Below, in pieces: positions 1 through 64,000 of a stretch of 64,000 nucleotides of DNA. Positions within the stretch are counted from its first letter, which is position 1, and the number at the start of each line of letters is the position of its first letter. The notes under the pieces are model-generated. The model made no database searches, was not told the origin of the DNA, and worked only from the letters and a program-made list of their open reading frames with translations. The translations under genes and the position numbers were made by a program. The DNA lies in the NCBI GenBank assembly GCA_016184315.1, contig JACPCU010000013.1, forward strand, positions 1-64,000, read 5' to 3'. The stretch comes from Nitrososphaerota archaeon. Its GTDB lineage: Archaea; Thermoproteota; Nitrososphaeria; Nitrososphaerales; JACQRY01.

Positions 1-31
1 GCGAGCCGACCTAACCTACTATCGGACAAGC

Positions 32-1996
32 GTGGCCGCTAGAGAACTACTTGATGCATTGCTTCCCCGTAGGGTGAGTGAAATTCCTGAAGTTGACTTC
101 CCCATCCTTTTAGGAGCACTCGAAACCCCCGACTTGAAAACCATACAGGAAATAACGGGACTGGGCGGAAGGGAAGCAGTCAAGCTTCTCGTAAAGTTTC
201 AGGAGTCAAAGACAGGCTTCAAAGTCAGAGAAGTGTTCCGTACCGTAGATGCTAGAGTCCTGATGAAAGAAACGCTCGCAATCTTGGTACAATACGGGGT
301 GACGCCTGTGTGCAGAAGCGCTTTGACATCACTGACACCTTCTCTGAACAAGGAGGATACTGAGAGGAGGCTTGATCGGCTAAGCGAACTCCTTCAGTTC
401 TTCCATCAATTGGAAGAAGAACGGATACACGATGTCTTGAAGGCTTTAGCCGAAGCCAGATTCGCCGAAGCCGAACCCCAAAGACCGCCAATGATTATAG
501 TCCCAAACCCAGAGCAGAAGGATCTACTCCTCAAGAAGTTCGGCGCACACATCAGAGTTGAGGTCGCAGATTCGCAGACCAAGATTCGAGAACTCATAGC
601 GAAAGAACCCCACACACTCTCCACACATCGACTCAAAGATGAAAGAGCGGTCACAGTGATCGGTGAAACCTTTGAACCCGCTGAGATCTGTCCCCATGTG
701 ATCATCGAATACTATGCGAGGAGGCGGCCTGTTCTGCAGACCTTCATAAGGATCTCAGAACTTCTCGCCAACCTACCTAACCTACCTAACATATTTGAAG
801 AAGCAGAGTCAGCTCGAAAGGTGTTGAACCTTCTTGACGAACTGCGCGAGGCACCAGATGTCATTGAAGACATCGTTCTGGAAACTGAGGAGAAGGTGAA
901 TGAGAAGGTCAAGAAGCTGAGGGCCAGAGGTGGAGGAACGGAGGAACTGAAGATCTTCATCGAAGACCTAATCGCTGAGGCGGCTGACCGCTTGAACCTA
1001 GAGGAAGATGAAGTCAAACTTCTGAGAGAAGCCGCCTATGAGAACCCAACCCTCCCCTTCACCTTCTCACCATCCAAAATAAGGGCTCTAAGCAGCGGCC
1101 ACAAGAAGAGAAGGGCTGAAGAAAGATACGTGAAACTGAAGGATGCAGTCTCCAAGCTTGAAAAAGAAAGGGTCAGAATAGACAATGCTGTCAGTAGACT
1201 CTTCGAGCTCGACGTGTTCCTAAGTATTTTTCGCTTTGCAAGAGACTATGATCTGAACATCCCCCAGCTCAACGATGGCAGAGGGATCGGTTTCGAACAG
1301 GGCAGAAACCTGTTTCTCATCCAAGACCAGTTGAAGGGTGCACGTAATGTAGAACAAGTCTCGTATTCAGTCGGAGTCACAAAGATTGAGCTCTTCGGTG
1401 CTGAAACCCAGCCAACAGTGATGCTGACCGGGGCTAACAGTGGGGGAAAGACCACTTTGCTCGAAACGCTGGCCCTGATACATGTCCTTACGCTGCTAGC
1501 TCTTCCCGTTCCGGCAAAGAAGGCTGATGTGCCGCTCATACCTCTCTATCTGTTCAGAAGACGGACTGTTAGGAAGGTTGGAAGTTTGGAGTACGCCATC
1601 AGAATCCTGAGGCCCGTTATGGCCAAGCGTCAGCCCAAGCTGTTGCTGATGGATGAGTTTGAGGCGCTGACCGAGCCAGGGGCGCTCGGAAGGATCATAG
1701 CTTCGGTTCTTAACAATCTACCGAAAGGATCGCTGACCCTGTTCATAACGCATCTTTCCCGAGAAATACTGCCGCATCTAAAGACTTCTGTCAGAGTGGA
1801 TGGAATCGAAGCAAAAGGGATAGATGATCAAGGAAACCTGATCGTGAATAGGCAACCGATCTTCAACCACATGGGAACAAGCACACCTGAACTCATCATC
1901 AGCAAACTTTCAAAGAAGGCGAAGAGCAAGAGGCTTCAGAAGGTCTATCAAGACATGATCAGACTGCTTGAGGCAGGGACGCCTTCTGCCGCATGA
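32..1996 (+). CDS. MutS-family ATPase (archaeal MutS-like), possibly 5' partial
   Basis: MutS-superfamily ATPase; such proteins bind branched or mismatched DNA as dimers, but the archaeal branch is poorly characterised. A helix-hairpin-helix-like stretch lies near residues 33-55, a charged helical lever region at about 250-400, and the ABC-type ATPase at the C-terminus: Walker A TGANSGGKTT (about 466-475), Walker B LLLMDE (D541, E542) and a downstream ITH motif. The N-terminal mismatch-recognition domain with the Phe-X-Glu motif of MutS1 is not visible, and no Smr nuclease domain follows the ATPase, so it is neither classical MutS1 nor MutS2. The GTG at 32 is the first candidate start, but the frame stays open to the window edge, so the gene may begin further left. 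Family call is secure; mismatch-repair function is not. Confidence 0.85.
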   Translation: MAARELLDALLPRRVSEIPEVDFPILLGALETPDLKTIQEITGLGGREAVKLLVKFQESKTGFKVREVFRTVDARVLMKETLAILVQYGVTPVCRSALTSLTPSLNKEDTERRLDRLSELLQFFHQLEEERIHDVLKALAEARFAEAEPQRPPMIIVPNPEQKDLLLKKFGAHIRVEVADSQTKIRELIAKEPHTLSTHRLKDERAVTVIGETFEPAEICPHVIIEYYARRRPVLQTFIRISELLANLPNLPNIFEEAESARKVLNLLDELREAPDVIEDIVLETEEKVNEKVKKLRARGGGTEELKIFIEDLIAEAADRLNLEEDEVKLLREAAYENPTLPFTFSPSKIRALSSGHKKRRAEERYVKLKDAVSKLEKERVRIDNAVSRLFELDVFLSIFRFARDYDLNIPQLNDGRGIGFEQGRNLFLIQDQLKGARNVEQVSYSVGVTKIELFGAETQPTVMLTGANSGGKTTLLETLALIHVLTLLALPVPAKKADVPLIPLYLFRRRTVRKVGSLEYAIRILRPVMAKRQPKLLLMDEFEALTEPGALGRIIASVLNNLPKGSLTLFITHLSREILPHLKTSVRVDGIEAKGIDDQGNLIVNRQPIFNHMGTSTPELIISKLSKKAKSKRLQKVYQDMIRLLEAGTPSAA

Positions 1997-2339
1997 GTCA
2001 AATAATGTTTCAATCCTTGTTTTAATGGCTTAGTCTTTCGGACAGCCTATTTTCGAAGACTTTCAACCCTCATCTTATGAGCCTAGCTTCCGCAACCAAG
2101 TTAGAATCTAGATGTCTTTCTGAAACACAGGATCCCCCTTGCAGTGCAAGTTCTTCTACGATAGGAATAGTCAGTTCAGCAGCCTCGCGCGCGTGTGGCT
2201 GCCAAGCTGTAGCATCGACGTTCTTTCTGGCATGTGCCATGAAAAGCCTGATGGTGCTCTTTTCAGGTTTGAAGATTGTTCTCTGATGGTCAGCTGTAGG
2301 GGTTATGAAAGAAATGTGCAGGTGTGGGAAGGTTTCCGC
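1997..2339. other. intergenic region, no gene recognised
   Basis: About 340 bases between the MutS-like gene and the end of L12. Two short overlapping open frames on the plus strand (2077-2286 and 2139-2357) have no ribosome binding site, no recognisable motif and low-complexity translations. I looked for signal recognition particle and RNase P RNA core motifs on both strands and saw none. Confidence 0.5.
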
Positions 2340-2651
2340 TTAGCCGAAGAGGGATGATAGTCCTGAGAGGGCTTCTTCCTGTGCTTTGGCTTCTTCTTCC
2401 TTCTTCTCTTCTTTTGCTGGTGCCTTAGCTGCTTCGCCTGCTGCGGGTGCGGCTGCTGGGGCTGCTACTTGTGCAGCTACAGCTGTCTTCAGGGCTTCGT
2501 CGATGTTGACTTCTCCTAGAGCAGTCACTAAAGCTTTGATTCTTGTGTCATCGGACTTCACTCCCGTTGCTTCTACTACTTTCTTTACGTTGTCCTCGCT
2601 GACTTCTTTTCCGAGGCGGTGTAGCAACAGGGCTGCGTAGACGTATTCCAT
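2340..2651 (-). CDS. rpl12: 50S ribosomal protein L12 (archaeal P1)
   Basis: Stalk protein of the large ribosomal subunit that recruits translational GTPases. The 103 residues show the archaeal/eukaryal P1 plan: an N-terminal helical dimerisation domain starting [17 protein letters not shown], an alanine-rich hinge (about 60-80), a Lys/Glu-rich charged segment and a hydrophobic C-terminus GLSSLFG that contacts elongation factors. Length fits the family. In most archaea this gene follows rplP0 (L10) in an L11-L1-L10-L12 operon; here it stands alone with a membrane-protein pair upstream on the same strand. A TATA-like box about 35 bp upstream suggests its own promoter. Confidence 0.97.
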
Positions 2652-2684
2652 CTTTCAGTCGCCTTTTTGCAGGTTTTTCGAGGC

Positions 2685-2692
2685 TATTTAAG
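2685..2692 (-). promoter_or_regulatory. probable TATA box of rpl12
   Basis: Read on the minus strand this is CTTAAATA in an AT-rich stretch, 34-41 bp before the rpl12 ATG. The spacing gives a short leader or near-leaderless transcript. Confidence 0.5.
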
Positions 2693-2756
2693 ATTTTATT
2701 TGTCTTCGGTTCGCATAGGTCGGAAGAGCGGCAGAGGATGGGAGGACCAGGTTCCG

Positions 2757-3113
2757 CTATTTCCCTAATAAGAGGTCTATGAACGGGGTGTATACAAACA
2801 GCGTTGCTAACACCAGTCCTATGACGAACATGGCGGTAGGTGTTTTGAGGTTAACGTCTTTTCGCCTTAACGCTAAGTGGAGGGCTACCCAGCTGAGTAA
2901 CCATCCTACCACCATGATGGTTTCCTTACCACTGTAGGGTCCTATTCCCTGAGCATTCGGTATCCAGACTTTTCCGACTTCTAGCATCGAAGTGCTGAAT
3001 GATGAAGATGCTTCTGTTCCTACATTAATAGCTCCTAAAATCAAGATCCCAATCATAGCTGAGAGCAGCGCTGCCACAGCCGGCCCATTGGGTTTACGAA
3101 TAGTTTCGACCAT
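2757..3113 (-). CDS. small membrane protein of unknown function
   Basis: 118-residue protein starting MVETIRKPNG. The frame is open further upstream to 3209, but the ATG at 3113 lies 5 bp after the stop of the preceding gene and gives a sensible N-terminus. Three hydrophobic helices are evident (about residues 11-30, 60-78 and 88-112) separated by a Ser/Thr-rich loop and a basic loop (RRKDVNLKT). No domain recognised. Tight coupling to the upstream 214-residue membrane protein suggests the two form a complex. Confidence 0.75.
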   Translation of the reverse strand: MVETIRKPNGPAVAALLSAMIGILILGAINVGTEASSSFSTSMLEVGKVWIPNAQGIGPYSGKETIMVVGWLLSWVALHLALRRKDVNLKTPTAMFVIGLVLATLFVYTPFIDLLLGK

Positions 3114-3118
3114 ACTCT

Positions 3119-3763
3119 TCACACGCTCCTGAGTTTTGTGATTGCTGCTCCGAGCAGATATGCTATCATCAAGGCTCCCCAGGCTATCGCTATTGCAATC
3201 CCAAGCCATGACCTTAGACCTCGGTCTTGAGTGAGTTGCTCCTTATACGCCCAGATGATGTATGTCGTTGCTACTGCTATTGGAAACGGGAATAAGGCTA
3301 TGAATTCCTTGAACTCAAAGAAGATTTCGTGTACAGCAGGATTGTTTTGGACGAAGAAGGCTCTTGGCCCGCCTGGTGCTCTGTATGCAATGTATATCAT
3401 GTTCCCAATGATCACCGTTAATCCAGCTATTATCGCCGAGATTAAAGAGAGAACCTTCAGATCTGTAAATGCCTTTATCTTCCCGACGAATAACCTCCAG
3501 ACCAAGTAACCTGAAATAGTTCCGACGATTACTCCCAGTGTGGCCAGTGTGCCGTGGGCTGCTGATATAGTTGCTAATGAACTCTCAGCTAAAAAAACGG
3601 AAAAGGGTGCGGTTAAGCCTATCACTATCAGCAGGAAGATTGTTGCCAAGCCCCAGACTACTAGCGTCGATGGCGCCGGAGGATCTATCGAACCGTTCCG
3701 ATCCTCATCTGGGCCGGTTTCCTTTGACATGTTCGGACTTTGTTGCCTCATTCTTTTAAGCAT
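3119..3763 (-). CDS. polytopic membrane protein, unknown
   Basis: 214 residues with about five transmembrane helices. Two conserved-looking histidines occur at helix ends: one in SAAHGTLATLG (around residue 69) and one in VHEIFFEFKEF (around 144), an arrangement reminiscent of small haem- or quinone-associated membrane proteins, but I cannot name a family. The start could also be the internal ATG of MSKETGPDEDR (residue 12); the first eleven residues are basic and not hydrophobic. It is the first gene of a two-gene unit with the 118-residue membrane protein. Function unknown. Confidence 0.75.
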   Translation of the reverse strand: MLKRMRQQSPNMSKETGPDEDRNGSIDPPAPSTLVVWGLATIFLLIVIGLTAPFSVFLAESSLATISAAHGTLATLGVIVGTISGYLVWRLFVGKIKAFTDLKVLSLISAIIAGLTVIIGNMIYIAYRAPGGPRAFFVQNNPAVHEIFFEFKEFIALFPFPIAVATTYIIWAYKEQLTQDRGLRSWLGIAIAIAWGALMIAYLLGAAITKLRSV

Positions 3764-3918
3764 CTAATCTCACCAACATTTCGGAGAATAAGCTTCGGCA
3801 ATTGTCGTCTCCTCGATTCTTATCGAGATGATTAGGCAGAAGCATTCTAGAGTTCTGTGTTGGCACCTAACAAGTAAATAACTAGTGAGTTGTCTTTTCT
3901 TGGAGGAGAGCGCAACTG

Positions 3919-4740
3919 GTGAACCCTCCGCTGCTGCAAGTATCGCCATCCGTGGACTACTCTACCCTAGTTGCTCTCGCCCTCGCCGTTGCCGTAGGTG
4001 TGCTGGTTTACGGTTTCGGTCGCAGATGGGTCACCATCCCGCAGGGATTCAACTACCTTGACTATCTTACCGGTGGCAGCATTCCGGAAGGTTCGGTGAT
4101 ACTACTTGACGGCGATGCGGCCTCAGGGCGAAGCGACATAGCTCAAGCGATGCTGCATAAGTCACTAGGCGAAAAAGTGAAGGCTCTTGCCGTCCTATAC
4201 GATCTGCATGCAGACGAGTATGTTGGGAGAGCAGAGCGATACGGCTACAGCTTCTCCAAAGCTAAGGAAAGCGGTGATCTACGGATAGTCGATTGTTTAA
4301 GCCCATTGATGAGAGCACCTGACAATGAGCTTCTAAAAGACCCGTACAACATTACTTACGTCAACATAGCTGTAAACGATGAACTGGACAAGCTTGGAAA
4401 CCAAAGGTATCTGCTGATTCTGGACTCTGCGCTTCCGCTCCTCAACCATCTCAACTCCAGCACAGTGGTTGACTTCATTCAGACCATTAGCCTGAGAGTT
4501 AGAAGAGACCGGGGCATCTTTCTCTTATGCTCAAGCTCCCAGTCCATAAGACCTGAAATAGCAAATCGCATAGCTTCTATGGTTGACGGCTTGATCGAAA
4601 CTAAACTGCGCCGCTCGTTCGGAATAAGTCGAAAAACTCTGACCGTGAAATGGATACGGGAAAGGAGGGTTCAGGCTCCAACCGTGAGATTCGATAATAT
4701 GTCCGGACGAGGAGTGGTCTTCAGACTATCTCCGAGATAG
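3919..4740 (+). CDS. membrane-anchored KaiC/RecA-like protein with degenerate P-loop
   Basis: 273 residues. A single transmembrane helix (about 13-33) precedes a RecA-fold domain of the KaiC/ArlH type. The position of Walker A reads GDAASGRS (65-72): the invariant lysine is arginine (R71), so ATP hydrolysis is doubtful. A Walker B-like strand LLILDS is kept near residue 175. The GTG start at 3919 is supported by GGAGGAG about 10 bases upstream. It sits 81 bp before an intact KaiC-like ATPase on the same strand; a regulatory or scaffold partner of that ATPase is a reasonable inference. Confidence 0.8.
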   Translation: MNPPLLQVSPSVDYSTLVALALAVAVGVLVYGFGRRWVTIPQGFNYLDYLTGGSIPEGSVILLDGDAASGRSDIAQAMLHKSLGEKVKALAVLYDLHADEYVGRAERYGYSFSKAKESGDLRIVDCLSPLMRAPDNELLKDPYNITYVNIAVNDELDKLGNQRYLLILDSALPLLNHLNSSTVVDFIQTISLRVRRDRGIFLLCSSSQSIRPEIANRIASMVDGLIETKLRRSFGISRKTLTVKWIRERRVQAPTVRFDNMSGRGVVFRLSPR

Positions 4741-4821
4741 TCTACACTCTATTTTCGTTTACAAAATGGTTACCAAAAATACTGCTGATTACACTTAGTT
4801 TGCTCCAGTAACTCAAGGCTG

Positions 4822-5568
4822 ATGCTGAGTCAACTCGAGAGAGTCAACACCGGAGTGCCCGGGCTGGACGAACTTATTCAAGGAGGCATACCGAAGGGAA
4901 GAATCATTGTAGCGATGGGGGAGCCCGGCGCAGGCAAGACTGTACTCTCTATTCAGTTTCTTGTTTCAGGCATTCTTCGCGGCGAAAAATGTCTCTACGT
5001 GTGCATGGATGAAGAGAGGAAAGACCTTTACAGAGAGATGCTTCAATTCGGATGGAACCTCCAAGAATTCGAAGACAAAGGCCTCTTGAGTCTCATCGAC
5101 GCCACTCCTCTACGCTTCATGCCTGAGCGCACTAAACTCGGCGTCGCGTTTGTCGACCGGAAAGACTTCACTCTCTCAAGTGTAATAGACGCGATTCAAC
5201 GTGTTGCGAAGGAATCGCAGGTCAGCCGAATCGCGGTGGACTCTATGACCACGCTTATTCTGCAGTACGCTGATCTAATGCAGAGGCGTTGGGCCATAAT
5301 GGAGCTGATCAGCACCTTGGCGAATACAGGGGCGACGTGTATTCTGACAAGGGAGATGAGGACGCTGGGCTACAAGAGAGGGTTAGAGGTAGAGGAGTTC
5401 ATCTCCCACGGAGTGATAACGCTGCAGTCTTTGAAGATAGGTTCGAATCTCGTCCGAGTGCTGCAGGTGCAGAAGATGAGGGAGACCATGTGTGACACTC
5501 AGCCGCGGCCATATTTCATCAGCAAATCAGGCGTCGAAGTACGTCCGAAGGCTACCGTATTCGAGTAA
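4822..5568 (+). CDS. KaiC-like RecA-superfamily ATPase
   Basis: Single-domain KaiC-family protein, 248 residues. The opening VNTGVPGLDELIQGGIPKG is the family signature, Walker A is GEPGAGKT (33-40) and Walker B is around RIAVDS (about 139). Archaeal single-domain KaiC proteins are ATPases and often autokinases in signalling or motility control, and they are not clock proteins. ATG start at 4822. It directly follows the membrane-anchored degenerate paralogue. No archaellum genes are nearby, so an ArlH role is not supported. Confidence 0.9.
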   Translation: MLSQLERVNTGVPGLDELIQGGIPKGRIIVAMGEPGAGKTVLSIQFLVSGILRGEKCLYVCMDEERKDLYREMLQFGWNLQEFEDKGLLSLIDATPLRFMPERTKLGVAFVDRKDFTLSSVIDAIQRVAKESQVSRIAVDSMTTLILQYADLMQRRWAIMELISTLANTGATCILTREMRTLGYKRGLEVEEFISHGVITLQSLKIGSNLVRVLQVQKMRETMCDTQPRPYFISKSGVEVRPKATVFE

Positions 5569-5685
5569 AGAGCTTCAATACTTGGTTGTGTACATGTTGT
5601 AATCATTGACAGCGGTGGGATACTGGTTCGGGCAGCTGAAAGTTGGAATACATGATTCTCATTCTCCACTCCGGACTTTCTATCA

Positions 5686-5886
5686 TGACGCTTAATAATT
5701 GGACCAACAGATAGTTAGGCGTGCAACATCCTATCTTCTGGATGACCTGCCTTGATGCCTGAGCAAGTGTTTGTGTGTGGGCTGTGCGTGCTTATCAACG
5801 AGTTGGAGAAGCACGGTGAGCTTGAAGAGAGCGATCTCCAAATTGTTGGCATGCATTTGGTTCTGTCGCATGGCTTCGAACCTTAA
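5686..5886 (+). repeat. tandem duplication, copy 1
   Basis: About 200 bp, repeated in diverged form at 6002-6224. Shared landmarks include a leader block (ATAATTG-ACCAA--ATAGTTA-GCGTGCA) and the whole microprotein frame. The leader is preserved together with the coding part, so the promoter region appears to have been duplicated with the gene. Confidence 0.8.
5755..5886 (+). CDS. 43-residue C2H2 zinc-finger-like microprotein, copy 1
   Basis: Starts MPEQVFVCGLC and ends SHGFEP. Cys8 and Cys11 (CGLC) with His34 and His39 give a C-x2-C-x22-H-x4-H pattern, expected to bind one zinc; the segment between is an acidic helix (INELEKHGELEESD). It is 72 % identical (31 of 43 by my alignment) to the second copy at 6093, with all four putative ligands conserved, which supports real coding despite the size. 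Function unknown. Small C2H2 proteins are common in archaeal mobile elements and as DNA-binding regulators; protein binding is equally possible. Confidence 0.75.
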   Translation: MPEQVFVCGLCVLINELEKHGELEESDLQIVGMHLVLSHGFEP

Positions 5887-6001
5887 CTATAGATATAGCT
5901 ACTCTACGAACTAGAACCCATGCGTTCAAGGCGCCCAGACTAGATTCTTGATCATGGATTTGCTATCCGTATTGACAATGTATAGAAATTGGTTACTGTA
6001 G

Positions 6002-6224
6002 CTTTCCACTATGACACTTGACTAAATAATTGAACCAATGCATAGTTAAGCGTGCATCGCCATATGTTACTAATGGAGAGTACCCTGCTTTGATGCCTGA
6101 GGAACAGTATGTATGTGGGTTATGCGAGCTCATCAACGAATTGGAGAGGGAAGGCGGGCTCGAGGAAAGCGACTTCCAAGTTGTCGGGATGCATCTGATT
6201 AGGTCCCACGGTTTCAAACCTTAG
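6002..6224 (+). repeat. tandem duplication, copy 2
   Basis: Diverged copy of 5686-5886. It is about 22 bp longer because of extra sequence between the conserved leader block and the start codon. The spacing between copies is about 316-338 bp. Confidence 0.8.
6093..6224 (+). CDS. 43-residue C2H2 zinc-finger-like microprotein, copy 2
   Basis: Starts MPEEQYVCGLC and ends SHGFKP. A longer in-frame start exists at 6030, but the ATG at 6093 matches exactly the start of the paralogue at 5755 and the same TGATGCCTGA context. Putative zinc ligands Cys8, Cys11, His34 and His39 are kept. Differences between copies are mostly conservative (K/R, V/I, L/F), the pattern expected of selection on protein sequence after duplication. 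Confidence 0.8.
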   Translation: MPEEQYVCGLCELINELEREGGLEESDFQVVGMHLIRSHGFKP

Positions 6225-6432
6225 CAAGAAGACCTTAAGATCTAAACAGACTAACTTCAGCTGGAACGGCTGGTTTAGAATGTCCTGTTTCTCAGAACGG
6301 ATAAATGGGGTTACTGGAAAGAACAACTGGGCCGAAATTGATCAACAAAACTCAGATTCATGCCCATAAGATTCTTCTAGCACATTTCTGCACTATGCTT
6401 TTACGTGACAGAAACGGTGTGTTTGACCATGT

Positions 6433-6600
6433 TTGGTTATACCGGGAGTTGATCGACCCATAAATGAAATAATTGAACAAACTTTGCAGTGCGGTAGCTG
6501 CGGTAGGGGGGCCTACGTTAGAGGTTCAATCAGATACTGTGTAACGTGCAATAAGGAAACACCGGTATGCACCTGCCCTAGACTCCCTTGGCTCCGTTGA
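6433..6600 (+). CDS. candidate zinc-ribbon microprotein (TTG start)
   Basis: 55 residues in a frame lacking ATG. From the TTG at 6433 it reads a short leader then QCGSCGR, YCVTCNKE and VCTCPR, ending at TGA 6598-6600. Five or six cysteines in CxxC/CxC spacing look like a rubredoxin-like or zinc-ribbon knuckle pair, which is unlikely by chance in a frame this short. The start is uncertain; no clear Shine-Dalgarno is seen. It lies downstream of the duplicated zinc-finger microproteins on the same strand. Function unknown. Confidence 0.45.
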   Translation: MVIPGVDRPINEIIEQTLQCGSCGRGAYVRGSIRYCVTCNKETPVCTCPRLPWLR

Positions 6601-6761
6601 CTTCCACTAGACGGAGCACCACGTTCAAAGCAAGTGTCACAGTAGGGTGACAATGTATGTTTTTGTGCTTTGTTGAGGGGGGTGGTGTAACTCTGTGGTG
6701 TTGACGGAGGGGTGGTGGCTAGTAACGCTTTTACCGCTACTGTTAACACTCATCTTTCCTG

Positions 6762-7226
6762 TTGTCTTCTAGCAGAGAGGCAAGCACACAAAAAACTACA
6801 TGGGGAGCTATTATAGCATCAATCGGATTTCTCTTTACTGCGCTTTCTTTTCGGTTTATGGTAGCCCCAATAGGCTTTGAGCTCACCATGGTGACTTATT
6901 TTTTTGGGTGTATAGTAGGGTTCTTTGGGATAATGTATAGGGAAAATAGGGTTAACCGTGATTTTGAACAACCTGAAAAATTAGAGAGACCGATAAAGAA
7001 ATCACGCGCTGGGTTTCAGGGTTCTCTCATGCTCAGAGAATTTCAATTCTTGCCTCTGGAAGCATGGGCAGTTTATATCAATGCCTACACTCTAGAGTCG
7101 TTTATCACCGCGATCCTTGTCTTCGCTTCAGTATTCGGGTGGGTTGCATGGATTCTCACGAAGGATGAGAGCCGCAGATGGGATGCTCTTATAGAGCAAG
7201 AGAGACCGCTTAGCGGTGTCTACTAG
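6762..7226 (+). CDS. membrane protein, unknown
   Basis: 154 residues from a TTG start. Two hydrophobic helices sit near the N-terminus (about 14-36 and 42-60), followed by a charged cytoplasmic segment rich in Lys/Arg/Glu and a further hydrophobic helix at about 112-133. No family recognised. Its stop codon overlaps the stop codon of the convergent transposase gene (CTAG), so the present C-terminus may have been created by insertion of that element. Confidence 0.65.
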   Translation: MSSSREASTQKTTWGAIIASIGFLFTALSFRFMVAPIGFELTMVTYFFGCIVGFFGIMYRENRVNRDFEQPEKLERPIKKSRAGFQGSLMLREFQFLPLEAWAVYINAYTLESFITAILVFASVFGWVAWILTKDESRRWDALIEQERPLSGVY

Positions 7227-8398
7227 TTTCTATTTTCGGTAGCAAGAGCTTTCTTGAGTAGTTCTAGCCACTTGTTTTGTCCCTCCATGCCTATTCCAGC
7301 TACTTGAGCTGGTGTTTTGCCCTCTAATGTTGTGTGTGGTCTTACGAAGTTGTAGTAGATCATCTGACCGTTTCTTAATGGTGTGTTATCCTTTTTCCAG
7401 CCTCTCTGAACCTTATTTCGTTCCCTTACCGTGTTGTTTATTCTCTCAGCTAATTGGTTGCCGTGTTTCTTTGTGGCAGCTCCGCTTAACACTCTGTTAT
7501 GGCTTGGTCTAAGCTCTTCTCTCACATCTAGAAACGCTGTTTCTATGCCCATAGGGTAGCATCCCGCCTTATCAGACGTTATGGTCTTGGGGATTGATTT
7601 CGCTATTTCCCTAGCCGTTTTGAACACGTTTCTAGCGTCCAGCTCGTTTCTTGTCTTGCTGATCTCTGACGCTAATTGGAATCTACTCTCCTTGTCCAAT
7701 ATGTTCCACAGATACTTGTATTGCCCCTCTGAGCCTTGAAGCTTTATGCCGTTCCTAGCCTTGACATACATCTCGTCAACATGCCAATCGCCTGAAAGTT
7801 TAGGGGTTAATGTTCTCACATAGGCATCCATTGCCGCGACGTATTTGTCTATCCACTTGTAGATCGTAGAGAAATTGATTTCTATTTCATACATCTGTTT
7901 GAGGTGATCGCTTATCTTTCTGAGCGATATTCCCTTAAAGTAGAGGTCTAGGGTTACTGTTATCAGCTCGGGATCGTATTTCAGCCTCTTGAATAACGAG
8001 TCCTCAACGAATTTGCGTCTGCAATCCTTGCACTTGAACACTTGCTTACCGCTCTTATACCCGCAGCGCATGACGCGGATGCTTTCACAGAACTTGCATG
8101 CTACAGCATCCTCAGCCACGACACTAGGCTTCTTAGCTTGAACAAACTGTTTGAGAGCAATTTGAAACTGAACCGCATAGCAGTGCTTGCATATTACGCC
8201 TCTGAACTGAAAATCTGGGCAAGAGCAGACCCACTTATCGCGGAGAAGCTCCACGCGATACGATAATTCGCTATTCGACTGTGAAGGAACAGTAAAGCTT
8301 CCATCCTTACTCTCCGTGATGCTGTTATTCTCCAAGATGGATATTGCCCTAGTCATACGGGTTCCAGACGGGTTATTTTGACTCATATCTTCCACCAT
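7223..8398 (-). mobile_element. insertion-sequence transposase with SWIM zinc finger (IS6-like DDE)
   Basis: 391-residue DDE transposase, apparently intact. Domains in order: a SWIM finger (Cys58-x-Cys60-x9-Cys70-x-His72); a zinc ribbon (Cys101, Cys104, Cys123, Cys126); an HTH-like segment at about 145-185; and an IS240/IS6-type catalytic core with D208 (WHVDEMYVK), D276 (TSDKAG) and E319 (AERINN). IS6-type enzymes move by replicative transposition. The added SWIM domain is unusual. No convincing terminal inverted repeats could be placed: the 3' end abuts the membrane gene with no spacer, and the 5' side is a palindrome-rich region shared with a divergent operon. A stand-alone or domesticated transposase is therefore possible. 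Confidence 0.88.
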
Positions 8399-8531
8399 AT
8401 CTACCTATACATAGCATTATATATAAATCTATCTACCTATTAGTTTAGGGATAAAGCGGGGTTCTTTACCCGTCTATTATAAGGCTTATAATAGGTAGAT
8501 TAATATAATACCATAATCGGAATACAATACC
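8399..8531. promoter_or_regulatory. divergent control region packed with inverted repeats
   Basis: 133 bp between the transposase (leftward) and the AbrB operon (rightward). ATCTACCTAT occurs at 8399-8408 and 8431-8440 and inverted at 8491-8500; the last two extend to a perfect 12-bp inverted pair (8431-8442 with 8489-8500). A second perfect palindrome has arms CTATTATAA (8474-8482) and TTATAATAG (8486-8494) around GGC. A third hairpin is GGGATAAAG/CTTTACCC at about 8448-8470. A leftward TATA-like TTTATATA lies near 8417-8427 and a rightward one, TTAATATAATA, about 25 bp before the AbrB ATG, which implies a leaderless transcript. AbrB is the obvious candidate to bind here. Confidence 0.7.
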
Positions 8532-8702
8532 ATGAGTCTTCAAACAACCGTCAGCATGGCGAAGCCCGACTCAAGATCGGTTAGAGCCACAGTTCCAGAG
8601 GGAATAGCGGTTTTTCTTGAGATTAAGGCTGGAGACAAGTTAGAGTGGAAAATGGAAATAGTGAACGGCGAGAGAGTAGCCGTGGTTCGCAAGGTGAAAT
8701 AA
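8532..8702 (+). CDS. AbrB/SpoVT-type DNA-binding protein
   Basis: 56 residues, MSLQTTVSMAKPDSRS through RKVK. It has the swapped-hairpin AbrB pattern: a short strand with SVRATVPEGIAVFLEIKAGDKLEWKMEI, equivalent to the usual ...VTIPKEIRELLGLKEGDKLEW core. Such proteins are dimeric transcription regulators, often antitoxins or viral/plasmid repressors in archaea. It is first in a three-gene operon: its stop overlaps the next start (TAATG). It faces the transposase across a region rich in inverted repeats, so autoregulation is likely. Confidence 0.8.
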   Translation: MSLQTTVSMAKPDSRSVRATVPEGIAVFLEIKAGDKLEWKMEIVNGERVAVVRKVK

Positions 8703-9016
8703 TGGCATACTTGAGGTCTAACATAGTCATTCGGAATACGTCTTCAAATATGGAGATACCTATCCCCGTGCAATCCTCAGAAATGGTGGGAGCATTACTG
8801 AAGCCATATGTCGAGGCGCTGGAACAAGAAAGACGACAGAATGTTGAGCAAAGAGAGACGATAGGCGAGCTTAGACAGCGATTGGAGCAAGCGGAATGGG
8901 AGAGAGAAGATTACAGGAAACAAGCTCATGAAGACCACGCCTACATAGACAGGCTCTTGAGGGTCATAGAGCAGTTGACGGATAACGGTCAGAGGTTCAT
9001 AGGAAATGTCGAGTAA
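8702..9016 (+). CDS. coiled-coil protein, unknown
   Basis: 104 residues from the ATG at 8702, which overlaps the AbrB stop codon; the frame is open further upstream, but that part lies inside abrB. The N-terminus (MAYLRSNIVIRNTSSNMEIPIPVQSSEMVGALLKPY) is followed from about residue 38 to 95 by a strongly charged amphipathic helix with many Glu/Arg heptads, a predicted coiled coil. No named family. Operon position between a regulator and a zinc finger, and the small size, are typical of archaeal plasmid or virus cargo. Confidence 0.7.
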   Translation: MAYLRSNIVIRNTSSNMEIPIPVQSSEMVGALLKPYVEALEQERRQNVEQRETIGELRQRLEQAEWEREDYRKQAHEDHAYIDRLLRVIEQLTDNGQRFIGNVE

Positions 9017-9275
9017 TGACTCCCTCGTGAAATGCTTGAGATGCCAAAGAACCTTCATTCGAGCCGAATATGACAGCCACACGTGTGTCCCCCACTACCT
9101 CGGAACCCGAGACATCCAGATAATACAGTGGTGGGAATCCAAGACTCCCAGCGGAGAACCCTACATAATGGCGATCGGTGCAGACGGCTACGACTACAGG
9201 CTCATACAAGTCAAGAGGAGAGTCGGCTTCGTGGAGCTAGGCGACGACCACCACCACGGAAACACCCCCAAATAA
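9006..9275 (+). CDS. small zinc-finger protein
   Basis: 89 residues; the ATG at 9006 overlaps the end of the coiled-coil gene by 11 bp. Near the N-terminus KCLRCQRTFIRAEYDSHTC provides Cys10, Cys13, His27 and Cys29, a C2HC-type finger. The remainder has several tryptophan/tyrosine residues and a DDHHHGN motif near the C-terminus. Last gene of the accessory operon; probably nucleic-acid binding, function unknown. Confidence 0.7.
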   Translation: MSSNDSLVKCLRCQRTFIRAEYDSHTCVPHYLGTRDIQIIQWWESKTPSGEPYIMAIGADGYDYRLIQVKRRVGFVELGDDHHHGNTPK

Positions 9276-9315
9276 CACCACAAGAATCAACAAAGCATGT
9301 TTTTGTGCATAAATG

Positions 9316-9326
9316 TTTATATATGC
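9316..9326 (+). promoter_or_regulatory. trp operon TATA box
   Basis: TTTATATATGC centred about 50 bp before the trpE GTG. The hexamer GTGCAT occurs on either side (9306-9311 and 9335-9340), a possible binding site for a tryptophan-responsive repressor. No leader peptide or attenuator structure is visible in the ~20 bp leader. Confidence 0.6.
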
Positions 9327-9370
9327 TCTAGAAAGTGCATGTCTGGCAGAACGGAGCAAAGCGCGGATGA

Positions 9371-10777
9371 GTGATTTACTTTGGCGCCCCCGAAACCATA
9401 GCGGAGAAGGCGCCCCGAAGCATTACCCTGAAGAAGCTTAGAATAGAATCCTCCCCACTGGACATCTACCTCAACCTCAGAAGAAACTATGGAACCGCCT
9501 TCCTACTTGAATCAGCAGTAGGGCCAAGAAAACTAGCTGAATACTCCTTCATAGGCTTCAACCCCACCACAACCGTGACAGTAAGAAACCACGAAGCAGT
9601 CATCAAAAGCAACGACCAGAAATCAATCATAATGAACGTAGAAGACCCCTTCAAGATCATCAGGCTACTCATACCGAAAGCCAAGAAACCCGACAATATG
9701 CCTCGGTTCGCAGGAGGAGCAGTAGGCTACATCTCCTACGATGCAATCAAATACTTCGAAAAGATCAACCCCACCCACCGCACCTCACCATACCCAGACA
9801 TAGCCTTCGGCATATACGAAGACGGCGTAATCTTCGACCACAAATCAAACACAGCCTACTACTTCACCCTAGGAAAAGACAGGCTCAGCGAACTAGAGGA
9901 AACAGTCAAAGGCTCAGACACCAACGGAGAACTACAAGCCTCAGAACCCAAACCCAACATGCCCAGAACAAGCTTCGAAGAAGTAGTAACAAAAGCCAAA
10001 GAATACATCACAGAAGGAGACATCTTCCAAGTAGTACTCTCCAGAAGAATAGACCTCAAAATCAAAGGCGACCTAGCACCCTTCTACCGCGCCCTCAGAT
10101 CCATCAACCCCTCGCCCTACATGTACTTCCTAAGCCACGGCGAAAGAGAAATCATAGGCTCCAGCCCAGAAATGCTCGTCAGAGTAGAAAGCGGCACAGT
10201 AGAAACCTTCCCCATAGCAGGCACAAGACCCGTAGTAGAAAACGAAACCGAATGCACCAGACTCGCCGAAGAACTCCTAAATGACCCTAAAGAGAGAGCG
10301 GAACACCTGATGCTAGTAGACTTGGCCAGAAACGACATTGGAAGAGTAGGCCGATTCGGAACCGTCCGCGTAAGCGACTTCATGACGGTTCAACGCTTCA
10401 GCCACGTACAGCATATAGTCTCAAGGGTAACCGCGCATTTACGCGAGCAATACGACGCTTTTGACGCTATGAAAGCAGTGTTCCCAGCAGGCACAGTCTC
10501 AGGAGCACCGAAGATAAGAGCCATGGAGATCATAGACGAATTAGAGCCTTCTGCAAGAGGCCCCTATGCTGGCGCCGTAGGATACTTCTCCTCAACGGGA
10601 GACGCCGATTTCGCGATAACCATTAGGACTTTGCTCGCATCAGAGGAGGGGGTCAGTATTCAGGCAGGGGCAGGCATCGTAGCCGACTCCGTCCCTGAAA
10701 GAGAATACGAGGAAACTGAGAGGAAAGCCGCAGCCCTAATTAGGGCATTAGAAGTAGCTGAGAGGAAGCAGAAATGA
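9371..10777 (+). CDS. trpE: anthranilate synthase component I
   Basis: Converts chorismate plus ammonia or glutamine to anthranilate, the first committed step of tryptophan synthesis. 468 residues with the chorismate-binding domain in the C-terminal half (PIAGTRPVVENETE, and the segment from FPAGTVSGAPKIRAMEIID onward). The N-terminal FLLESAV contains the LLES element linked to tryptophan feedback inhibition. GTG start at 9371. The end overlaps trpG by 4 bp (ATGA), giving translational coupling with the glutamine amidotransferase partner. Confidence 0.97.
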   Translation: MIYFGAPETIAEKAPRSITLKKLRIESSPLDIYLNLRRNYGTAFLLESAVGPRKLAEYSFIGFNPTTTVTVRNHEAVIKSNDQKSIIMNVEDPFKIIRLLIPKAKKPDNMPRFAGGAVGYISYDAIKYFEKINPTHRTSPYPDIAFGIYEDGVIFDHKSNTAYYFTLGKDRLSELEETVKGSDTNGELQASEPKPNMPRTSFEEVVTKAKEYITEGDIFQVVLSRRIDLKIKGDLAPFYRALRSINPSPYMYFLSHGEREIIGSSPEMLVRVESGTVETFPIAGTRPVVENETECTRLAEELLNDPKERAEHLMLVDLARNDIGRVGRFGTVRVSDFMTVQRFSHVQHIVSRVTAHLREQYDAFDAMKAVFPAGTVSGAPKIRAMEIIDELEPSARGPYAGAVGYFSSTGDADFAITIRTLLASEEGVSIQAGAGIVADSVPEREYEETERKAAALIRALEVAERKQK

Positions 10778-11355
10778 AGGTCTTGGTAATCGACAACTAC
10801 GACTCCTTCGTCTACAACCTAGTCCAATACGTAGGCGAACAAGGAGCAGCGCCAACCGTCTACAGAAACGACGCCCTAACCCTACAAGCAGCCCAAATGA
10901 TGAAGCCCGACCGAATAATAATCTCACCAGGCCCAGGAACCCCGGAAGACCCAAGATACTTCGGCGTTTGCCTAGAAATAATACGGGAAATGGGCCCCAA
11001 AACCCCCATCCTAGGAGTCTGCTTAGGCCATCAGGGAATCGCCTACGCCTACGGTGGAAGAGTCGTCAAGGCGAAGAATCTGATGCACGGAAAAACCAGC
11101 ATCATCAAACATGACTGCAAAGCCATCTTCAAAGGCATAGCTAACCCCGTTGAAGCCACCCGTTACCATTCACTAGCTGCTGATAAGGCCACTTTGCCAA
11201 AGCAGCTACGGATCACGGCTTCCACCCTAGACGACGGCGAAATAATGGGGATACGTCACGTTGAATACCCTGTGGAGGGAGTCCAGTTCCACCCCGAGTC
11301 CATAGCAACAAGAGAAGGCATGAGGATGATCAGAAACTTCTTGAATGGAGACTGA
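10774..11355 (+). CDS. trpG: anthranilate synthase component II (glutamine amidotransferase)
   Basis: Class I glutamine amidotransferase, 193 residues, supplying ammonia to TrpE. Catalytic triad motifs are present: the nucleophile Cys in GVCLGHQ, and His/Glu in QFHPESI. The oxyanion-hole loop PGPGTPED is intact. Overlap with trpE and a 7-bp gap to trpD place it firmly in the operon. Confidence 0.97.
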   Translation: MKVLVIDNYDSFVYNLVQYVGEQGAAPTVYRNDALTLQAAQMMKPDRIIISPGPGTPEDPRYFGVCLEIIREMGPKTPILGVCLGHQGIAYAYGGRVVKAKNLMHGKTSIIKHDCKAIFKGIANPVEATRYHSLAADKATLPKQLRITASTLDDGEIMGIRHVEYPVEGVQFHPESIATREGMRMIRNFLNGD

Positions 11356-11362
11356 ACACTGA

Positions 11363-12424
11363 TTGATCAAAGAAGCAATCCAAAAACTCCTCAACGGCGA
11401 ATCCCTGTCACCCACAGAAGCAGCCGGAGCCATGGAAGAAATCATGGATGGCACCGCCACCCCCGCGCAGATAGGAGGCTTCCTAGTCGCACTAAGAGCC
11501 AAAGGAGAGACCGTTGAAGAGTTAGCAGCCTTCGCCAAAGTCATGAGAGGCCTCAGCGAAAGAATACATCCACAAGTCCAAGGACGCCTAGTAGACACCT
11601 GCGGAACAGGAGGAGACCAAGTCAAAACCTTCAACGTCAGTACAGTCGCCGCCCTCGTAGTAGCAGGAGCAGGGATTCCAGTAGCTAAACACGGCGGAAG
11701 ATCAGTCACAGGGATCTGTGGCAGTGCTGATCTTCTTCAAGCCCTAGGTGTCAACGTAGAAGCAACTCCGAAAACCGTGGAGACATCGATACAGGACGCA
11801 GGCATAGGATTCATGTTCGCACCCGTCTTTCACCCCGCCATGAAGAACGCCGCAGGCCCAAGGAAAGAGATAGGCGTGAGAACAGTCTTCAACATGCTCG
11901 GCCCCCTGACTAACCCAGCTAACGCTCCCTGCCAGCTGATCGGCGTCTACGATCAATCAGTAGGGGAACGTATGGCTCACACCCTCAGGCTTCTTGGCTC
12001 CGAAAGAGTCATGGTCGTCCACGGCCTGGATGGAGTAGACGAAATATCTGTTACAGACAAAACCACTGTAACCGAGCTTACAGAAGGAGCGGTCAAAACG
12101 TATCAAGTAGATTCATCTGACTTTGGGGTCTCTAAAGCCAAGATCGCAGATCTGATGGGCTCAACACCACAGGAGAACGCAGCCACCACACTTAGACTCC
12201 TACATAGCGCTAAGGCAAACAGCGACCCGAAGACAAACATGCTTCTAGCCAATGCTGCAGCCGCCCTAGTAGTAGCTGGTAAAGTAGGTTCCTTCAAAGA
12301 AGGCGTCGAGGTTGCTAGATCCTCGATTCAAAGCGGCGCCGCTTACAAGAAGCTCAAGGAACTCGTTAAACATTCAGGAGGAGACCTATCCAAAATTGAA
12401 GGCTTTGAATCAAAACACCAGTAG
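11363..12424 (+). CDS. trpD: anthranilate phosphoribosyltransferase
   Basis: Transfers phosphoribose from PRPP to anthranilate. 353 residues, normal length. Family motifs: DTCGTGGDQVKTFNVST (PRPP pyrophosphate loop), KHGGRSVTGICGSADLL and NMLGPLTNPA. TTG start at 11363, 7 bp after trpG. It overlaps the start of trpC by about 20-29 bp. Confidence 0.97.
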   Translation: MIKEAIQKLLNGESLSPTEAAGAMEEIMDGTATPAQIGGFLVALRAKGETVEELAAFAKVMRGLSERIHPQVQGRLVDTCGTGGDQVKTFNVSTVAALVVAGAGIPVAKHGGRSVTGICGSADLLQALGVNVEATPKTVETSIQDAGIGFMFAPVFHPAMKNAAGPRKEIGVRTVFNMLGPLTNPANAPCQLIGVYDQSVGERMAHTLRLLGSERVMVVHGLDGVDEISVTDKTTVTELTEGAVKTYQVDSSDFGVSKAKIADLMGSTPQENAATTLRLLHSAKANSDPKTNMLLANAAAALVVAGKVGSFKEGVEVARSSIQSGAAYKKLKELVKHSGGDLSKIEGFESKHQ

Positions 12425-13193
12425 CTTCTTACGTAGCATAGTAGAAGAAACTAAGCAAGCGGTCGCAGAAGGCTTCTACGACAACACTGACGCCGTGGAG
12501 CATACGCCAATAAGCCTGCGCCAAGCGTTACTCAACTGCAAGAAGACGCCGATTATTGCTGAAGTAAAATACGCGTCACCCTCGCTAGGTCAGATACGAA
12601 GCACAGGAAAAGTAAGGGAACTCGCCCAGCAGATGGCTAGGGGAGGAGCATCAGCCCTCTCAATCCTCACCCAGCAGAAACACTTCAACGGCTCCATGGC
12701 TAACCTCCTTGAAGCTAGGATGAGTGTAAAGATACCTTTACTCATGAAGGACTTCCTTGTAGATCCGGTTCAGATCAAGGCTGCTAGGAGAACGGGTGCC
12801 GACGCCGTGTTGCTCATCCACGAGATCTATGATGAAGAAATGGTGGAATACCTGCTGGATGAAATGATCAAGGATGCTCATAAACTAGGCTTAGAAGTCC
12901 TCTTGGAAACCAATACTCTGGAATGCTTCTCGCAAAGCATGAAGACAGACGCAGACCTCATCGGCATAAACAACCGAGACCTAAAGACACTGAAAATGGA
13001 CCTAAACACCACCACACACATCCTAAACAACTTCAACGGTGTAAGCAAACCCGTTATCAGCGAAAGCGGCTTCCAGACACCAAACCAAGTCAAGCAATTC
13101 AAACAGTTAGGCGTCAAAGGCTTCCTGATAGGCTCCAGCATAATGGCCTCAGGAAACATCGAAGCCCAGGTCAGGGGCTTGGTGGAGGCGTAG
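12405..13193 (+). CDS. trpC: indole-3-glycerol phosphate synthase
   Basis: Closes the indole ring from CdRP. TIM barrel with PIIAEVKYASPSLG (catalytic Lys), LMKDFLVDPVQI, LLETNTLE, IGINNRDLKTLKMD and VISESGF. There is no ATG near the correct N-terminus. The TTG codons at 12396 and 12405, both inside the end of trpD, give N-termini matching the family (TSSFLRSIVEETKQAV); a much longer open frame from 12312 would read deep into trpD and is rejected. A GGAGGAG lies about 20 bases upstream. Confidence 0.93.
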   Translation: MNQNTSSFLRSIVEETKQAVAEGFYDNTDAVEHTPISLRQALLNCKKTPIIAEVKYASPSLGQIRSTGKVRELAQQMARGGASALSILTQQKHFNGSMANLLEARMSVKIPLLMKDFLVDPVQIKAARRTGADAVLLIHEIYDEEMVEYLLDEMIKDAHKLGLEVLLETNTLECFSQSMKTDADLIGINNRDLKTLKMDLNTTTHILNNFNGVSKPVISESGFQTPNQVKQFKQLGVKGFLIGSSIMASGNIEAQVRGLVEA

Positions 13194-13197
13194 GGCA

Positions 13198-13836
13198 ATG
13201 GCAGTAAAAGTGAAGGTTTGTGGGCTCACCAGACTAGAAGATGTGCAAGCAACGGTGGACGCAGGAGCTGATGCAGTAGGCTTCATCCACGGCTTCCCCA
13301 AGTCGCCAAGAAACCTTTCAGAGGAACAACTAGGCTACCTTCTACGTAACTCTCCTACCACAGTCCAGAGAATAGTGGTGACCACTGTGCAGCCAATCAA
13401 ATCACTCCAGACTCTAGCAGAGAAATTCCAGCCCGAAGCTTTTCAGCTATACGGCGATCTTTCCGCACTAAAGGGAATCACGAGTTTGCCGAGGCTCATA
13501 GGCGTCTACCACGTCATAGACAACATGAAGCCGGATCTCAGAGGGCTGGAAAACGCGGAAAGCGTTCTATTAGATTCTAAACCGGGTAAAACACCCGGTG
13601 GCACTGGAACAATCCATAACTGGTCCGTGAGCAGAAACGTAAGAGACGAAATTCATCCCAAGCCTCTGATACTCTCAGGGGGACTCAACCTAAACAACAT
13701 CTGTGAAGCAGTTAAGATCGTAAAACCTTATGGAGTAGACGCCAGCTCAGGCTTGGAATCAGCACCAGGCGTAAAAGACCACCGAAAGATAAAGGAGTTT
13801 GTAAGAGAGGCGAAGAAAGTTGACACAGAAAGCTGA
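13198..13836 (+). CDS. trpF: phosphoribosylanthranilate isomerase
   Basis: Amadori isomerisation of PRA to CdRP. 212 residues with [13 protein letters not shown] (catalytic Cys7) at the N-terminus, a catalytic Asp in VLLDSKPG and ILSGGLN plus [10 protein letters not shown] for phosphate binding. ATG start 4 bp after trpC; the 3' end overlaps trpB by 17 bp. Confidence 0.96.
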
Positions 13837-15022
13837 ACGCTACTCACACACAGGGAAATTCGAGAAGTTCGGGGGAAGATACGTATCAGAAACTCTGATC
13901 CCCGCACTTGAAGAATTAGAAGCAGCCTTCAAGAAATATGTCGACGACAAGGAATTCCAACGCGAATTAAGCTATTACTTGGAGAACTACGCAGGCAGAC
14001 CGACTCCACTCTACTATGCCAATAACTTAACCTCCAAGCTCGGTGGCGCCAAGATATACTTGAAAAGAGAAGATCTTCTCCACGGCGGCGCCCACAAGAT
14101 CAACAACACCTTAGCCCAAGGATTACTGGCGAAGAGAATGGGGAAGAAACGGATCATCGCCGAGACAGGAGCAGGACAACACGGCGTCGCAACAGCCATG
14201 GCGTGCGCAGTTCTAGGTTTGAAGGCCGAGATCTACATGGGCTCAGAAGACGTGGAGCGGCAGAGGCTCAACGTATACAGGATGAGACTTATGGGCGCCA
14301 AAGTTCACTCGGTTGAGTCAGGCTCAAAGACTTTGAAAGACTCTATCAACGAAGCCTTGAGGGACTGGGTTACCAACGTTAAGGACACCTACTATATGAT
14401 CGGCTCGGCAGTGGGTCCGCATCCATATCCTACTATTGTGAGAGAGTTTCAGAGCATTATCGGGACGGAGATGAAGCAGCAGTTCAGGCAGCTAGAGGGG
14501 AGGCTTCCAGATGCTGTAGTTGCATGCGTAGGAGGAGGGAGCAACGCGATTGGAGGCTTCTATCCCTTCGCGGAGGATGAATCTGTGAATCTTTACGGCG
14601 TTGAGGCTGGGGGCTTGGGGCTTGAAACTGGGAAGCACGGCGCGTCGCTCACAGCAGGTTCTGAAGGCGTGTTCCACGGCATGTTGACCTATGTGCTTCA
14701 GGATGAAGACGGGCAGGTCGTCAATACACACAGTGTTTCTGCAGGATTAGACTATCCGGGAGTCGGCCCTGAGCATGCTTTCCTCAAAGATTCGGGCAGA
14801 GTCAAGTATGCGGCTGTAACCGACAAAGAGGCTGTTGACGCATATCTTGAGTTAAGCAGGCTTGAAGGAATCATACCCGCGTTGGAGCCCTCGCACGCCT
14901 TGGCCTACATATCCAAGCTTGCCAGAGAAATGAAGAGGGATCAGACTATAGGAGTAGTGCTTTCGGGGCGAGGAGACAAAGACGTTGAAGTGGTGGCAGA
15001 CTTCACAGGTGAAAAGATCTGA
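13820..15022 (+). CDS. trpB: tryptophan synthase beta chain
   Basis: PLP enzyme joining indole and serine. 400 residues, the shorter TrpB1 type that pairs with TrpA. PLP lysine K93 in [10 protein letters not shown], phosphate loop GGGSNAIG, and the E-T-G-A-G-Q-H-G serine-binding loop. TTG start at 13820 lies within trpF. Directly followed by trpA. Confidence 0.97.
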
Positions 15023-15036
15023 GCGATCTCGTTAAG

Positions 15037-15840
15037 GTGTTCAATTCTCTTAGAAGTAGAGGCGAAGGAGCACTTGTAGGATTCACCACTGCAGGTGACC
15101 CCGATCCTAAGGGCTCGATGAAAATAGCTCAAGCGTTGATCGACGGAGGAGTCGATGTCTTAGAGTTAGGCATACCTTTCTCAGATCCTATCGCTGATGG
15201 CCCAAGCATACAACAATCCTCTTCACGAGCTCTCAGCAGCGGAACTACTCCTCAGACTGTTCTAGACATGGCTAGGCAACTGAAGCCCCAGAGAAACATA
15301 CCGATAGTTCTCCTAACCTACTACAACATCATCTATCATACGGGACTCGAACAGTTCTTTGCTAAAGCCAAGGAGAGGAGAGTAGACGGGATTGTAGTGC
15401 CCGATCTCCCCATCGACGAAGCTGATGAATATAGGGCTGCAGCAAACAAAGCTAAGGTAGGCACGATCTTCCTAGCTACTCCTGCGACACCTGATCCACG
15501 GCTGAAGAGGATAGTGGAATGCTCATCGGGGTTCATCTACTTGGTCTCAGTTTATGGTGTGACTGGTGCTAGAAGCGAGATCCAGAACATAACCTTGGAG
15601 ACCTTGCAGCGGGTGAAGAGGTTGACGGATCTCCCAGTGGCGGTGGGCTTTGGGGTCTCTAAGCCTGAGCATGTGGAAAAACTTGTGTCCAGCGGAGCCG
15701 ACGGCGTTATTGTAGGCAGCCTCTTCGCTGATATTATCGGGCGCCACCTTGGCAACTTAGAGGAAACATGTAACATCATCAAGCAGACTGCTTCGGCTCT
15801 GAAACAGGCAACCAAGAGAGCAGCTATTGCTCATATATGA
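15037..15840 (+). CDS. trpA: tryptophan synthase alpha chain
   Basis: Cleaves indole-3-glycerol phosphate and channels indole to TrpB. 267 residues; catalytic Glu in DVLELGIPFSDPIADGP and Asp in GIVVPDLPIDEA, phosphate loop GFGVSKPEH. The GTG at 15037 gives MFNSLRSRGEGALVGF. The frame continues upstream through SDLVKV to a CTG at 15019 that overlaps the trpB stop, and this longer N-terminus resembles other TrpA proteins better, so the start is uncertain. Last gene of the operon. Confidence 0.95.
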   Translation: MFNSLRSRGEGALVGFTTAGDPDPKGSMKIAQALIDGGVDVLELGIPFSDPIADGPSIQQSSSRALSSGTTPQTVLDMARQLKPQRNIPIVLLTYYNIIYHTGLEQFFAKAKERRVDGIVVPDLPIDEADEYRAAANKAKVGTIFLATPATPDPRLKRIVECSSGFIYLVSVYGVTGARSEIQNITLETLQRVKRLTDLPVAVGFGVSKPEHVEKLVSSGADGVIVGSLFADIIGRHLGNLEETCNIIKQTASALKQATKRAAIAHI

Positions 15841-15869
15841 CAAGAACCGTGTAAGATGCTGGATGTGCA

Positions 15870-17420
15870 ATGCCTGAAAACACAGTGAAGAGTCTAGGCG
15901 ACCTTCTCAGCGGAACCTTTGAGCCTCTATTCAAGAAGGGGTCCGACGGCATACCCTTGTTCAACATGTATGTCGATGGTTCTTGGAGCGATTCCTCGGA
16001 CGGTGCTACTGTTGATGTGGATACGCCGATAGATAGAAGCGTCATTGCCCGTGTGCCTCAGGCTTCTGAGAGAGATGTTGAGCGGGCTGTAGCCTCAGCC
16101 TACGATAGTTGGCAGAAGATTCGTGACATCCCGGGCATAGAGCGAGTGGAGATATTTCAGCAGGCTGCGAGGCTCATTCGGGAACACGAGGATAATTTTG
16201 TGAATACTCTGATGCTGGAGGCAGGGAAACCCCGCGGAGACGCCGCGGGAGAAGTTCACGCAGTGATCGACAGGCTTAAGCTCGTCATGGAAGAGGCGAG
16301 GAAGATCTTCGGCGAGTATCTGCCTGGGGATTGGTCTGAGGATACTCTCGGTAAGTTCGCGTTGGTGATAAGGGAGCCTGTAGGTGTTGTTGCGGCTATT
16401 TCTCCTTTCAACTACCCTTTGTTCATAGGAGCGACGAAGATCATCCCCGCTCTTTTGGCGGGTAACGCTGTTGTAGCTAAGCCGTCTGTTGAGAACCCTC
16501 TCTCTATGCTTCTCTTCGCGAGGATCTTGGAGAGAGCTGGGATTCCTGCTGGATCTCTTAACGTGCTTACGGGTAGTGGGGGGAAGGTGGGCGAAGCACT
16601 GGTTTCAAGCGACAAGGTGGCTCTGGTTACTTTCACGGGTAGCACCGAGATCGGGAGGAGAGTTGTGCAGGCTGCGGGGGTCAAGAGGCTTCATCTCGAA
16701 TTGGGAGGCAAAGGCATGGCGCTGGTGCTTGATGATGCTGACTTGGAGCTGGCTGCTAAGAAATGCGTGGAAGGCTCGTTGAAGAATGCTGGGCAAAGGT
16801 GCGATGCTATTAGCGCTATTCTGGTGGTGGAAAATGTCGCCGACAGGTTTGTTCAACTCTTGGTGGATGAGGTAGACAGATGGAAGGCTGGCGATCCTCG
16901 CGACGAGTCGGTGAAGGTTGGACCAGTGATCAACATGGCTGCTGCTGAGAGGATACATGGGTTGGTGGAGGATGCTGTTGAGAAGGGAGCAATGCTCCTT
17001 CGTGGAGGGAGGCATAGGGGGTGTGTATATGAGCCTACGGTGTTGGACAGAGTGCTGTTGACTGCGAGAATAGCTTGGGAGGAGACCTTCGGGCCCGTGG
17101 CTACAGTGATCAGGGTCAGAGATGAGGATGAAGCCATCACCGTAGGAAAAGAGTCGCGCTACGGCTTAGATTCATGCGTCTTCACCAACAGTTTCTACAG
17201 GATGTGGAAGATGGCTAAACGTCTCCAAGTAGGCGAAGTCACGATCAACGATCTTCCTAAGCACGGCGTGGGATACTTCCCCTTCGGAGGCTCCAAAGAA
17301 TCAGGTGTAGGAAGAGAAGGGATCGGTTACAGCATTGACGAAATGACTAATCTCAAGACCATCGTGTTCAACATAGAGCCCGCGAAACTCGGGAAGACCC
17401 ATCGTATACATCAGACCTAG
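15870..17420 (+). CDS. gapN: non-phosphorylating glyceraldehyde-3-phosphate dehydrogenase (GAPN-type aldehyde dehydrogenase)
   Basis: Aldehyde dehydrogenase, 516 residues. Rossmann-domain landmarks: ISPFNYPLF, FTGSTEIGRR, LELGGKG (general base Glu) and nucleophile Cys311 in NAGQRCDAIS. The GQRCDAIS context is characteristic of archaeal GAPN, which oxidises glyceraldehyde-3-phosphate directly to 3-phosphoglycerate with NAD(P)+ in modified Embden-Meyerhof pathways. Sequence past KTIVFNI (the usual family end) forms an atypical short tail that runs into a tRNA-derived fragment. The gene starts 29 bp after trpA. Confidence 0.88.
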   Translation: MPENTVKSLGDLLSGTFEPLFKKGSDGIPLFNMYVDGSWSDSSDGATVDVDTPIDRSVIARVPQASERDVERAVASAYDSWQKIRDIPGIERVEIFQQAARLIREHEDNFVNTLMLEAGKPRGDAAGEVHAVIDRLKLVMEEARKIFGEYLPGDWSEDTLGKFALVIREPVGVVAAISPFNYPLFIGATKIIPALLAGNAVVAKPSVENPLSMLLFARILERAGIPAGSLNVLTGSGGKVGEALVSSDKVALVTFTGSTEIGRRVVQAAGVKRLHLELGGKGMALVLDDADLELAAKKCVEGSLKNAGQRCDAISAILVVENVADRFVQLLVDEVDRWKAGDPRDESVKVGPVINMAAAERIHGLVEDAVEKGAMLLRGGRHRGCVYEPTVLDRVLLTARIAWEETFGPVATVIRVRDEDEAITVGKESRYGLDSCVFTNSFYRMWKMAKRLQVGEVTINDLPKHGVGYFPFGGSKESGVGREGIGYSIDEMTNLKTIVFNIEPAKLGKTHRIHQT

Positions 17421-17449
17421 GATCGTGGGTTCGAATCCCACCGGCTCCC
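17421..17449 (+). other. tRNA 3'-end fragment (T arm plus acceptor strand)
   Basis: A canonical T arm, stem GTGGG / CCCAC around loop TTCGAAT, is followed by CGGCTCC and further C residues, as at the 3' end of a tRNA. It begins immediately after the gapN stop. No matching 5' half (expected near GGAGCCG), D arm or anticodon arm is found upstream, where the sequence is gapN coding. Candidates are an attachment-site remnant of an integrated element, a pseudo-tRNA, or the 3' half of a split tRNA. A partial echo, GATCGTGGGT, recurs at 17535. Confidence 0.6.
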
Positions 17450-17664
17450 CCTGGTCCCATTAGCACTACCGGCAAGAATATTGCTCCAATGAAGCAAAGA
17501 TAATTTAGGGACAAAAACCATCACTTCTATGTATGATCGTGGGTCCAAACTAGAGGCGAAAAGACTGATTTCGTGCGCATCACCCATAGCATACCCTTAC
17601 CTTGCTTGAAACAAGACTCTAGAACTTCATAAATACTGCAGACTTTAAGATTGGACGACTTTAA

Positions 17665-18543
17665 ATGGCCGATTTTGCCGCATTTCCGTTCACCAGCCGG
17701 TACGTTAGTGTTAACGGCTTCAAGATACATTACATAGAGGAAGGAAGAGGCAGACCCATACTGCTAATCCACGGCAACCCTACTTGGTCATATGAGTGGA
17801 GAAACATCATTCCCCCACTCTCCAAGCAAGGCAGATGCATCGCCTTCGACCTGATAGGCTTCGGCAGATCAGAAAAACCAGACATTGAATACACCTACCA
17901 GCAGCACGCAGCCGTAGTCGACGGCTTCATCAAGGAAATGAACCTGAAAGACATGGTGATGGTTCTCCATGACTGGGGCGCGTCCTTCGGCCTCTGGCAC
18001 ACCATAAACCACCGCGAAAACATCAAAGGAATAGCCATGTTCGAACCCCAGATAACCACCTCCACATGGGATGACTACCAAGGCGAAAGGAGAAAGAAAT
18101 TCGAAATGTTCCGTGACCGGACAATTAACTACGAGCTAGCACAAGTAAAGAACCTGTTTGTGGAACAAATAATCAACAGTGTAATGAAGAAAGAAAGGAT
18201 GACCGGGGTCATAGAAATGTATAGAGAACCCTTTCCGACGGCCGAGTCAAGAAAGGCAATAAGAAGATTCCCTGAAATGCTGCCAATAGGAGAAGACTCA
18301 GAAACATACAAAGAATTCAAGCAAATAGAAGAAGGTCTGTCCGCTCTCAGCATCCCCCTGCTGCTTCTAACTGTAACGCCAGGAGCCATCATGAATGAGA
18401 GCAGGCTAGCCAGAGTTAAGAAAATGACCAGGAACCTCGAAGTGAAACATCTGGGTCCAGGGCTGCACCACTTCCAAGAGGACTACCCCCAGGAAATCGC
18501 CGCAGCAATCATACAGTGGATGAAGACCAACAATCTCAACTAG
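17665..18543 (+). CDS. haloalkane dehalogenase-like alpha/beta hydrolase
   Basis: 292 residues. All five functional residues of haloalkane dehalogenase subfamily II can be placed: Asn38 (HGNPTW) and Trp104 for halide binding, nucleophile Asp103 (LHDWGAS), acid Glu127 (MFEPQ) and His268 (GPGLHHFQED). These enzymes hydrolyse C-halogen bonds, and the HDWG and GPGLxxxQED motifs are distinctive. Epoxide hydrolases share the Asp nucleophile but use different acid and cap motifs. ATG start at 17665. It is a single gene with no dehalogenation neighbours, so the natural substrate is unknown. Confidence 0.85.
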   Translation: MADFAAFPFTSRYVSVNGFKIHYIEEGRGRPILLIHGNPTWSYEWRNIIPPLSKQGRCIAFDLIGFGRSEKPDIEYTYQQHAAVVDGFIKEMNLKDMVMVLHDWGASFGLWHTINHRENIKGIAMFEPQITTSTWDDYQGERRKKFEMFRDRTINYELAQVKNLFVEQIINSVMKKERMTGVIEMYREPFPTAESRKAIRRFPEMLPIGEDSETYKEFKQIEEGLSALSIPLLLLTVTPGAIMNESRLARVKKMTRNLEVKHLGPGLHHFQEDYPQEIAAAIIQWMKTNNLN

Positions 18544-18990
18544 TAGCACAAAACCAACCGCCCGTAAGAAATACTGGTTTTGTCGCGTCAGTTCGGCATA
18601 AGAAAGAGCTAGGCATACTGCAAAAACCACCTGACCTTGAACTAATGTAAGCATACTAAAGATTCCGTTCAAACTTTCGGGGCGCGTTCGATTTACCCGC
18701 TTTATATAACCCCCCTAAATCAGTCCTACGCGAGGGCTCAGAGATCCAGCAAGCCCCCGATAATTGAACAAGCCACTCATAATCTCTAGATGATTCTACG
18801 GGTTACGCAAAAGTATTCTGACGGACGGCCTATGTTGAAAGGGGGGTTCTAAGGTTTCGCAGGAAGAACACATCCATTCGTACCATGATCGAAATACGCC
18901 TCTAAAACTTCATGAACACTCTCGTTTTCAAGGTGTTAAGAAAGAACTGCTGAACCAATATTAACCAGCGTTTTAAGAGATGTCCAGTAG
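18544..18990. other. 450-bp intergenic region with a promoter-like site and inverted repeat
   Basis: CTTTATATAAC at 18700-18710 looks like a strong TATA box with no open frame downstream; transcription would start near 18730. Downstream, GGGCT/AGCCC can form a short stem (about 18735-18757). AACCCCCCT at 18708-18716 is the exact complement of AGGGGGGTT at 18840-18848. This could be an unannotated small RNA gene or a long alaS leader. No known RNA family is recognised. Confidence 0.35.
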
Positions 18991-21729
18991 ATGAAGGAGA
19001 AGGACGCTCTAAGACAAAAGTTCTCTTCAGAGCCAGACAAATACTACAAGGTAGCACTCTTCGAGAGAGAAGGCTTCACCAGACGCCAGTGTGCTTCATG
19101 CGGCAAATTCTTCTGGACACTTGACCCTAATAGAAAGGTTTGTGCTGAGCAGCCCTGCCAATACTACGAATTCCTCGGCAATCCCCCCACACCAATTAGA
19201 CTAGACTACATTGAAACCTGGAAGAGAGTAGAAGAATTCTTCGTGAAGAACGGCCACACCAGTGTTAGGCGCTACCCCGTGGTTTGCAGGTGGAGACCTG
19301 ACCTGTTCTTCACCGTGGCCTCCATCATAGACTTCCAGAGGATAGAAGGCGGGAAAGTTGTGTTTGAAGTGCCTGCTAACCCTCTTATTGTGCCCCAGAT
19401 GTGCCTCCGATTCAACGACATACAGAACGTCGGGGTTTCAGGCAGACATTACACTTCTTTCTGCATGATAGGACAAGCGGCCATCGCCAACTCAGAGGGT
19501 TACTGGAAAGACCGCTGCATAGACCTAGATTACGACATGCTGACCCAGGTGTTGAAGATCCCGAAGGAGGAGATAGTCTTCCTTGAAGACGTATGGGTGG
19601 GCTACGGAGCCTTCGGCTACTCATTAGAGTATCACGCTAGAGGCTTGGAGCTGGGCAACGCCGTCTTCACCGCCTTCGAAGGCACCATTGATGACCACAA
19701 GGAGATGCCTGAGAAGGTCATCGACATGGGCGCAGGCCTAGAAAGATTCACTTGGATCACACAAGGCACCCCTACAAGCTACGACTGCGTCTTCGGACCA
19801 GTGATCCCAAGAATGCTGAAGGAGCTGGGAGTAGAATACGACGAGGACTTCTTCATGCAGTACGCTAAGATCGCAGGCACAGTCAATGTCGATGAAACCC
19901 CAGACATCAGAGCAGCGAAGACCAAGGTAGCCCAAAGCCTAGGCGTGTCTCTGGAAGAGCTGGAGAAGAAGGTCAAACCCCTAGAAGCGATCTACGCTGT
20001 TGCTGATCACGCACGCACCCTTGCCTTCGCTATTGCAGACGGCGGTCTCCCCAGCAACGTGGGCGGAGGATACAATCTCCGCGTAATATACAGGAGGGCA
20101 ATAGACTTCCTTAACGAGTTCAAATGGAAGCTAAAGCTCGAAGATGTTGCAAAGTGGCACGTCGACTATCTGCGCCCAATATACCCTGAGCTGGACGAAC
20201 ATAAGAACGACATCGAGATCATCCTAGGCGTAGAGGAGAAGAGGTATCAGAGCACCAGAGAAAGGATCGGGAAGCTAGCTACCACTCTCCAGAAATCTAC
20301 GACGCCGCTGGGCGAAGAAGACCTGATCAGACTCTACGACTCAGAGGGAGTCACACCGGAAATGCTTGTAAAACACGGTTTACAAATTGCTATCCCGCAA
20401 GACTTCTACGCCAAGGTAACCGCGAGACACGTGGTCCCAAAGAAGATGGTTGAGACCTACAAGTTCGATGTAGATGGACTAGCTCCAACAAGGCTACTCT
20501 TCTACGAGGATCAAAACCTATTCGACTTCCAAGCCAAGATCCTCAAGGTCTTCGAAGGAAGATTCATCATTCTCGACGGGACATCTTTCTACGCCCGGTC
20601 AGGAGGACAGGAACCCGACATAGGCAAGATAGAAGACTTCGAAGTAGTCAACGTAGAGAAGTACGGGCATGTGGTCGTACACGAACTGAAGAATCCGCCA
20701 CCGTTCACCGAGGGACAGACCGTAAACTGCAGCGTCGACAGGCACAGAAGAGGCATCCTGATGAGGCACCACACCGCCACACACGTGTTGAACGGGGCTG
20801 CAAGAAAGCTCCTCGGCCCATGGGTATGGCAGCACTCCGCCTACAAAGACATCGACAAAGCAAGACTCGACGTCACCCACTACGCGCATCTAACCAGAGA
20901 AGACATCCAGAAGCTGGAAGAAATGGCCAACGAAATCGTAATCAAAAACGTCCCTGTAATCAAAGAAATCTTGCCCAGAGGCGAAGCTGAAAACAAATAC
21001 GGCTTCACCATCTACCAGGGAGGCGTAGTCCCAGGAAAAGAAGTCAGAATACAGAACATCTCGGGATGGGACGTAGAGGCATGCGGCGGAACCCATTGCA
21101 CAAGAACAGGAGATATAGGCTTCATCAAGATCCTGAAAGCTGAGCGCGTCCAAGACGGCATAGAGCGCCTCGAATTCGTAGCAGGGGAAGTGGCGTTAAA
21201 ACAAATTCAGTCCCAAGCCCAAACCGTTTCCGAGCTGAGTCAACGCCTAGGCGCACCGCAGGACAAGATTGTTGAATCGGTGAACAACAGTCTAACCCAT
21301 CTAGAGAACCTTAAGAAACAGCAGAGGACCTTGATGAAGAGGGTTTCATCAGCACTCGCCAAAGAGATCGCGTCGTCAGCAACCAGCATTGACGGCGTGA
21401 AGATCCATGTAAGCCCAGATGTTGATCTGGACGACGAATATCAGATTGCTTTAGGAGAGCAAGCGGTCAACGTCAACCCGGAAATGGTGTATGCAGCGTT
21501 TCTGCCGAGAAACGGCCGTGTCAGAGTATTGATTTTCAGTGGCAAAGACGCACAAAAGAGAGGAGTGCATGCCGGCAACGCTACAAAAGAGATCGCTAAG
21601 CTTGTAGGCGGATCAGGCGGAGGAGACGCAGCCTTTGGTCAAGGAGGAGGAACAATAGTGGACAAGATTGATGAAGCCAAGAAATCTCTTCTCACATATG
21701 TGAAGAATACTCTTGACCGCCAAAAATAG
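18991..21729 (+). CDS. alaS: alanyl-tRNA synthetase (archaeal type)
   Basis: Charges tRNA-Ala. 912 residues with the archaeal N-terminal extension bearing a zinc-type cluster (CASCGKFFW...CAEQPCQYYE), then the class II catalytic core, the editing domain with HHTATHVLNG and ACGGTHC zinc/catalytic motifs (about residues 595 and 700), and the C-terminal oligomerisation domain ending in a glycine-rich GGSGGGD segment. ATG start at 18991. Followed 21 bp later by leuS, forming a synthetase pair. Confidence 0.98.
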   Translation: MKEKDALRQKFSSEPDKYYKVALFEREGFTRRQCASCGKFFWTLDPNRKVCAEQPCQYYEFLGNPPTPIRLDYIETWKRVEEFFVKNGHTSVRRYPVVCRWRPDLFFTVASIIDFQRIEGGKVVFEVPANPLIVPQMCLRFNDIQNVGVSGRHYTSFCMIGQAAIANSEGYWKDRCIDLDYDMLTQVLKIPKEEIVFLEDVWVGYGAFGYSLEYHARGLELGNAVFTAFEGTIDDHKEMPEKVIDMGAGLERFTWITQGTPTSYDCVFGPVIPRMLKELGVEYDEDFFMQYAKIAGTVNVDETPDIRAAKTKVAQSLGVSLEELEKKVKPLEAIYAVADHARTLAFAIADGGLPSNVGGGYNLRVIYRRAIDFLNEFKWKLKLEDVAKWHVDYLRPIYPELDEHKNDIEIILGVEEKRYQSTRERIGKLATTLQKSTTPLGEEDLIRLYDSEGVTPEMLVKHGLQIAIPQDFYAKVTARHVVPKKMVETYKFDVDGLAPTRLLFYEDQNLFDFQAKILKVFEGRFIILDGTSFYARSGGQEPDIGKIEDFEVVNVEKYGHVVVHELKNPPPFTEGQTVNCSVDRHRRGILMRHHTATHVLNGAARKLLGPWVWQHSAYKDIDKARLDVTHYAHLTREDIQKLEEMANEIVIKNVPVIKEILPRGEAENKYGFTIYQGGVVPGKEVRIQNISGWDVEACGGTHCTRTGDIGFIKILKAERVQDGIERLEFVAGEVALKQIQSQAQTVSELSQRLGAPQDKIVESVNNSLTHLENLKKQQRTLMKRVSSALAKEIASSATSIDGVKIHVSPDVDLDDEYQIALGEQAVNVNPEMVYAAFLPRNGRVRVLIFSGKDAQKRGVHAGNATKEIAKLVGGSGGGDAAFGQGGGTIVDKIDEAKKSLLTYVKNTLDRQK

Positions 21730-21750
21730 GATTATGGTGAATCAAGGATC

Positions 21751-24666
21751 TTGCCTATAGAGTGGCACAAGATAGAGGAAAAGTGGAGAAAGAAGTGGGA
21801 GGAAGCCCACATCTTTGAAGCTAACCCAGATACCTCCAAACCCAAATACTTCCTGACAGTAGCCTACCCTTACCCCAACTCACCGCAGCACATCGGCCAC
21901 GGACGAACCTACACACTGGCAGACGTGCACGCCCGCTACATGAGGATGAAGGGATACAATGTTCTCTTCCCCATGGCCTTCCACTACACTGGCACCCCGA
22001 TACTCGCCATGGCCAAGAGGCTGGCAAACAAAGACCATGAACTCCTAGATACCTTCACCCGCATCTACAAAGTCCCTGAAAACATGCTGGCCTCACTATC
22101 GAAACCCCTTGACATCGCCAGATACTTCCACGAAGAGATCAAAGCAGGAATGAAAGAGATAGGTTACTCAATGGATTGGAGAAGAGAATTCACCACCGTC
22201 GATCCCACTTACAGCAAGTTCATCGAATGGCAGTTCAAGAAACTCCACGACAAAGGCTTGATCACACAGGGCAGCCACCCAGTGGGCTGGTGCCCCAACG
22301 ACGGCAACCCTGTTGGTCAGCATGATACGCTTGGAGACATCGAGCCGGAGATAGGCGAGTATACCGTGATTAAGTTCCCGTTCGAAGACGCGTATCTACC
22401 GGCTGCGACCCTGCGATGTGAAACCATCTTCGGTGTCACTAACATGTGGCTGAACCCTGAAGCGGATTACGTAAAGATAGAGGTTGACGGCGAGTATCTT
22501 ATCGTGAGCAAGGAAAGCGCCAAGAAGATGGAGTATTTGGGGATAAACGCAAATGAAAGGAGCAGGTTCAAGGGTTCTCAGCTCATAGGTAAGTCAGCGA
22601 AGAACCCTGTCACAGGTTCATCCCTGCTGATCCTGCCCGCTACCTTCGTCGACCCGAAGAATGCTACAGGAGTGGTGATGTCAGTCCCAGCTCACGCGCC
22701 ATACGACATGCAGGCTTTAATCGACTTGGCTGCGGACACAGAGACTCTCCGAGAATTCAATCTACAACAGGAATCAGTGAAGAGAATAGACGCGATAACA
22801 ATAGTAGATTCCGAAGGCTACTCTGAAAACCCTGCCATGGAGCTGATCCATAGGCTGAAAGTCACTTCTCAGGACGACCCGAAGCTCGAAGAAGCAACAT
22901 CAGAGCTTTATTCACATGAATTCCACAAAGGGCAGATGAGACAGTCATGCGGCAAATACTCTGGGCTGCCTGTTGCGGATGCCCGTGATAGAGTTAAAGA
23001 TGCATTGCTAGCTGGGAAGAAGGCTTTCCCGCTACCTGAAATAACGAATAGACCCGTGGTGTGCAGGTGCGGCGCAGAATGCGTCGTCAAAATCTTCGAA
23101 AACCAGTGGTTCATCAACTACGGCGACAAGGAGTGGAAGCGCCTCGCGGAAGAATGCTTGAAGGATATGAGCCTTCTCCCTGAGGACATTCGCAGCGAGT
23201 TTGAGTACACCATCGGTTGGCTGAAGGAGAAGGCGTGTGCAAGAAAATCGGGGCTGGGCACTCCTGTGCCGTGGGAGAAGACTTGGATCATTGAGAGCCT
23301 CTCCGACTCCACCATATACATGGCCTACTATGTCCTCGCCAAGTCCATCAACAAGCATAAGATGTTTGTATCGCAGCTCACTGAAGCCTTCTTCGACTAC
23401 GTGTTGCTCGGAAAAGGTGACCCTACGCAGGTTGCAACCTCTTCACGAACAGATCTAGACATACTAGAGGAGATTAGACAGGAATTCGCGTACTTCTACC
23501 CGTTGGACAGCAGGCACTCAGGCAGAGACCTTGTGCCCAACCATCTCACATTCTTCATCTTTAACCACTCAGCGATCTTCCCCAAGGAAAACTGGCCACG
23601 GCAGATAGTTGTCAACGGAAGCGTCCTGATGGATGGGAAGAAAATGTCCAAGTCCTTCGGAAATATCGTGCCCCTTAGAAGCGCCATCGAGACCTATGCC
23701 GCTGATCCCCTCAGGCTCACTATAATGGCGACAGCTGAGCTCCTGCAAGACGCGGATGTAAGCCTCGAAATGGTGAGAACATTCAGAGAGAGGCTTGAAA
23801 AATTCTATGCTATGGCCATGCAGATCAAGGAGGAAGGAGCAGAAGAAGATGGCGCCTCAAGCGTGATCGATCGTTGGCTCCTAAGTCGACTGCAAAGCCA
23901 TATAGCTTCCACTGGCGAAGCCATGGAGAAGCTGAGGGTAAGAGAGGCGATACATCACTGCGTGTATCTCTTCGACCAAGACATCCAGTGGTACGTGCGG
24001 AGAATAAGCGGGAACCAGGGTCAAGCTGCGAAAAGGAAGGTCAACAGCGTTCTCAGCAGAGCAGTGGAGGCTAGAGTAAGACTACTTGCTCCGTTCACGC
24101 CCCACTTATGCGAAGAGATATGGTCTCTTCTAGGTAAAGACGGGTTTGCGTCAAACGCGTCTTGGCCTCAGCCTGATACATCGAAGATTGACCCTGTGGC
24201 GGAGGAGGCAGAAGAGCTAGTCAAGAGCCTTTTGGAGGATACTCAGAGCATCATTAGGGTCATGAAGGTCAATCCTAAGCGCATCGTCTTCTACACTGCT
24301 GCTAAGTGGAAGTGGAAGGCGTATCTTGAGGCTCTGAAGTTGGCTGAGGAAGGGCAGGTTAATACCGGCGCATTGATGCGCCGGTTGATGGATGACCCAG
24401 AGATGAAGGCGCGTGCAAAAGAGGTATCTTCACTCGCCCAGAAACTTCCTTCAGACCTGACAGCTCTGCCATCGGACAGGAGAGGGGTGAGATTCAGGGT
24501 GGGTCAGCTTGATGAGCATTCTATTCTGAGGGATGCTAAGGACTTCTTTGGCAATGAGCTTGAGGCAGAGATTCAGGTTTACGCTGAGCATGATCCAGAA
24601 AGGTATGATCCTTTGAAGAGGGGTGTTAACGCTAAGCCTTATCGGCCGGCTGTCTACGTAGAGTAA
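21751..24666 (+). CDS. leuS: leucyl-tRNA synthetase (archaeal type)
   Basis: Class I synthetase, 971 residues. HIGH signature in PQHIGHGRTYT (about residue 50), KMSKS motif in KKMSKSFGN (about 630), editing CP1 domain between them, and archaeal-type C-terminus. TTG start at 21751 yields MPIEWHKIEEKW, the usual N-terminus. Third-base preference drifts from A/C-ending codons at the 5' end to G/T-ending at the 3' end. Confidence 0.98.
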   Translation: MPIEWHKIEEKWRKKWEEAHIFEANPDTSKPKYFLTVAYPYPNSPQHIGHGRTYTLADVHARYMRMKGYNVLFPMAFHYTGTPILAMAKRLANKDHELLDTFTRIYKVPENMLASLSKPLDIARYFHEEIKAGMKEIGYSMDWRREFTTVDPTYSKFIEWQFKKLHDKGLITQGSHPVGWCPNDGNPVGQHDTLGDIEPEIGEYTVIKFPFEDAYLPAATLRCETIFGVTNMWLNPEADYVKIEVDGEYLIVSKESAKKMEYLGINANERSRFKGSQLIGKSAKNPVTGSSLLILPATFVDPKNATGVVMSVPAHAPYDMQALIDLAADTETLREFNLQQESVKRIDAITIVDSEGYSENPAMELIHRLKVTSQDDPKLEEATSELYSHEFHKGQMRQSCGKYSGLPVADARDRVKDALLAGKKAFPLPEITNRPVVCRCGAECVVKIFENQWFINYGDKEWKRLAEECLKDMSLLPEDIRSEFEYTIGWLKEKACARKSGLGTPVPWEKTWIIESLSDSTIYMAYYVLAKSINKHKMFVSQLTEAFFDYVLLGKGDPTQVATSSRTDLDILEEIRQEFAYFYPLDSRHSGRDLVPNHLTFFIFNHSAIFPKENWPRQIVVNGSVLMDGKKMSKSFGNIVPLRSAIETYAADPLRLTIMATAELLQDADVSLEMVRTFRERLEKFYAMAMQIKEEGAEEDGASSVIDRWLLSRLQSHIASTGEAMEKLRVREAIHHCVYLFDQDIQWYVRRISGNQGQAAKRKVNSVLSRAVEARVRLLAPFTPHLCEEIWSLLGKDGFASNASWPQPDTSKIDPVAEEAEELVKSLLEDTQSIIRVMKVNPKRIVFYTAAKWKWKAYLEALKLAEEGQVNTGALMRRLMDDPEMKARAKEVSSLAQKLPSDLTALPSDRRGVRFRVGQLDEHSILRDAKDFFGNELEAEIQVYAEHDPERYDPLKRGVNAKPYRPAVYVE

Positions 24667-24678
24667 GATCTGTTGGAT

Positions 24679-25644
24679 CTATCTGAAGCTGGGGATCACT
24701 TTCTCGGCGAAGAGTCTCATCTTCATGTGAATGTTTTCGTCGCTCATGCCTGAGAACCTGAATCTCAGGATCAGGTGATCGGTGTTGAATTCCTTGGCGT
24801 AGAACTCTGTTCTTTTGACGCATTCGCCGGGGTCTCCGCGGATGAAGGTGTTGGCTGGGAGCTTGGTTGGGTCGGAGTCGTGTAGTTCTTTGACTGAGGG
24901 GGCTTTGAGGTAGGATTTTGTGAAGTATTCTGTTACTAGTTGGTCGTCTCTTCTGCTTTCTTCTTCGGTTGGGTTGATGGTGGTCTCCCGCATGAGGGGT
25001 CTCTCTTTGGGTTTTTCGCTGGTCTTGAGGGCTGCGTCGTAGATGTTGTAGAAGCGTTTCAGTCCGGAGATGGGTATGCTGGGTCCGGGGAGGAAGGCGT
25101 CTCCTACGGCTGCTGCTAGTCTTGTTCCTGAGTCTGTTCTGCCGCCGATCCAGATTGGTGGTCCTCCGCTTTGGGTTGGGGTGAAGGCTAGTTTGGCTCC
25201 TTCAAGGGTGTAGAAGTTGCCGTTGTGGGAGACGGTTTCGCCGCGCCAGAGTTTCCGTATGATTTCTAGTTGTTCTTTGAATCTGCTTGCTCTGCCTTTG
25301 GGTTCCATGCCGTATGCGGTGTAGTCGTCTCTGAACCGTGTGCCTCCGAGGCCTGCTCCTAGGATTAGTCTTCCGCCTGAGATCATGTCGAGGAGGGCTG
25401 TTTCTTCTGCGAGTCTTACGGGGTGGTACATGGGTGGGATCATGACGCTGGTGCCTAGGGTTAGTTTTTTGGTTGATGCGGCTATCCATGTTAGTGGGAT
25501 GAGGGGTGAGGGGTATGATCCTTTGGAGCCGTGGGCTTCTCCCATCCATATGGAGTCGTAGCCTAGGCGGGCGGCTTCTGTGGCGTCGTTGAGTAGGGTT
25601 TCAAAGGTGGATTCGAAGGGCATGAGGTGGATTCCGAATTTCAT
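24679..25644 (-). CDS. luciferase-like (LLM) flavin/F420-dependent oxidoreductase
   Basis: 321 residues, bacterial-luciferase-fold TIM barrel: MKFGIHLMPFESTFETLLNDATEAARLGYDSIWMGEAH, then VRLAEETALLDMISGGRLILGAGLGG, and GPPIWIGGR, the signature of F420-dependent members (methylene-H4MPT reductase and F420-dependent dehydrogenase relatives). The substrate cannot be told from sequence alone. Convergent with leuS (12 bp gap). Its start faces the isopropylmalate-synthase gene across 220 bp. Confidence 0.88.
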   Translation of the reverse strand: MKFGIHLMPFESTFETLLNDATEAARLGYDSIWMGEAHGSKGSYPSPLIPLTWIAASTKKLTLGTSVMIPPMYHPVRLAEETALLDMISGGRLILGAGLGGTRFRDDYTAYGMEPKGRASRFKEQLEIIRKLWRGETVSHNGNFYTLEGAKLAFTPTQSGGPPIWIGGRTDSGTRLAAAVGDAFLPGPSIPISGLKRFYNIYDAALKTSEKPKERPLMRETTINPTEEESRRDDQLVTEYFTKSYLKAPSVKELHDSDPTKLPANTFIRGDPGECVKRTEFYAKEFNTDHLILRFRFSGMSDENIHMKMRLFAEKVIPSFR

Positions 25645-25844
25645 GGTTTCTGTGTTTGTGGGGGTGGCTGTTAAGGTCTTCGGATCGGGTTGGGGGCGGG
25701 TGAGAGGGGGGAGAGACAGACAGAGAGAGACCTAGGTGTCGTCATGGAGGGCGTGTTTGTGGGGGAGTGATGGGGGATGTGGTTAGGGTGATGTGTTTCT
25801 TTGGAAGGATGGGGGTATGTTTGAGTTTGCGTGGGGGCGGGGTA

Positions 25845-25856
25845 GCGTATAAAAGG
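25845..25856 (+). promoter_or_regulatory. TATA box of the isopropylmalate-synthase-like gene
   Basis: GCGTATAAAAGG, a strong TATA element. Transcription should start near 25877, so the TTG at 25861 cannot be the start codon; this favours the GTG at 25924. Confidence 0.6.
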
Positions 25857-25923
25857 AGGCTTGATTCGGTCATTGTTGATTCAGACTTTGAGCAAGGAGC
25901 CTTGGAGGAGCGACAAATGGTTC

Positions 25924-27111
25924 GTGAGTCCTTACAACTTTCTGGATGAGGTTCGTGAGAACCTTAAGCTGCCGTCGAGGGTCAACATTCTTGACACGAC
26001 TCTGAGGGACGGGGAGCAGCAGTCCAACATCGTTCTCCGCAGGGATGAGAAGATCAGGGTTGCTCAGGCTTTGGATGAGGCGGGGGTGAACATGATTGAG
26101 GCGGGTATGCCTGCTGTGGCGGATTTTGAGGCTGCCACGATCAGGGATATTGCTAAGCTGGGGCTGCAGGCCGATGTCTATGCTTTTTCGAGGTGCATGA
26201 AGGCTGACGTTGAGTTGGCGAGGAAGTGTGACGTGGAGGGGATAGTCATGGAGATTCCTTCGAGCCATCACTTGATCGAGTATGCGTATGGGTGGCCTGT
26301 TGAGAAGGCTATTGAGCTTTCTGTGGAGGCGACTTTGTATGCTGCTGCCCACGGGTTGAAGGTTACGTTCTTCACCATAGATTCTACTAGGGCGCCGGAG
26401 TCCTACTGGAAGATCATTGACGCTGTGTACAGTGATGGGCATATGGATGAGTTGGCTGTTGTTGACACCTTCGGTGTGTGTCATCCTCACGCGGTGAAGT
26501 ATTTTGTTGATAAGGTTCGGGAGAAGGTCCGTAAGCCCCTGCACTTCCATGGTCACAACGACTTTGGGTTGGGTGTGGCTAACGCTATGGCTGCTGTGGA
26601 GGCAGGTGTGCAGACTATTCATACGACGGTGAACGGGATCGGTGAGAGGGTCGGCAACACTTCCCTGGAGGAGGCGGTGATGGCTATGAAGCTGCTCTAC
26701 GGTGTTGACAGTGACGTTAAGCCTGAGAAGCTTTACGCGCTTTCTAATCTTGTTCAGGATCTTACAGGTGTGAAGATGCCTCCTAACAAGCCGGTTGTAG
26801 GGAGCAATGTGTTCACTACGGAGTCGGGGATAGTGGGAGGTTGGTGGTCGAGGCTTGAACCCCTCAATATGCCTACCGAAATGTTCCCCTTCACCCCTGA
26901 AGCAGTAGGCCATGGCAAGGTGAATGTGGTCATCGGGAAGAAGAGCGGTAGAGACACGATCCTCTACAAGGCCAAGAAGCTGGGCTTGGATATTCCGCTT
27001 GAAAAGGTGGACGAGGTGCTCTACAAGGTTAAGCTCTTCGCAGTCGAAAAGAAGAGAATCTTGACGGACGAAGAGTTCGCCGAAATCGTGGAGAAACTAG
27101 GAAAATCCTAA
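25924..27111 (+). CDS. 2-isopropylmalate / homocitrate synthase family protein
   Basis: Claisen condensation of acetyl-CoA with a 2-oxoacid. DRE-TIM motifs: ILDTTLRDGEQQSNIV at the N-terminus, a metal-binding pair in HFHGHNDFG, and NGIGERVGNTSLEE. About 395 residues, lacking the LeuA regulatory domain, which fits homocitrate synthase, citramalate-type or Aksa-like enzymes as well as a short isopropylmalate synthase. The frame is open from 25861; the GTG at 25924 is chosen because of the upstream TATA box and GGAGGAG at about 25904. No other leucine or lysine genes are nearby. Ends in a 4-bp overlap with the convergent gene. Confidence 0.85.
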   Translation: MSPYNFLDEVRENLKLPSRVNILDTTLRDGEQQSNIVLRRDEKIRVAQALDEAGVNMIEAGMPAVADFEAATIRDIAKLGLQADVYAFSRCMKADVELARKCDVEGIVMEIPSSHHLIEYAYGWPVEKAIELSVEATLYAAAHGLKVTFFTIDSTRAPESYWKIIDAVYSDGHMDELAVVDTFGVCHPHAVKYFVDKVREKVRKPLHFHGHNDFGLGVANAMAAVEAGVQTIHTTVNGIGERVGNTSLEEAVMAMKLLYGVDSDVKPEKLYALSNLVQDLTGVKMPPNKPVVGSNVFTTESGIVGGWWSRLEPLNMPTEMFPFTPEAVGHGKVNVVIGKKSGRDTILYKAKKLGLDIPLEKVDEVLYKVKLFAVEKKRILTDEEFAEIVEKLGKS

Positions 27112-27812
27112 GCATCTGTCTGACGCTCCTTTCCAGAGTCTCGTAGCCTCTTCTCCAAAATGTCAAGTAGACTCCTAGCTGTTTCGATGTCTCTCTTGTT
27201 GGCGGGCAGAGAGATGTGGATTTCGCCTAGTTTGATCTCTATGACGCGTTGAATCGGGGCTTCTTTGATTGCGCTGGGCTCGTTTTTTGTTATGGGTCTG
27301 CGGAGCGTTCTTAGAGGCTTCGTGTCGGCGAGGTAACTCTTGATAATCATCTCCGCTTTCTCGGCGGCTTCCTCCTTAGAACAGCCAACAATGGATGCAA
27401 GTTCATCTGTAAATTCGCTGGGCAGCTCTGTTCCGAATCGCTGGTAGACCTCCCTCCAGAGGGGTATGTTGTTGACTGCGCTCTCTAACGCTTGGGCTTC
27501 CTCTTCTCTAGTGGAGGGTTCGCTGATTTTTCTGCCAATGTCGCTGACCTTTACCTCTCCTCTGCCCTCTATGAGACCGTAGGCTCTTAGGTCTGCAAGC
27601 TTGAGAAGAAAGGTGCCGCTTCGCGTGGAGGCATGACCCAACGTTTTTGCCACAGAGTCGAGGTCAGTGGTAGCTTGGGTACCATACTTGTCATGGAGCG
27701 TCTTTACCGCATCAATGAGAGTAGGGTAAAGGCGCGTACGCGGCACCGAAAATCTGCCTATTCTCAACCTGTTTTTCCGAGCAGGGTTGGTAACCCTTCG
27801 ACTTATATCCAT
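27108..27812 (-). CDS. putative winged-helix DNA-binding protein, unknown
   Basis: 234 residues. The N-terminal half (about 25-95: LIDAVKTLHDKYGTQATTDLDSVAKTLGHASTRSGTFLLKLADLRAYGLIEGRGEVKVSDIGRKI) has the rhythm of a winged helix with a trailing strand, followed by a helical domain and a C-terminal segment with a predicted coiled helix. No named family. Divergent from padR, 77 bp apart, across a palindromic region. Confidence 0.65.
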   Translation of the reverse strand: MDISRRVTNPARKNRLRIGRFSVPRTRLYPTLIDAVKTLHDKYGTQATTDLDSVAKTLGHASTRSGTFLLKLADLRAYGLIEGRGEVKVSDIGRKISEPSTREEEAQALESAVNNIPLWREVYQRFGTELPSEFTDELASIVGCSKEEAAEKAEMIIKSYLADTKPLRTLRRPITKNEPSAIKEAPIQRVIEIKLGEIHISLPANKRDIETARSLLDILEKRLRDSGKERQTDA

Positions 27813-27822
27813 CGGTCGCCCA

Positions 27823-27836
27823 CAGTAATATTACTG
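27823..27836. promoter_or_regulatory. palindromic operator between divergent regulators
   Basis: CAGTAATATTACTG is a perfect 14-bp palindrome 10 bp from the leftward gene. A second inverted pair, TACTGT and ACAGTA, lies at about 27858-27889 and touches the padR start. A PadR dimer would be expected to bind such sites, so shared control of both genes is likely. Confidence 0.6.
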
Positions 27837-27889
27837 AATAACGATAGGTTTTAATACTGTATAACAGCAATTATTTGCGTTAGAACAGT

Positions 27890-28294
27890 ATGATGGTCTT
27901 GCATGATCACGAAGTAAAGAAGAGGACAAACGAATCACCATTAACACGCGAACAGTTAACGAACCTAATCATCGGCGCCAACAGGGAGCTGAAAGGCAGA
28001 TGCATCCGCTCCGCACTAGACCTCATTATCCTCTCCGCTGCGCGGATACGCCCCATATGCGGCTACGACATAATCGGCCAAGTCTACCAGGAATTCAAGC
28101 TCCTGCTGAGCCCCGGGACAGTCTACCCTGTCCTAGACGAGTTGGAGAGAAAGAGGTTCCTCAAATCGCATGAAGATGGCAGAAGACGGACATACACTCT
28201 AACCAGAGAAGGAACGATCATTGCGTCCGAATTGATGTCCCAATATAGTCTAGTTGAATCACAGTTAGTCGCACTGTGCAGCCGACAAGAATGA
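27890..28294 (+). CDS. PadR-family transcriptional regulator
   Basis: 134 residues. Winged-helix core: IRSALDLIILSAARIRPICGYDIIGQVYQEFKLLLSPGTVYPVLDELERKRFLKSHEDGRRRTYTLTREG, the PadR signature with S-P-G-T-V-Y-P-x-L. PadR proteins are small-molecule-responsive repressors. A charged N-terminal extension of about 30 residues precedes the domain. ATG start at 27890 lies directly beside inverted repeats, suggesting autoregulation. Confidence 0.92.
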   Translation: MMVLHDHEVKKRTNESPLTREQLTNLIIGANRELKGRCIRSALDLIILSAARIRPICGYDIIGQVYQEFKLLLSPGTVYPVLDELERKRFLKSHEDGRRRTYTLTREGTIIASELMSQYSLVESQLVALCSRQE

Positions 28295-28372
28295 ACCGGT
28301 GAATCCTATTGCGGACATAGCGTTTCCTCATGCAAGACTTTTTCTGCAAGACTTACTGGAGCCCAGTGACGG

Positions 28373-28458
28373 GCCCCGGTAGCATAGCGCGGTCTACTGC
28401 GTCCGCCTCGTATAGCTGAGAAAGCGGAAGATCGCGGGTTCAAATCCCGCTCGGGGCT
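28373..28458 (+). tRNA. tRNA-Thr (CGT) with a 10-nt intron
   Basis: Acceptor GCCCCGG pairs with TCGGGGC; D arm GCA/TGC with GG in the loop; anticodon stem TCCGC (28402-28406) / GCGGA (28424-28428); T arm GCGGG-TTCAAAT-CCCGC. Discriminator base T73 is typical of archaeal tRNA-Thr. The anticodon loop is 17 nt. Removing 28413-28422 (TAGCTGAGAA) at the canonical 37/38 site leaves CTCGTAA, the standard Thr loop with anticodon CGT. CTC and GAG within the loop can pair, giving a relaxed bulge-helix-bulge. CCA is not encoded. Confidence 0.9.
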
Positions 28459-28510
28459 CCTGTAACTAAAAACATCTAGATGAATCTAGGCTTGGGAACA
28501 ATTCCCTTAG

Positions 28511-28525
28511 CTTATAATATATATT
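28511..28525 (+). promoter_or_regulatory. TATA box of the M29-like gene
   Basis: CTTATAATATATATT, centred about 28 bp before the ATG at 28547; this geometry predicts a leaderless mRNA. Confidence 0.6.
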
Positions 28526-28546
28526 TCTGGGTTTGCAAACGGATCG

Positions 28547-30076
28547 ATGCCAATGGAACACAAAGAATACGTCTATCCTAAGGAAATAATGGAGGCGCCC
28601 AGCGATAAAGAGGTCAAACGGGTCGCGAAGAAACTAGTGGAATTGGAATACGGGCGATACGCCATAGGCCCAGTGAAGAAAGGAGAAAAGGTTCTGATAG
28701 TTATACCCGTCCACCAAGACAAGAAGCTGCTTGACGCTATTGTTGACGCCATAAAGGAGAAGGGTGCTGGCGAGATAGACGTAGTTTCAGAGGCAAAGGT
28801 TCAAGGCTTCAAGACGAACCCCAATTTTAGTGCTGATCGTGCTTGGGATGAATTCGCGTTCTTTCCAGCATGGTTCGGCTACCGTAAGTTCTTGGAAGAC
28901 TCAGACGCCTCGAAGGATATGATCGAGAAGAACTGGAGTGCTCATCACGCTTTGAAGGAATACCTTGAGAAACTACCAAAGAAGTATGACAAGCTTCTAG
29001 CCGGGCCCGGAGGATGGTCACACTACAAAGCCATAGTGGCAGGACCGTACAAGAGTCTCTGGCCCTTCACCAGCTATGAGTATGCTAGGCTATTCGCGGA
29101 GTTCCCGGGAGAAGTCTGGAACCTCGTCGAGGATAAGATCAAGAACCTGATGCCTGAGGTGGAAGAAGTCAGGATACGGGACGAAGAGGGCACTGACATC
29201 ACCTTTACCATGAGTGAAGAAGAAGCGAAGCTTTGGAGAGAAGAAAGCCAACCTAGTAACCACCTCTTCATGTATCCCAGACCACCATCATTCCCAGAGG
29301 CAAACGGCGTCATAGCAGGCACATCCAACCACTTCGGCTTCTTCCCCTATGCCAAAGTCTATGTCAGACACGGTTTGGTTGAGAAGATTGAGGGTGGAGG
29401 GAAGTTCGGCGGGATGTGGAATGATTACTGGGATCGTTACAGGAGTCAGCAGTGGCCCGAGTTCCCCTCGCCAGGCTACTACTACATTCATGAGTGTGCA
29501 TTGGCAACGAATCCCAGAGGCTTCAGACACATCAGAGAACTCTTCAACACACCTATCTTCATGACCAACGACTCTGAGCGCAACAGGGCAGGCACAATCC
29601 ACTGGGGCTTCGGCCTGCAAGCCCTCGATCTCATCGAAAGGCAGAGACCGTTCAAAGACAAGTTCGACAACGTGATGAAGTTCTGCAAGCAGAAGGACTT
29701 GCCATACTGCCACTCCGCTCACATACACAACTACTTCATAACATACGAAGTAAGACTCAGAGACACCAATCAGTGGATAAAACTCGTAGACAAAGGCTGG
29801 ATAACCCTATTCGACGACCCCTACGTCAGAAAAGTAGCCTCCAAATACGGAGACCCAGAGAAGATCTTCAAGTACGACTGGGTGCCCGCAATCCCCGGAA
29901 TAACCTACGACGGCAACTACCTCAAAGACTACGCCAAGGACCCCTTGGAGTGGATAAGGAAAGAGATCGACGAAATAATCCCCAAGCAACTCGGCATCAA
30001 AAAGAAAGGCAATCTGAGAGCAGAAACAGGCAGATCAGTAGTGCCCCACGAGCACGAACACGACCACAGGCCCTGA
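28547..30076 (+). CDS. M29-like metallopeptidase-fold protein
   Basis: 509 residues, related in motif order to the M29 aminopeptidase T family: VRIRDEEGTDITFTM, a glutamate in FPEANGVI, IHECALATNP (compare ELGxGxN), ERNRAGTIHWGFG (compare EKxxGTxHxAxG) and SAHIHNYFI (compare xxHxD). Several metal-ligand positions are altered (HxHN rather than HxD), and the protein is about 100 residues longer than M29 peptidases, so it may be a non-peptidase relative such as the NicX-type dioxygenases that share the fold. The C-terminus PHEHEHDHRP is rich in His and acids and may bind metal. A second ATG at 28553 is also possible. Confidence 0.6.
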   Translation: MPMEHKEYVYPKEIMEAPSDKEVKRVAKKLVELEYGRYAIGPVKKGEKVLIVIPVHQDKKLLDAIVDAIKEKGAGEIDVVSEAKVQGFKTNPNFSADRAWDEFAFFPAWFGYRKFLEDSDASKDMIEKNWSAHHALKEYLEKLPKKYDKLLAGPGGWSHYKAIVAGPYKSLWPFTSYEYARLFAEFPGEVWNLVEDKIKNLMPEVEEVRIRDEEGTDITFTMSEEEAKLWREESQPSNHLFMYPRPPSFPEANGVIAGTSNHFGFFPYAKVYVRHGLVEKIEGGGKFGGMWNDYWDRYRSQQWPEFPSPGYYYIHECALATNPRGFRHIRELFNTPIFMTNDSERNRAGTIHWGFGLQALDLIERQRPFKDKFDNVMKFCKQKDLPYCHSAHIHNYFITYEVRLRDTNQWIKLVDKGWITLFDDPYVRKVASKYGDPEKIFKYDWVPAIPGITYDGNYLKDYAKDPLEWIRKEIDEIIPKQLGIKKKGNLRAETGRSVVPHEHEHDHRP

Positions 30077-30188
30077 ATTCACTCTTCACCAGAAAAGCAT
30101 GAAGCCGAAGTGTAACAGAACTTAGAGTGGGTTTCTGATCAACTCTTAGTTCTCGAGGGCTTCTTTTCCACGCATCAATCTCTATTTC

Positions 30189-30641
30189 TCATCTGGGTTG
30201 ACCAACAAGCTTAGCAATTATTTTCTCGATATTTCTTTTCAGTGACTCGGGTCTCTTCAGATAACAGAGATACGTCAAAATATCTTTTTGACGTGAAGGC
30301 AATAGTTTTTCAAAGGCTGCCTTTGCGTCACTGTTTCTCTGGAGAGCTAAGGCGAACTCCATAGGCATCGGCGTGACCCGCGGCTCCATATCCAACTCCA
30401 ACTTGACATCGATCCGATCGCCAACACCAACTCCTGCTTTCCTCCGCATATCGCCGTTAATGTAGAGCCGATGTTGCCCGCCTCCAACGGGAACAAGTGT
30501 GGCTCTGAAAGCGAGTCCTTTGATAGTTGCAAGCACGGGTATGTAGCCGCGCCTGCCAAATACCTCACTGATTCTCTTAGGAACATCGATACAAGGATTG
30601 ATTCCGAACTTGTGTATTTTGGCGGAGAATTCCTGTGCCAT
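30189..30641 (-). CDS. YdeI/OmpD-associated (DUF1905) family protein
   Basis: 150 residues. N-terminal DUF1905 beta-barrel (FSAKIHKFGINPCIDVPKRISEVFGRRGYIPVLATIKGLAFRATLVPVGGGQHRLYINGDMRRKAGVGVGDRIDVKLELD) followed by the YdeI-type tail (PMEFALALQRNSDAKAAFEKLLPSRQKDILTYLCYLKRPESLKRNIEKIIAKL). The family is widespread and implicated in bacteriocin or stress resistance in bacteria; its role in archaea is unknown. Monocistronic. Confidence 0.85.
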   Translation of the reverse strand: MAQEFSAKIHKFGINPCIDVPKRISEVFGRRGYIPVLATIKGLAFRATLVPVGGGQHRLYINGDMRRKAGVGVGDRIDVKLELDMEPRVTPMPMEFALALQRNSDAKAAFEKLLPSRQKDILTYLCYLKRPESLKRNIEKIIAKLVGQPR

Positions 30642-30935
30642 CTGCTTCTCCCCGTCTATGATGGTGACTTGGATGACAAAGCTTCAGAAAAGTCTACCCC
30701 GAGATTCAATGGGTTCGTGGGCTTACCGCATGCCATTTGAGCAAACTCAGGATGGCCCGGAATGTCATCTTCAAGGGTTTACCGCCTGCTCTCACACTCA
30801 TCTTCTGGTTCTTAAGAAAGATGGGTGACCAACTAACAAAACTCTCAATAATCATTGAAATACAGGGCTAGAATATGAATTATTATAACATCCATTCCAT
30901 TTCACTTAAATACTACTCACTGGGCGACGAGAAAC
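30642..30935. other. intergenic region
   Basis: Short overlapping frames on the plus strand near 30598-30828 have no ribosome binding site or recognisable motif and partly overlap the DUF1905 gene antisense. AT-rich stretches near 30880-30910 probably contain the promoter of the downstream solute-binding protein gene. Nothing else seen. Confidence 0.4.
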
Positions 30936-32258
30936 ATGGCAGATAAGGTTACTCTATCCGTCGCTGTATTAGCCATACTCATCAGCGCAGGAAGCTTGGC
31001 CTACTCATCATCCGCCCTAAGCCCAATCTCAGGCCAAATCGATCAAGCAAGAAAAGATCTGGCCAGTCAAATCACAACGCAAACTAGCCAAGTCAACTCT
31101 AAGATCTCCCCATTAGAAAGCTCTGTTAACTCGGTGAAACAAGAGCAGACCGCCATCCGAAGCCTAGTAGACCAGAGAATTGGAGGACTCGAGAAATCAC
31201 TTCAAGACGCCCAGACACGCCTAGCACAAGCCGAGAAGGTTGCACAGCAATCACAACAGGAACTTGCAGCCCTCAAGGCTGAGCAAGCCCTCGAGGAAGC
31301 CGCGAAGAAAGAAAAAGCACCCCTAGTCTACGGCAACATGGATGCTCCAGCTTTCCTCGGCATCATCTGGCCTAGATTCAGAGAATCTTACCCATGGGCA
31401 CCCGCAGAGCCCAGATACGTAGAAGGATTTGCTCCACTCAGAGCAAGATTCGCATCAGAATACCAAGCCGGAGCACCCAGTGCAGACTTGGTAATGCAGG
31501 CAGCAACAGCTATGATGGGCGAAATAGTGCAATACGCACAGCCGTTCCCCAACATGAAGTATCTATCTCTCTATCCTGACGCCGCTATACTGCCAGATCG
31601 ACAACAAGCCTTGATATTCGCCTCCTCGCTCCTGCCCGAAGTAATTGCCTACAACACGAACTTGGTGAAGGACACAGATGCTCCGAAAGGATGGCTTGAA
31701 CTCGCAGATCCCAAATGGAAGGGTAAGCTGGTAACCCAAAACCCCAAGGTCCTAGACTATGGCGCAAGAGTCATGGCAGACCTTCAACTTGTAATGCCCA
31801 GAGACCAGTGGGACCGCTGGATGAAGGGACTGGCCGCCAACGAACTATTCGGAACAGCTAGCTCCAGCGAAGCTTACACCAAGGTAGTGGCAGGAGAGTT
31901 CCCCATAGGCATACTCAAACTCAACGACCTCATCACCCAGAGACCGGGAACACCAGTAAAGACCGCTTGGCCGACCCAGGAACCGATCGGAATAACAGCG
32001 GCAGGGTCAAACGCAATAGCCATAAGCAAGAAGGCAGCCAATCCAAACTTCGCCAAACTATTAGTTCAGTGGCTCTTCAGCCCCCAAGGTCAGCGAGCCA
32101 TAGCTGAAAGCGGAAGGCCACCAGCACTAGCAACACTGGATCACCAAGTCTCCTTAGCAAAGGTTCTACCTCCAGGCATGAAGGTCTTTGCCATCAACTC
32201 TGAATTCCTCAAGAACCCGAAGAGCTGGGAACCAATCATAAAATCCTACTTCGGCTAA
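30936..32258 (+). CDS. extracellular solute-binding protein with N-terminal anchor and coiled coil
   Basis: 440 residues. An uncleaved-looking signal anchor (about 6-28) is followed by a long coiled coil (about 30-130, heptads of Gln/Leu/Ala), then a type 2 periplasmic-binding fold resembling iron(III)/AfuA-like and spermidine-type receptors (GWLELADPKWKGKLVTQNPKVLDYGARVMAD, FPIGILKLND, NPNFAKLLVQWLFSPQGQRAIAE). No permease or ATPase gene is adjacent, so the transporter partner, if any, lies elsewhere. The coiled coil between anchor and binding domain is unusual and could act as a stalk or oligomerisation element. The FAD oxidoreductase and UbiD genes follow on the same strand. Confidence 0.8.
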   Translation: MADKVTLSVAVLAILISAGSLAYSSSALSPISGQIDQARKDLASQITTQTSQVNSKISPLESSVNSVKQEQTAIRSLVDQRIGGLEKSLQDAQTRLAQAEKVAQQSQQELAALKAEQALEEAAKKEKAPLVYGNMDAPAFLGIIWPRFRESYPWAPAEPRYVEGFAPLRARFASEYQAGAPSADLVMQAATAMMGEIVQYAQPFPNMKYLSLYPDAAILPDRQQALIFASSLLPEVIAYNTNLVKDTDAPKGWLELADPKWKGKLVTQNPKVLDYGARVMADLQLVMPRDQWDRWMKGLAANELFGTASSSEAYTKVVAGEFPIGILKLNDLITQRPGTPVKTAWPTQEPIGITAAGSNAIAISKKAANPNFAKLLVQWLFSPQGQRAIAESGRPPALATLDHQVSLAKVLPPGMKVFAINSEFLKNPKSWEPIIKSYFG

Positions 32259-32394
32259 CACATCCCCCTCTTCTTTATTTCACCGCTCCTTAGCGGCAGC
32301 TCCGGAACCGGCACCGAATCTGCAGACTCGCCTTGGTAGGCATAATCTAAGGATCTAGTTTATTTTCCAACACGAAAAGAGGTACCCAGTTATC

Positions 32395-33909
32395 ATGGCA
32401 ACAACCCTGAATTGGGATAAGTCAACTGACATAGTGGTCGTGGGATTCGGTTACGCTGGAGCCGTTGCCGCACTGGAGGCTGACAAACTCGGCGCGAAAG
32501 TTATCCTGCTTGAGAAGAAATCTCACCCAGGAGGTCTATCAATCTTCGCAGGAGGAGGTTTCCGTTTCGCAGATGACGCTGAACTGGCGTTCAAGTACTT
32601 CAAACGGACGTGCTTGAACACAACTCCTGATCCGGTGCTAAGAAGCATGGCTGTAGGCTTCACTCAGGTTCTACCGTTTCTCAAAGGACTTGCAGCTCAA
32701 GCCGGTCTAGACTACATCGAGAAGCATAACACGGGTGGAACCTACCGATTCGAAGGAGGAGAGACCTTCGGACACTTTAAGCCAAAAGAAAACCCTGCTT
32801 TCGAAAGATACTCTTGGCTGCGCACCCACGGCGCAGGCTGGACTATCTTCAAGATTCTCGAAGAACAGGTAAGAAAGAGCGACATAGAGATCATGATGTC
32901 AACTCCATTCAGAAGACTCCTAACAGGAGAAGGCGGCGAAGTCGTTGGCTGCGTCGCACAGCAAGACGGCAGAGAAGTCACAATAAAGGCCAGGAAGGCT
33001 GTCATACTTACCTGCGGCGGATTCGAACACAATCAGGAAATGAAACTGCAGTTCTTTCAAGCCCAGCCAGTCTACGCAGCTTGCCCATCCGGCAACGAGG
33101 GGGATGGAATAAGAGCCGCCCAGAAAGTCGGAGCCAAGCTTTGGCACATGTGGCACATACACGGATCCTACGGCTTCAAGCACCCTGAATTGCCCGTCGC
33201 ACTTCGCCATAGATTCTCAGGAGGCCGAGACTCCAAAGGGGTGAGGATATTCCCATGGATAATCGTCAATAGATTAGGCAAGAGATACATGAACGAGCAG
33301 CCTATCGCTCCACAGGACAGTCCGTGGAGAGCCATGAGTTACTATGATACCGATCTGCAGGACTACCCGAATATACCGTCGTATATGCTTCTTGACGAAG
33401 ATGGCGTAACAACTGGCCCTATTTTCGTCTCATACTACACGGACTATGATGACGCAGCGAGCAGATATGAGTGGAGCAGCAACAACTTGGAGGAGGTAAG
33501 GAAAGGCTGGATCAAAAAGGGATCGAGCATCGAAACGTTGGCGACAACCATCAACATAGATCCTGAGATACTCAAGGAGACAGTTAGTAGATGGAACCGC
33601 ATATGTGAAGATAGGGTAGACCATGACTTCCACAGACCAGAAGGAAGCATGGCGCCAATATCGAAGCCTCCGTTCTACGCAGTCGAAGTATTGCCCATAA
33701 TCTCAAACACGCAGGGAGGACTCGCTCATGACCCTGCTCACAGGGTTCTGGATTCGCTTGATAACCCCATCAAAAGGCTGTACGCCGCAGGGGAAATAAC
33801 CAGCATCTTCGGCCACCTCTACCTCCAATCCGGAAACGCCTCAGAGTGCCTAGTAGGCGGAAAGATCGTGGGGGAAAACGCAGCTCAGGAAGAACCTTGG
33901 GATGGCTAA
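32395..33909 (+). CDS. FAD-dependent oxidoreductase (fumarate reductase/ketosteroid dehydrogenase flavoprotein family)
   Basis: 504 residues, FAD_binding_2 fold. Dinucleotide motif VVVGFGYAGAVAALEA near residue 14, then the GGxxxxAGGGxRxA segment, and the C-terminal FAD contact RLYAAGEITSIFGHLYLQSGNASECLVGGKIVGENA. Members reduce or oxidise C=C bonds in dicarboxylates, steroids or cyclic acids; the substrate cannot be assigned. Location between a solute-binding protein and a UbiD decarboxylase suggests a role in uptake and metabolism of an unsaturated or aromatic acid. Confidence 0.85.
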   Translation: MATTLNWDKSTDIVVVGFGYAGAVAALEADKLGAKVILLEKKSHPGGLSIFAGGGFRFADDAELAFKYFKRTCLNTTPDPVLRSMAVGFTQVLPFLKGLAAQAGLDYIEKHNTGGTYRFEGGETFGHFKPKENPAFERYSWLRTHGAGWTIFKILEEQVRKSDIEIMMSTPFRRLLTGEGGEVVGCVAQQDGREVTIKARKAVILTCGGFEHNQEMKLQFFQAQPVYAACPSGNEGDGIRAAQKVGAKLWHMWHIHGSYGFKHPELPVALRHRFSGGRDSKGVRIFPWIIVNRLGKRYMNEQPIAPQDSPWRAMSYYDTDLQDYPNIPSYMLLDEDGVTTGPIFVSYYTDYDDAASRYEWSSNNLEEVRKGWIKKGSSIETLATTINIDPEILKETVSRWNRICEDRVDHDFHRPEGSMAPISKPPFYAVEVLPIISNTQGGLAHDPAHRVLDSLDNPIKRLYAAGEITSIFGHLYLQSGNASECLVGGKIVGENAAQEEPWDG

Positions 33910-34179
33910 TGTTGAGAGAGTATAGGAAAACTGTTTGGATTCCTATAGAAGATGTCCGATAGTAGCCTTCGAGCTAGCAATCAGAGTACTCCATGCTTTC
34001 ACAAATGACACCATGTCTTGCTCCTTCAAAGATATCTGCCAGCATTATGTCAAATAGACAGAAAAAGCTCACTTATCCAGAAATAACATTACAAAACAAA
34101 AGAAATTACCGCCAATACCACATCAAAGGACGAAGAGCATAGGAAACGCTTTTAGCGTCAAACCAATTGCAGGACAGCT
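33910..34179. other. intergenic region
   Basis: 270 bp between the FAD oxidoreductase and ubiD. AT-rich towards the ubiD side (34060-34120); no clear open frame or RNA structure seen. Confidence 0.4.
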
Positions 34180-35634
34180 ATGAGCTACAGGGATCTCAGA
34201 GACTTTCTGAACACTCTCGACAAGGCAGGTGAACTCAGAATCATCGAGAATACCGACTGGAATCTGGAGTTAGGCGCCATCGCCGAAATAGTGGCTAGAA
34301 AACATGGCCCCGCGCTGCTCTTCGACAACATCAAAGACTACCCGCAGGGCTACCGAGTCGCAACCCTACTCCTGAACACAGTTAGACGTTCATGCCTGTC
34401 CCTAGGAATGCCACCAGACCTGCATCCGCTCGAAGCGATAAAACAGTGGCGAACAAAGATCACAGAAACAAAACCGGTTCCCCCGAAAGAAGTGTCATCA
34501 GGCCCAATACAGGAAAACCATTACACCGGTGACAGAGTGGACCTAAACATGCTGCCTGCCCCAAAATGGCATGAACATGACGGAGGCAGATATTTGGGAA
34601 CAGGGAGCTGCGTGGTAACCCGCGACCCCGAAACAGGATACGTGAACGTCGGTGTATATCGAATGCAGATCCACAGCCAGAATACTCTGGGTATAGATCT
34701 AGCACCCGGCCGCCATGGCAGAATAATAATGGAGCAGTATCACAGCAAAGGAAAGCCATGCCCAATCGCGGCAGTCTTCGGCTCCGAGCCATCGCTGTTC
34801 ATTTCTTCGTTCTACAGTTCTCCATGGCAGACTAGTGAATACGATCTAGCCGGAGTAATACGCGGCTCGCCAATAGAAGTGATCCGAGGAAAATACACTG
34901 ATTTGCCTATCCCCGCTTGGGGCGAGATAGCCATCGAAGGAGACATAGTTGAACCGGGCGTCGAGTCGAAGCTTGAAGGACCATTCGGCGAATACACCGG
35001 TTACTACACTGGACAATCGCCTTTGGTCGTCAAGGTGAAGTCCCTGATGTTCAGGAATGAGCCGATCATACTCGGTGTTCCTCCACTTAACCCCACTTAC
35101 GGGGCTCAATCCATGGCGCTGCCCATAAAGACGGTGCCGGAGGTCTGGCAGAGTCTTCAGGCTAGTGGTATTCCGGGCGTAGCAGGAGTTTGGGAGATGC
35201 CAGTATCTTCCCGAATGATGATGGTTGTTTCGATCAAACAGATGTATCCGGGGCATTCCCGTCAGGCAGGGATGGCTGTTGCGGCTTCCAGGGCCGCTGG
35301 CTTCGCGGGTAGATTCATCATAGTGGTGGACGATGACGTGGATCCCACTGACATGAATCAGGTCATGTGGGCGGTGGCGACGAGATGTGACCCTGAGTCT
35401 GCGATTGACACTATCAAGAACTGTTGGAGCGGAGGCATAGATCCGCTAGTTTCTCCTGAGAGACGCGAGCGGAAAGACTTCAGGACTTCTCGAGCCATTC
35501 TTGATGCCTGCAGGCCTTATTATTGGAAGGACAAGTTCCCCAAAGTGAACAGGATTTCCGAAGATCTCGCTGAGAGGACTATGGAGAAGTGGCGGGAAGT
35601 ATTCGTTGACATGGGTCTCATGGAAGTAAGCTAG
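34180..35634 (+). CDS. UbiD-family (de)carboxylase
   Basis: Prenylated-FMN-dependent decarboxylase, 484 residues, usual length. The prFMN/metal-binding region (GYVNVGVYRMQIHSQNTLGIDLAPGRHG) and the catalytic Glu segment KLEGPFGEYTGYYTG are intact. The family decarboxylates 4-hydroxybenzoate derivatives, polyprenyl-hydroxybenzoates, protocatechuate and cinnamates. No UbiX prenyltransferase is in the window. The substrate is probably linked to the neighbouring flavoprotein, by inference. Confidence 0.92.
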   Translation: MSYRDLRDFLNTLDKAGELRIIENTDWNLELGAIAEIVARKHGPALLFDNIKDYPQGYRVATLLLNTVRRSCLSLGMPPDLHPLEAIKQWRTKITETKPVPPKEVSSGPIQENHYTGDRVDLNMLPAPKWHEHDGGRYLGTGSCVVTRDPETGYVNVGVYRMQIHSQNTLGIDLAPGRHGRIIMEQYHSKGKPCPIAAVFGSEPSLFISSFYSSPWQTSEYDLAGVIRGSPIEVIRGKYTDLPIPAWGEIAIEGDIVEPGVESKLEGPFGEYTGYYTGQSPLVVKVKSLMFRNEPIILGVPPLNPTYGAQSMALPIKTVPEVWQSLQASGIPGVAGVWEMPVSSRMMMVVSIKQMYPGHSRQAGMAVAASRAAGFAGRFIIVVDDDVDPTDMNQVMWAVATRCDPESAIDTIKNCWSGGIDPLVSPERRERKDFRTSRAILDACRPYYWKDKFPKVNRISEDLAERTMEKWREVFVDMGLMEVS

Positions 35635-35724
35635 TCGTTACCTGCAGCCGTCCTCGCTGTGTTCACATGTGTTCGTCTGCACTCTAATGAGTTCAGAAGT
35701 GTGAATATTACGTCAAAAAAATAC

Positions 35725-35750
35725 ACAAAATTTATAAATCTTTTATAATC
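35725..35750 (+). promoter_or_regulatory. TATA elements of the zinc-ribbon microprotein gene
   Basis: Two overlapping AT-rich boxes, ATTTATAAATC and TTTTATAATC; the second lies about 30 bp before the ATG, giving a near-leaderless transcript. Confidence 0.55.
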
Positions 35751-35775
35751 TATAAGACATTGGTGATAGAGAAAA

Positions 35776-35919
35776 ATGATGGGTCTATTCAAACAGAAGA
35801 CAAAGGAAGCTGAAACTTTAGCATGTCCACGCTGCGGAACCAAGATGGAGAAGCGTTACTACACAAAAACAAGCTTCAGCTACGTTTGTCCAAACGCCAG
35901 CTGCGGCTACGTCGCGTAA
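35776..35919 (+). CDS. 47-residue zinc-ribbon protein
   Basis: MMGLFKQKTKEAETLACPRCGTKMEKRYY...SYVCPNASCGYVA. Cys17-x2-Cys20 and Cys38-x4-Cys43 form a rubredoxin-like zinc ribbon. A strong TATA element, an in-frame ATG pair and a closing TAA after a clean zinc-ribbon motif support coding. Function unknown; such tiny ribbons occur widely in TACK archaea. Confidence 0.75.
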   Translation: MMGLFKQKTKEAETLACPRCGTKMEKRYYTKTSFSYVCPNASCGYVA

Positions 35920-36053
35920 ACAACTGAAATCAAGACTCCCATGCGAGGGAGACTAGTCCTCACGTAAGACGCTGTGCCCCAAAACTAAATCAATATCTGA
36001 TCAAGTTTGGGGCCGAGCGCTCCCTTTTATACCGCTTTTCGTACAACCAGCCT

Positions 36054-36542
36054 ATGACAGAAATCTTTGCCCGTTTCAATCCGAAATGGGCTGCACCAGA
36101 AGAAGGGTTCTGCCTCAGCTCATTCATACTTGCCACAAAAGGAGATTCTATTCTGTTAGGCAAGATTTCAGATCCAGATCTTTGGGGCAGCAAGTGGGCT
36201 CTACCAACATGGAACCCTGTTAGATGGAAAGACAAGCTTCTGCTTCCAGCGGCGCATATGCTTAGGAGGGAGCACCCTGATCAAGCAGCAGAGAGACTCA
36301 TCAGAGAAATGCTGAACACATCAAACTTCACCTTGAAGCTCAAAGGCATCCAAAACCATGTCAACCAAGCGGGCCACTGGGATCTATGCTTTGTCTACGA
36401 CGCCAATATCAAAGATGAAATCAAAACGCCTCCGTGGTTCTCAGAGTTACGATACATCAAGTTCAACGAGCTAAAGCCTGATGAGATCGGCCGAGACCAC
36501 GCGGACATAATTGAGGAAGCAGGCATACCAATAAAACGCTAG
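36054..36542 (+). CDS. NUDIX-like protein with degenerate catalytic box
   Basis: 162 residues with the NUDIX beta-alpha order: FCLSSFILATKGDSILLGKISDP, WALPTWNPVRW, an Ala/Glu helix at the Nudix-box position ending AAERLIREMLNTSN, then WDLCFVYDANI. The usual box GX5EX7REUXEEXG is eroded: the leading Gly and the EExG pair are missing and only the central REM-like residues remain, so hydrolase activity is doubtful. Possibly a ligand-binding relative. Confidence 0.7.
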   Translation: MTEIFARFNPKWAAPEEGFCLSSFILATKGDSILLGKISDPDLWGSKWALPTWNPVRWKDKLLLPAAHMLRREHPDQAAERLIREMLNTSNFTLKLKGIQNHVNQAGHWDLCFVYDANIKDEIKTPPWFSELRYIKFNELKPDEIGRDHADIIEEAGIPIKR

Positions 36543-36570
36543 ACAACAGCCATAAGAGCAGTCATAACAA

Positions 36571-37650
36571 CTACCTCTCCCTTACGCCTTCCACATACTC
36601 TTCCACCCATTTACGAGCTACATCATCTGAAACCGTTACCGGTGGATGCTTAAAGCAGTAAGATGAGATGCTCTCCAAGGGGCCTGCGACCCCCCGATCC
36701 AAAGCAATCTTCGTAGCCCGAATCACGTCCACGGCGACACCAGCACTATTAGGTGAGTCCTCCACAGTCAGCTTAACCTCGACTTCTATAGGGACTCCGC
36801 CGAACTTGCTTCCCTTCAGATAGATGTAGCAGATCTTCCTATCGCCCAAGAAAGGAACGTAGTCTGATGGTCCTATTCTTGTGGGCACGCTGTAGGGAAT
36901 GAGGCTGGTGACCGCTTCGGTCTTGCTTATTCTCTTGGAGCTAAGCCTCTTCTCAGAAGTCATGTTGAGGAAATCAGTGTTTCCACCAAGGTTGAGCTGA
37001 TACGTTTTGTCCACCTTAACGCCTCTCTGCTGGAATAGGCTGACAAGGGTGCGGTGCAGAATGGTGGCGCCGACTTGGCTCTTGATGTCGTCTCCAGCAA
37101 CGGGGAGCTTTGCATCTTTGAATTTCGTCGCCCACGCCTTATCGGAAGCTATGAACTCAGGTATGCAGTTCACGAGGGCGCATCCTGCCTTCAAGCATGC
37201 TTCAGCATAGTGGCGGGTTCCCAGCTTGCTGCCTACAGGTAGATAATTCATGAGTATGTCCGCGCCAACATCTCTGAGAACTTTTGCTACATCCACTGGC
37301 TTCACCTTTGACTCTTCGTAGGCGTTGAACGGCTCCTTCATGTGTGGCGCCACACCGTCGAGAATAGGCCCAGGCATCACTTCGACTCCCACTCGGTCAA
37401 CATCAGAGAATTTTATGCAATCATTCGGCTCTGTGAAAACTGCCTCAGAAAGATCCCTGCCGAGTTTCTTCTGGTTCACATCAAAAGCGGCTACAAACTT
37501 GATGTCGCCTACGTGATACCCACCCATGACTGGGTGCATAAGCCCCAAGACATCGGAGGAGTCCCCTGTCTGCCTATAGTACTGCCAGCCCTGAACCAGT
37601 GCAGCGGAACAGCTCCCCACGCCTGCAATGGCGACGCGGATCTCCTTCAA
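36571..37650 (-). CDS. ino1: myo-inositol-1-phosphate synthase
   Basis: NAD-dependent isomerisation of glucose-6-phosphate to inositol-1-phosphate, the precursor of archaetidylinositol lipids and di-myo-inositol phosphate. 359 residues, the short archaeal/actinobacterial form. Motifs: NAD-binding VAIAGVGSCSAALVQG, NYLPVGSK, IPEFIASD, GDDIKSQVGATILHR and the catalytic-core LNLGGNTDFLNM. ATG start at 37650. Divergent from the downstream two-gene AbrB unit. Confidence 0.95.
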   Translation of the reverse strand: MKEIRVAIAGVGSCSAALVQGWQYYRQTGDSSDVLGLMHPVMGGYHVGDIKFVAAFDVNQKKLGRDLSEAVFTEPNDCIKFSDVDRVGVEVMPGPILDGVAPHMKEPFNAYEESKVKPVDVAKVLRDVGADILMNYLPVGSKLGTRHYAEACLKAGCALVNCIPEFIASDKAWATKFKDAKLPVAGDDIKSQVGATILHRTLVSLFQQRGVKVDKTYQLNLGGNTDFLNMTSEKRLSSKRISKTEAVTSLIPYSVPTRIGPSDYVPFLGDRKICYIYLKGSKFGGVPIEVEVKLTVEDSPNSAGVAVDVIRATKIALDRGVAGPLESISSYCFKHPPVTVSDDVARKWVEEYVEGVRER

Positions 37651-37879
37651 ACCAGTCTGGTCAACCCCAGCTGATCATTTAGATTAAGTTAGCGGTTCGT
37701 GTTAAACCATTTTCTTGTCCTTCCGACCAGAGAGATTCGCGGCAGTCCTGTTGGATACACGTACTGATAGTCCCCAAAACATCCAAGGCAGATACTAAAG
37801 CTATTGCGCTAAGCTTATTCATGGGTAAGTTTAGTAACAATAGTAATACTTTTAAATCATAGAGGGTAATTCGTTGCCC

Positions 37880-38365
37880 ATGGCGAAGTACTCCAAACCT
37901 GTCTGGCAGATGGTTAGGGAGGCAATTGGCGATTTGGGTGATCTTACATTTAGGACTGCTACTGAATACATAGATGCCCACTATCCAGACGATAGGGTGA
38001 ACAGAGGCACTATTCAAGCTCAACTGGTTGCATGCTCAGTGAATCATCCTTCGGCACATCACTTTAACGACCCAAATCGCTTTCTCTATTATCTTGGCAA
38101 CGGTCGATACCGGCAATACAATCCGGGGGTGGATGGCGAGATTCAAACACCAGGCTGGAAGATACTCTCTGCCGAGCCAACGGAGACCAGTAAGGAGGCA
38201 GAATTGGAGATTCCTTATGCACGAGTTGAGAATGGAAACAGAATTGCTTTGCCCTCTTCTATAATCCAGAAACTTGACCTCAAACCAAAGGACATAATTG
38301 CATTCATGGAGGAGGACAGTAAGATAATTATACGGAAGGCTCGGCTAAAGATAGAGGTGACTTAG
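37880..38365 (+). CDS. DUF7669-like domain fused to AbrB DNA-binding domain
   Basis: 161 residues from the ATG at 37880 (a TTG at 37874 is also in frame). N-terminal half: VWQMVREAIGDLGDLTFRTATEYI...VNRGTIQAQLVACSVNHPSAHHF...RFLYYLGNGRYRQYNPG, a domain I know mainly from proteins linked to restriction enzymes and nucleases (DUF7669-type; name given from memory). C-terminal half is a SpoVT/AbrB swapped hairpin: ENGNRIALPSSIIQKLDLKPKDIIAFMEEDSKIIIRKA. The next gene begins 1 bp after its stop. A regulator of a toxin-, restriction- or element-linked function is plausible but inferred. Confidence 0.7.
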   Translation: MAKYSKPVWQMVREAIGDLGDLTFRTATEYIDAHYPDDRVNRGTIQAQLVACSVNHPSAHHFNDPNRFLYYLGNGRYRQYNPGVDGEIQTPGWKILSAEPTETSKEAELEIPYARVENGNRIALPSSIIQKLDLKPKDIIAFMEEDSKIIIRKARLKIEVT

Positions 38366-38366
38366 C

Positions 38367-38684
38367 TTGCCAAACGGAATCCCAGACGAGATAAACGTAA
38401 ATGATTTCTGGAGCTTCTGCTGTGCGCTTGCAGATGGGCGCTCATTGACAACGACTTCTCAGGCCAGAACCTTCTCTCTAAGTCAAGCTATCGATGGCAA
38501 TCTAACAGTCACACCAGATTCAACCCAAAAACCTCGCCCAATCAAATACAAAGAAGTCAAAGCGGTCATTGGAAGCTTCCGTGTGTCACGATCTTTCCGA
38601 CCTGCAGATTACCTAGAAGATACCCGAAATGCTTCATACATCCTCACCTTGCTCGAACGTTACATTAAGAGGGGTCGAACCTAG
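38367..38684 (+). CDS. unknown protein paired with the AbrB fusion
   Basis: 105 residues from a TTG start 1 bp after the upstream stop, so translationally coupled. It begins INVNDFWSFCCALADGRSLTTTSQARTFSLSQ and ends YILTLLERYIKRGRT. No domain recognised. The coupling and size resemble two-gene toxin-antitoxin or small regulator units, but no toxin motif is visible. Confidence 0.6.
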   Translation: MPNGIPDEINVNDFWSFCCALADGRSLTTTSQARTFSLSQAIDGNLTVTPDSTQKPRPIKYKEVKAVIGSFRVSRSFRPADYLEDTRNASYILTLLERYIKRGRT

Positions 38685-38711
38685 TAGCAGGAGTAACGCT
38701 GATCCCTAGAC

Positions 38712-38738
38712 GGTTGTTAACCCTCAGGTTTAACAACC
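38712..38738. terminator. perfect hairpin downstream of the AbrB-fusion unit
   Basis: GGTTGTTAA and TTAACAACC, a perfect 9-bp inverted repeat with a 9-nt loop, 27 bp after the stop at 38684. It could be a transcription terminator or a binding site for the AbrB-type protein. No U-run follows, so a protein-binding site is at least as likely. Confidence 0.45.
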
Positions 38739-39082
38739 TTCAAAGGTTCTTATGTTCTTGATACAAGATAACCTACGTAGTTATGATACCTTCGATTTAG
38801 GCTCTAACCTGAGAATTCAAGCTCAGAGTTATGGCTCAGGTCTTACTCTGCCTTTTCCCGAAGATGTATCAGTCGAGTACGAAGATGGATTCTTAGAGCA
38901 CATAAGCATCCTGCTGTTAATTCTATACGATCAGTGAACAAGTGAATAGGAGTTGCTACGACTGTGTTGAAGACAACTCTTTGAAATGATTTAAACAGAA
39001 AAAGCTAACTATTTGGATAAGGATTTGCTGAGCTGCTTGTTTAAACCAAGATCACCCCTATTCTGCCACCGGTAGAACATAT
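38739..39082. other. intergenic region with doubtful short frame
   Basis: About 340 bp. An ATG-started 61-codon frame (38752-38937) begins right after the hairpin and has mixed composition but no motif; I do not accept it as a gene without conservation evidence. AT-rich 38985-39015 may hold the promoter of the next gene. Confidence 0.35.
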
Positions 39083-39448
39083 TTGGGAGACGACACCGAA
39101 GTTCAAGTCCTCAATAGGTTCATGTCCATAATTGAAGAAGCCAAGACAGGCTTTGACCCAGAGGTCTTGGCCACATGGTACGCCGTAATCGAATCTGAAG
39201 CCAAGAACAACTGCCCAAGCGACCTCTCCTCCACAATCGTAGTGGAGCAAGACCCTGTTCTACCCATGAAATTCAGATTCAAAGCATCAAAGAGAGTGGT
39301 TCCATTCGTATTAGACGCGATAGAGAACCATCTCAACGAAATGCCCTTCGCCACCCGACTCTACTTCCAAAAAGTAGAGGAAATGATAACAGAAGAATTC
39401 ACAGACAGTAGGCCACCGCAGGATACAACGCCTATTGACGGCCGGTAG
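39083..39448 (+). CDS. hypothetical protein
   Basis: 121 residues from a TTG start, largely helical and acidic (VLNRFMSIIEEAKTGFDPEVLATWYAVIESEAKNNC...KRVVPFVLDAIENHLNEMPFATRLYFQKVEEMITEEF). Codon use is coding-like. No family recognised. Ends in a 17-bp overlap with the convergent htrA gene. Confidence 0.6.
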   Translation: MGDDTEVQVLNRFMSIIEEAKTGFDPEVLATWYAVIESEAKNNCPSDLSSTIVVEQDPVLPMKFRFKASKRVVPFVLDAIENHLNEMPFATRLYFQKVEEMITEEFTDSRPPQDTTPIDGR

Positions 39449-40613
39449 GCGAAGGCCTTTCTCCAACCGTCAGCCGAATATCCAATATCTTACCCTCCCT
39501 CAACACTTGAAAAGTCACAGTCTGCCCCACAGAAGCATTCTCCTCGAGATACAGGAGGATATCATCAAGCTTCCTAACCTTGACGTTCTCGATTCCCACA
39601 ACCACATCTCCACCTAGCTGAACTTGAACACCGTCAATATTCTGAGACCTGTTACCTGCCTTCAGGCCCGCCTTGGCGGCAGGTCCATCAGGGGTAACGT
39701 TTTCTATCATGAAGCCCCGGGCTTCCTTCAGACCCATGGCTTCCGCGATCTCCGGGGTGACATCTATACCGGAGACACCTACGAAGGGATGCTTGAATGT
39801 TCCAGTGGAGATCAAGCTTGGGACCACGCGCTTCACCATGTTCGACGGGATCGTGAAACCTATGCCGGAGAATGCGCCAGTCCCAGACGCAATGGCCGTA
39901 TTCACTCCAACAACACGACCACTCAGATCCAGCAGCGGTCCACCAGAATTACCCGGGTTGACCGCCGCGTCGATCTGAATAACCCCTACTATCAGGAATC
40001 CACCCACAGCTCTGAGCTGACGCCCAAGCTGACTTACGATGCCGGAAGTCATAGATCCGCCCAATCCGAAGGGATTGCCAATAGCCAAGATCGGTTGCCC
40101 AATCTCAAGTCTTGAAGAGTCACCAATGGCTAAAGGAAGATGGTTACCCTGAGGCAGATCCACCTTAATGACTGCGAGATCACTGTACGGATCGGCGCCA
40201 ACCAGCCTACCCTTGACAATATCACCATCGTTGAATGCCACATCGAAACTTGTCGCTCCTTCAACCACATGGTTGTTGGTCACAACATGACCCTGAGCGT
40301 CGTAGACAAAGCCTGAGCCCTGACCCAACGAACCTTGAGCCGACTTGGATGTTATAGCTACTACAGATCCCTCTACGAGCCTGAAGACTTCTTGAGGAGT
40401 AAGCTCTCCAGTAAGATTCGTCCTAGGAGAAGATTTGGAGCCGATTGTCGTATCGGATGAACTGGTGATTACTGAAGAACTAGGGGATATCCGGAGAGGC
40501 GACGACTCCTGAAGGTATAGTAACCCGGCTAAGGCAATGACAAGAACTGTGGCGACGACCGCCCACGCCTTGACTACCGTATTAGCCATCCTCCCGCGTC
40601 CTCCAACGCTCAT
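39432..40613 (-). CDS. HtrA/DegP-type membrane-anchored serine protease with PDZ domain
   Basis: 393 residues. Signal anchor at about 15-33, a Ser/Thr-rich linker to about 65, trypsin-fold protease with His in VVTNNHVVEG, Asp in YSDLAVIKV and Ser in NPGNSGGPLL, then one PDZ domain (FVGVSGIDVTPEIAEAMGL...VRKLDDILLYLEENA). The fold faces outside the membrane and would degrade or refold damaged envelope proteins. The second Met (residue 9, MANTVVK) gives a better-shaped signal and may be the real start. Confidence 0.93.
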   Translation of the reverse strand: MSVGGRGRMANTVVKAWAVVATVLVIALAGLLYLQESSPLRISPSSSVITSSSDTTIGSKSSPRTNLTGELTPQEVFRLVEGSVVAITSKSAQGSLGQGSGFVYDAQGHVVTNNHVVEGATSFDVAFNDGDIVKGRLVGADPYSDLAVIKVDLPQGNHLPLAIGDSSRLEIGQPILAIGNPFGLGGSMTSGIVSQLGRQLRAVGGFLIVGVIQIDAAVNPGNSGGPLLDLSGRVVGVNTAIASGTGAFSGIGFTIPSNMVKRVVPSLISTGTFKHPFVGVSGIDVTPEIAEAMGLKEARGFMIENVTPDGPAAKAGLKAGNRSQNIDGVQVQLGGDVVVGIENVKVRKLDDILLYLEENASVGQTVTFQVLREGKILDIRLTVGERPSPTGRQ

Positions 40614-40751
40614 TCATTCAAAACCGTTCAAAATAACTTTTCGTTCGCAAGCAACAAGAGAACATGGTTAAAACACCACGCATAGGTTGCCTGCAAGGTA
40701 TTAAGTAACCTTAGCAACTCAAACATGTTCGAGAGAATTGGCTCATAGGGG

Positions 40752-41402
40752 ATGCGTCCTTTGATGTTCAAAGACAGGGTTGACGCAGGCCGAAGACTAG
40801 CCTCCAAGCTCACTCACTACTCTGCATCCAAACCAGTGGTCCTCGCAATACCCCGAGGAGGACTCGTAGTCGCCTTCGAAGTAGCCAAGGCTCTACGTGC
40901 CCCGATGAGCCTAGTGTTTCCCCGGAAGATCAGAGCGCCATCGAATCCGGAGCTTGCTATAGGTGCAGTCGCAGAGGATGGAACAATGATCCTTGACGAC
41001 AGCTTGGTCAAGGATCTAGGCGTTGATGAAGAATACTTGAAGGAGGAGACATCTGCGCAGATAGAGGAGATCAAACGGAGGAAAAAACGCTACAGGGCCC
41101 CCGTTATCCCAGTAGAGGGCAGGGTGGTAATCGTGGTCGACGACGGGATCGCGACGGGCGCCACCGTAAGAGCAGCAGTAGGCTTCCTGAAGAATAACAA
41201 GCCTGATTCCGTGGTCGTAGCAGTCCCCGTGGCGCCCCCCAATACAATAAGTGTCCTTAGGGCCGAGGCAGATGAAGTCATATGCCTTCATTCCACTGAC
41301 TATTTCTTTGCAATTGGACAGTTTTACGAAGAGTTCGAGCAGCTAAGCGACGAAGAAGTCGACAGAATCCTAGAGGAATCTAAGATTCTCCCGGCAACCT
41401 AG
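40752..41402 (+). CDS. phosphoribosyltransferase-fold protein
   Basis: 216 residues. PRPP-binding loop VVIVVDDGIATGATVRAAV (about 124-142), preceded by the hood region PVVLAIPRGGLVVAFEVAKAL. This is the type found as a stand-alone or dienelactone-hydrolase-associated predicted phosphoribosyltransferase; the substrate base is unknown. ATG start at 40752. Confidence 0.88.
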   Translation: MRPLMFKDRVDAGRRLASKLTHYSASKPVVLAIPRGGLVVAFEVAKALRAPMSLVFPRKIRAPSNPELAIGAVAEDGTMILDDSLVKDLGVDEEYLKEETSAQIEEIKRRKKRYRAPVIPVEGRVVIVVDDGIATGATVRAAVGFLKNNKPDSVVVAVPVAPPNTISVLRAEADEVICLHSTDYFFAIGQFYEEFEQLSDEEVDRILEESKILPAT

Positions 41403-41416
41403 GCTGATCCTCGTCT

Positions 41417-42586
41417 TCAACGAGTCAACTCAAGAATTTGTTTAGTAACCTCACCGATGCCATCGTAAAGCATAGCTTGCTCCCTGATTCTCAAGACACT
41501 CCTCAGGCAGGCAGGTTCATTCAAGAGACGGCCGATGACCTCCCCTAGATCTGAAGAGCCGATACGCAACTGGTCCAAAACCACAGCCACCCCAAGCCTT
41601 GCAGCCTTCTCCGCGTTCTGAATCTGCTCACTATGATGCGGAATGGGAATAATTACCATCGGTTTACCACATCGGATGGCTTGCGAGAGAGTACTGTGAC
41701 CCCCTCTTGCGACAACCAGAGACGCAAGCTGAAAGAGCTCATCTCTAACAGGGCACCACTCGTAAAACCATTTGTCGCCGTATTTCTTAGGCTGGGTGCT
41801 TCCATTAGGGACTCCAGCTGAAACCACAAAGGTATACTCAGAAGAATCGATCTCGCTGTCAAGAATCCGCCTCAACAGATGCACCTTCGTGGCTTCAGGC
41901 CCGCTGATCTGAGCAAAGACCAACGGCTTATCATCAAGCCTCAATGTTCTTTGAACATCTGCCAATCTTTCTTCACTGCTGCGCAGATCCTCCACCATAA
42001 AGCCCACATACCGCATCTTCCTAACCGCGTTCCCCACCCCCCACAGATTTCTTTCCGAAATGGTGTAGGGCGGAGGAAGATCCGGGATCAGGATGCGCCT
42101 ACTGAGCGACCATAGAGAAGCCACGACTTCTCCGCCAAGGTCCTCAAGGAAGCGCCTAGAACAGATCGAATCGTCCTGAGGAAGCAGAAGCCTGATCTGG
42201 TTGAGCACCACCAGGCTAGGAACACCACGAAGATGCGACGCCACCACCGCGGAGAGCCTTGAATCACTTAGAACAATATCCGCGCCAAACCGCCTCAAGC
42301 TCTCCATCTCAAAAGAAACCTGCTTGAAGAACGATGAAACCATACCAGGCAAATCAGCCGCGATATGCCTGACTCCTGCAAAGCCCCCCACAGGGTCCCA
42401 CCTCACATCCATGTTAGGAGCATTCAGGCAGCGGAACCCCTCTGAAGCCACATAAGCTGCAGCCTCCCCCCACGTCGAAAAAACAACATCGCATCCAGAC
42501 TTCTCTACGCTTCTAGCAACCCTAACCATCCTGCTTACGTGGCCAAGACCTGAACCATACGCCGCCACGTAGACTCTGGGCCGCAA
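41417..42586 (-). CDS. GT28/MurG-like glycosyltransferase
   Basis: 389 residues, GT-B fold. N-terminal AAYGSGLGHVSRMVRVARSVEKSGCDVVFSTWGEAA is the glycine-rich acceptor loop; the C-terminal ARGGHSTLSQAIRCGKPMVIIPIPHHSEQIQNAEKAARLGVAVVL is the UDP-sugar-binding motif. Probably acts on a lipid or protein glycan precursor at the membrane. Located beside AMMECR1 and Mut7-C genes with 15-bp spacing to the former; no glycan cluster is present. Confidence 0.85.
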   Translation of the reverse strand: MRPRVYVAAYGSGLGHVSRMVRVARSVEKSGCDVVFSTWGEAAAYVASEGFRCLNAPNMDVRWDPVGGFAGVRHIAADLPGMVSSFFKQVSFEMESLRRFGADIVLSDSRLSAVVASHLRGVPSLVVLNQIRLLLPQDDSICSRRFLEDLGGEVVASLWSLSRRILIPDLPPPYTISERNLWGVGNAVRKMRYVGFMVEDLRSSEERLADVQRTLRLDDKPLVFAQISGPEATKVHLLRRILDSEIDSSEYTFVVSAGVPNGSTQPKKYGDKWFYEWCPVRDELFQLASLVVARGGHSTLSQAIRCGKPMVIIPIPHHSEQIQNAEKAARLGVAVVLDQLRIGSSDLGEVIGRLLNEPACLRSVLRIREQAMLYDGIGEVTKQILELTR

Positions 42587-42601
42587 ATCTCCGGGCCCCG
42601 C

Positions 42602-43210
42602 CTAGATCTTCTTCCTTAACACTTGGCCGCCAGGCGACTCTTCCTCAAAAATCTCTGCCTGAAACCTGTAGATCGTGGTTCCGTGGTTCAACCATTCGTC
42701 AGGAGGGGCCCCCGCCTTCACACATGTGTTGCTGAGGAAGTCTTCTGGGTTCCAGCTCATCTCCACAGCTACTTGCGGAAGAAGCAACCCGCTCCCCTGC
42801 TTCCATTCAACTATCAGACCATCTGTTCCAACACGGATATGAGACGGATACTCTTTGGGTTTCCCCGCCTTCAGGAGTATAGGGGGGGTCAAAACGCTGA
42901 CTTCAAACAGTATACGCGGCAGCTCTTGCTTGCTGACAGGGGGAAACCGGGGGTCTCTGAGGGCTGAGCTGAGCGATGCTTCCACAAGTGCTTGAACAAG
43001 AGGCTTGACTGGCAGCGGGTATCCTATGCACCCACGCAACAGGGCTTCTTCGCCAGTAATCTTGTTCAGGGTGACAAAAACCCCTCTCTTCTCCTGCAGC
43101 ACAGGCGAGACTGGTTCCGGAGTAACAACATGCCCCCTGCTCAAGTAATCAGTTACGGTTTTGCGTGCCAACCTGACTAATGTTTCTCCTTCTATATCAC
43201 TTATCGACAT
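42602..43210 (-). CDS. AMMECR1-family protein
   Basis: 202 residues. The hallmark LRGCIGYPLPVKPLVQALVEASLSSALRDPRFPPVSKQELPRILFEVSVLTPP is intact. Widely conserved in archaea and eukaryotes; biochemical role unknown. It often neighbours radical-SAM and MEMO-like genes, which are not here. Same strand as the Mut7-C and CBS genes, 6 bp from the former: an operon. Confidence 0.93.
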   Translation of the reverse strand: MSISDIEGETLVRLARKTVTDYLSRGHVVTPEPVSPVLQEKRGVFVTLNKITGEEALLRGCIGYPLPVKPLVQALVEASLSSALRDPRFPPVSKQELPRILFEVSVLTPPILLKAGKPKEYPSHIRVGTDGLIVEWKQGSGLLLPQVAVEMSWNPEDFLSNTCVKAGAPPDEWLNHGTTIYRFQAEIFEEESPGGQVLRKKI

Positions 43211-43216
43211 GGGGGG

Positions 43217-43843
43217 TCACGTTGCTTCCGCTTTTTCGTTTCGATTTGCTCTTCCGGCTTTTTTAAGTCTAACCTTCAATCTTCTCGTCAGCAAAATGAT
43301 TCGACGCCAGTGGCTACCTTTCCAATAGGTCTTTCCACATGAGGTGCAGCGGTAGAACTTGTTGTGGCGCTGCAGGACGCTGGAAGGAATGATGCCGATT
43401 AACTCTTTCTTGCTGCATGTTTCGATTTCTCCGTTGCACTTGGCGCATCTGGATTCTTCAGGGTCCAGGTCAACTTCTTTGAGTCCCAGTGCTGTGAATA
43501 AGTACGCTAGACGTTTTTCGTCACTGTCTTCTAAGATGAAAATCGATGATGTTCCTCTTTTAGACGCATAATAGTGAAGGGCTCGGTCTGAGGTTAGCAG
43601 TACTCTCTTCTCTTTGACGCTAAGGTCGTGGAGATACTGGTCGTCAGCATCACGTGAATAGATCACGTCAAACCCTAGAATCCTGAGTTTTCTAGCCAGA
43701 CTCCCCAGCATACCATCGACGACGAATTTAACACTCTGGCTTGCCTTGAAGCCTGAGACAACACCCACTCCTATGTTGGGCGCTGGTGAAATGGCTCCCA
43801 GCTTTTTCTTATGGCTGGACTTCTGTTTCCGACTCTTTTCCAC
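43217..43843 (-). CDS. Mut7-C PIN-like ribonuclease with zinc ribbon
   Basis: 208 residues. Basic N-terminal extension (about 1-35), then the Mut7-C domain: KFVVDGMLGSLARKLRILGFDVIYSRDADD (acidic PIN-like residues), VLLTSDRALHYYA, followed by a zinc ribbon (CAKCNGE...CTSCGKTYWKGSHWRRI). Predicted RNase of unknown targets. Its 5' end overlaps the end of the CBS gene by 35 bp; a shorter start near the conserved VKFVVDGML cannot be excluded. Confidence 0.9.
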   Translation of the reverse strand: MEKSRKQKSSHKKKLGAISPAPNIGVGVVSGFKASQSVKFVVDGMLGSLARKLRILGFDVIYSRDADDQYLHDLSVKEKRVLLTSDRALHYYASKRGTSSIFILEDSDEKRLAYLFTALGLKEVDLDPEESRCAKCNGEIETCSKKELIGIIPSSVLQRHNKFYRCTSCGKTYWKGSHWRRIILLTRRLKVRLKKAGRANRNEKAEAT

Positions 43844-44396
43844 GTCTAGCTTCAGTCAAACAGTTTTCGCAGAGATACTTGTCATCGATTTCGGTGAGCA
43901 AATCGGACCATTGGTTGCAGGAGTCACAGTAGCCTGACACCGTGGAGGGTCGTCTCTCGGCTTGCCAAGTTCCTATACGTCTCTTCTCTGAAAGTATCTC
44001 CATCAACTCTGGAGTAACGGAGATTATGTCAGACATGGATATGATTCCGACAAGCCTTCCCTTGCGGGTGACCCCAAGCCTCTTTATGCCAAGTTTCCTT
44101 AAGCTCCTAGCAGCGTCTGAGACATCCTTGTCAGCCTCAATTGTATGGATGGGCTGGGACATAATGTCTCTTGCTTTCACGCTGCTGGGCTTCAAGTCTT
44201 TGACGACGATTTTTTGAACGAAGTCGCCGTCAGTCACTATGCCTACTGGCTTCTCTCTTTCTATTATGACTACACTGCCCACCTTTGACTCTACCATTTT
44301 CTTGGCGACTTCTGCGATGCTGTCACTAGGAGATGCTGAGATCACGGGGCCGTTCATGACCTCTCTGACGAGTATCTTCGTCCTCACCGCTTCCAA
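43809..44396 (-). CDS. CBS-domain pair with C-terminal zinc ribbon
   Basis: 195 residues. Two CBS motifs (VREVMNGPVISASPSDSIAEVAKKM and ARDIMSQPIHTIEADKDVSDAARSL) form one Bateman module, expected to sense adenosine nucleotides. A zinc ribbon follows (YCDSCNQWSDLL...YLCENC). A nucleotide-sensing regulator, possibly of the co-transcribed Mut7-C nuclease; that link is inference. Only 34 bp separate it from the upstream rqcH. Confidence 0.9.
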   Translation of the reverse strand: MEAVRTKILVREVMNGPVISASPSDSIAEVAKKMVESKVGSVVIIEREKPVGIVTDGDFVQKIVVKDLKPSSVKARDIMSQPIHTIEADKDVSDAARSLRKLGIKRLGVTRKGRLVGIISMSDIISVTPELMEILSEKRRIGTWQAERRPSTVSGYCDSCNQWSDLLTEIDDKYLCENCLTEARRGKESETEVQP

Positions 44397-44430
44397 TGCT
44401 TTCCCGTCATGGACGCTAGGCTGTCTGCTC

Positions 44431-46380
44431 TTAACGCTTTTGCTTCCCAGTCCCTTTTTGGACTATTTTGCCCCCGCCCGGAGGCATAGCTCTGAGAAAC
44501 TCGTCTACAGAAACCCTCTTCAACATCTCTGCTTCTCTGCTGGTTACACGAGCTATTAGCTGAGACTTGACATGCTTCGCCGTGTCTGTCGCCTTCACCC
44601 TGTCAGGCACCAAAACCATGTAGGCTACGCTCCACTGTTCCACCGCACTAGGCGCTCCGCCAAAGATCACCGGTTGATCATCCAGAAAAGTCACGCCAAT
44701 GGCAACAGTAAGTGCAATCCCCTTTAGGAAATGCTTCTCTCCCACAATGGGGAAGCTTCCTTTAGGCAGATATTGACCGCTGGGCGCAGCTAATTTGACT
44801 TGGTCGGAGTTGACCCAATATGCGTCAGCTGAAAAGAATCCTGATGACCATGCTCTGCTGAAGCTTGCAGTAGCTTGAGCTACTTCCTGTATGCTCTGGG
44901 GACTCGCATTTGAGCCCTCCTTCAAGACGAAGAATGGTGAGCCGACTATATCAGTATGGAACACCGTGTCATGGGTGTCCAAGTGTTTCCTTATCACCGC
45001 TGAGTTGGACGCTGCGTCGCGGCCACCAATGGCCAATAGGCCCTCGGAGGTTTTGAACCAGCGGTAACGTTCAAACCATTGTCTTCTACGACTAGGCGCT
45101 TCCAGCTGCTCTGACGCCGCTTCGGTTCTAACGTTGATCTTGGCTTCCAACTGCTCTATTTCCCGAAGAAGGACTTTTTGAGCAGCCTCGACAGCAGCTG
45201 CTTTTTCCTCAAGGCTCTTTGCTTCATCAAACGCCATGGAGGCCAATCGCTGCGGCGACAAGCCTGATTCAAACTCCAAGTGAAGCTCGCTGGTTGCCAA
45301 CTTGTTCTTCCCTCCACCAAGTTCACGGAACTCAACGCTCGCGCCTAAGACCTCGATAACTAGATCCTTGAGAGACGCTCCTATTCTTGCAAATGAGATT
45401 TCCATCAGTTTTCCCGCAAAACTGCGCAGAGCAACTGCCCTTCGAAGCAATTCTTCACGGCTCTTCCCCTGGGCTTCACTAGAATGTTTAAGCTCCTCCA
45501 TCCTTTTTTCCAATTGCTCACTGCCTCTATGCCCTCTTAGACCAAGTATCTCCTGAGAGAACGCCTGATCTATAGCTTCAAGAAAAGATGCAGCGGTTCT
45601 GGAATTAGCCTCTCCGACATCCAACAGAGGAAAGGGAGCGAAACCAGCTACTCCACCATCGTCCAGTATCAGTATTGGAGCCGATGAGGGAGATGCCACC
45701 AGGTCTAGGACTTGGCGAATAGAAGCGTATAGTTTTGCCAGATCACTTTCTGATAGCTGCTGGCCGACGGCTTCCAGAGGTATGGACGCGCGCAAGACTA
45801 TCTCGTGAACATATTTTCTGGGCAAGGAGAGGCTTCGGCCGAGCCACCTCGCCACCTGAAGATCTGATGCCCTCAGGGAATCTAGATCATCCCGTGATAA
45901 TTCTTCGACAAAGAGGCTTCTCGAAGGAGGCAATATGTAACCTGATCCAACAACGAGTTCCCGATGTCTAACCCTCAGAGCGCGCAGCAGAGTTATGATC
46001 CTCTTATTTTCGTCTGTGAGGATAATGTTTCCTTCCCCGAAGAATTCGCCTACGATGATTCTGTTCTGGTCGCCTGAGAGGATTAATTTGACGATTCTCT
46101 CCCCTTTAGGCTGTTCTAAAGCCTCTACTTTGAGCCGCGTAACTTCTTTCCTAAGGCTTCTCACAAGGTTCGACTGCCCTTCCTGCTCAAGCTCGAAACG
46201 AGTCAACCAAATGCCTCTGCCGGCTGACAGCACCAGTTTTTCAGTGGGATTCACCGGATGCCAGAGGCGCAGAAGGACAGTTTCATCATCGACGAAATAA
46301 ACGTTATTAACGTAATAGCCACGGACTTTGGCCCCTAGGTCTATGACTATGCGCTTCAGCTCTATATCCGCAAGCTCCAT
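44431..46380 (-). CDS. rqcH: RqcH/NEMF-family ribosome quality-control protein
   Basis: 649 residues with the NFACT arrangement: N-terminal NFACT-N (MELADIELKRIVIDLGAKVRGYYVNNVYFV...LRLWHPV), a central helix-hairpin and long coiled coil (about 280-420), and the NFACT-R domain (RRRQWFERYRWFKTSEGLLAIGGRDAASNSAVIRKHL... DIVGSPFFVLKEG). The family binds 60S/50S-peptidyl-tRNA after ribosome splitting and recruits tRNA for C-terminal tailing. The archaeal protein keeps the DxR-type motif region (GGRDAASN). Start ATG at 46380; divergent from the EMC6-like gene. Confidence 0.94.
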   Translation of the reverse strand: MELADIELKRIVIDLGAKVRGYYVNNVYFVDDETVLLRLWHPVNPTEKLVLSAGRGIWLTRFELEQEGQSNLVRSLRKEVTRLKVEALEQPKGERIVKLILSGDQNRIIVGEFFGEGNIILTDENKRIITLLRALRVRHRELVVGSGYILPPSRSLFVEELSRDDLDSLRASDLQVARWLGRSLSLPRKYVHEIVLRASIPLEAVGQQLSESDLAKLYASIRQVLDLVASPSSAPILILDDGGVAGFAPFPLLDVGEANSRTAASFLEAIDQAFSQEILGLRGHRGSEQLEKRMEELKHSSEAQGKSREELLRRAVALRSFAGKLMEISFARIGASLKDLVIEVLGASVEFRELGGGKNKLATSELHLEFESGLSPQRLASMAFDEAKSLEEKAAAVEAAQKVLLREIEQLEAKINVRTEAASEQLEAPSRRRQWFERYRWFKTSEGLLAIGGRDAASNSAVIRKHLDTHDTVFHTDIVGSPFFVLKEGSNASPQSIQEVAQATASFSRAWSSGFFSADAYWVNSDQVKLAAPSGQYLPKGSFPIVGEKHFLKGIALTVAIGVTFLDDQPVIFGGAPSAVEQWSVAYMVLVPDRVKATDTAKHVKSQLIARVTSREAEMLKRVSVDEFLRAMPPGGGKIVQKGTGKQKR

Positions 46381-46413
46381 CGCCGTCGCCTCCTTGGTGG
46401 TGACCCCAGTACT

Positions 46414-46704
46414 TTGAAACCTCTAGACATAGTTTTCTGGATTAGGGTCCTATTAGGGTTCACAGCCGGTATCCTATCTGGCGTGTTAGGCTTCTTGGGG
46501 CCAAGCCCCGAAGCATACAGAGGCATCCTTGTCGCCGTCGCCCTATACTCAATCTCCTATTATTTGGTAAGATACGGGATAAAGGTCAACATCCCACCGG
46601 ATCAGGTGAAGAAACTGTTCACCACAGGGCTAAGCAGCTTCATCATGATGTTTCTTTTCACTTGGATCCTCTACAACACTTTGTCGGGACCCATTATTCC
46701 CTAG
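46414..46704 (+). CDS. EMC6/Rab5ip-like small membrane protein
   Basis: 96 residues from a TTG start with three hydrophobic helices (about 7-28, 36-52 and 70-89). The first helix, WIRVLLGFTAGILSGVLGFLGP, resembles archaeal EMC6-like proteins, which are relatives of a subunit of the ER membrane-insertion complex. Assignment is from overall pattern only. The 3' end overlaps the convergent hypothetical gene by 75 bp. Confidence 0.6.
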   Translation: MKPLDIVFWIRVLLGFTAGILSGVLGFLGPSPEAYRGILVAVALYSISYYLVRYGIKVNIPPDQVKKLFTTGLSSFIMMFLFTWILYNTLSGPIIP

Positions 46705-47073
46705 CTCTCCGCTGTCGAAGAGCCCCAGCGCCATCGTCCAGACTTCAAAGTAGCCTTTGTCAAACTCGTCGCTCCACACCGAAGCCTGCCTATTCCGCAT
46801 AGTCTCCCTCAGAGAGTTTCTTCTACCTGGATCGCCTAAAGCTCCACCCATCGCACTCTTGGCTGTCAATGCGTTCAACAAGCCTTTGAGAGCATACCTA
46901 ATTCCTTGGGTGCGGGGATCCTCTGACCATCGTGATGACTCCCCTATCAGCGTCTTTGCCTCAGAGGATTTACTTGAAACCAGTAAGCTCAAAACTTCTT
47001 GCAGCGTATTCTTCGTCTTTGCTTCCTGAATCTGCTCAGCGGCAACGGTCTCGACAGCCCTATTTTCCTTCAT
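46630..47073 (-). CDS. hypothetical helical protein
   Basis: 147 residues from MKENRAVETV (the upstream in-frame ATG at 47088 adds MGRGF). Mostly helical and polar (KNTLQEVLSLLVSSKSSEAKTLIGESSRW...ALKGLLNALTAKSAMGGAL...FEVWTMALGLFDSGELG). No family recognised. The 75-bp overlap with the EMC6-like gene is long for a real pair, so one 3' end may be wrong, though both look coding. Confidence 0.55.
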   Translation of the reverse strand: MKENRAVETVAAEQIQEAKTKNTLQEVLSLLVSSKSSEAKTLIGESSRWSEDPRTQGIRYALKGLLNALTAKSAMGGALGDPGRRNSLRETMRNRQASVWSDEFDKGYFEVWTMALGLFDSGELGNNGSRQSVVEDPSEKKHHDEAA

Positions 47074-47148
47074 GAATCCCCTCCCCATATCACCGTGATC
47101 GACATCTAAAAATCTGACTGAACCTTTGTCTCATGGCAAAAAGTCCTG

Positions 47149-48084
47149 TCAACAATCTATGATACCCCCTGTTCCAATGTTCAGGCAGACCTGCTGGAAC
47201 GGCGGGCGCATAACCGTGGCTATTCTCCTCCCCTGGATCCTCTGAAGCCGTAGATGCAGATGAGGACCGTAACGGGTCGCGCTTCCACCAACCTCCACCT
47301 CCACTCCACCCTGCTCGACCAATGCCCTAACACCGTTGGTAACTACAACAGCAAGGTTACGTTCTACGGCTAGGTCTGATAGTTCATGGAGATGCTTTGC
47401 CAGAAGCAGCTGACGTTGAAGCAGAGGCAGCTCAGCAGAAGACTGATAGATGAAGTTTTCAGTAAGGGTGTCAATTATCACTAACCCCAGGGGGAGCCGC
47501 CTTGAAACCTCCTGTATCATACGGGGCAACGACACCTGCCTCTCCAAGCTTCTCGCCGAATACGCGTATACTTTCTTCAACACTCCTTCGCCTTCCATTC
47601 CCGCGCTTTGGGCCATCTCCACCAGACGCTCAGGTCTGAACGTTGCCGCCGTGTCAACATAGATCGCAGCCAACTGCTCGCCTTTTCCAGATCTAAGCTT
47701 CTGCACATTGACGCATAACTGGAGGCAGAGCTGGGTCTTCCCCACACCACTAGCACCATAAACATCGGTCACCCTGCCCGTACAGATGCCCCCTGACAAT
47801 GCTGAGTCGAGGAGCCTGCACCCTGTGGATATCTTGCCCCTCAGTTTCCTTCGCCCCGTCAGGCTGCTCCCCCTATGGGTAGATGGCAAGGAAGAACATG
47901 CATTCTCCGCTATCTGCTTTGACTTCACCGGCGGAAAACCGGCTGATGAGATCGTCCCGACGCTTGCAAATGCTACGTCTGTGACGTTTACTGCCCCAAT
48001 AGTTCTTAGCCTCCTCTCATCGTCCTTACCAAGAAACTCAGCTTCACTGAGACTCAACCTTCTGTCACCTGTCTTTGCTCCCAT
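47149..48084 (-). CDS. RadA/RecA-family recombinase paralogue
   Basis: RecA-fold ATPase of the RadA/RadB group, 311 residues from MGAKTGDRRL (an in-frame ATG at 48138 adds 18 residues but would leave only 11 bp to nucS). An N-terminal helical segment (about 12-55: LSLSEAEFLGKDDERRLRTIGAVNVTDVAFASV) resembles the HhH domain of RadA. Walker A is GASGVGKTQLCLQLC, Walker B LGLVIIDTL, with the L2-like NGVRALVEQGGVEVEVGG and a C-terminal strand. Lacks the full polymerisation motif of RadA, so a paralogue (RadB/aRadC type) supporting recombination is most likely. Confidence 0.85.
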   Translation of the reverse strand: MGAKTGDRRLSLSEAEFLGKDDERRLRTIGAVNVTDVAFASVGTISSAGFPPVKSKQIAENACSSLPSTHRGSSLTGRRKLRGKISTGCRLLDSALSGGICTGRVTDVYGASGVGKTQLCLQLCVNVQKLRSGKGEQLAAIYVDTAATFRPERLVEMAQSAGMEGEGVLKKVYAYSARSLERQVSLPRMIQEVSRRLPLGLVIIDTLTENFIYQSSAELPLLQRQLLLAKHLHELSDLAVERNLAVVVTNGVRALVEQGGVEVEVGGSATRYGPHLHLRLQRIQGRRIATVMRPPFQQVCLNIGTGGIIDC

Positions 48085-48149
48085 GCTTCCATGCGTCGTA
48101 GGCGGAGGCAGATGCCATATTAAGCCTCGGCCACTCAACCTACTGAGAC

Positions 48150-48935
48150 TTGAGCTATCTGTTCACAAAACGTGAGCCCACACATCAAGAAGTGGTTACA
48201 GAAGTCTCGAAGAGCGTTGCTGAGGGCCATCTGACACTTCTTCTCAGCCGATGCTCAGTGGACTACTCCGGACGCTCTTCGTCGAAACTCGGCTTCGGAG
48301 ACAGGCTCATAGTCATCAAACCCGATCGATCCATAATGGTTCACCGAAAATCTGGGCTGGACGCAGTGAACTGGCAGCCCCCAGGCTCGGTGATAACCGT
48401 CAGCCAAGAAGGCGACAAAACGATGATCAAAGCGTACAGACCTAAACAGCGCGAAACTCTTCAACTATTAATTGAGAAGATCTATGTGTTGTCTTCAATG
48501 AGACTGGTTGACGATGCAAGATTCGACATGCTTATGGATGAAAAAGAGCTCTACCAAGTCATCTTACGTCACCCTGAGATGATTGAAGAAGGTCTCAGGA
48601 TCACATCGTCCCAGAAAGAGATCGGCGAGGGCATAGCTGACTTCTCAGCTGTGGATGTTAAAGGCAACTACGTGCTGGTTGAAGTGAAGAAGGATCCTGT
48701 GGGGCCTGACGCTGTCAGGCAGCTCTACAAGTACGTCTCCGATCTCAGGAAGACTTCCCCAACTGTAAGAGGAATACTGGTTTCACCTTCAATCAAGAAG
48801 GCTGCGAGAAGTCTTCTCACGGCGCTCAACCTTGAGTTCAATGCCCTAGACCTAAGGGAGTGCGCCGCCATACTCGAAGCGGACAAAGAAATCTTTTCTG
48901 AGAAGCTTGACAAACACTTCTCCGCAGAGGCCTGA
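48150..48935 (+). CDS. nucS: endonuclease NucS
   Basis: 261 residues. Cuts mismatched or branched DNA near the lesion, the non-MutS mismatch-repair nuclease of archaea and actinobacteria. The N-terminal DNA-binding domain (CSVDYSGRSSSKLGFGDRLIVIKPDRSIMVHRKSGLDAVNWQPPGS) is typical. The C-terminal RecB-like nuclease shows GEGIADFSAVDVKGNYVLVEVKK with the D-x(n)-E-x-K catalytic residues. TTG start at 48150. Divergent from the RadA paralogue, so the two repair genes share a promoter region. Confidence 0.95.
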   Translation: MSYLFTKREPTHQEVVTEVSKSVAEGHLTLLLSRCSVDYSGRSSSKLGFGDRLIVIKPDRSIMVHRKSGLDAVNWQPPGSVITVSQEGDKTMIKAYRPKQRETLQLLIEKIYVLSSMRLVDDARFDMLMDEKELYQVILRHPEMIEEGLRITSSQKEIGEGIADFSAVDVKGNYVLVEVKKDPVGPDAVRQLYKYVSDLRKTSPTVRGILVSPSIKKAARSLLTALNLEFNALDLRECAAILEADKEIFSEKLDKHFSAEA

Positions 48936-49046
48936 ACATTTCACATCGACAACAGACCATGCTGTTTGAAGTGTCGGAGAGACGGTCGGTAGCCCTTAAA
49001 TCATTGGGAACAATCCTATACTCCTTAGACTGGGTAACATGGACCT

Positions 49047-49493
49047 TTGATAATTGAAGAAACGGTGCGCCTTGATGCCCCTAGAGAAAGAATATGGTCT
49101 TCGTTGAAGGATCCGTCTGCACTCAAAATGCTCATTCCGGGGATAATCAGCTTAGAGCCAATCGGAAAAGGCAGGTACACTGCTTCAGCCAAAATCAAGC
49201 TTGGCTTCCTAAGCGCCTCCTTCAAGAAAATCCTGATCGAGCAGAGGACAGATGATATTGGCTACGAGGCGACGTTCAACATGCAAGGAGAAGAAGTGTC
49301 AAAGCTTGGCTCTTTCAAGCAGACTCTTCATCTGACCCTGTTGGAGGAAGGATCTTCAAGCACATCATTGAAGATTCGCGCAGAGATAACATTGACGGGG
49401 AAGTTCGCTGGTCTAGGCCGCAGGGTAGTTGAATGGAAGGCCAAAGAGTTGACGGCAGAGGCTGCCAAGAACCTTTCAAAAGTAATCGGCTAG
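49047..49493 (+). CDS. CoxG-family SRPBCC protein
   Basis: 148 residues, START/Bet v1-like fold: IIEETVRLDAPRERIWSSLKDPSALKMLIPGIISLEPIGKGRYTASAKIKLGFLSASF and the C-terminal helix GKFAGLGRRVVEWKAKELTAEAAKNLSKVI. CoxG proteins accompany molybdenum hydroxylases and in aerobic CO dehydrogenase recruit or deliver lipophilic quinone. It lies 28 bp from the convergent end of the Mo-hydroxylase small subunit. The start at 49047 is a near-cognate GTG/ATA region; the N-terminus MIIEETV fits the family. Confidence 0.85.
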   Translation: MIIEETVRLDAPRERIWSSLKDPSALKMLIPGIISLEPIGKGRYTASAKIKLGFLSASFKKILIEQRTDDIGYEATFNMQGEEVSKLGSFKQTLHLTLLEEGSSSTSLKIRAEITLTGKFAGLGRRVVEWKAKELTAEAAKNLSKVIG

Positions 49494-49520
49494 GCAAGAT
49501 GAAAAACGGTTCTAATGAAG

Positions 49521-50063
49521 TTAGAGTCTCCGATTGTTCCGCCGCTGAGGCTGTGATGCTGTTGTCTTAGCTATTCTTTCTGACGCTTTCTGTATGGCGC
49601 TGACGATCTGCCAGTACCCTGTGCATCTGCACAGGTTCCCGGCCATGTATTCTTTGATCTCGTCTAGCGTTGGAGTGGGATTCTCATCTAGCAGTGTCTT
49701 TGCCATGACGATCATTCCTGGGGTGCAGAAGCCGCATTGGAAGCCGCCTTCCTCCACGAAGGACTGTTGAACCGGGTGGAGCCTATCGCCCACTGCAAGT
49801 CCCTCCGCGGTTATGATGATAGACCCGTTGGTTCTGATGGCGAGTTCTATGCAGCTGCTGACTGGTTTGCCGTCCTTGATCACTGTGCAGGTGCCGCATT
49901 CACCTATTCCACAGACTTCTTTCACGCTGTTGCAGCCGAAGCCTTGTCTCAGCAGACGTAGCAAGGTCCAGTTCGACTTGACAGGGACAAGTCGTTTGAC
50001 TCCGTTTACCGTAATTTTCACTTCCTGCAAGCCACTGGTCTTCACGATGAGACCTCCTTCCAA
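49521..50063 (-). CDS. molybdenum hydroxylase [2Fe-2S] small subunit
   Basis: 180 residues. N-terminal plant-type ferredoxin cluster (CNSVKEVCGIGECGTCTVIKDGKPVSSC) and C-terminal helical second cluster (QCGFCTPGMIVMAK...NLCRCTGYWQIV). Transfers electrons between the FAD and Mo subunits. About 20 residues precede the usual start; an internal start near KITVNGVKR is possible. The 5' end overlaps the FAD-subunit gene by 22 bp. Confidence 0.95.
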   Translation of the reverse strand: MEGGLIVKTSGLQEVKITVNGVKRLVPVKSNWTLLRLLRQGFGCNSVKEVCGIGECGTCTVIKDGKPVSSCIELAIRTNGSIIITAEGLAVGDRLHPVQQSFVEEGGFQCGFCTPGMIVMAKTLLDENPTPTLDEIKEYMAGNLCRCTGYWQIVSAIQKASERIAKTTASQPQRRNNRRL

Positions 50064-50911
50064 GCAGCCTTAAGAGCCCTAAGCATCAGAACTCTTGAAA
50101 CTTCCAGCTTAAACCAAGGAGACCCGTAGATATCGTCCAATGCTTTAACGCTGTCTGTGCAGGAATCTGCAGCCTCCGCCAATAGCTGGTCGCTCAACGG
50201 CTTCCCTTGGAGAATCGACTCTGATTTCCCACATCTGTAGATTACGGGGCCAACCGCTCCGATTGTGAGTCTGGCCGTCTTGCATACTCCTTTGGCGTCG
50301 AGCTGAAGAAAGCAGGCAACTGTTGCTGTGGGCTTGTCTTCCTCTGATCTTGAAGTGAATTTCAGGAACTTGCAGCTGCCTTTAGGGGGCATGGGCGGAA
50401 CAATTATCTCTGTTATCACCTCGCTTGGTTTCAGCTGGGTTTCATAGATTCCAGTGATGAATTTCTCCGCCTGAATACGCCGAGAGCCTTTCAGTCCGGA
50501 GACAATGATCTCTGCGTCCAGAGCTGACAGCACTGTCGGGGGATTACACTGAGGTTCGGCGTAAGCTAGGTTTCCACCGATTGTCCCGACGTTCCTTATC
50601 CTGACATTTCCGATTGTCTCGAATGCTTCTTTTAACGCAGGGTATCTCTTGGCCACGATAGGGCTCTGCTCAATCATTCGATGAGTCGTCAAGCTCCCGA
50701 TCCGGAGCCCCCTTGTTTTGTCAAGCCGTACATAGCGGAGGGGTTTGAGTCCTCTAAGATCCACCAGATATTCAGGGTTGAAGACACGCTCATTCATCAT
50801 GATCACTAGGGCTGTGCCTCCCGCGATGGCTCTTCCGTCGTCGCCATGTTTCTTCAAGAAGCTAGATGCTTCAGTTATCGTCTTAGGCGTGACCAGTGTG
50901 AATGGCTTCAT
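50042..50911 (-). CDS. molybdenum hydroxylase FAD subunit
   Basis: 289 residues: PMDF-type FAD domain with AIAGGTALVIMMNERV and TIGNVRIRNVGTIGGNLAYAEPQCNPPTVLSALDAEI (the second is the diagnostic pyrophosphate-binding motif), plus a CO-dehydrogenase-flavoprotein C-terminal domain. Overlaps the large-subunit gene by 4 bp. Confidence 0.95.
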   Translation of the reverse strand: MKPFTLVTPKTITEASSFLKKHGDDGRAIAGGTALVIMMNERVFNPEYLVDLRGLKPLRYVRLDKTRGLRIGSLTTHRMIEQSPIVAKRYPALKEAFETIGNVRIRNVGTIGGNLAYAEPQCNPPTVLSALDAEIIVSGLKGSRRIQAEKFITGIYETQLKPSEVITEIIVPPMPPKGSCKFLKFTSRSEEDKPTATVACFLQLDAKGVCKTARLTIGAVGPVIYRCGKSESILQGKPLSDQLLAEAADSCTDSVKALDDIYGSPWFKLEVSRVLMLRALKAAWKEVSS

Positions 50912-53193
50912 GCCTTGTTCCTCCTCATCTCCGCCAGCAATTTCTCGGGAGTTACTGGCAGGTCCCTTATTCTCACACTTGCAGCGTCATAGATGGCGTT
51001 GGCGATGGCTCCCGGTACTCCTGAAGGAACACCGTCGCCCAGTCCCTTCGCGCCAAAGGGTCCGAGAGGATCATGGGTCTCCACGAAGCCAGTCTTGATT
51101 GCAGGCACATCCCTGAAGCTTGGGATCTTGTAGTCGCCAAGATTAGGGTTAACCAAAGCTCCATCAGCGATCACAAGTCTCTCCATCAGAGTAAGGCCTA
51201 CTCCTTGCGAAATCCCTCCGAAGACATTGCCTCTTGCCCCTATTGGGTTGATCACTGTTCCACAGTCGACGGCTGCAGCATAGTTCTCAACTTTGACCCG
51301 ACCCGTAGAAGGATCTATGGAAACCTCTGCAATATGGCACGCAAAGGACCATGTCGGACAATCTAATCCGCCTCCCTTGAACTCGAAGCCGCCTTCTTCT
51401 CCAAACGCGACCTTGGGAGCTAATTCATCATGGTACCTGCCTTTGCCGCTGATGGCTTTACCTAGCCGTGTAATCGAGTGCAAAGCTACTTCAGCAATCC
51501 TGACACGTTTATCCTCGTTTTTCACAGAAACGTATCCGCCTCCCAGATCAAACTCGTACACCGGCTTACCCAGCATGTGGGACGCAGCCTCCAAGAGCTC
51601 GCGCCGCGCATCTTCAGCAGCAGCCTTCACGGCATTACCGTGAACAAAGGTAGTCCTATCAGCTAATGCCCCCAAGTCGTAAGGTGTGATCTCTGTGTCC
51701 CGGCCCACGATTCTTACATCTTCTATCGCTACACCGAGGACAGTGGCGACTATCTGAGCCATAACAGTGTCGGCCCCCGTTCCCAGATCTACTGCAGAGG
51801 TGATCAGCGTTATGACGCCGTCATCATTGATCTTGATGAATGCGTCTGCAGAATTGTATCCATACTTTCTATTCCCTCCGCCCGTGTTAAGCGTCAGGGC
51901 GAGGCCGATGCCCTTCAACAAGCCGTTTTCCTGTCGCTTCTTGCCGTGTTTTTCGCCCCAACCAGATTCAACGGTGGCTTTGCTGACGCATTCGGCAACA
52001 CCATTGCTGAAGATATGGGCTCCAGCGTTTGTTACCATGTTTGGTTTAGAGACGTTTCGAAGACGTATCTGAATCGGATCGAGCCCAAGGATTTCAGCAG
52101 CCTCGTCCATATGGGATTCGATGGCGAAGCTGCTTTGAGGCATGCCGAAGCCTCTGAACGCTGTGCCCGGCTGATTGTTAGTGTATACTAGGCTGGTCTC
52201 ATAGATGATGTTGGGAACATTGTATAGGACTCCGAGGATGCGATAGCCATGTCCTACTATTCCTGGTCCTTTGTCGTTGTAAGCTCCATTGTCGCCGATG
52301 ATCTGGGCGTGGCACCCCATGAGTCGTCCGTCTTTTCGGAAAGCTGATTTCAGTTTGAGCGTCAAAGGGTAGCGGGGTCTTGCGCTGAGGAACTCCTCTT
52401 CTCTGGTGTTGACGAGCCTTACAGGTCGATTCGCCTTCTTTGCGAGCATGGCCGCTATGGGCTCAAGCATGCTCATGACGAGCCTATTGCCGAAGGCGCC
52501 GCCCATCGGTGGATACTTCACGCGCACTTTTGAGCTGGGTATTCCTATGCTCTTCGCAATCTCTGTCTTCATGATGTGGGGTGTCTGAGTTGCACTAGTC
52601 ACAGTCAGATTGCCTTGAGCATCCCATTCTGCGACGCATCCCCTTGTTTCGAAGGCTACGTGGGCCTGCCTGTGAGTTGAATACGTGCCCTCATGGATTA
52701 AGTCAGCTTCACTAAACGCCTTATCAACGTTGCCTACTTCAAGCCGCTTGAAGAACGCTACGTTACCCTTGGCGTGAATCTTCGGAGCTGTGGGCTTCAA
52801 TGCCTCCTCAGGGTCGAAGACCGCGGCAAGTTCTTCATACTCTACATCTATTAGCTCTAACGCGTCAAGGGCGGTCTCAGGATCGTCTGCAGCCACCGCT
52901 GCAACCTCGTCTCCAACAAATCTTACGACATCTCTGCACAGCGGCAGCTTGTCTGCCATACTGTCCATGTAGCCAAACGGGATTCCAGGCGTCTCCTTCC
53001 CAGTCAATACAGCCCAAACGCCTTGGAGCCTCTCAGCCTTCGAAGTGTAGATAGATTTGATCTTTGCATGGGGAAAGGGGCTTCGAAGAACCTTGGCGTG
53101 GAGCATTCCCGGAACCTCGACATCAGACACGTATGTCAGTCGCCCAGTGACCTTGGAAAAACCTTCGATTCTTGGTACTTCCCTGCCGATCAA
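50908..53193 (-). CDS. molybdenum hydroxylase catalytic subunit (xanthine dehydrogenase/aldehyde oxidase family)
   Basis: 761 residues, first gene of a large-medium-small operon. N-terminal aldehyde-oxidase a/b hammerhead (GRLTYVSDVEVPGMLHAKVLRSPFPHAKI), then Moco-binding domain with PPMGGAFGNR, the substrate loop PGTAFRGFGMPQ and the C-terminal GAKGLGDGVPSGVPGAIANAIYDA. The AYxCSFR loop of CO dehydrogenase form I is absent; AFRGFG is the xanthine-dehydrogenase/4-hydroxybenzoyl-CoA-reductase type. The catalytic Glu normally in GAKGxGE is Asp here (GDG). Substrate unknown; likely an N-heterocycle, aldehyde or aromatic acyl-CoA. Confidence 0.93.
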   Translation of the reverse strand: MIGREVPRIEGFSKVTGRLTYVSDVEVPGMLHAKVLRSPFPHAKIKSIYTSKAERLQGVWAVLTGKETPGIPFGYMDSMADKLPLCRDVVRFVGDEVAAVAADDPETALDALELIDVEYEELAAVFDPEEALKPTAPKIHAKGNVAFFKRLEVGNVDKAFSEADLIHEGTYSTHRQAHVAFETRGCVAEWDAQGNLTVTSATQTPHIMKTEIAKSIGIPSSKVRVKYPPMGGAFGNRLVMSMLEPIAAMLAKKANRPVRLVNTREEEFLSARPRYPLTLKLKSAFRKDGRLMGCHAQIIGDNGAYNDKGPGIVGHGYRILGVLYNVPNIIYETSLVYTNNQPGTAFRGFGMPQSSFAIESHMDEAAEILGLDPIQIRLRNVSKPNMVTNAGAHIFSNGVAECVSKATVESGWGEKHGKKRQENGLLKGIGLALTLNTGGGNRKYGYNSADAFIKINDDGVITLITSAVDLGTGADTVMAQIVATVLGVAIEDVRIVGRDTEITPYDLGALADRTTFVHGNAVKAAAEDARRELLEAASHMLGKPVYEFDLGGGYVSVKNEDKRVRIAEVALHSITRLGKAISGKGRYHDELAPKVAFGEEGGFEFKGGGLDCPTWSFACHIAEVSIDPSTGRVKVENYAAAVDCGTVINPIGARGNVFGGISQGVGLTLMERLVIADGALVNPNLGDYKIPSFRDVPAIKTGFVETHDPLGPFGAKGLGDGVPSGVPGAIANAIYDAASVRIRDLPVTPEKLLAEMRRNKA

Positions 53194-53332
53194 CAGCTTC
53201 GATGGAGCAACACCGCCGTGGTATATTTGCCTTTGGAACTTTTCCAGTTCTTCTCACCCAAAGCCACAGATCTAATAATTACTGCGAGGAAATGTTTAAG
53301 ATGTACGATCCGACACATATTACGAAAACCGT

Positions 53333-54484
53333 ATGTCAAGTTCACCTAGCGGTATGGCTGTTATCAACAAGGGTCTTGACAATATCTACGTAAAAGAAAG
53401 CAAGATCTGTTTCATCGACGGCGAGAACAGCAAGCTGTACTACAGAGGCTACTCAATCGAAGAATTAGCCGAGAACTCCAACTTCGAGGAAGTCGCCTAC
53501 TTGCTGATACATGGTCAACTGCCAACCAAAGACCAGCTGGACACCTTCAACTCCTTCTTGGCCAAGAATAGAGGCATAGACGAGATAATGAGCCTGATGC
53601 GTCTGATCCCTAAGACCAGCCACCCCATGGACATGATCCGCACAACAATCTCCGCCCTAGGGATGCATGACCCTGACGCGTCAGATAACTCAAGAGACGC
53701 AAGCGTAAGAAAAGCCCTTAGAATGCTCGCGAAGGCACCTACCATCGTAGCAACCTTCGCCAGGCTCCGTAAAGGACAGGATGCTGTAAAACCAGATCAA
53801 GATCTTGGTCACGCAGCCAACTTCCTCTACATGCTCTCCGGGAAGAAACCCACTGAAAGAGAAGCAAAAATCATGGACATCATGCTCATCCTTCACGCGG
53901 AACATGAGATGAACGCATCATCATTCGCATGCTCCGTGACAGTATCAACCCTGTCAGATATGTACTCTGCTATAACATCAGGAATAGGCACCCTGAAGGG
54001 CCCACTTCACGGCGGAGCAAACGAAGCTGCCCTGAAGATGTTCATGCGAGTCGGCGGCCCAAACAAAGCCGAGGAGTTCGTCACCGAGACCATGAAGAAG
54101 AAAGAAAAGATCATGGGCTTCGGACACAGGATATACAAAAGCCTAGACCCAAGATACAAGGTCACCAAGCCTATAGCCGAAGAACTAGCAAAGCAGAGAG
54201 GCAAGACAGCCCTATACGAGACAGCAGTAAGAGTGGAGGACGCAGCCATAAAGGCTCTAGCAGCTGCCAAACTCTTCCCCAACGTAGACTACTACTCAGG
54301 AATAGTGTTCAGCAATCTCGGCATCGACACCGACATCTTCACAAACTTATTCGCTATGTCTAGGATCTCAGGCTGGGCTGCCCATACACTGGAGTATTTG
54401 GACGACAACAGGCTGATCAGGCCTAAAGCATACTACACGGGCACCCTCGACCTGAAATATGTGCCCATAGAGAGAAGGGGGTAA
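53333..54484 (+). CDS. gltA: citrate synthase
   Basis: 383 residues, archaeal short type, condenses oxaloacetate and acetyl-CoA. Motifs: SFACSVTVSTLSDMYSAITSGIGTLKGPLHGGANEAAL, then the catalytic His in GFGHRIYKSLDPR and Asp/Arg in NVDYYSGIVF. The 2-methylcitrate synthases share this fold; with methylmalonyl-CoA genes nearby that alternative is conceivable. A TATA-like GTTTAAGATG lies about 40 bp upstream. Confidence 0.96.
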   Translation: MSSSPSGMAVINKGLDNIYVKESKICFIDGENSKLYYRGYSIEELAENSNFEEVAYLLIHGQLPTKDQLDTFNSFLAKNRGIDEIMSLMRLIPKTSHPMDMIRTTISALGMHDPDASDNSRDASVRKALRMLAKAPTIVATFARLRKGQDAVKPDQDLGHAANFLYMLSGKKPTEREAKIMDIMLILHAEHEMNASSFACSVTVSTLSDMYSAITSGIGTLKGPLHGGANEAALKMFMRVGGPNKAEEFVTETMKKKEKIMGFGHRIYKSLDPRYKVTKPIAEELAKQRGKTALYETAVRVEDAAIKALAAAKLFPNVDYYSGIVFSNLGIDTDIFTNLFAMSRISGWAAHTLEYLDDNRLIRPKAYYTGTLDLKYVPIERRG

Positions 54485-54490
54485 ATCGCA

Positions 54491-54919
54491 GTGCAGATAA
54501 GTCAAGTAATCACCAAGAAGCCCGTCACGTTGCCAGTCACCTCGAAGCTGATCGACGCAGCCAAACTGATGGCTGGCAAAAAGATAGGTCTAGTAGTCCT
54601 CACCGACCTGAAAGACAAGCGCAGAATCCTAGGAGTGATCTCTGAAAGAGACATCATCCGCGCCCTAGCTAAAGGCCTAAGCCTCAAGCAGCCCGTAAAG
54701 ACAGTGTCCACTAAGAAGATAATCACAGTTTCACAAGAAGACGACATCGGCAAAGCAGCGAAACTGTTCGCAGAGAAGAAGATCAGGCATCTAGTCATAG
54801 TTGACAAAGCAGGCAAACTGATCTCTGTCCTCTCAATAAGGGACTTGCTAGGCGAACAAACCACCCTCAAAGCAATAGTCTCGTCATACGGACCTGAACC
54901 TGTGGCAGGAGTAGACTGA
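54491..54919 (+). CDS. CBS-domain pair protein
   Basis: 142 residues, a single Bateman module (QVITKKPVTLPVTSKLIDAAKLMAGKKIGLVVL and VSTKKIITVSQEDDIGKAAKLFAEKKIRHLVIVDKAGKLISVLSIRDLL). Stand-alone CBS pairs are nucleotide-sensing regulators. It follows citrate synthase by 6 bp, so probable control of central-carbon enzymes is inferred from the neighbourhood. Confidence 0.9.
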   Translation: MQISQVITKKPVTLPVTSKLIDAAKLMAGKKIGLVVLTDLKDKRRILGVISERDIIRALAKGLSLKQPVKTVSTKKIITVSQEDDIGKAAKLFAEKKIRHLVIVDKAGKLISVLSIRDLLGEQTTLKAIVSSYGPEPVAGVD

Positions 54920-55076
54920 ACCTACTCTTACTCAACGTAGGGAAACATCCCAGCCCCATCATGTTGCCTCCACGTTAGACCTTTCCTTGCATAAGAGCAA
55001 AGACCGCAGCAGACACAGCTGCAATAACAATATTGAAATACGATCTTGAGGCTCTGGATACACCAGACCTTAAGCA
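54920..55076. other. intergenic region
   Basis: About 157 bp, AT-rich near 55030-55045 (AATATTG-type), probably the promoter for the methylmalonyl-CoA operon. No frame of interest. Confidence 0.4.
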
Positions 55077-56021
55077 TTGAACCTTTTCAAGAAAGTTCTG
55101 CAAGGAGACCACAGAGCACTAGCCAAAGCCATCTCCATGATTGAAAACGGCGACGCTGAGACTGAAAACCTCCTCCGTGACGCATATTTTCACACCGGTC
55201 ACGCTATGAGAATCGGTATCACAGGCCCACCGGGCACAGGGAAAAGCACCCTCCTCGCCAAAACAGCTCTAGAATACAGGAAGAAAGGGCTGAGCATAGG
55301 GATCTTGGCATTTGACCCCAGCAGCCCCATCACAGGAGGAGCCTTCCTAGGAGACCGGCTGAGAATGGCTGAACTGGCCTCAGACCCCAAGATATTCATC
55401 AGAAGCATGGCCTCGCGAGGAGGACACGGCGGGCTCACGAAAACCGCTTCACAAGCCGTGAAACTACTGGACGCCTCCGGCAAAGACATAATCCTGATAG
55501 AAACAGTGGGTACTGGTCAAGCGGACGTCGAAATCTCAAAGATAGCTGACATAGTAATCGTGGTTCTCATCCCCGATTTAGGCGACGAAGTCCAGATGTC
55601 TAAAGCAGGATTAATGGAGATAGGCGACGTCTTTGCAGTGAACAAATCGGATCTACCTCACGCAGACAGACTTGTCGTAGACATCAGAAACGCGGTAAAA
55701 GAGAAAAACAATTGGAAGCCCCCTGTAATCAAGACAATAGCCACAAAGGCCGCGGGCGTCCCAGAACTGGCAAGGGCCATCGAGGACTACAGGAAGCATT
55801 CCCTAGACAACGGCAGAAGACACGTGGTTCTACAAGCTAGAGCTTCCCACGAAATCCTACAAGAAATGCATGGGGCGTTGGACGACTTGCTGCAGGACAA
55901 TGCTGAAACTGGCGCAGAATTCAAGAAAGCAGCGCAAGACGTTTTGAAGAGGAAGACAGATCCCTACACCGCGGCTAGGAACCTATTAGCTTTAATGCTC
56001 AAAGGAGGATACAAACGTTGA
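55077..56021 (+). CDS. meaB: methylmalonyl-CoA mutase chaperone GTPase (MeaB/ArgK)
   Basis: 314 residues. G-protein with P-loop GPPGTGKST, the switch region DPSSPITGGAFLGDRLRM, ETVGTGQADVEI and NKSD. MeaB uses GTP to guard loading and integrity of adenosylcobalamin in methylmalonyl-CoA mutase. TTG start at 55077. The stop overlaps the start of the mutase gene by 4 bp (TTGA). Confidence 0.95.
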   Translation: MNLFKKVLQGDHRALAKAISMIENGDAETENLLRDAYFHTGHAMRIGITGPPGTGKSTLLAKTALEYRKKGLSIGILAFDPSSPITGGAFLGDRLRMAELASDPKIFIRSMASRGGHGGLTKTASQAVKLLDASGKDIILIETVGTGQADVEISKIADIVIVVLIPDLGDEVQMSKAGLMEIGDVFAVNKSDLPHADRLVVDIRNAVKEKNNWKPPVIKTIATKAAGVPELARAIEDYRKHSLDNGRRHVVLQARASHEILQEMHGALDDLLQDNAETGAEFKKAAQDVLKRKTDPYTAARNLLALMLKGGYKR

Positions 56022-57604
56022 GCGAAAAAAATGTCCAGACGGACTCAGGGATACCTGTAAAGAACACGTACAGCCCCCGTGACCTGAGGAAACTCGACTA
56101 CAAGAAGAACCTTGGCGACCCTGGCAAATTCCCCTACACTCGCGGAGTCTACCCAAACATGTACAGAGACCGTCTATGGACCATGCGCCAATACACCGGT
56201 TACGGAAGCGCAGAAGAAACCAATAAGCGATTCAAGTACCTCCTCTCCCAAGGACAGACCGGTCTAAGCACCGCCTTCGACCTACCCACCCAACTAGGCT
56301 ATGATTCAGATAGCGAAAGAGCACGCGGAGAAGTCGGCAAAGTAGGAGTACCCATCAACACCCTCAGAGACATGGAGATACTTTTCGAAGACATACCCGT
56401 GGACAAAGTAAGCACATCTATGACCATCAACGCCACCGCCCCCATACTTCTCGCCATGTACATTGCTGTGGCAGAGAAACAGGGCGTAGCGCCAGACCAG
56501 GTCAGAGGCACCACGCAGAATGACATATTGAAGGAGTTCGCTGCAAGAAACCTGTACATCTACCCTCCCAGACATTCCCTCAGGCTTGTAGTCGACGTGA
56601 TAGAGTACAGCGCCAGAAATCTGCCTAAGTGGTATCCTATCAGCATCAGCGGCTACCATATGCGTGAAGCAGGGGCAACTGCAGTACAAGAAGTAGCATA
56701 CACCCTGAGCAACGCCAAGCAGTACGTCGATGCATGCCTGGAACGCGGACTGAAGATCGATGATATTGCGCCGGGGCTGTCATTCTTCTTCGCCTGCAGG
56801 AACGAGTTCTTTGAAGAGGTCGCCAAGTTCAGGGCTGCTAGACGGCTATGGGCAAAGATTGTTAGAGACGATTACGGTGGGCGAGCAGAATCCTGCGCCA
56901 TGAAGTTCCATGTGCAGACCAGTGGTGAAACCCTGACGGCCCAGCAGCCGGATGTAAACGTGATCAGAGTCACTATACAGGCTCTCGCAGCAGTATTAGG
57001 AGGCACCCAGTCACTCCACACAAATTCTAGGGATGAAGCCCTTGGCTTGCCTACAGAAGAATCAGTGAAAATTGCGCTAAGAACACAGCAGACCATCGCC
57101 TATGAAAGCGGCGTAACCAAAGTAGCTGATCCCCTGGGGGGATCATACTACCTAGAATCCCTTACAGCTGAATTGGAGAAAAAAATCCTACAAGAAACGA
57201 ACAAAGTAAACAGAATGGGCGGCGCCCTAGCAGCAATAGAGACAGGCTACATGCAACGAGCAATCCATGACAGCGCCTACAGGCTTCAAGTCCGAATAGA
57301 ATCAGGCGAAGAAACCGTCATCGGCGTCAACAAATTTGCGGAAGAAGGAAAACCCACTGTGAACACCCACAAGATACCCGAACGCGCGGTAGACCAGCAG
57401 CTCAGACGACTTAGAACGCTCAAAGAAACAAGAAACAAGAATAATGCCCATAAGGCTCTTCAACAGCTCCAACATTCAGCCAAGAGTGGAGACAACCTTA
57501 TGCCGCCGATCATAGAAGCGGTGAAGACCTATGCGACGCTGCAAGAGATCAGCGATGTTCTTCGCAGAGTCTTCGGAGAGCAGCCTAGACGCGGAATGCT
57601 CTAA
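56018..57604 (+). CDS. mcmA: methylmalonyl-CoA mutase large (catalytic) subunit
   Basis: 528 residues, the N-terminal TIM-barrel half of the mutase: YGSAEETNKRFKYLLSQGQTGLSTAFDLPTQLGYDSD, PISISGYHMREAGATAVQEVAYTLSNA and SLHTNSRDEALGLPTEE. Converts methylmalonyl-CoA to succinyl-CoA and back. The adenosylcobalamin-binding domain is absent, so it must pair with a separate small subunit, which is not in this window. TTG start. Followed 18 bp later by the epimerase gene. Confidence 0.96.
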   Translation: MSEKNVQTDSGIPVKNTYSPRDLRKLDYKKNLGDPGKFPYTRGVYPNMYRDRLWTMRQYTGYGSAEETNKRFKYLLSQGQTGLSTAFDLPTQLGYDSDSERARGEVGKVGVPINTLRDMEILFEDIPVDKVSTSMTINATAPILLAMYIAVAEKQGVAPDQVRGTTQNDILKEFAARNLYIYPPRHSLRLVVDVIEYSARNLPKWYPISISGYHMREAGATAVQEVAYTLSNAKQYVDACLERGLKIDDIAPGLSFFFACRNEFFEEVAKFRAARRLWAKIVRDDYGGRAESCAMKFHVQTSGETLTAQQPDVNVIRVTIQALAAVLGGTQSLHTNSRDEALGLPTEESVKIALRTQQTIAYESGVTKVADPLGGSYYLESLTAELEKKILQETNKVNRMGGALAAIETGYMQRAIHDSAYRLQVRIESGEETVIGVNKFAEEGKPTVNTHKIPERAVDQQLRRLRTLKETRNKNNAHKALQQLQHSAKSGDNLMPPIIEAVKTYATLQEISDVLRRVFGEQPRRGML

Positions 57605-57622
57605 CGGGAGGCCGAAGTAGCG

Positions 57623-58027
57623 GTGAAGATAGACCACATAGGAATTGCTGTGGATGCTCTGGATGACGCTCTCAAACTTTACCGTAGGGTACTGAAGATT
57701 AGCAAGGAGGAGCATGTTGAATCGTCGGGGGAGAAGGTGAAGACCGCTCTGTTATGGTTTGACAACGGTATGTTGGAGCTTCTGGAGCCTGTCGGCAATG
57801 AAGGGGCGGTGGCAGATTTTCTGAAGAAGCGTGGGCCGGGTCTCCACCATATTGCCGTCTCCGTTGAGAATCTGGACAAGGCGCTAAGTGAAGCAGCGGC
57901 TAATGGGTTTCTGGTAGTTCCTCCGGGGCCAAGGAAAGGGATTCTTGGTAACAGGGTAGCCTTCATTCACCCCAAGTCACTCAAAGGAGTGCTTTTGGAG
58001 CTCTGTGAACCTGCCCAGAAGAAATAG
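57623..58027 (+). CDS. mce: methylmalonyl-CoA epimerase
   Basis: 134 residues, glyoxalase/VOC fold: KIDHIGIAVDALDDALKLYRRVL, LELLEPVG, HHIAVSVENLDKAL, KGVLLELCEP. It interconverts (S)- and (R)-methylmalonyl-CoA. GTG start. Third of a three-gene unit with meaB and mcmA; propionyl-CoA carboxylase is not in the window. Confidence 0.95.
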   Translation: MKIDHIGIAVDALDDALKLYRRVLKISKEEHVESSGEKVKTALLWFDNGMLELLEPVGNEGAVADFLKKRGPGLHHIAVSVENLDKALSEAAANGFLVVPPGPRKGILGNRVAFIHPKSLKGVLLELCEPAQKK

Positions 58028-58039
58028 CTCCTACGTAAC

Positions 58040-58819
58040 GTGGTAACTATTATGCCCATTCAGGAGACAGATGTAGACGGCTCAAAGGCAGTCATTGCAG
58101 GGAAAGGGCAACCGCTTGTATTCATTCATGGCGCCGGGGAAAACCACCGCATATGGGATCATCAGATCTCGCATTTCAGGAAAAACAGGATGGTCATTGC
58201 GCTGGATCTGCCTGGCCACGGCGGCTCAAAGATTATGCGGGGAGAAGCAACTGTAGTCGGCTACACCGCGCATGTTTTCCGTGTCCTAGCTGTTTTAGGT
58301 CTTGGCGAAGTCACGGCGATCGGGCACTCAATGGGCGGCGCTATCGCGTTGAGCCTAGCTCTTGATCATCCGGATAGAGTCAAGGCCCTTGTGCTTGTTA
58401 ACACGGGCGCCAAGCTCGGAGTCTTGCCTGAAGTCCTCAGCGGCTTGGTAAGCAACTTTGAAGGAGTTATGAAGGGCGCAATTTTTCCTAGGTATGTTTC
58501 CGAGGGTACTGACCAAAAACTGGTTCAAGAGATGCTTCAACAGGTTCTTAATGGTAACCCTGAAGTTGTCCGCCAAGACTACAACGCTTGCGCCGCCTTC
58601 GACGTAAGAGAACGGCTCAGAGAGATCAACAAGCCCACCCTTATTGTTGCGGGAGAAGACGATCGTCTTGCACCGGTAAAATGGTCTACGTATCTCAGCG
58701 AACATATTTCTGGCTCAAGGCTCATAGTGGTGAGGCGGGCTGCGCACCTGGTGATGCTGGAGAGAAGCGAAGAGTTTAATGCCGCTCTAGAAGAGTTTCT
58801 TGAGCCGCTTGGTGTCTAG
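58040..58819 (+). CDS. alpha/beta-hydrolase
   Basis: 259 residues. Oxyanion loop HGAGENHRIW, nucleophile Ser in GHSMGGAIAL, Asp in GEDDRLAPV, His near RRAAHLVML. Substrate unknown: family members hydrolyse esters, lactones or thioesters. It follows the epimerase gene by 12 bp and could act on a CoA thioester, but this is only suggested by location. Convergent with the moeA pair. Confidence 0.85.
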   Translation: MVTIMPIQETDVDGSKAVIAGKGQPLVFIHGAGENHRIWDHQISHFRKNRMVIALDLPGHGGSKIMRGEATVVGYTAHVFRVLAVLGLGEVTAIGHSMGGAIALSLALDHPDRVKALVLVNTGAKLGVLPEVLSGLVSNFEGVMKGAIFPRYVSEGTDQKLVQEMLQQVLNGNPEVVRQDYNACAAFDVRERLREINKPTLIVAGEDDRLAPVKWSTYLSEHISGSRLIVVRRAAHLVMLERSEEFNAALEEFLEPLGV

Positions 58820-58831
58820 ACGAATCAACGA

Positions 58832-60820
58832 CTAGGCAATTATGGAACCAGTCTCACGGGTCGTCACGAGCCCCGGAGCTTCCTTCTCGAGCGACTTCGC
58901 AAACTCAGGATGTCTGAGAGCCTCAAGGAGTATCTTTACCGATGGCTTCTCCAACCTGTTCCCCGGAATGGCGAAGTCGTAATGCTCGTCCGCCAGATGA
59001 ATGAACCCTAAGCCATAGAATTCTGCTACCGTTCTTATTCCGACGCCGACGTCGGCTCGGCCTTGAGCGATTGCCGCGGCCACTGCTGTGTGAGATTTTG
59101 CTTCTGAGCTGTAGCCTTTGATCTTCTTCTTGGTTTCTTCGAAGGACAATCCGAGTTTCGGGGATAATTCTTTCAGCTTTATGTCTAGGAGGATCCGGGT
59201 GCCCGAGCCTGGGTTTCTGTTGATCATGGTGACATCGTTTCTGAGGAGGTCTTCGAGTTTCTTCACGTTCTTGGGGTTGCCTTTGCCGAAGATCAGTCCT
59301 TGCTCCCTGTTGTATCCTCTGACAAGGGTTACACGATCAGCGATCTCTAGTTTTTCAAGATACGGTTTGTTGAACGCACCGTGTTCGTCGACTAGATGAG
59401 TGCCGGCTACGTCAGCCTCACCTCTTCCCACAGCTCTGAGACCGCCCATTGAACCAACGTTAACTATCTTCATGTCGAAAGTCTGATGCTTTCGCTTGAT
59501 CAGCTTTGCTAGCATATCTAGACCTATGCAGTGGCTGCCTATCACCACAAGATCCGCCAATCGAAGCTCTTCGCTGAACAAATGGACGTTAACACTCTCT
59601 CCTTCTTCGACAAACTCCCTTGATTCGGCCACGTCGATGAAGCCGTCAGCCACAGCCATGGACGTGATTGCGCCAGATCCGCCTCCTTCAACAGGGTAAA
59701 CCAGATACTTGCCCTCGCTGTCCGCTACAAGATGCACGGGCAGCAGTTCCCTCCTGCCTTTCCCCGCAAAGACCCTGTAGGCAGCTCTTGCCTCAATCAC
59801 AGTCCTACTAGCCGCATAGGGCAACCCCGACATAGCGCGTAAGACTGGTTGTACCACCACATTGAATATCATCAAAGCAGAAGTAGGGTATCCTGGGAGC
59901 GCGATGACAGGTTTGCCGCCTACAACAGCTATGACCGTTGGCTTACCTGGCTTCAAGGTCAGGCCGTGAACGAGGACCCCAGGGGCACCCAGCTCATCAA
60001 TAACCCGGTACATCATATCACCTGCTCCAGCTGAGGTGCTCCCCGATGAGAGAACCATGTCACACGAAGACAAGGCGCGCTTTAGAGATGTTTTCATCTT
60101 CTCTTCGTCGTCACGAGCAACACCCATCAACATCGGCAGGGCCCCAGCCTCTGAGACTGCGCCGGATATTGATGCAGCATTGATGTCAAAGATCTTTCCG
60201 TACTGTAATTTGCTTCCAGCTGAGAGGATCTCGTTTCCAGTAGACAGGATAGCGACTTTGGGTCGTCGGTAAACCTTCACCGCGGCGAGACCTAGAGCTG
60301 AGGCAACGCCCATTTCTCTTGCGGTCAGCCTGCGGCCAGTCTTCAACACCAATTCGCCGGTCATAATGTCGCTGCCTGCGGCCATTATGTTCTCTCCGGG
60401 TACAACAGATCTGTAGATTTCGATGAAGCCGTTTGCCTTCGAAGTGTATTCCACCATCGCTACTGCGTTGGCTCCCTTGGGAATGGGGGCGCCGGTCGCG
60501 ATCTCCGCGGTCTCTTTCTCGCCTATTTCCATAGAAGGTTTCTGTCCGGGTTCAATTGTTCCTACAGGTTTGAGCGCTATGGGGTTGTCTTCTTCGGCGC
60601 CGAAAATGTCTTGGGCTCTGACGGCGTACCCGTCCATCGTTGCTCTGTCGAATCCGGGTACATCGAATCTGGCGACTATGTCTTCGGCAAGTACTCTGCC
60701 GTAGGCTTCGGCGACTTTTACTTCTTCAACTCCTAGGGGCTGTACGTCGTAATGCTGCTTGAATGTTTGTTGGGCCTCTTCGACTGATACTAGTGTTCTG
60801 AAGACTTTTCGCGCAGCCAT
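58832..60820 (-). CDS. MoeA molybdopterin molybdenumtransferase fused to a periplasmic-binding-like domain
   Basis: 662 residues. The first ~410 are MoeA: domain with SVEEAQQTFKQHYDV, FDRATMDGYAVRA, GAPIPKGANAVAMVEYT and STGNEIL, inserting molybdate into adenylated molybdopterin. The last ~240 form a PBP-like domain (LADLVVIGSHCIGLDMLAKLIKRKHQTFDMKIVNVGSMGGLRAVGRGEADVAGTHLVDEHG; later GSGTRILLDIKLKEL), probably sensing or supplying the oxyanion. Six bp separate its start from the upstream moeA. Confidence 0.92.
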   Translation of the reverse strand: MAARKVFRTLVSVEEAQQTFKQHYDVQPLGVEEVKVAEAYGRVLAEDIVARFDVPGFDRATMDGYAVRAQDIFGAEEDNPIALKPVGTIEPGQKPSMEIGEKETAEIATGAPIPKGANAVAMVEYTSKANGFIEIYRSVVPGENIMAAGSDIMTGELVLKTGRRLTAREMGVASALGLAAVKVYRRPKVAILSTGNEILSAGSKLQYGKIFDINAASISGAVSEAGALPMLMGVARDDEEKMKTSLKRALSSCDMVLSSGSTSAGAGDMMYRVIDELGAPGVLVHGLTLKPGKPTVIAVVGGKPVIALPGYPTSALMIFNVVVQPVLRAMSGLPYAASRTVIEARAAYRVFAGKGRRELLPVHLVADSEGKYLVYPVEGGGSGAITSMAVADGFIDVAESREFVEEGESVNVHLFSEELRLADLVVIGSHCIGLDMLAKLIKRKHQTFDMKIVNVGSMGGLRAVGRGEADVAGTHLVDEHGAFNKPYLEKLEIADRVTLVRGYNREQGLIFGKGNPKNVKKLEDLLRNDVTMINRNPGSGTRILLDIKLKELSPKLGLSFEETKKKIKGYSSEAKSHTAVAAAIAQGRADVGVGIRTVAEFYGLGFIHLADEHYDFAIPGNRLEKPSVKILLEALRHPEFAKSLEKEAPGLVTTRETGSIIA

Positions 60821-60826
60821 GGCTTC

Positions 60827-62089
60827 TCACTTTATTGGGCGGAGAAGAGTGATTTCCACTACTTCTCCTGCTTCCACGCCTTCCTTTTCTTCTGGGATGA
60901 TTAGCAGACCGTCTGCTTTGACCATGCTTGAGATTATTCCCGCGCCGGAGGTTCTCAGAGGTTCAGCCACATATTCTTCTCCCTCTCTGCTTACTTTGAC
61001 TCTGACAAAGGTTCTCAATCCGCCGTGGGAGGGGGCTCTTCTCAGCATTCTGGCTTTGACTCTGGGTACCGGTGTGGCTTCTGACCCTAAAATACGGTTC
61101 AAGAGGGGTTTAACAAATGTGTCGAAGGCCACCATGGCTGCCACCGGAAACCCTGGAAGAAGGACGATGGGTTTTCCATTGACTACGGCTAGTCCTGTGG
61201 GTACAGCGGGTCTGATTGCGACTCCGTGCACTATTACTCCAGGTGATCCCAGTGAGTTGACTGTTGATGGCACAATGTCCCGTTCTCCGACTGATGTTCC
61301 TGCTGAGACTATTAGCACGTCGGTCTTTGATAAGCCGTCTTTGAGGGCTGATGTTATGGCTTGGCGGTCGTCTCTGCATATTCCTAGGTCCATGGGTGTG
61401 CACCCTATCTCCCTGATCAGGCTGAGGGCAACGGGCCTGTTTATGTCGTGGATCTTGCCTGGCTCTAGATTGTCTCCTATCTGTATCAGCTCATCTCCTG
61501 TTGACAATACTCCTACTATTGGGGGACGGACGACTTTGACTGTGGTGCAGCCTATTCCTGCGAGTATGCCTATGTCTTGGGGTCTTAGTAGGGTTCCTTT
61601 GCGTAGTATTGTGCTGTCTTTTTGGACGTCTTCGCCCTTCTTTGATACGTTGTCTCCTGGGGCTACGGGCTTCATGACTTCGACGGTTGATTCTTTTGGG
61701 CGTCTTGTGTATTCGAGCATGGCTACTGCGTCTGTGTCTGGGGGTATGGGTGCTCCTGTGACTATGGTGACTGCTTTTCCTCGACCTCCTCTTGCTTTTG
61801 TTTCTCTGCCTATGTCTGCTCTTCCAGCTATGTCTAGGATGATGGGGTTGGTGGACGAGGATCCGAAGGTGTCTTCAGCAGTGACTGCGTATCCGTCCAT
61901 GGCTGCTCTGTCGAATGGAGGGATGTCTATGCTGCTTTTCACGTCAGATGCGAGGATTCTGCCTAAGGCGTCGAGTGTCGGGACTTGTTCGGTGGGTCTT
62001 GACGGTTCTCCTAGGGTTTGGAAGAAGCGTTGCAGAGCTGTGTCTACGCGGATGAGTTCTTTGAAGCCTTTTCCCCTCGCTTCTGACAT
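60827..62089 (-). CDS. moeA: MoeA molybdopterin molybdenumtransferase
   Basis: 420 residues. Full MoeA signature: PFDRAAMDGYAVTAEDTFG, GAPIPPDTDAVAMLEYT, STGDELIQIG and LPGFPVAAMVAFDTFVKPLL. Paralogue of the downstream fused version; two MoeA copies in archaea often divide molybdate and tungstate insertion. It is first in the two-gene unit, transcribed leftwards away from the terminase region. The Mo hydroxylase 8 kb away is a plausible client. Confidence 0.96.
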   Translation of the reverse strand: MSEARGKGFKELIRVDTALQRFFQTLGEPSRPTEQVPTLDALGRILASDVKSSIDIPPFDRAAMDGYAVTAEDTFGSSSTNPIILDIAGRADIGRETKARGGRGKAVTIVTGAPIPPDTDAVAMLEYTRRPKESTVEVMKPVAPGDNVSKKGEDVQKDSTILRKGTLLRPQDIGILAGIGCTTVKVVRPPIVGVLSTGDELIQIGDNLEPGKIHDINRPVALSLIREIGCTPMDLGICRDDRQAITSALKDGLSKTDVLIVSAGTSVGERDIVPSTVNSLGSPGVIVHGVAIRPAVPTGLAVVNGKPIVLLPGFPVAAMVAFDTFVKPLLNRILGSEATPVPRVKARMLRRAPSHGGLRTFVRVKVSREGEEYVAEPLRTSGAGIISSMVKADGLLIIPEEKEGVEAGEVVEITLLRPIK

Positions 62090-62212
62090 CGCTTATTCTA
62101 CTGGGTTTGTATAGGTGTTGTGGGCAATTCAAGTTTTCGGAGGAGAACGGTTTCTCCAGGGGTCTTTTTCTTGATGGCGGGTGGTCTTCTGGAGGCGCTG
62201 GTCGTTTCTTGC

Positions 62213-62250
62213 TGCATGAATGAATGAATTCATGAATTCATGCATGCATT
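62213..62250. repeat. dense ATGAATTCAT-type inverted repeats
   Basis: A perfect 18-bp palindrome ATGAATTCATGAATTCAT at 62224-62241; flanking TGCATGAAT (62213-62221) is the exact complement of ATTCATGCA (62236-62244), and ATGCATGCAT (62240-62249) is itself palindromic. The site lies just upstream of the terminase genes and is the sort of arrangement seen in operators, packaging sites or attachment sites. Confidence 0.75.
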
Positions 62251-62350
62251 TTCTGTAGCATATTTGAGCCACGACTGATGCTTGCATAGGGCGGTGTGGT
62301 GTTTGGTGTCGCTCGGGTGTTTGCGCTGGTGTAGGACGGGTTTAGGGGGG

Positions 62351-62358
62351 TTATATAA
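62351..62358 (+). promoter_or_regulatory. TATA-like element adjoining the small-terminase-like gene
   Basis: TTATATAA directly before the ATG at 62359. If it is a genuine TATA box, transcription would start near 62380, inside the annotated frame, so either this ATG is not used or the box is incidental. Confidence 0.35.
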
Positions 62359-62640
62359 ATGAACGTGGATAAGGAGTTGAAGCAGCTGTACGGGGAGGCT
62401 TCTGAGGAGGTTGGTATTCTTCGGGGCTTCTTTTTGGAGGCTGCGAGGGATGGGAGTCGTAGGGATCTGCGTAGTTTGTCGGCTACGCTTAAGGATCTGC
62501 GTAGTGTTCAGGTGAGGATTCTGTACGCGATGTTGAAGCTGGAGGAGCCTAGTGAGGAGGATTTGACGACGTGGTTGGCTGGGCTTCCAGTTAAGACTGC
62601 GAAGAAGGTTGAGAAGTGGGTGGCTGTCCATGGCCGTTGA
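62359..62640 (+). CDS. candidate small terminase-like helical protein
   Basis: 93 residues, mostly helical and charged (KELKQLYGEASEEVGILRGFFLEAARDGSRRDLRSLSATLKDLRSVQVRILYAMLKLEEPSEEDLTTWLAGLPVKTAKKVEKWVAVHGR). No HTH motif is obvious. Position immediately before the terminase large subunit suggests a small-subunit or packaging partner; the assignment is by context only. The start is uncertain because a TATA-like box touches the ATG. Confidence 0.5.
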   Translation: MNVDKELKQLYGEASEEVGILRGFFLEAARDGSRRDLRSLSATLKDLRSVQVRILYAMLKLEEPSEEDLTTWLAGLPVKTAKKVEKWVAVHGR

Positions 62641-62724
62641 CGGGCTGGGGGCTGTTGGTGTTGATTCGGGGCGGCGTGAGGTAGGTTGGTTCCGCGGCGG
62701 GGTGGTGTTTTGGGGGTAGGCGAA

Positions 62725-63981
62725 ATGGAGGATAAGCTGGAGGCTCTGAGAAGTGACGCTGTGTTCTTCGCTAGGAATGTTTTGGGGTTTGAGCCTTTTC
62801 CGTATCAGGAGCAGCTGTTGAGAGATCCGAGTAAGCGTATAGTTGCGTGCATGGGGCGGCAGACAGGTAAGAGTACCACGATTGCTGGTAAGGCGGTGTG
62901 GTTTGCTGCTGCGCATCCTGGGATGACTACGCTTGTTGTTTCTGCTACTATGCGGCAGAGTATGTTGATGATGGATAAGATTCTTGCGGGTATCGATGGT
63001 TCCGCGGTTTTGAAGCGGAGTGTGGCTTATCGCGCCAGGACTCGTGTCAGGTTCTTTAACGGCTCTTGGATCATTGCTCTCCCGTGCGGTAGGTATGGGC
63101 ATACGCTTCGGGGTCATACTGCTCATCTGATTATCTTGGATGAGGCTGCGTTCATCCCTGAGGATGTTGTCGCGAATGTTGTGTTGCCTATGGTTTCGAC
63201 TACTGACGGCTGGGTGTGGATGATTTCGACGCCTTGGGATAAGGATCATATCTTCTTCAAAGCGTTCTCTGATACGGGGGAGTGGAGCGTGTATCATCTT
63301 CCTTCCAGTGTTAATCCTTTGATTAAGCCGGGGTTCCTTGAGGAGCAGCGTCGGCTGATAGGTGAGGAGAGGTTTCAGATGGAGTATGAGGCTGCTTTTG
63401 TCGATGATGCTAGGTCGTATTTCCCTATGAGTCTTCTCCGCAACTGTGTCGGGGAGTCTGTTTTCCAGGGGGAGTCTGGCGGCTTGTTCGGAGGCTATGA
63501 TCCGGGTGGTAAGCAGGACTATGCTGCTTTCACCGTGGTTAGGAGGATGGGTGATAGGTTTGGCGTAGAGTATGTTAGGGCTGAGAAGGGTTTGAGTTAC
63601 ACTGATTTTGATGCTATGCTCTTGGATTATCATAAAGCATATGGGTTGACGGGTATTTGCGTTGACGCTACTGGCATAGGTGCTCCGATCGTCGAGCATC
63701 TTACGGATCTTGGTTTGCCTGTTGAGGGTTTGACGTTGACTGACAGGGTGAAGGAGGAGCTGCTGGGTAACCTGAAGATTCTGCTGGAGCAGAAGCGTAT
63801 TGTTCTGCCTCAGGACCCGATGCTGTTGTCTCATTTGAACTGCATTGAGTTTGAGCGTAGTAGGATGGGTGGCTTCAGGTTCACTCATAGGCGGGATACT
63901 CATGACGATCTGGGGTATGCTTTGGCGTTGGCGTGTTGGGCTGCTAGGGGTGGGGTTAGGGGGAGTGTGGCTACGTTTTGA
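62725..63981 (+). CDS. terL: terminase large subunit (viral DNA-packaging ATPase/nuclease)
   Basis: About 418 residues from the ATG at 62725 (the frame is open back to a GTG at 62686). ATPase: Walker A ACMGRQTGKST, Walker B LIILDEAAFI, adenine-side SATMRQS. Nuclease: GGYDPGGKQDYAA, CVDATGIG and HDDLGYALAL, supplying the three acidic residues. All catalytic motifs look intact. Typical of tailed viruses (Caudoviricetes) and their proviruses. The window ends 19 bp after its stop, so head and portal genes would lie to the right. Marked G+T-rich coding strand. Confidence 0.93.
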   Translation: MEDKLEALRSDAVFFARNVLGFEPFPYQEQLLRDPSKRIVACMGRQTGKSTTIAGKAVWFAAAHPGMTTLVVSATMRQSMLMMDKILAGIDGSAVLKRSVAYRARTRVRFFNGSWIIALPCGRYGHTLRGHTAHLIILDEAAFIPEDVVANVVLPMVSTTDGWVWMISTPWDKDHIFFKAFSDTGEWSVYHLPSSVNPLIKPGFLEEQRRLIGEERFQMEYEAAFVDDARSYFPMSLLRNCVGESVFQGESGGLFGGYDPGGKQDYAAFTVVRRMGDRFGVEYVRAEKGLSYTDFDAMLLDYHKAYGLTGICVDATGIGAPIVEHLTDLGLPVEGLTLTDRVKEELLGNLKILLEQKRIVLPQDPMLLSHLNCIEFERSRMGGFRFTHRRDTHDDLGYALALACWAARGGVRGSVATF

Positions 63982-64000
63982 GGTTCCAACAAAATAAGGC

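What the first reader, a model, noticed from the sequence alone, without database searches (positions are those of the whole stretch)
5686..6224. Tandemly duplicated 43-residue C2H2 microprotein with its own leader
Two frames of identical length encode 72 % identical peptides with invariant CxxC and HxxxxH. The leader sequence (ATAATTG, ACCAA, ATAGTTA, GCGTGCA blocks) is duplicated as well, so two complete expression units were copied. Differences are mostly conservative, which suggests selection on the protein. Next to KaiC-like ATPases and an accessory island, they may be small regulators. I know of no named family.
Basis: partly seen in the sequence, partly recalled or inferred. Interest (0 to 1): 0.72.

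Follow-up and report, generated by a model that had tools for sequence, protein, structure and literature searches.

The report
Unnamed archaeal zinc microprotein, tandemly duplicated
Two neighbouring copies of a 43-44 residue protein, kept by natural selection and predicted to be held together by one zinc atom, belong to an uncatalogued family of tiny proteins scattered through several lineages of Nitrososphaerales archaea; what they do is not yet known, but binding a partner protein is the likeliest job.

Summary
Copies A (5752-5886) and B (6090-6224) encode 72% identical peptides with CxxC and HxxxxH and share a 32-nt leader (27/32 identical). Ka/Ks between the copies is 0.11. A same-genus MAG has one copy in the same place behind the same two KaiC-like genes; its sequence suggests that translation starts at TTG, one codon before the ATG. 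Iterated profiles uncover a family that Pfam, NCBIfam, PHROGs and PADLOC do not hold: 38 curated members from 20 Nitrososphaerales genomes, up to eight matches per genome, not found elsewhere in the phylum. Signature: [YF]xCx[FL]Cx19-23H[LM]xxxHG; most members end three residues later. A profile built without any same-genus sequence picks exactly these two frames out of 1,438 in the window (E 2e-8, 2e-7; next 0.45). AlphaFold gives two helices, not the classical beta-beta-alpha finger, with the ligands at the two helix ends. Most likely it is a free-standing, zinc-stapled helical hairpin that binds a partner protein. The KaiC link holds in the genus but is weak in the family. It is a new variant of a known kind, the archaeal single-domain zinc-finger micro-protein.

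The parts
5694..5725 (+). leader core of copy A (AATAATTGGACCAACAGATAGTTAGGCGTGCA), probable core promoter (TATA-like element and initiation-proximal AT element)
5752..5886 (+). microprotein copy A, 44 aa from TTG (43 aa from ATG 5755), CxxC-x22-HxxxxHG
6025..6056 (+). leader core of copy B (AATAATTGAACCAATGCATAGTTAAGCGTGCA)
6090..6224 (+). microprotein copy B, 44 aa from TTG (43 aa from ATG 6093)
   Evidence: (model)
4822..5568 (+). KaiC-like ATPase (PF06745, E 5.7e-60), conserved neighbour in the same-genus MAG, 82% identical there
3919..4740 (+). divergent KaiC-like ATPase (PF06745, E 1.1e-12), conserved neighbour
6433..6600 (+). another small Cys-rich protein (CGSCG...YCxxC...CxCP), conserved next to the microprotein in the same-genus MAG, where it is the one that is duplicated

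Best explanation
The two genes encode free-standing single-domain zinc microproteins of an uncatalogued Nitrososphaerales family. Shown: coding, selected, duplicated together with the leader, family-wide C2H2 ligands. Predicted: the chain forms a two-helix hairpin (helices 10-20 and 28-40) with the CxxC at the start of helix 1 and HxxxxH at the end of helix 2, so that one zinc ion staples the open end. Inferred: with no room for an enzyme, and a net charge of -6 to -7, the hairpin works as a small protein-binding regulator or adaptor; each copy is transcribed from its own promoter, so the pair gives two differently tuned versions. The KaiC-like ATPase beside it is the first partner to test.
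For: Selection: Ka/Ks 0.11 (A-B) and 0.13 (B-orthologue), differences concentrated at third codon positions of these frames. Family: iterated searches, reciprocal hit from the distant G028 protein, held-out profile finds exactly the two frames at E 2e-8 and 1.9e-7, next 0.45, best of 20 column-shuffled profiles 0.031. Ligands: all four kept although the spacing varies from 19 to 31, also in five hits collected without requiring the motif; 24 of 38 members end at the same point after the motif. Fold: pLDDT 85.6, about 94 over both helices, and the same two helices for the 27% identical G028 protein. Charge -6 and -7. Leader kept where synonymous sites are saturated. Conserved KaiC synteny in the genus.
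Against: No expression, zinc or binding data. The AlphaFold alignment held four sequences and no zinc. Charge varies over the family (+4 to -7), so the protein-binding inference is for this genus. No constant neighbour gene in about 40 loci. Copy A against the orthologue gives Ka/Ks 0.57, not distinguishable from neutral.
Confidence: 0.55

Rival explanations
1. DNA-binding mini transcription factors: a single C2H2 module that binds DNA, perhaps its own leader (autoregulation), like the archaeal virus protein AFV1p06.
For: C2H2 ligands; leader motif conserved and unique to these genes in the genome; sub-threshold matches of 9 of 23 members to the fungal transcription-regulator domain Rua1_C; some members elsewhere are basic.
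Against: Predicted fold is all-helical, with no beta hairpin; both window copies are strongly acidic; only one module, whereas single fingers usually need extra contacts; leader conservation is also what a core promoter would show.
Confidence: 0.2
2. Dedicated regulators of the neighbouring KaiC-like ATPases (a narrower form of the best explanation).
For: Same order KaiC-KaiC-microprotein in both members of the genus; in f9 genus g21 a relative lies divergent from a KaiC gene and 4 kb from a second KaiC pair in two genomes.
Against: Most of about 40 loci lack KaiC nearby; KaiC genes number 4-19 per genome, so about 0.4 such adjacencies are expected by chance in a family of this size (my estimate); the f9 KaiCs are only 30-44% identical to the window's.
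Confidence: 0.15
3. Small zinc buffer or redox peptide without a specific partner.
For: Zinc ligands are the only strictly invariant residues; next to another small Cys-rich protein.
Against: Conserved positions between the ligands (aromatic or aliphatic at H-3, D/E at H-7 in 35 of 38) imply a specific fold and surface.
Confidence: 0.07
4. Chance or shadow frames, or a non-coding repeat.
For: Short frames; antisense frames are also open over the genes.
Against: Ka/Ks, third-position bias, held-out profile.
Confidence: 0.02

Closest known systems
Haloferax volcanii one-domain zinc finger micro-proteins (PMC6562870, PMC10716476, PMC11241148)
   Same: Free-standing archaeal proteins under 70 aa with one predicted zinc site; some matter for stress adaptation, biofilm and swarming (title and abstract).
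   Different: Those carry two C(P)XCG motifs (four Cys); here C2H2, no CPXCG, helical prediction, and other lineages.
AFV1p06, archaeal virus C2H2 zinc finger (PMC3541406)
   Same: Small archaeal protein with one C2H2-type zinc module.
   Different: Classical beta-beta-alpha fold with a 28-residue motif and DNA binding, viral or proviral; the paper reports no homologue in Thaumarchaeota; the family profile did not list its structure 2LVH at E up to 10.
Pfam Rua1_C (PF14616), fungal transcription regulator
   Same: Best sub-threshold profile match, over the CxxC...HxxxxH stretch, for 9 of 23 members.
   Different: Best 19.4 bits among the members scored against a cut-off of 27; the window copies do not match; fungal, longer domain.

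Membership tests
the Nitrososphaerales C2H2 microprotein family defined here | CxxC-x19-23(-31)-H[LM]xxxH, found by a profile built without same-genus sequences | tested here: met
   (E 2e-8 and 1.9e-7)
the Nitrososphaerales C2H2 microprotein family defined here | stand-alone protein ending within a few residues of the motif | tested here: met
classical C2H2 zinc finger | match to a zf-C2H2 Pfam model above cut-off | tested here: not met
classical C2H2 zinc finger | beta hairpin plus helix, Cys-His spacing near 12 | tested here: not met
   two helices, no strand (prediction); spacing 22 from sequence
Rua1_C (PF14616) | score above the curated cut-off of 27 bits | tested here: not met
   (best 19.4 bits); window copies no match
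Haloferax C(P)XCG micro-proteins | two C(P)XCG motifs | tested here: not met
   sequence
zinc-binding proteins | binds zinc | not testable with these tools
   only ligand conservation is shown
regulators of KaiC-like ATPases | family-wide genetic linkage to KaiC genes | tested here: inconclusive
   conserved in the genus and recurring in one f9 genus, absent at most loci

The most novel reading that the evidence does not exclude
A lineage-specific expansion of zinc-stapled helical-hairpin microproteins forms a regulatory layer of interchangeable protein-binding modules in some Nitrososphaerales families, with a fold not seen in solved zinc fingers and with KaiC-like ATPases among the targets.
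Probability: 0.2. Interest if true: 0.75.

Novelty: new variant of a known kind. Interest (0 to 1): 0.5.

Why it matters
Archaeal dark matter is rich in proteins too short to be annotated. Here a 43-residue frame seen by eye leads to a selected, multi-copy family missing from the family libraries checked, with a testable zinc site and predicted fold, in a phylum-level group (Thaumarchaeota) where a 2013 survey (PMC3541406) had found no homologue of the archaeal virus C2H2 finger. It gives a ready profile for annotation and small peptides that can be made and assayed directly.

Tried and rejected
Known RNA in the leader: no Rfam match. Leader hairpin before the start: each of three leaders can form one, but in different register, so not claimed. 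Structure search in PDB: no match, little power for 44 residues. Sequence search in PDB: nothing convincing. Constant neighbour gene: none. Remnant of copy A in the same-genus MAG: not detected, so whether the duplication came before or after the split stays open. Third AATAATTGRAC site at 6468 lies inside the coding frame of the next gene and is probably coincidence.

Full report
Observation. The window carries two frames on the + strand, 5755-5886 and 6093-6224, each 43 residues from ATG, 72% identical, with CGLC and HLxxSH. The upstream 32 nt are copied too: AATAATTGrACCAAnnnATAGTTArGCGTGCA, 27 of 32 identical, found in the genome only at these two places and in the same-genus genome G001 only before the homologous gene. 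Both window copies read TTG-ATG; the orthologue reads TTG-AAT, so TTG is the likely start and the proteins have 44 residues.

Selection. By Nei-Gojobori, A-B dN 0.156, dS 1.38, ratio 0.11; B-orthologue 0.13; A-orthologue 0.57. In the first two comparisons as few non-synonymous changes arise in 0.04% of random redistributions; in the third in 40%. The last figure comes from an unusually low synonymous distance on 43 codons and I cannot explain it. Synonymous sites of the neighbouring KaiC gene between the two genomes are saturated (pS 0.77), so the leader's conservation (24-27 of 31-32 positions) shows constraint on DNA or RNA as well.

Family. The profile of the two copies finds only themselves in the genome and one orthologue in G001, which matches the groundwater MAG contig JACQRY010000214.1. 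In 400 genomes of the order it gave a borderline full-length hit in G028 (E 0.02), whose protein finds both window copies in return (E 0.002 and 0.017). Iteration then gave 6 genomes of 400 in the class and 25 of 400 in the order; a few weak hits in f10, some with stops inside, are probably chance. In family f9, 8 of 9 genomes match, up to 8 matches each; in f11, 11 of 46. In 389 genomes of the phylum only two weak hits appeared besides the window's genome; since f9 genomes do match the same profile when searched directly, that sample evidently did not include them. Non-circular test: a profile of 20 members that excludes the window's genus, run on all 1,438 stop-to-stop frames of the window, returns frames A and B at E 2e-8 and 1.9e-7, and next 0.45; 20 column-shuffled profiles reach at best 0.031.

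Signature. Over 38 curated members from 20 genomes: CxxC, spacing 19-23 (22 in 20 members; two longer), H[LM]xxxH in all, then G in 28; F or L at the second x of CxxC in 30; D/E seven residues before the first His in 35; 24 members end three residues after the position that follows the second His.

No library knows it. Pfam, NCBIfam, PHROGs and PADLOC give nothing above cut-off for the window copies. Nine of 23 members touch Pfam Rua1_C below its cut-off.

Fold. AlphaFold2 on four sequences gives two helices, 10-20 and 28-40, pLDDT about 94 there, mean 85.6; for the G028 protein helices 10-20 and 26-40, mean 78.0. The second model used the same four sequences and is not independent evidence on the alignment.

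Context. Order in the window: divergent KaiC, KaiC, copy A, copy B, a small Cys-rich protein, then a 154-residue frame and an IS-like transposase. G001 has the two KaiCs, one microprotein and the small Cys-rich protein, the latter in two copies. Among about 40 loci of other members Pfam finds no recurrent neighbour beyond a few winged-helix proteins. In G056 and G023 (f9, g21) a member is divergent from a KaiC gene, with a further KaiC pair about 4 kb away. With 4-19 KaiC genes per genome this is roughly what chance allows, so I do not claim a family-wide link.

Mechanism. Shown: coding, selected, duplicated with its leader, family-wide. Predicted: zinc-stapled helical hairpin. Inferred: protein-binding regulator; the acidic charge (-6, -7) and the lack of a beta-beta-alpha fold make DNA binding less likely for these two, though the family as a whole is mixed in charge. 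Known comparison: archaeal micro-proteins with zinc sites are an established kind (PMC6562870, PMC11241148), so this is a new variant, with a different ligand set and lineage.

Noticed in passing
6433-6600; L010 439-573 and 10-147: Small Cys-rich protein (CGSCG...YCxxC...CxCP) with no Pfam family; single in the window, two copies on opposite strands in the same-genus MAG, the reverse of the C2H2 microprotein's copy numbers.
   Followed up: partly
7223-8398 (-): Transposase-like gene with an IS240-type DDE domain and an N-terminal SWIM zinc finger, just downstream.
   Followed up: no
9006-9275 (+): 89-residue protein with a CxxC...HxC stretch, weak match to zf-LYAR; another small zinc candidate in the same region.
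   Followed up: no
L105 4441-7935, L106 1070-4537: About 1,160-residue protein of unknown family between the C2H2 microprotein and a KaiC pair in two f9 genomes.
   Followed up: partly
G049:C212 (L034, L062): Two family members about 1.2 kb apart on opposite strands, so local clustering of this family is not unique to the window.
   Followed up: partly
28373-28460 (+): ARAGORN calls one tRNA with an unreadable four-base anticodon (cgta), possibly an intron-bearing tRNA.
   Followed up: no
5752-5883 versus L010 861-992: Copy A and the orthologue are far closer at synonymous sites (pS 0.35) than A-B or B-orthologue (0.63-0.66), unexplained.
   Followed up: partly
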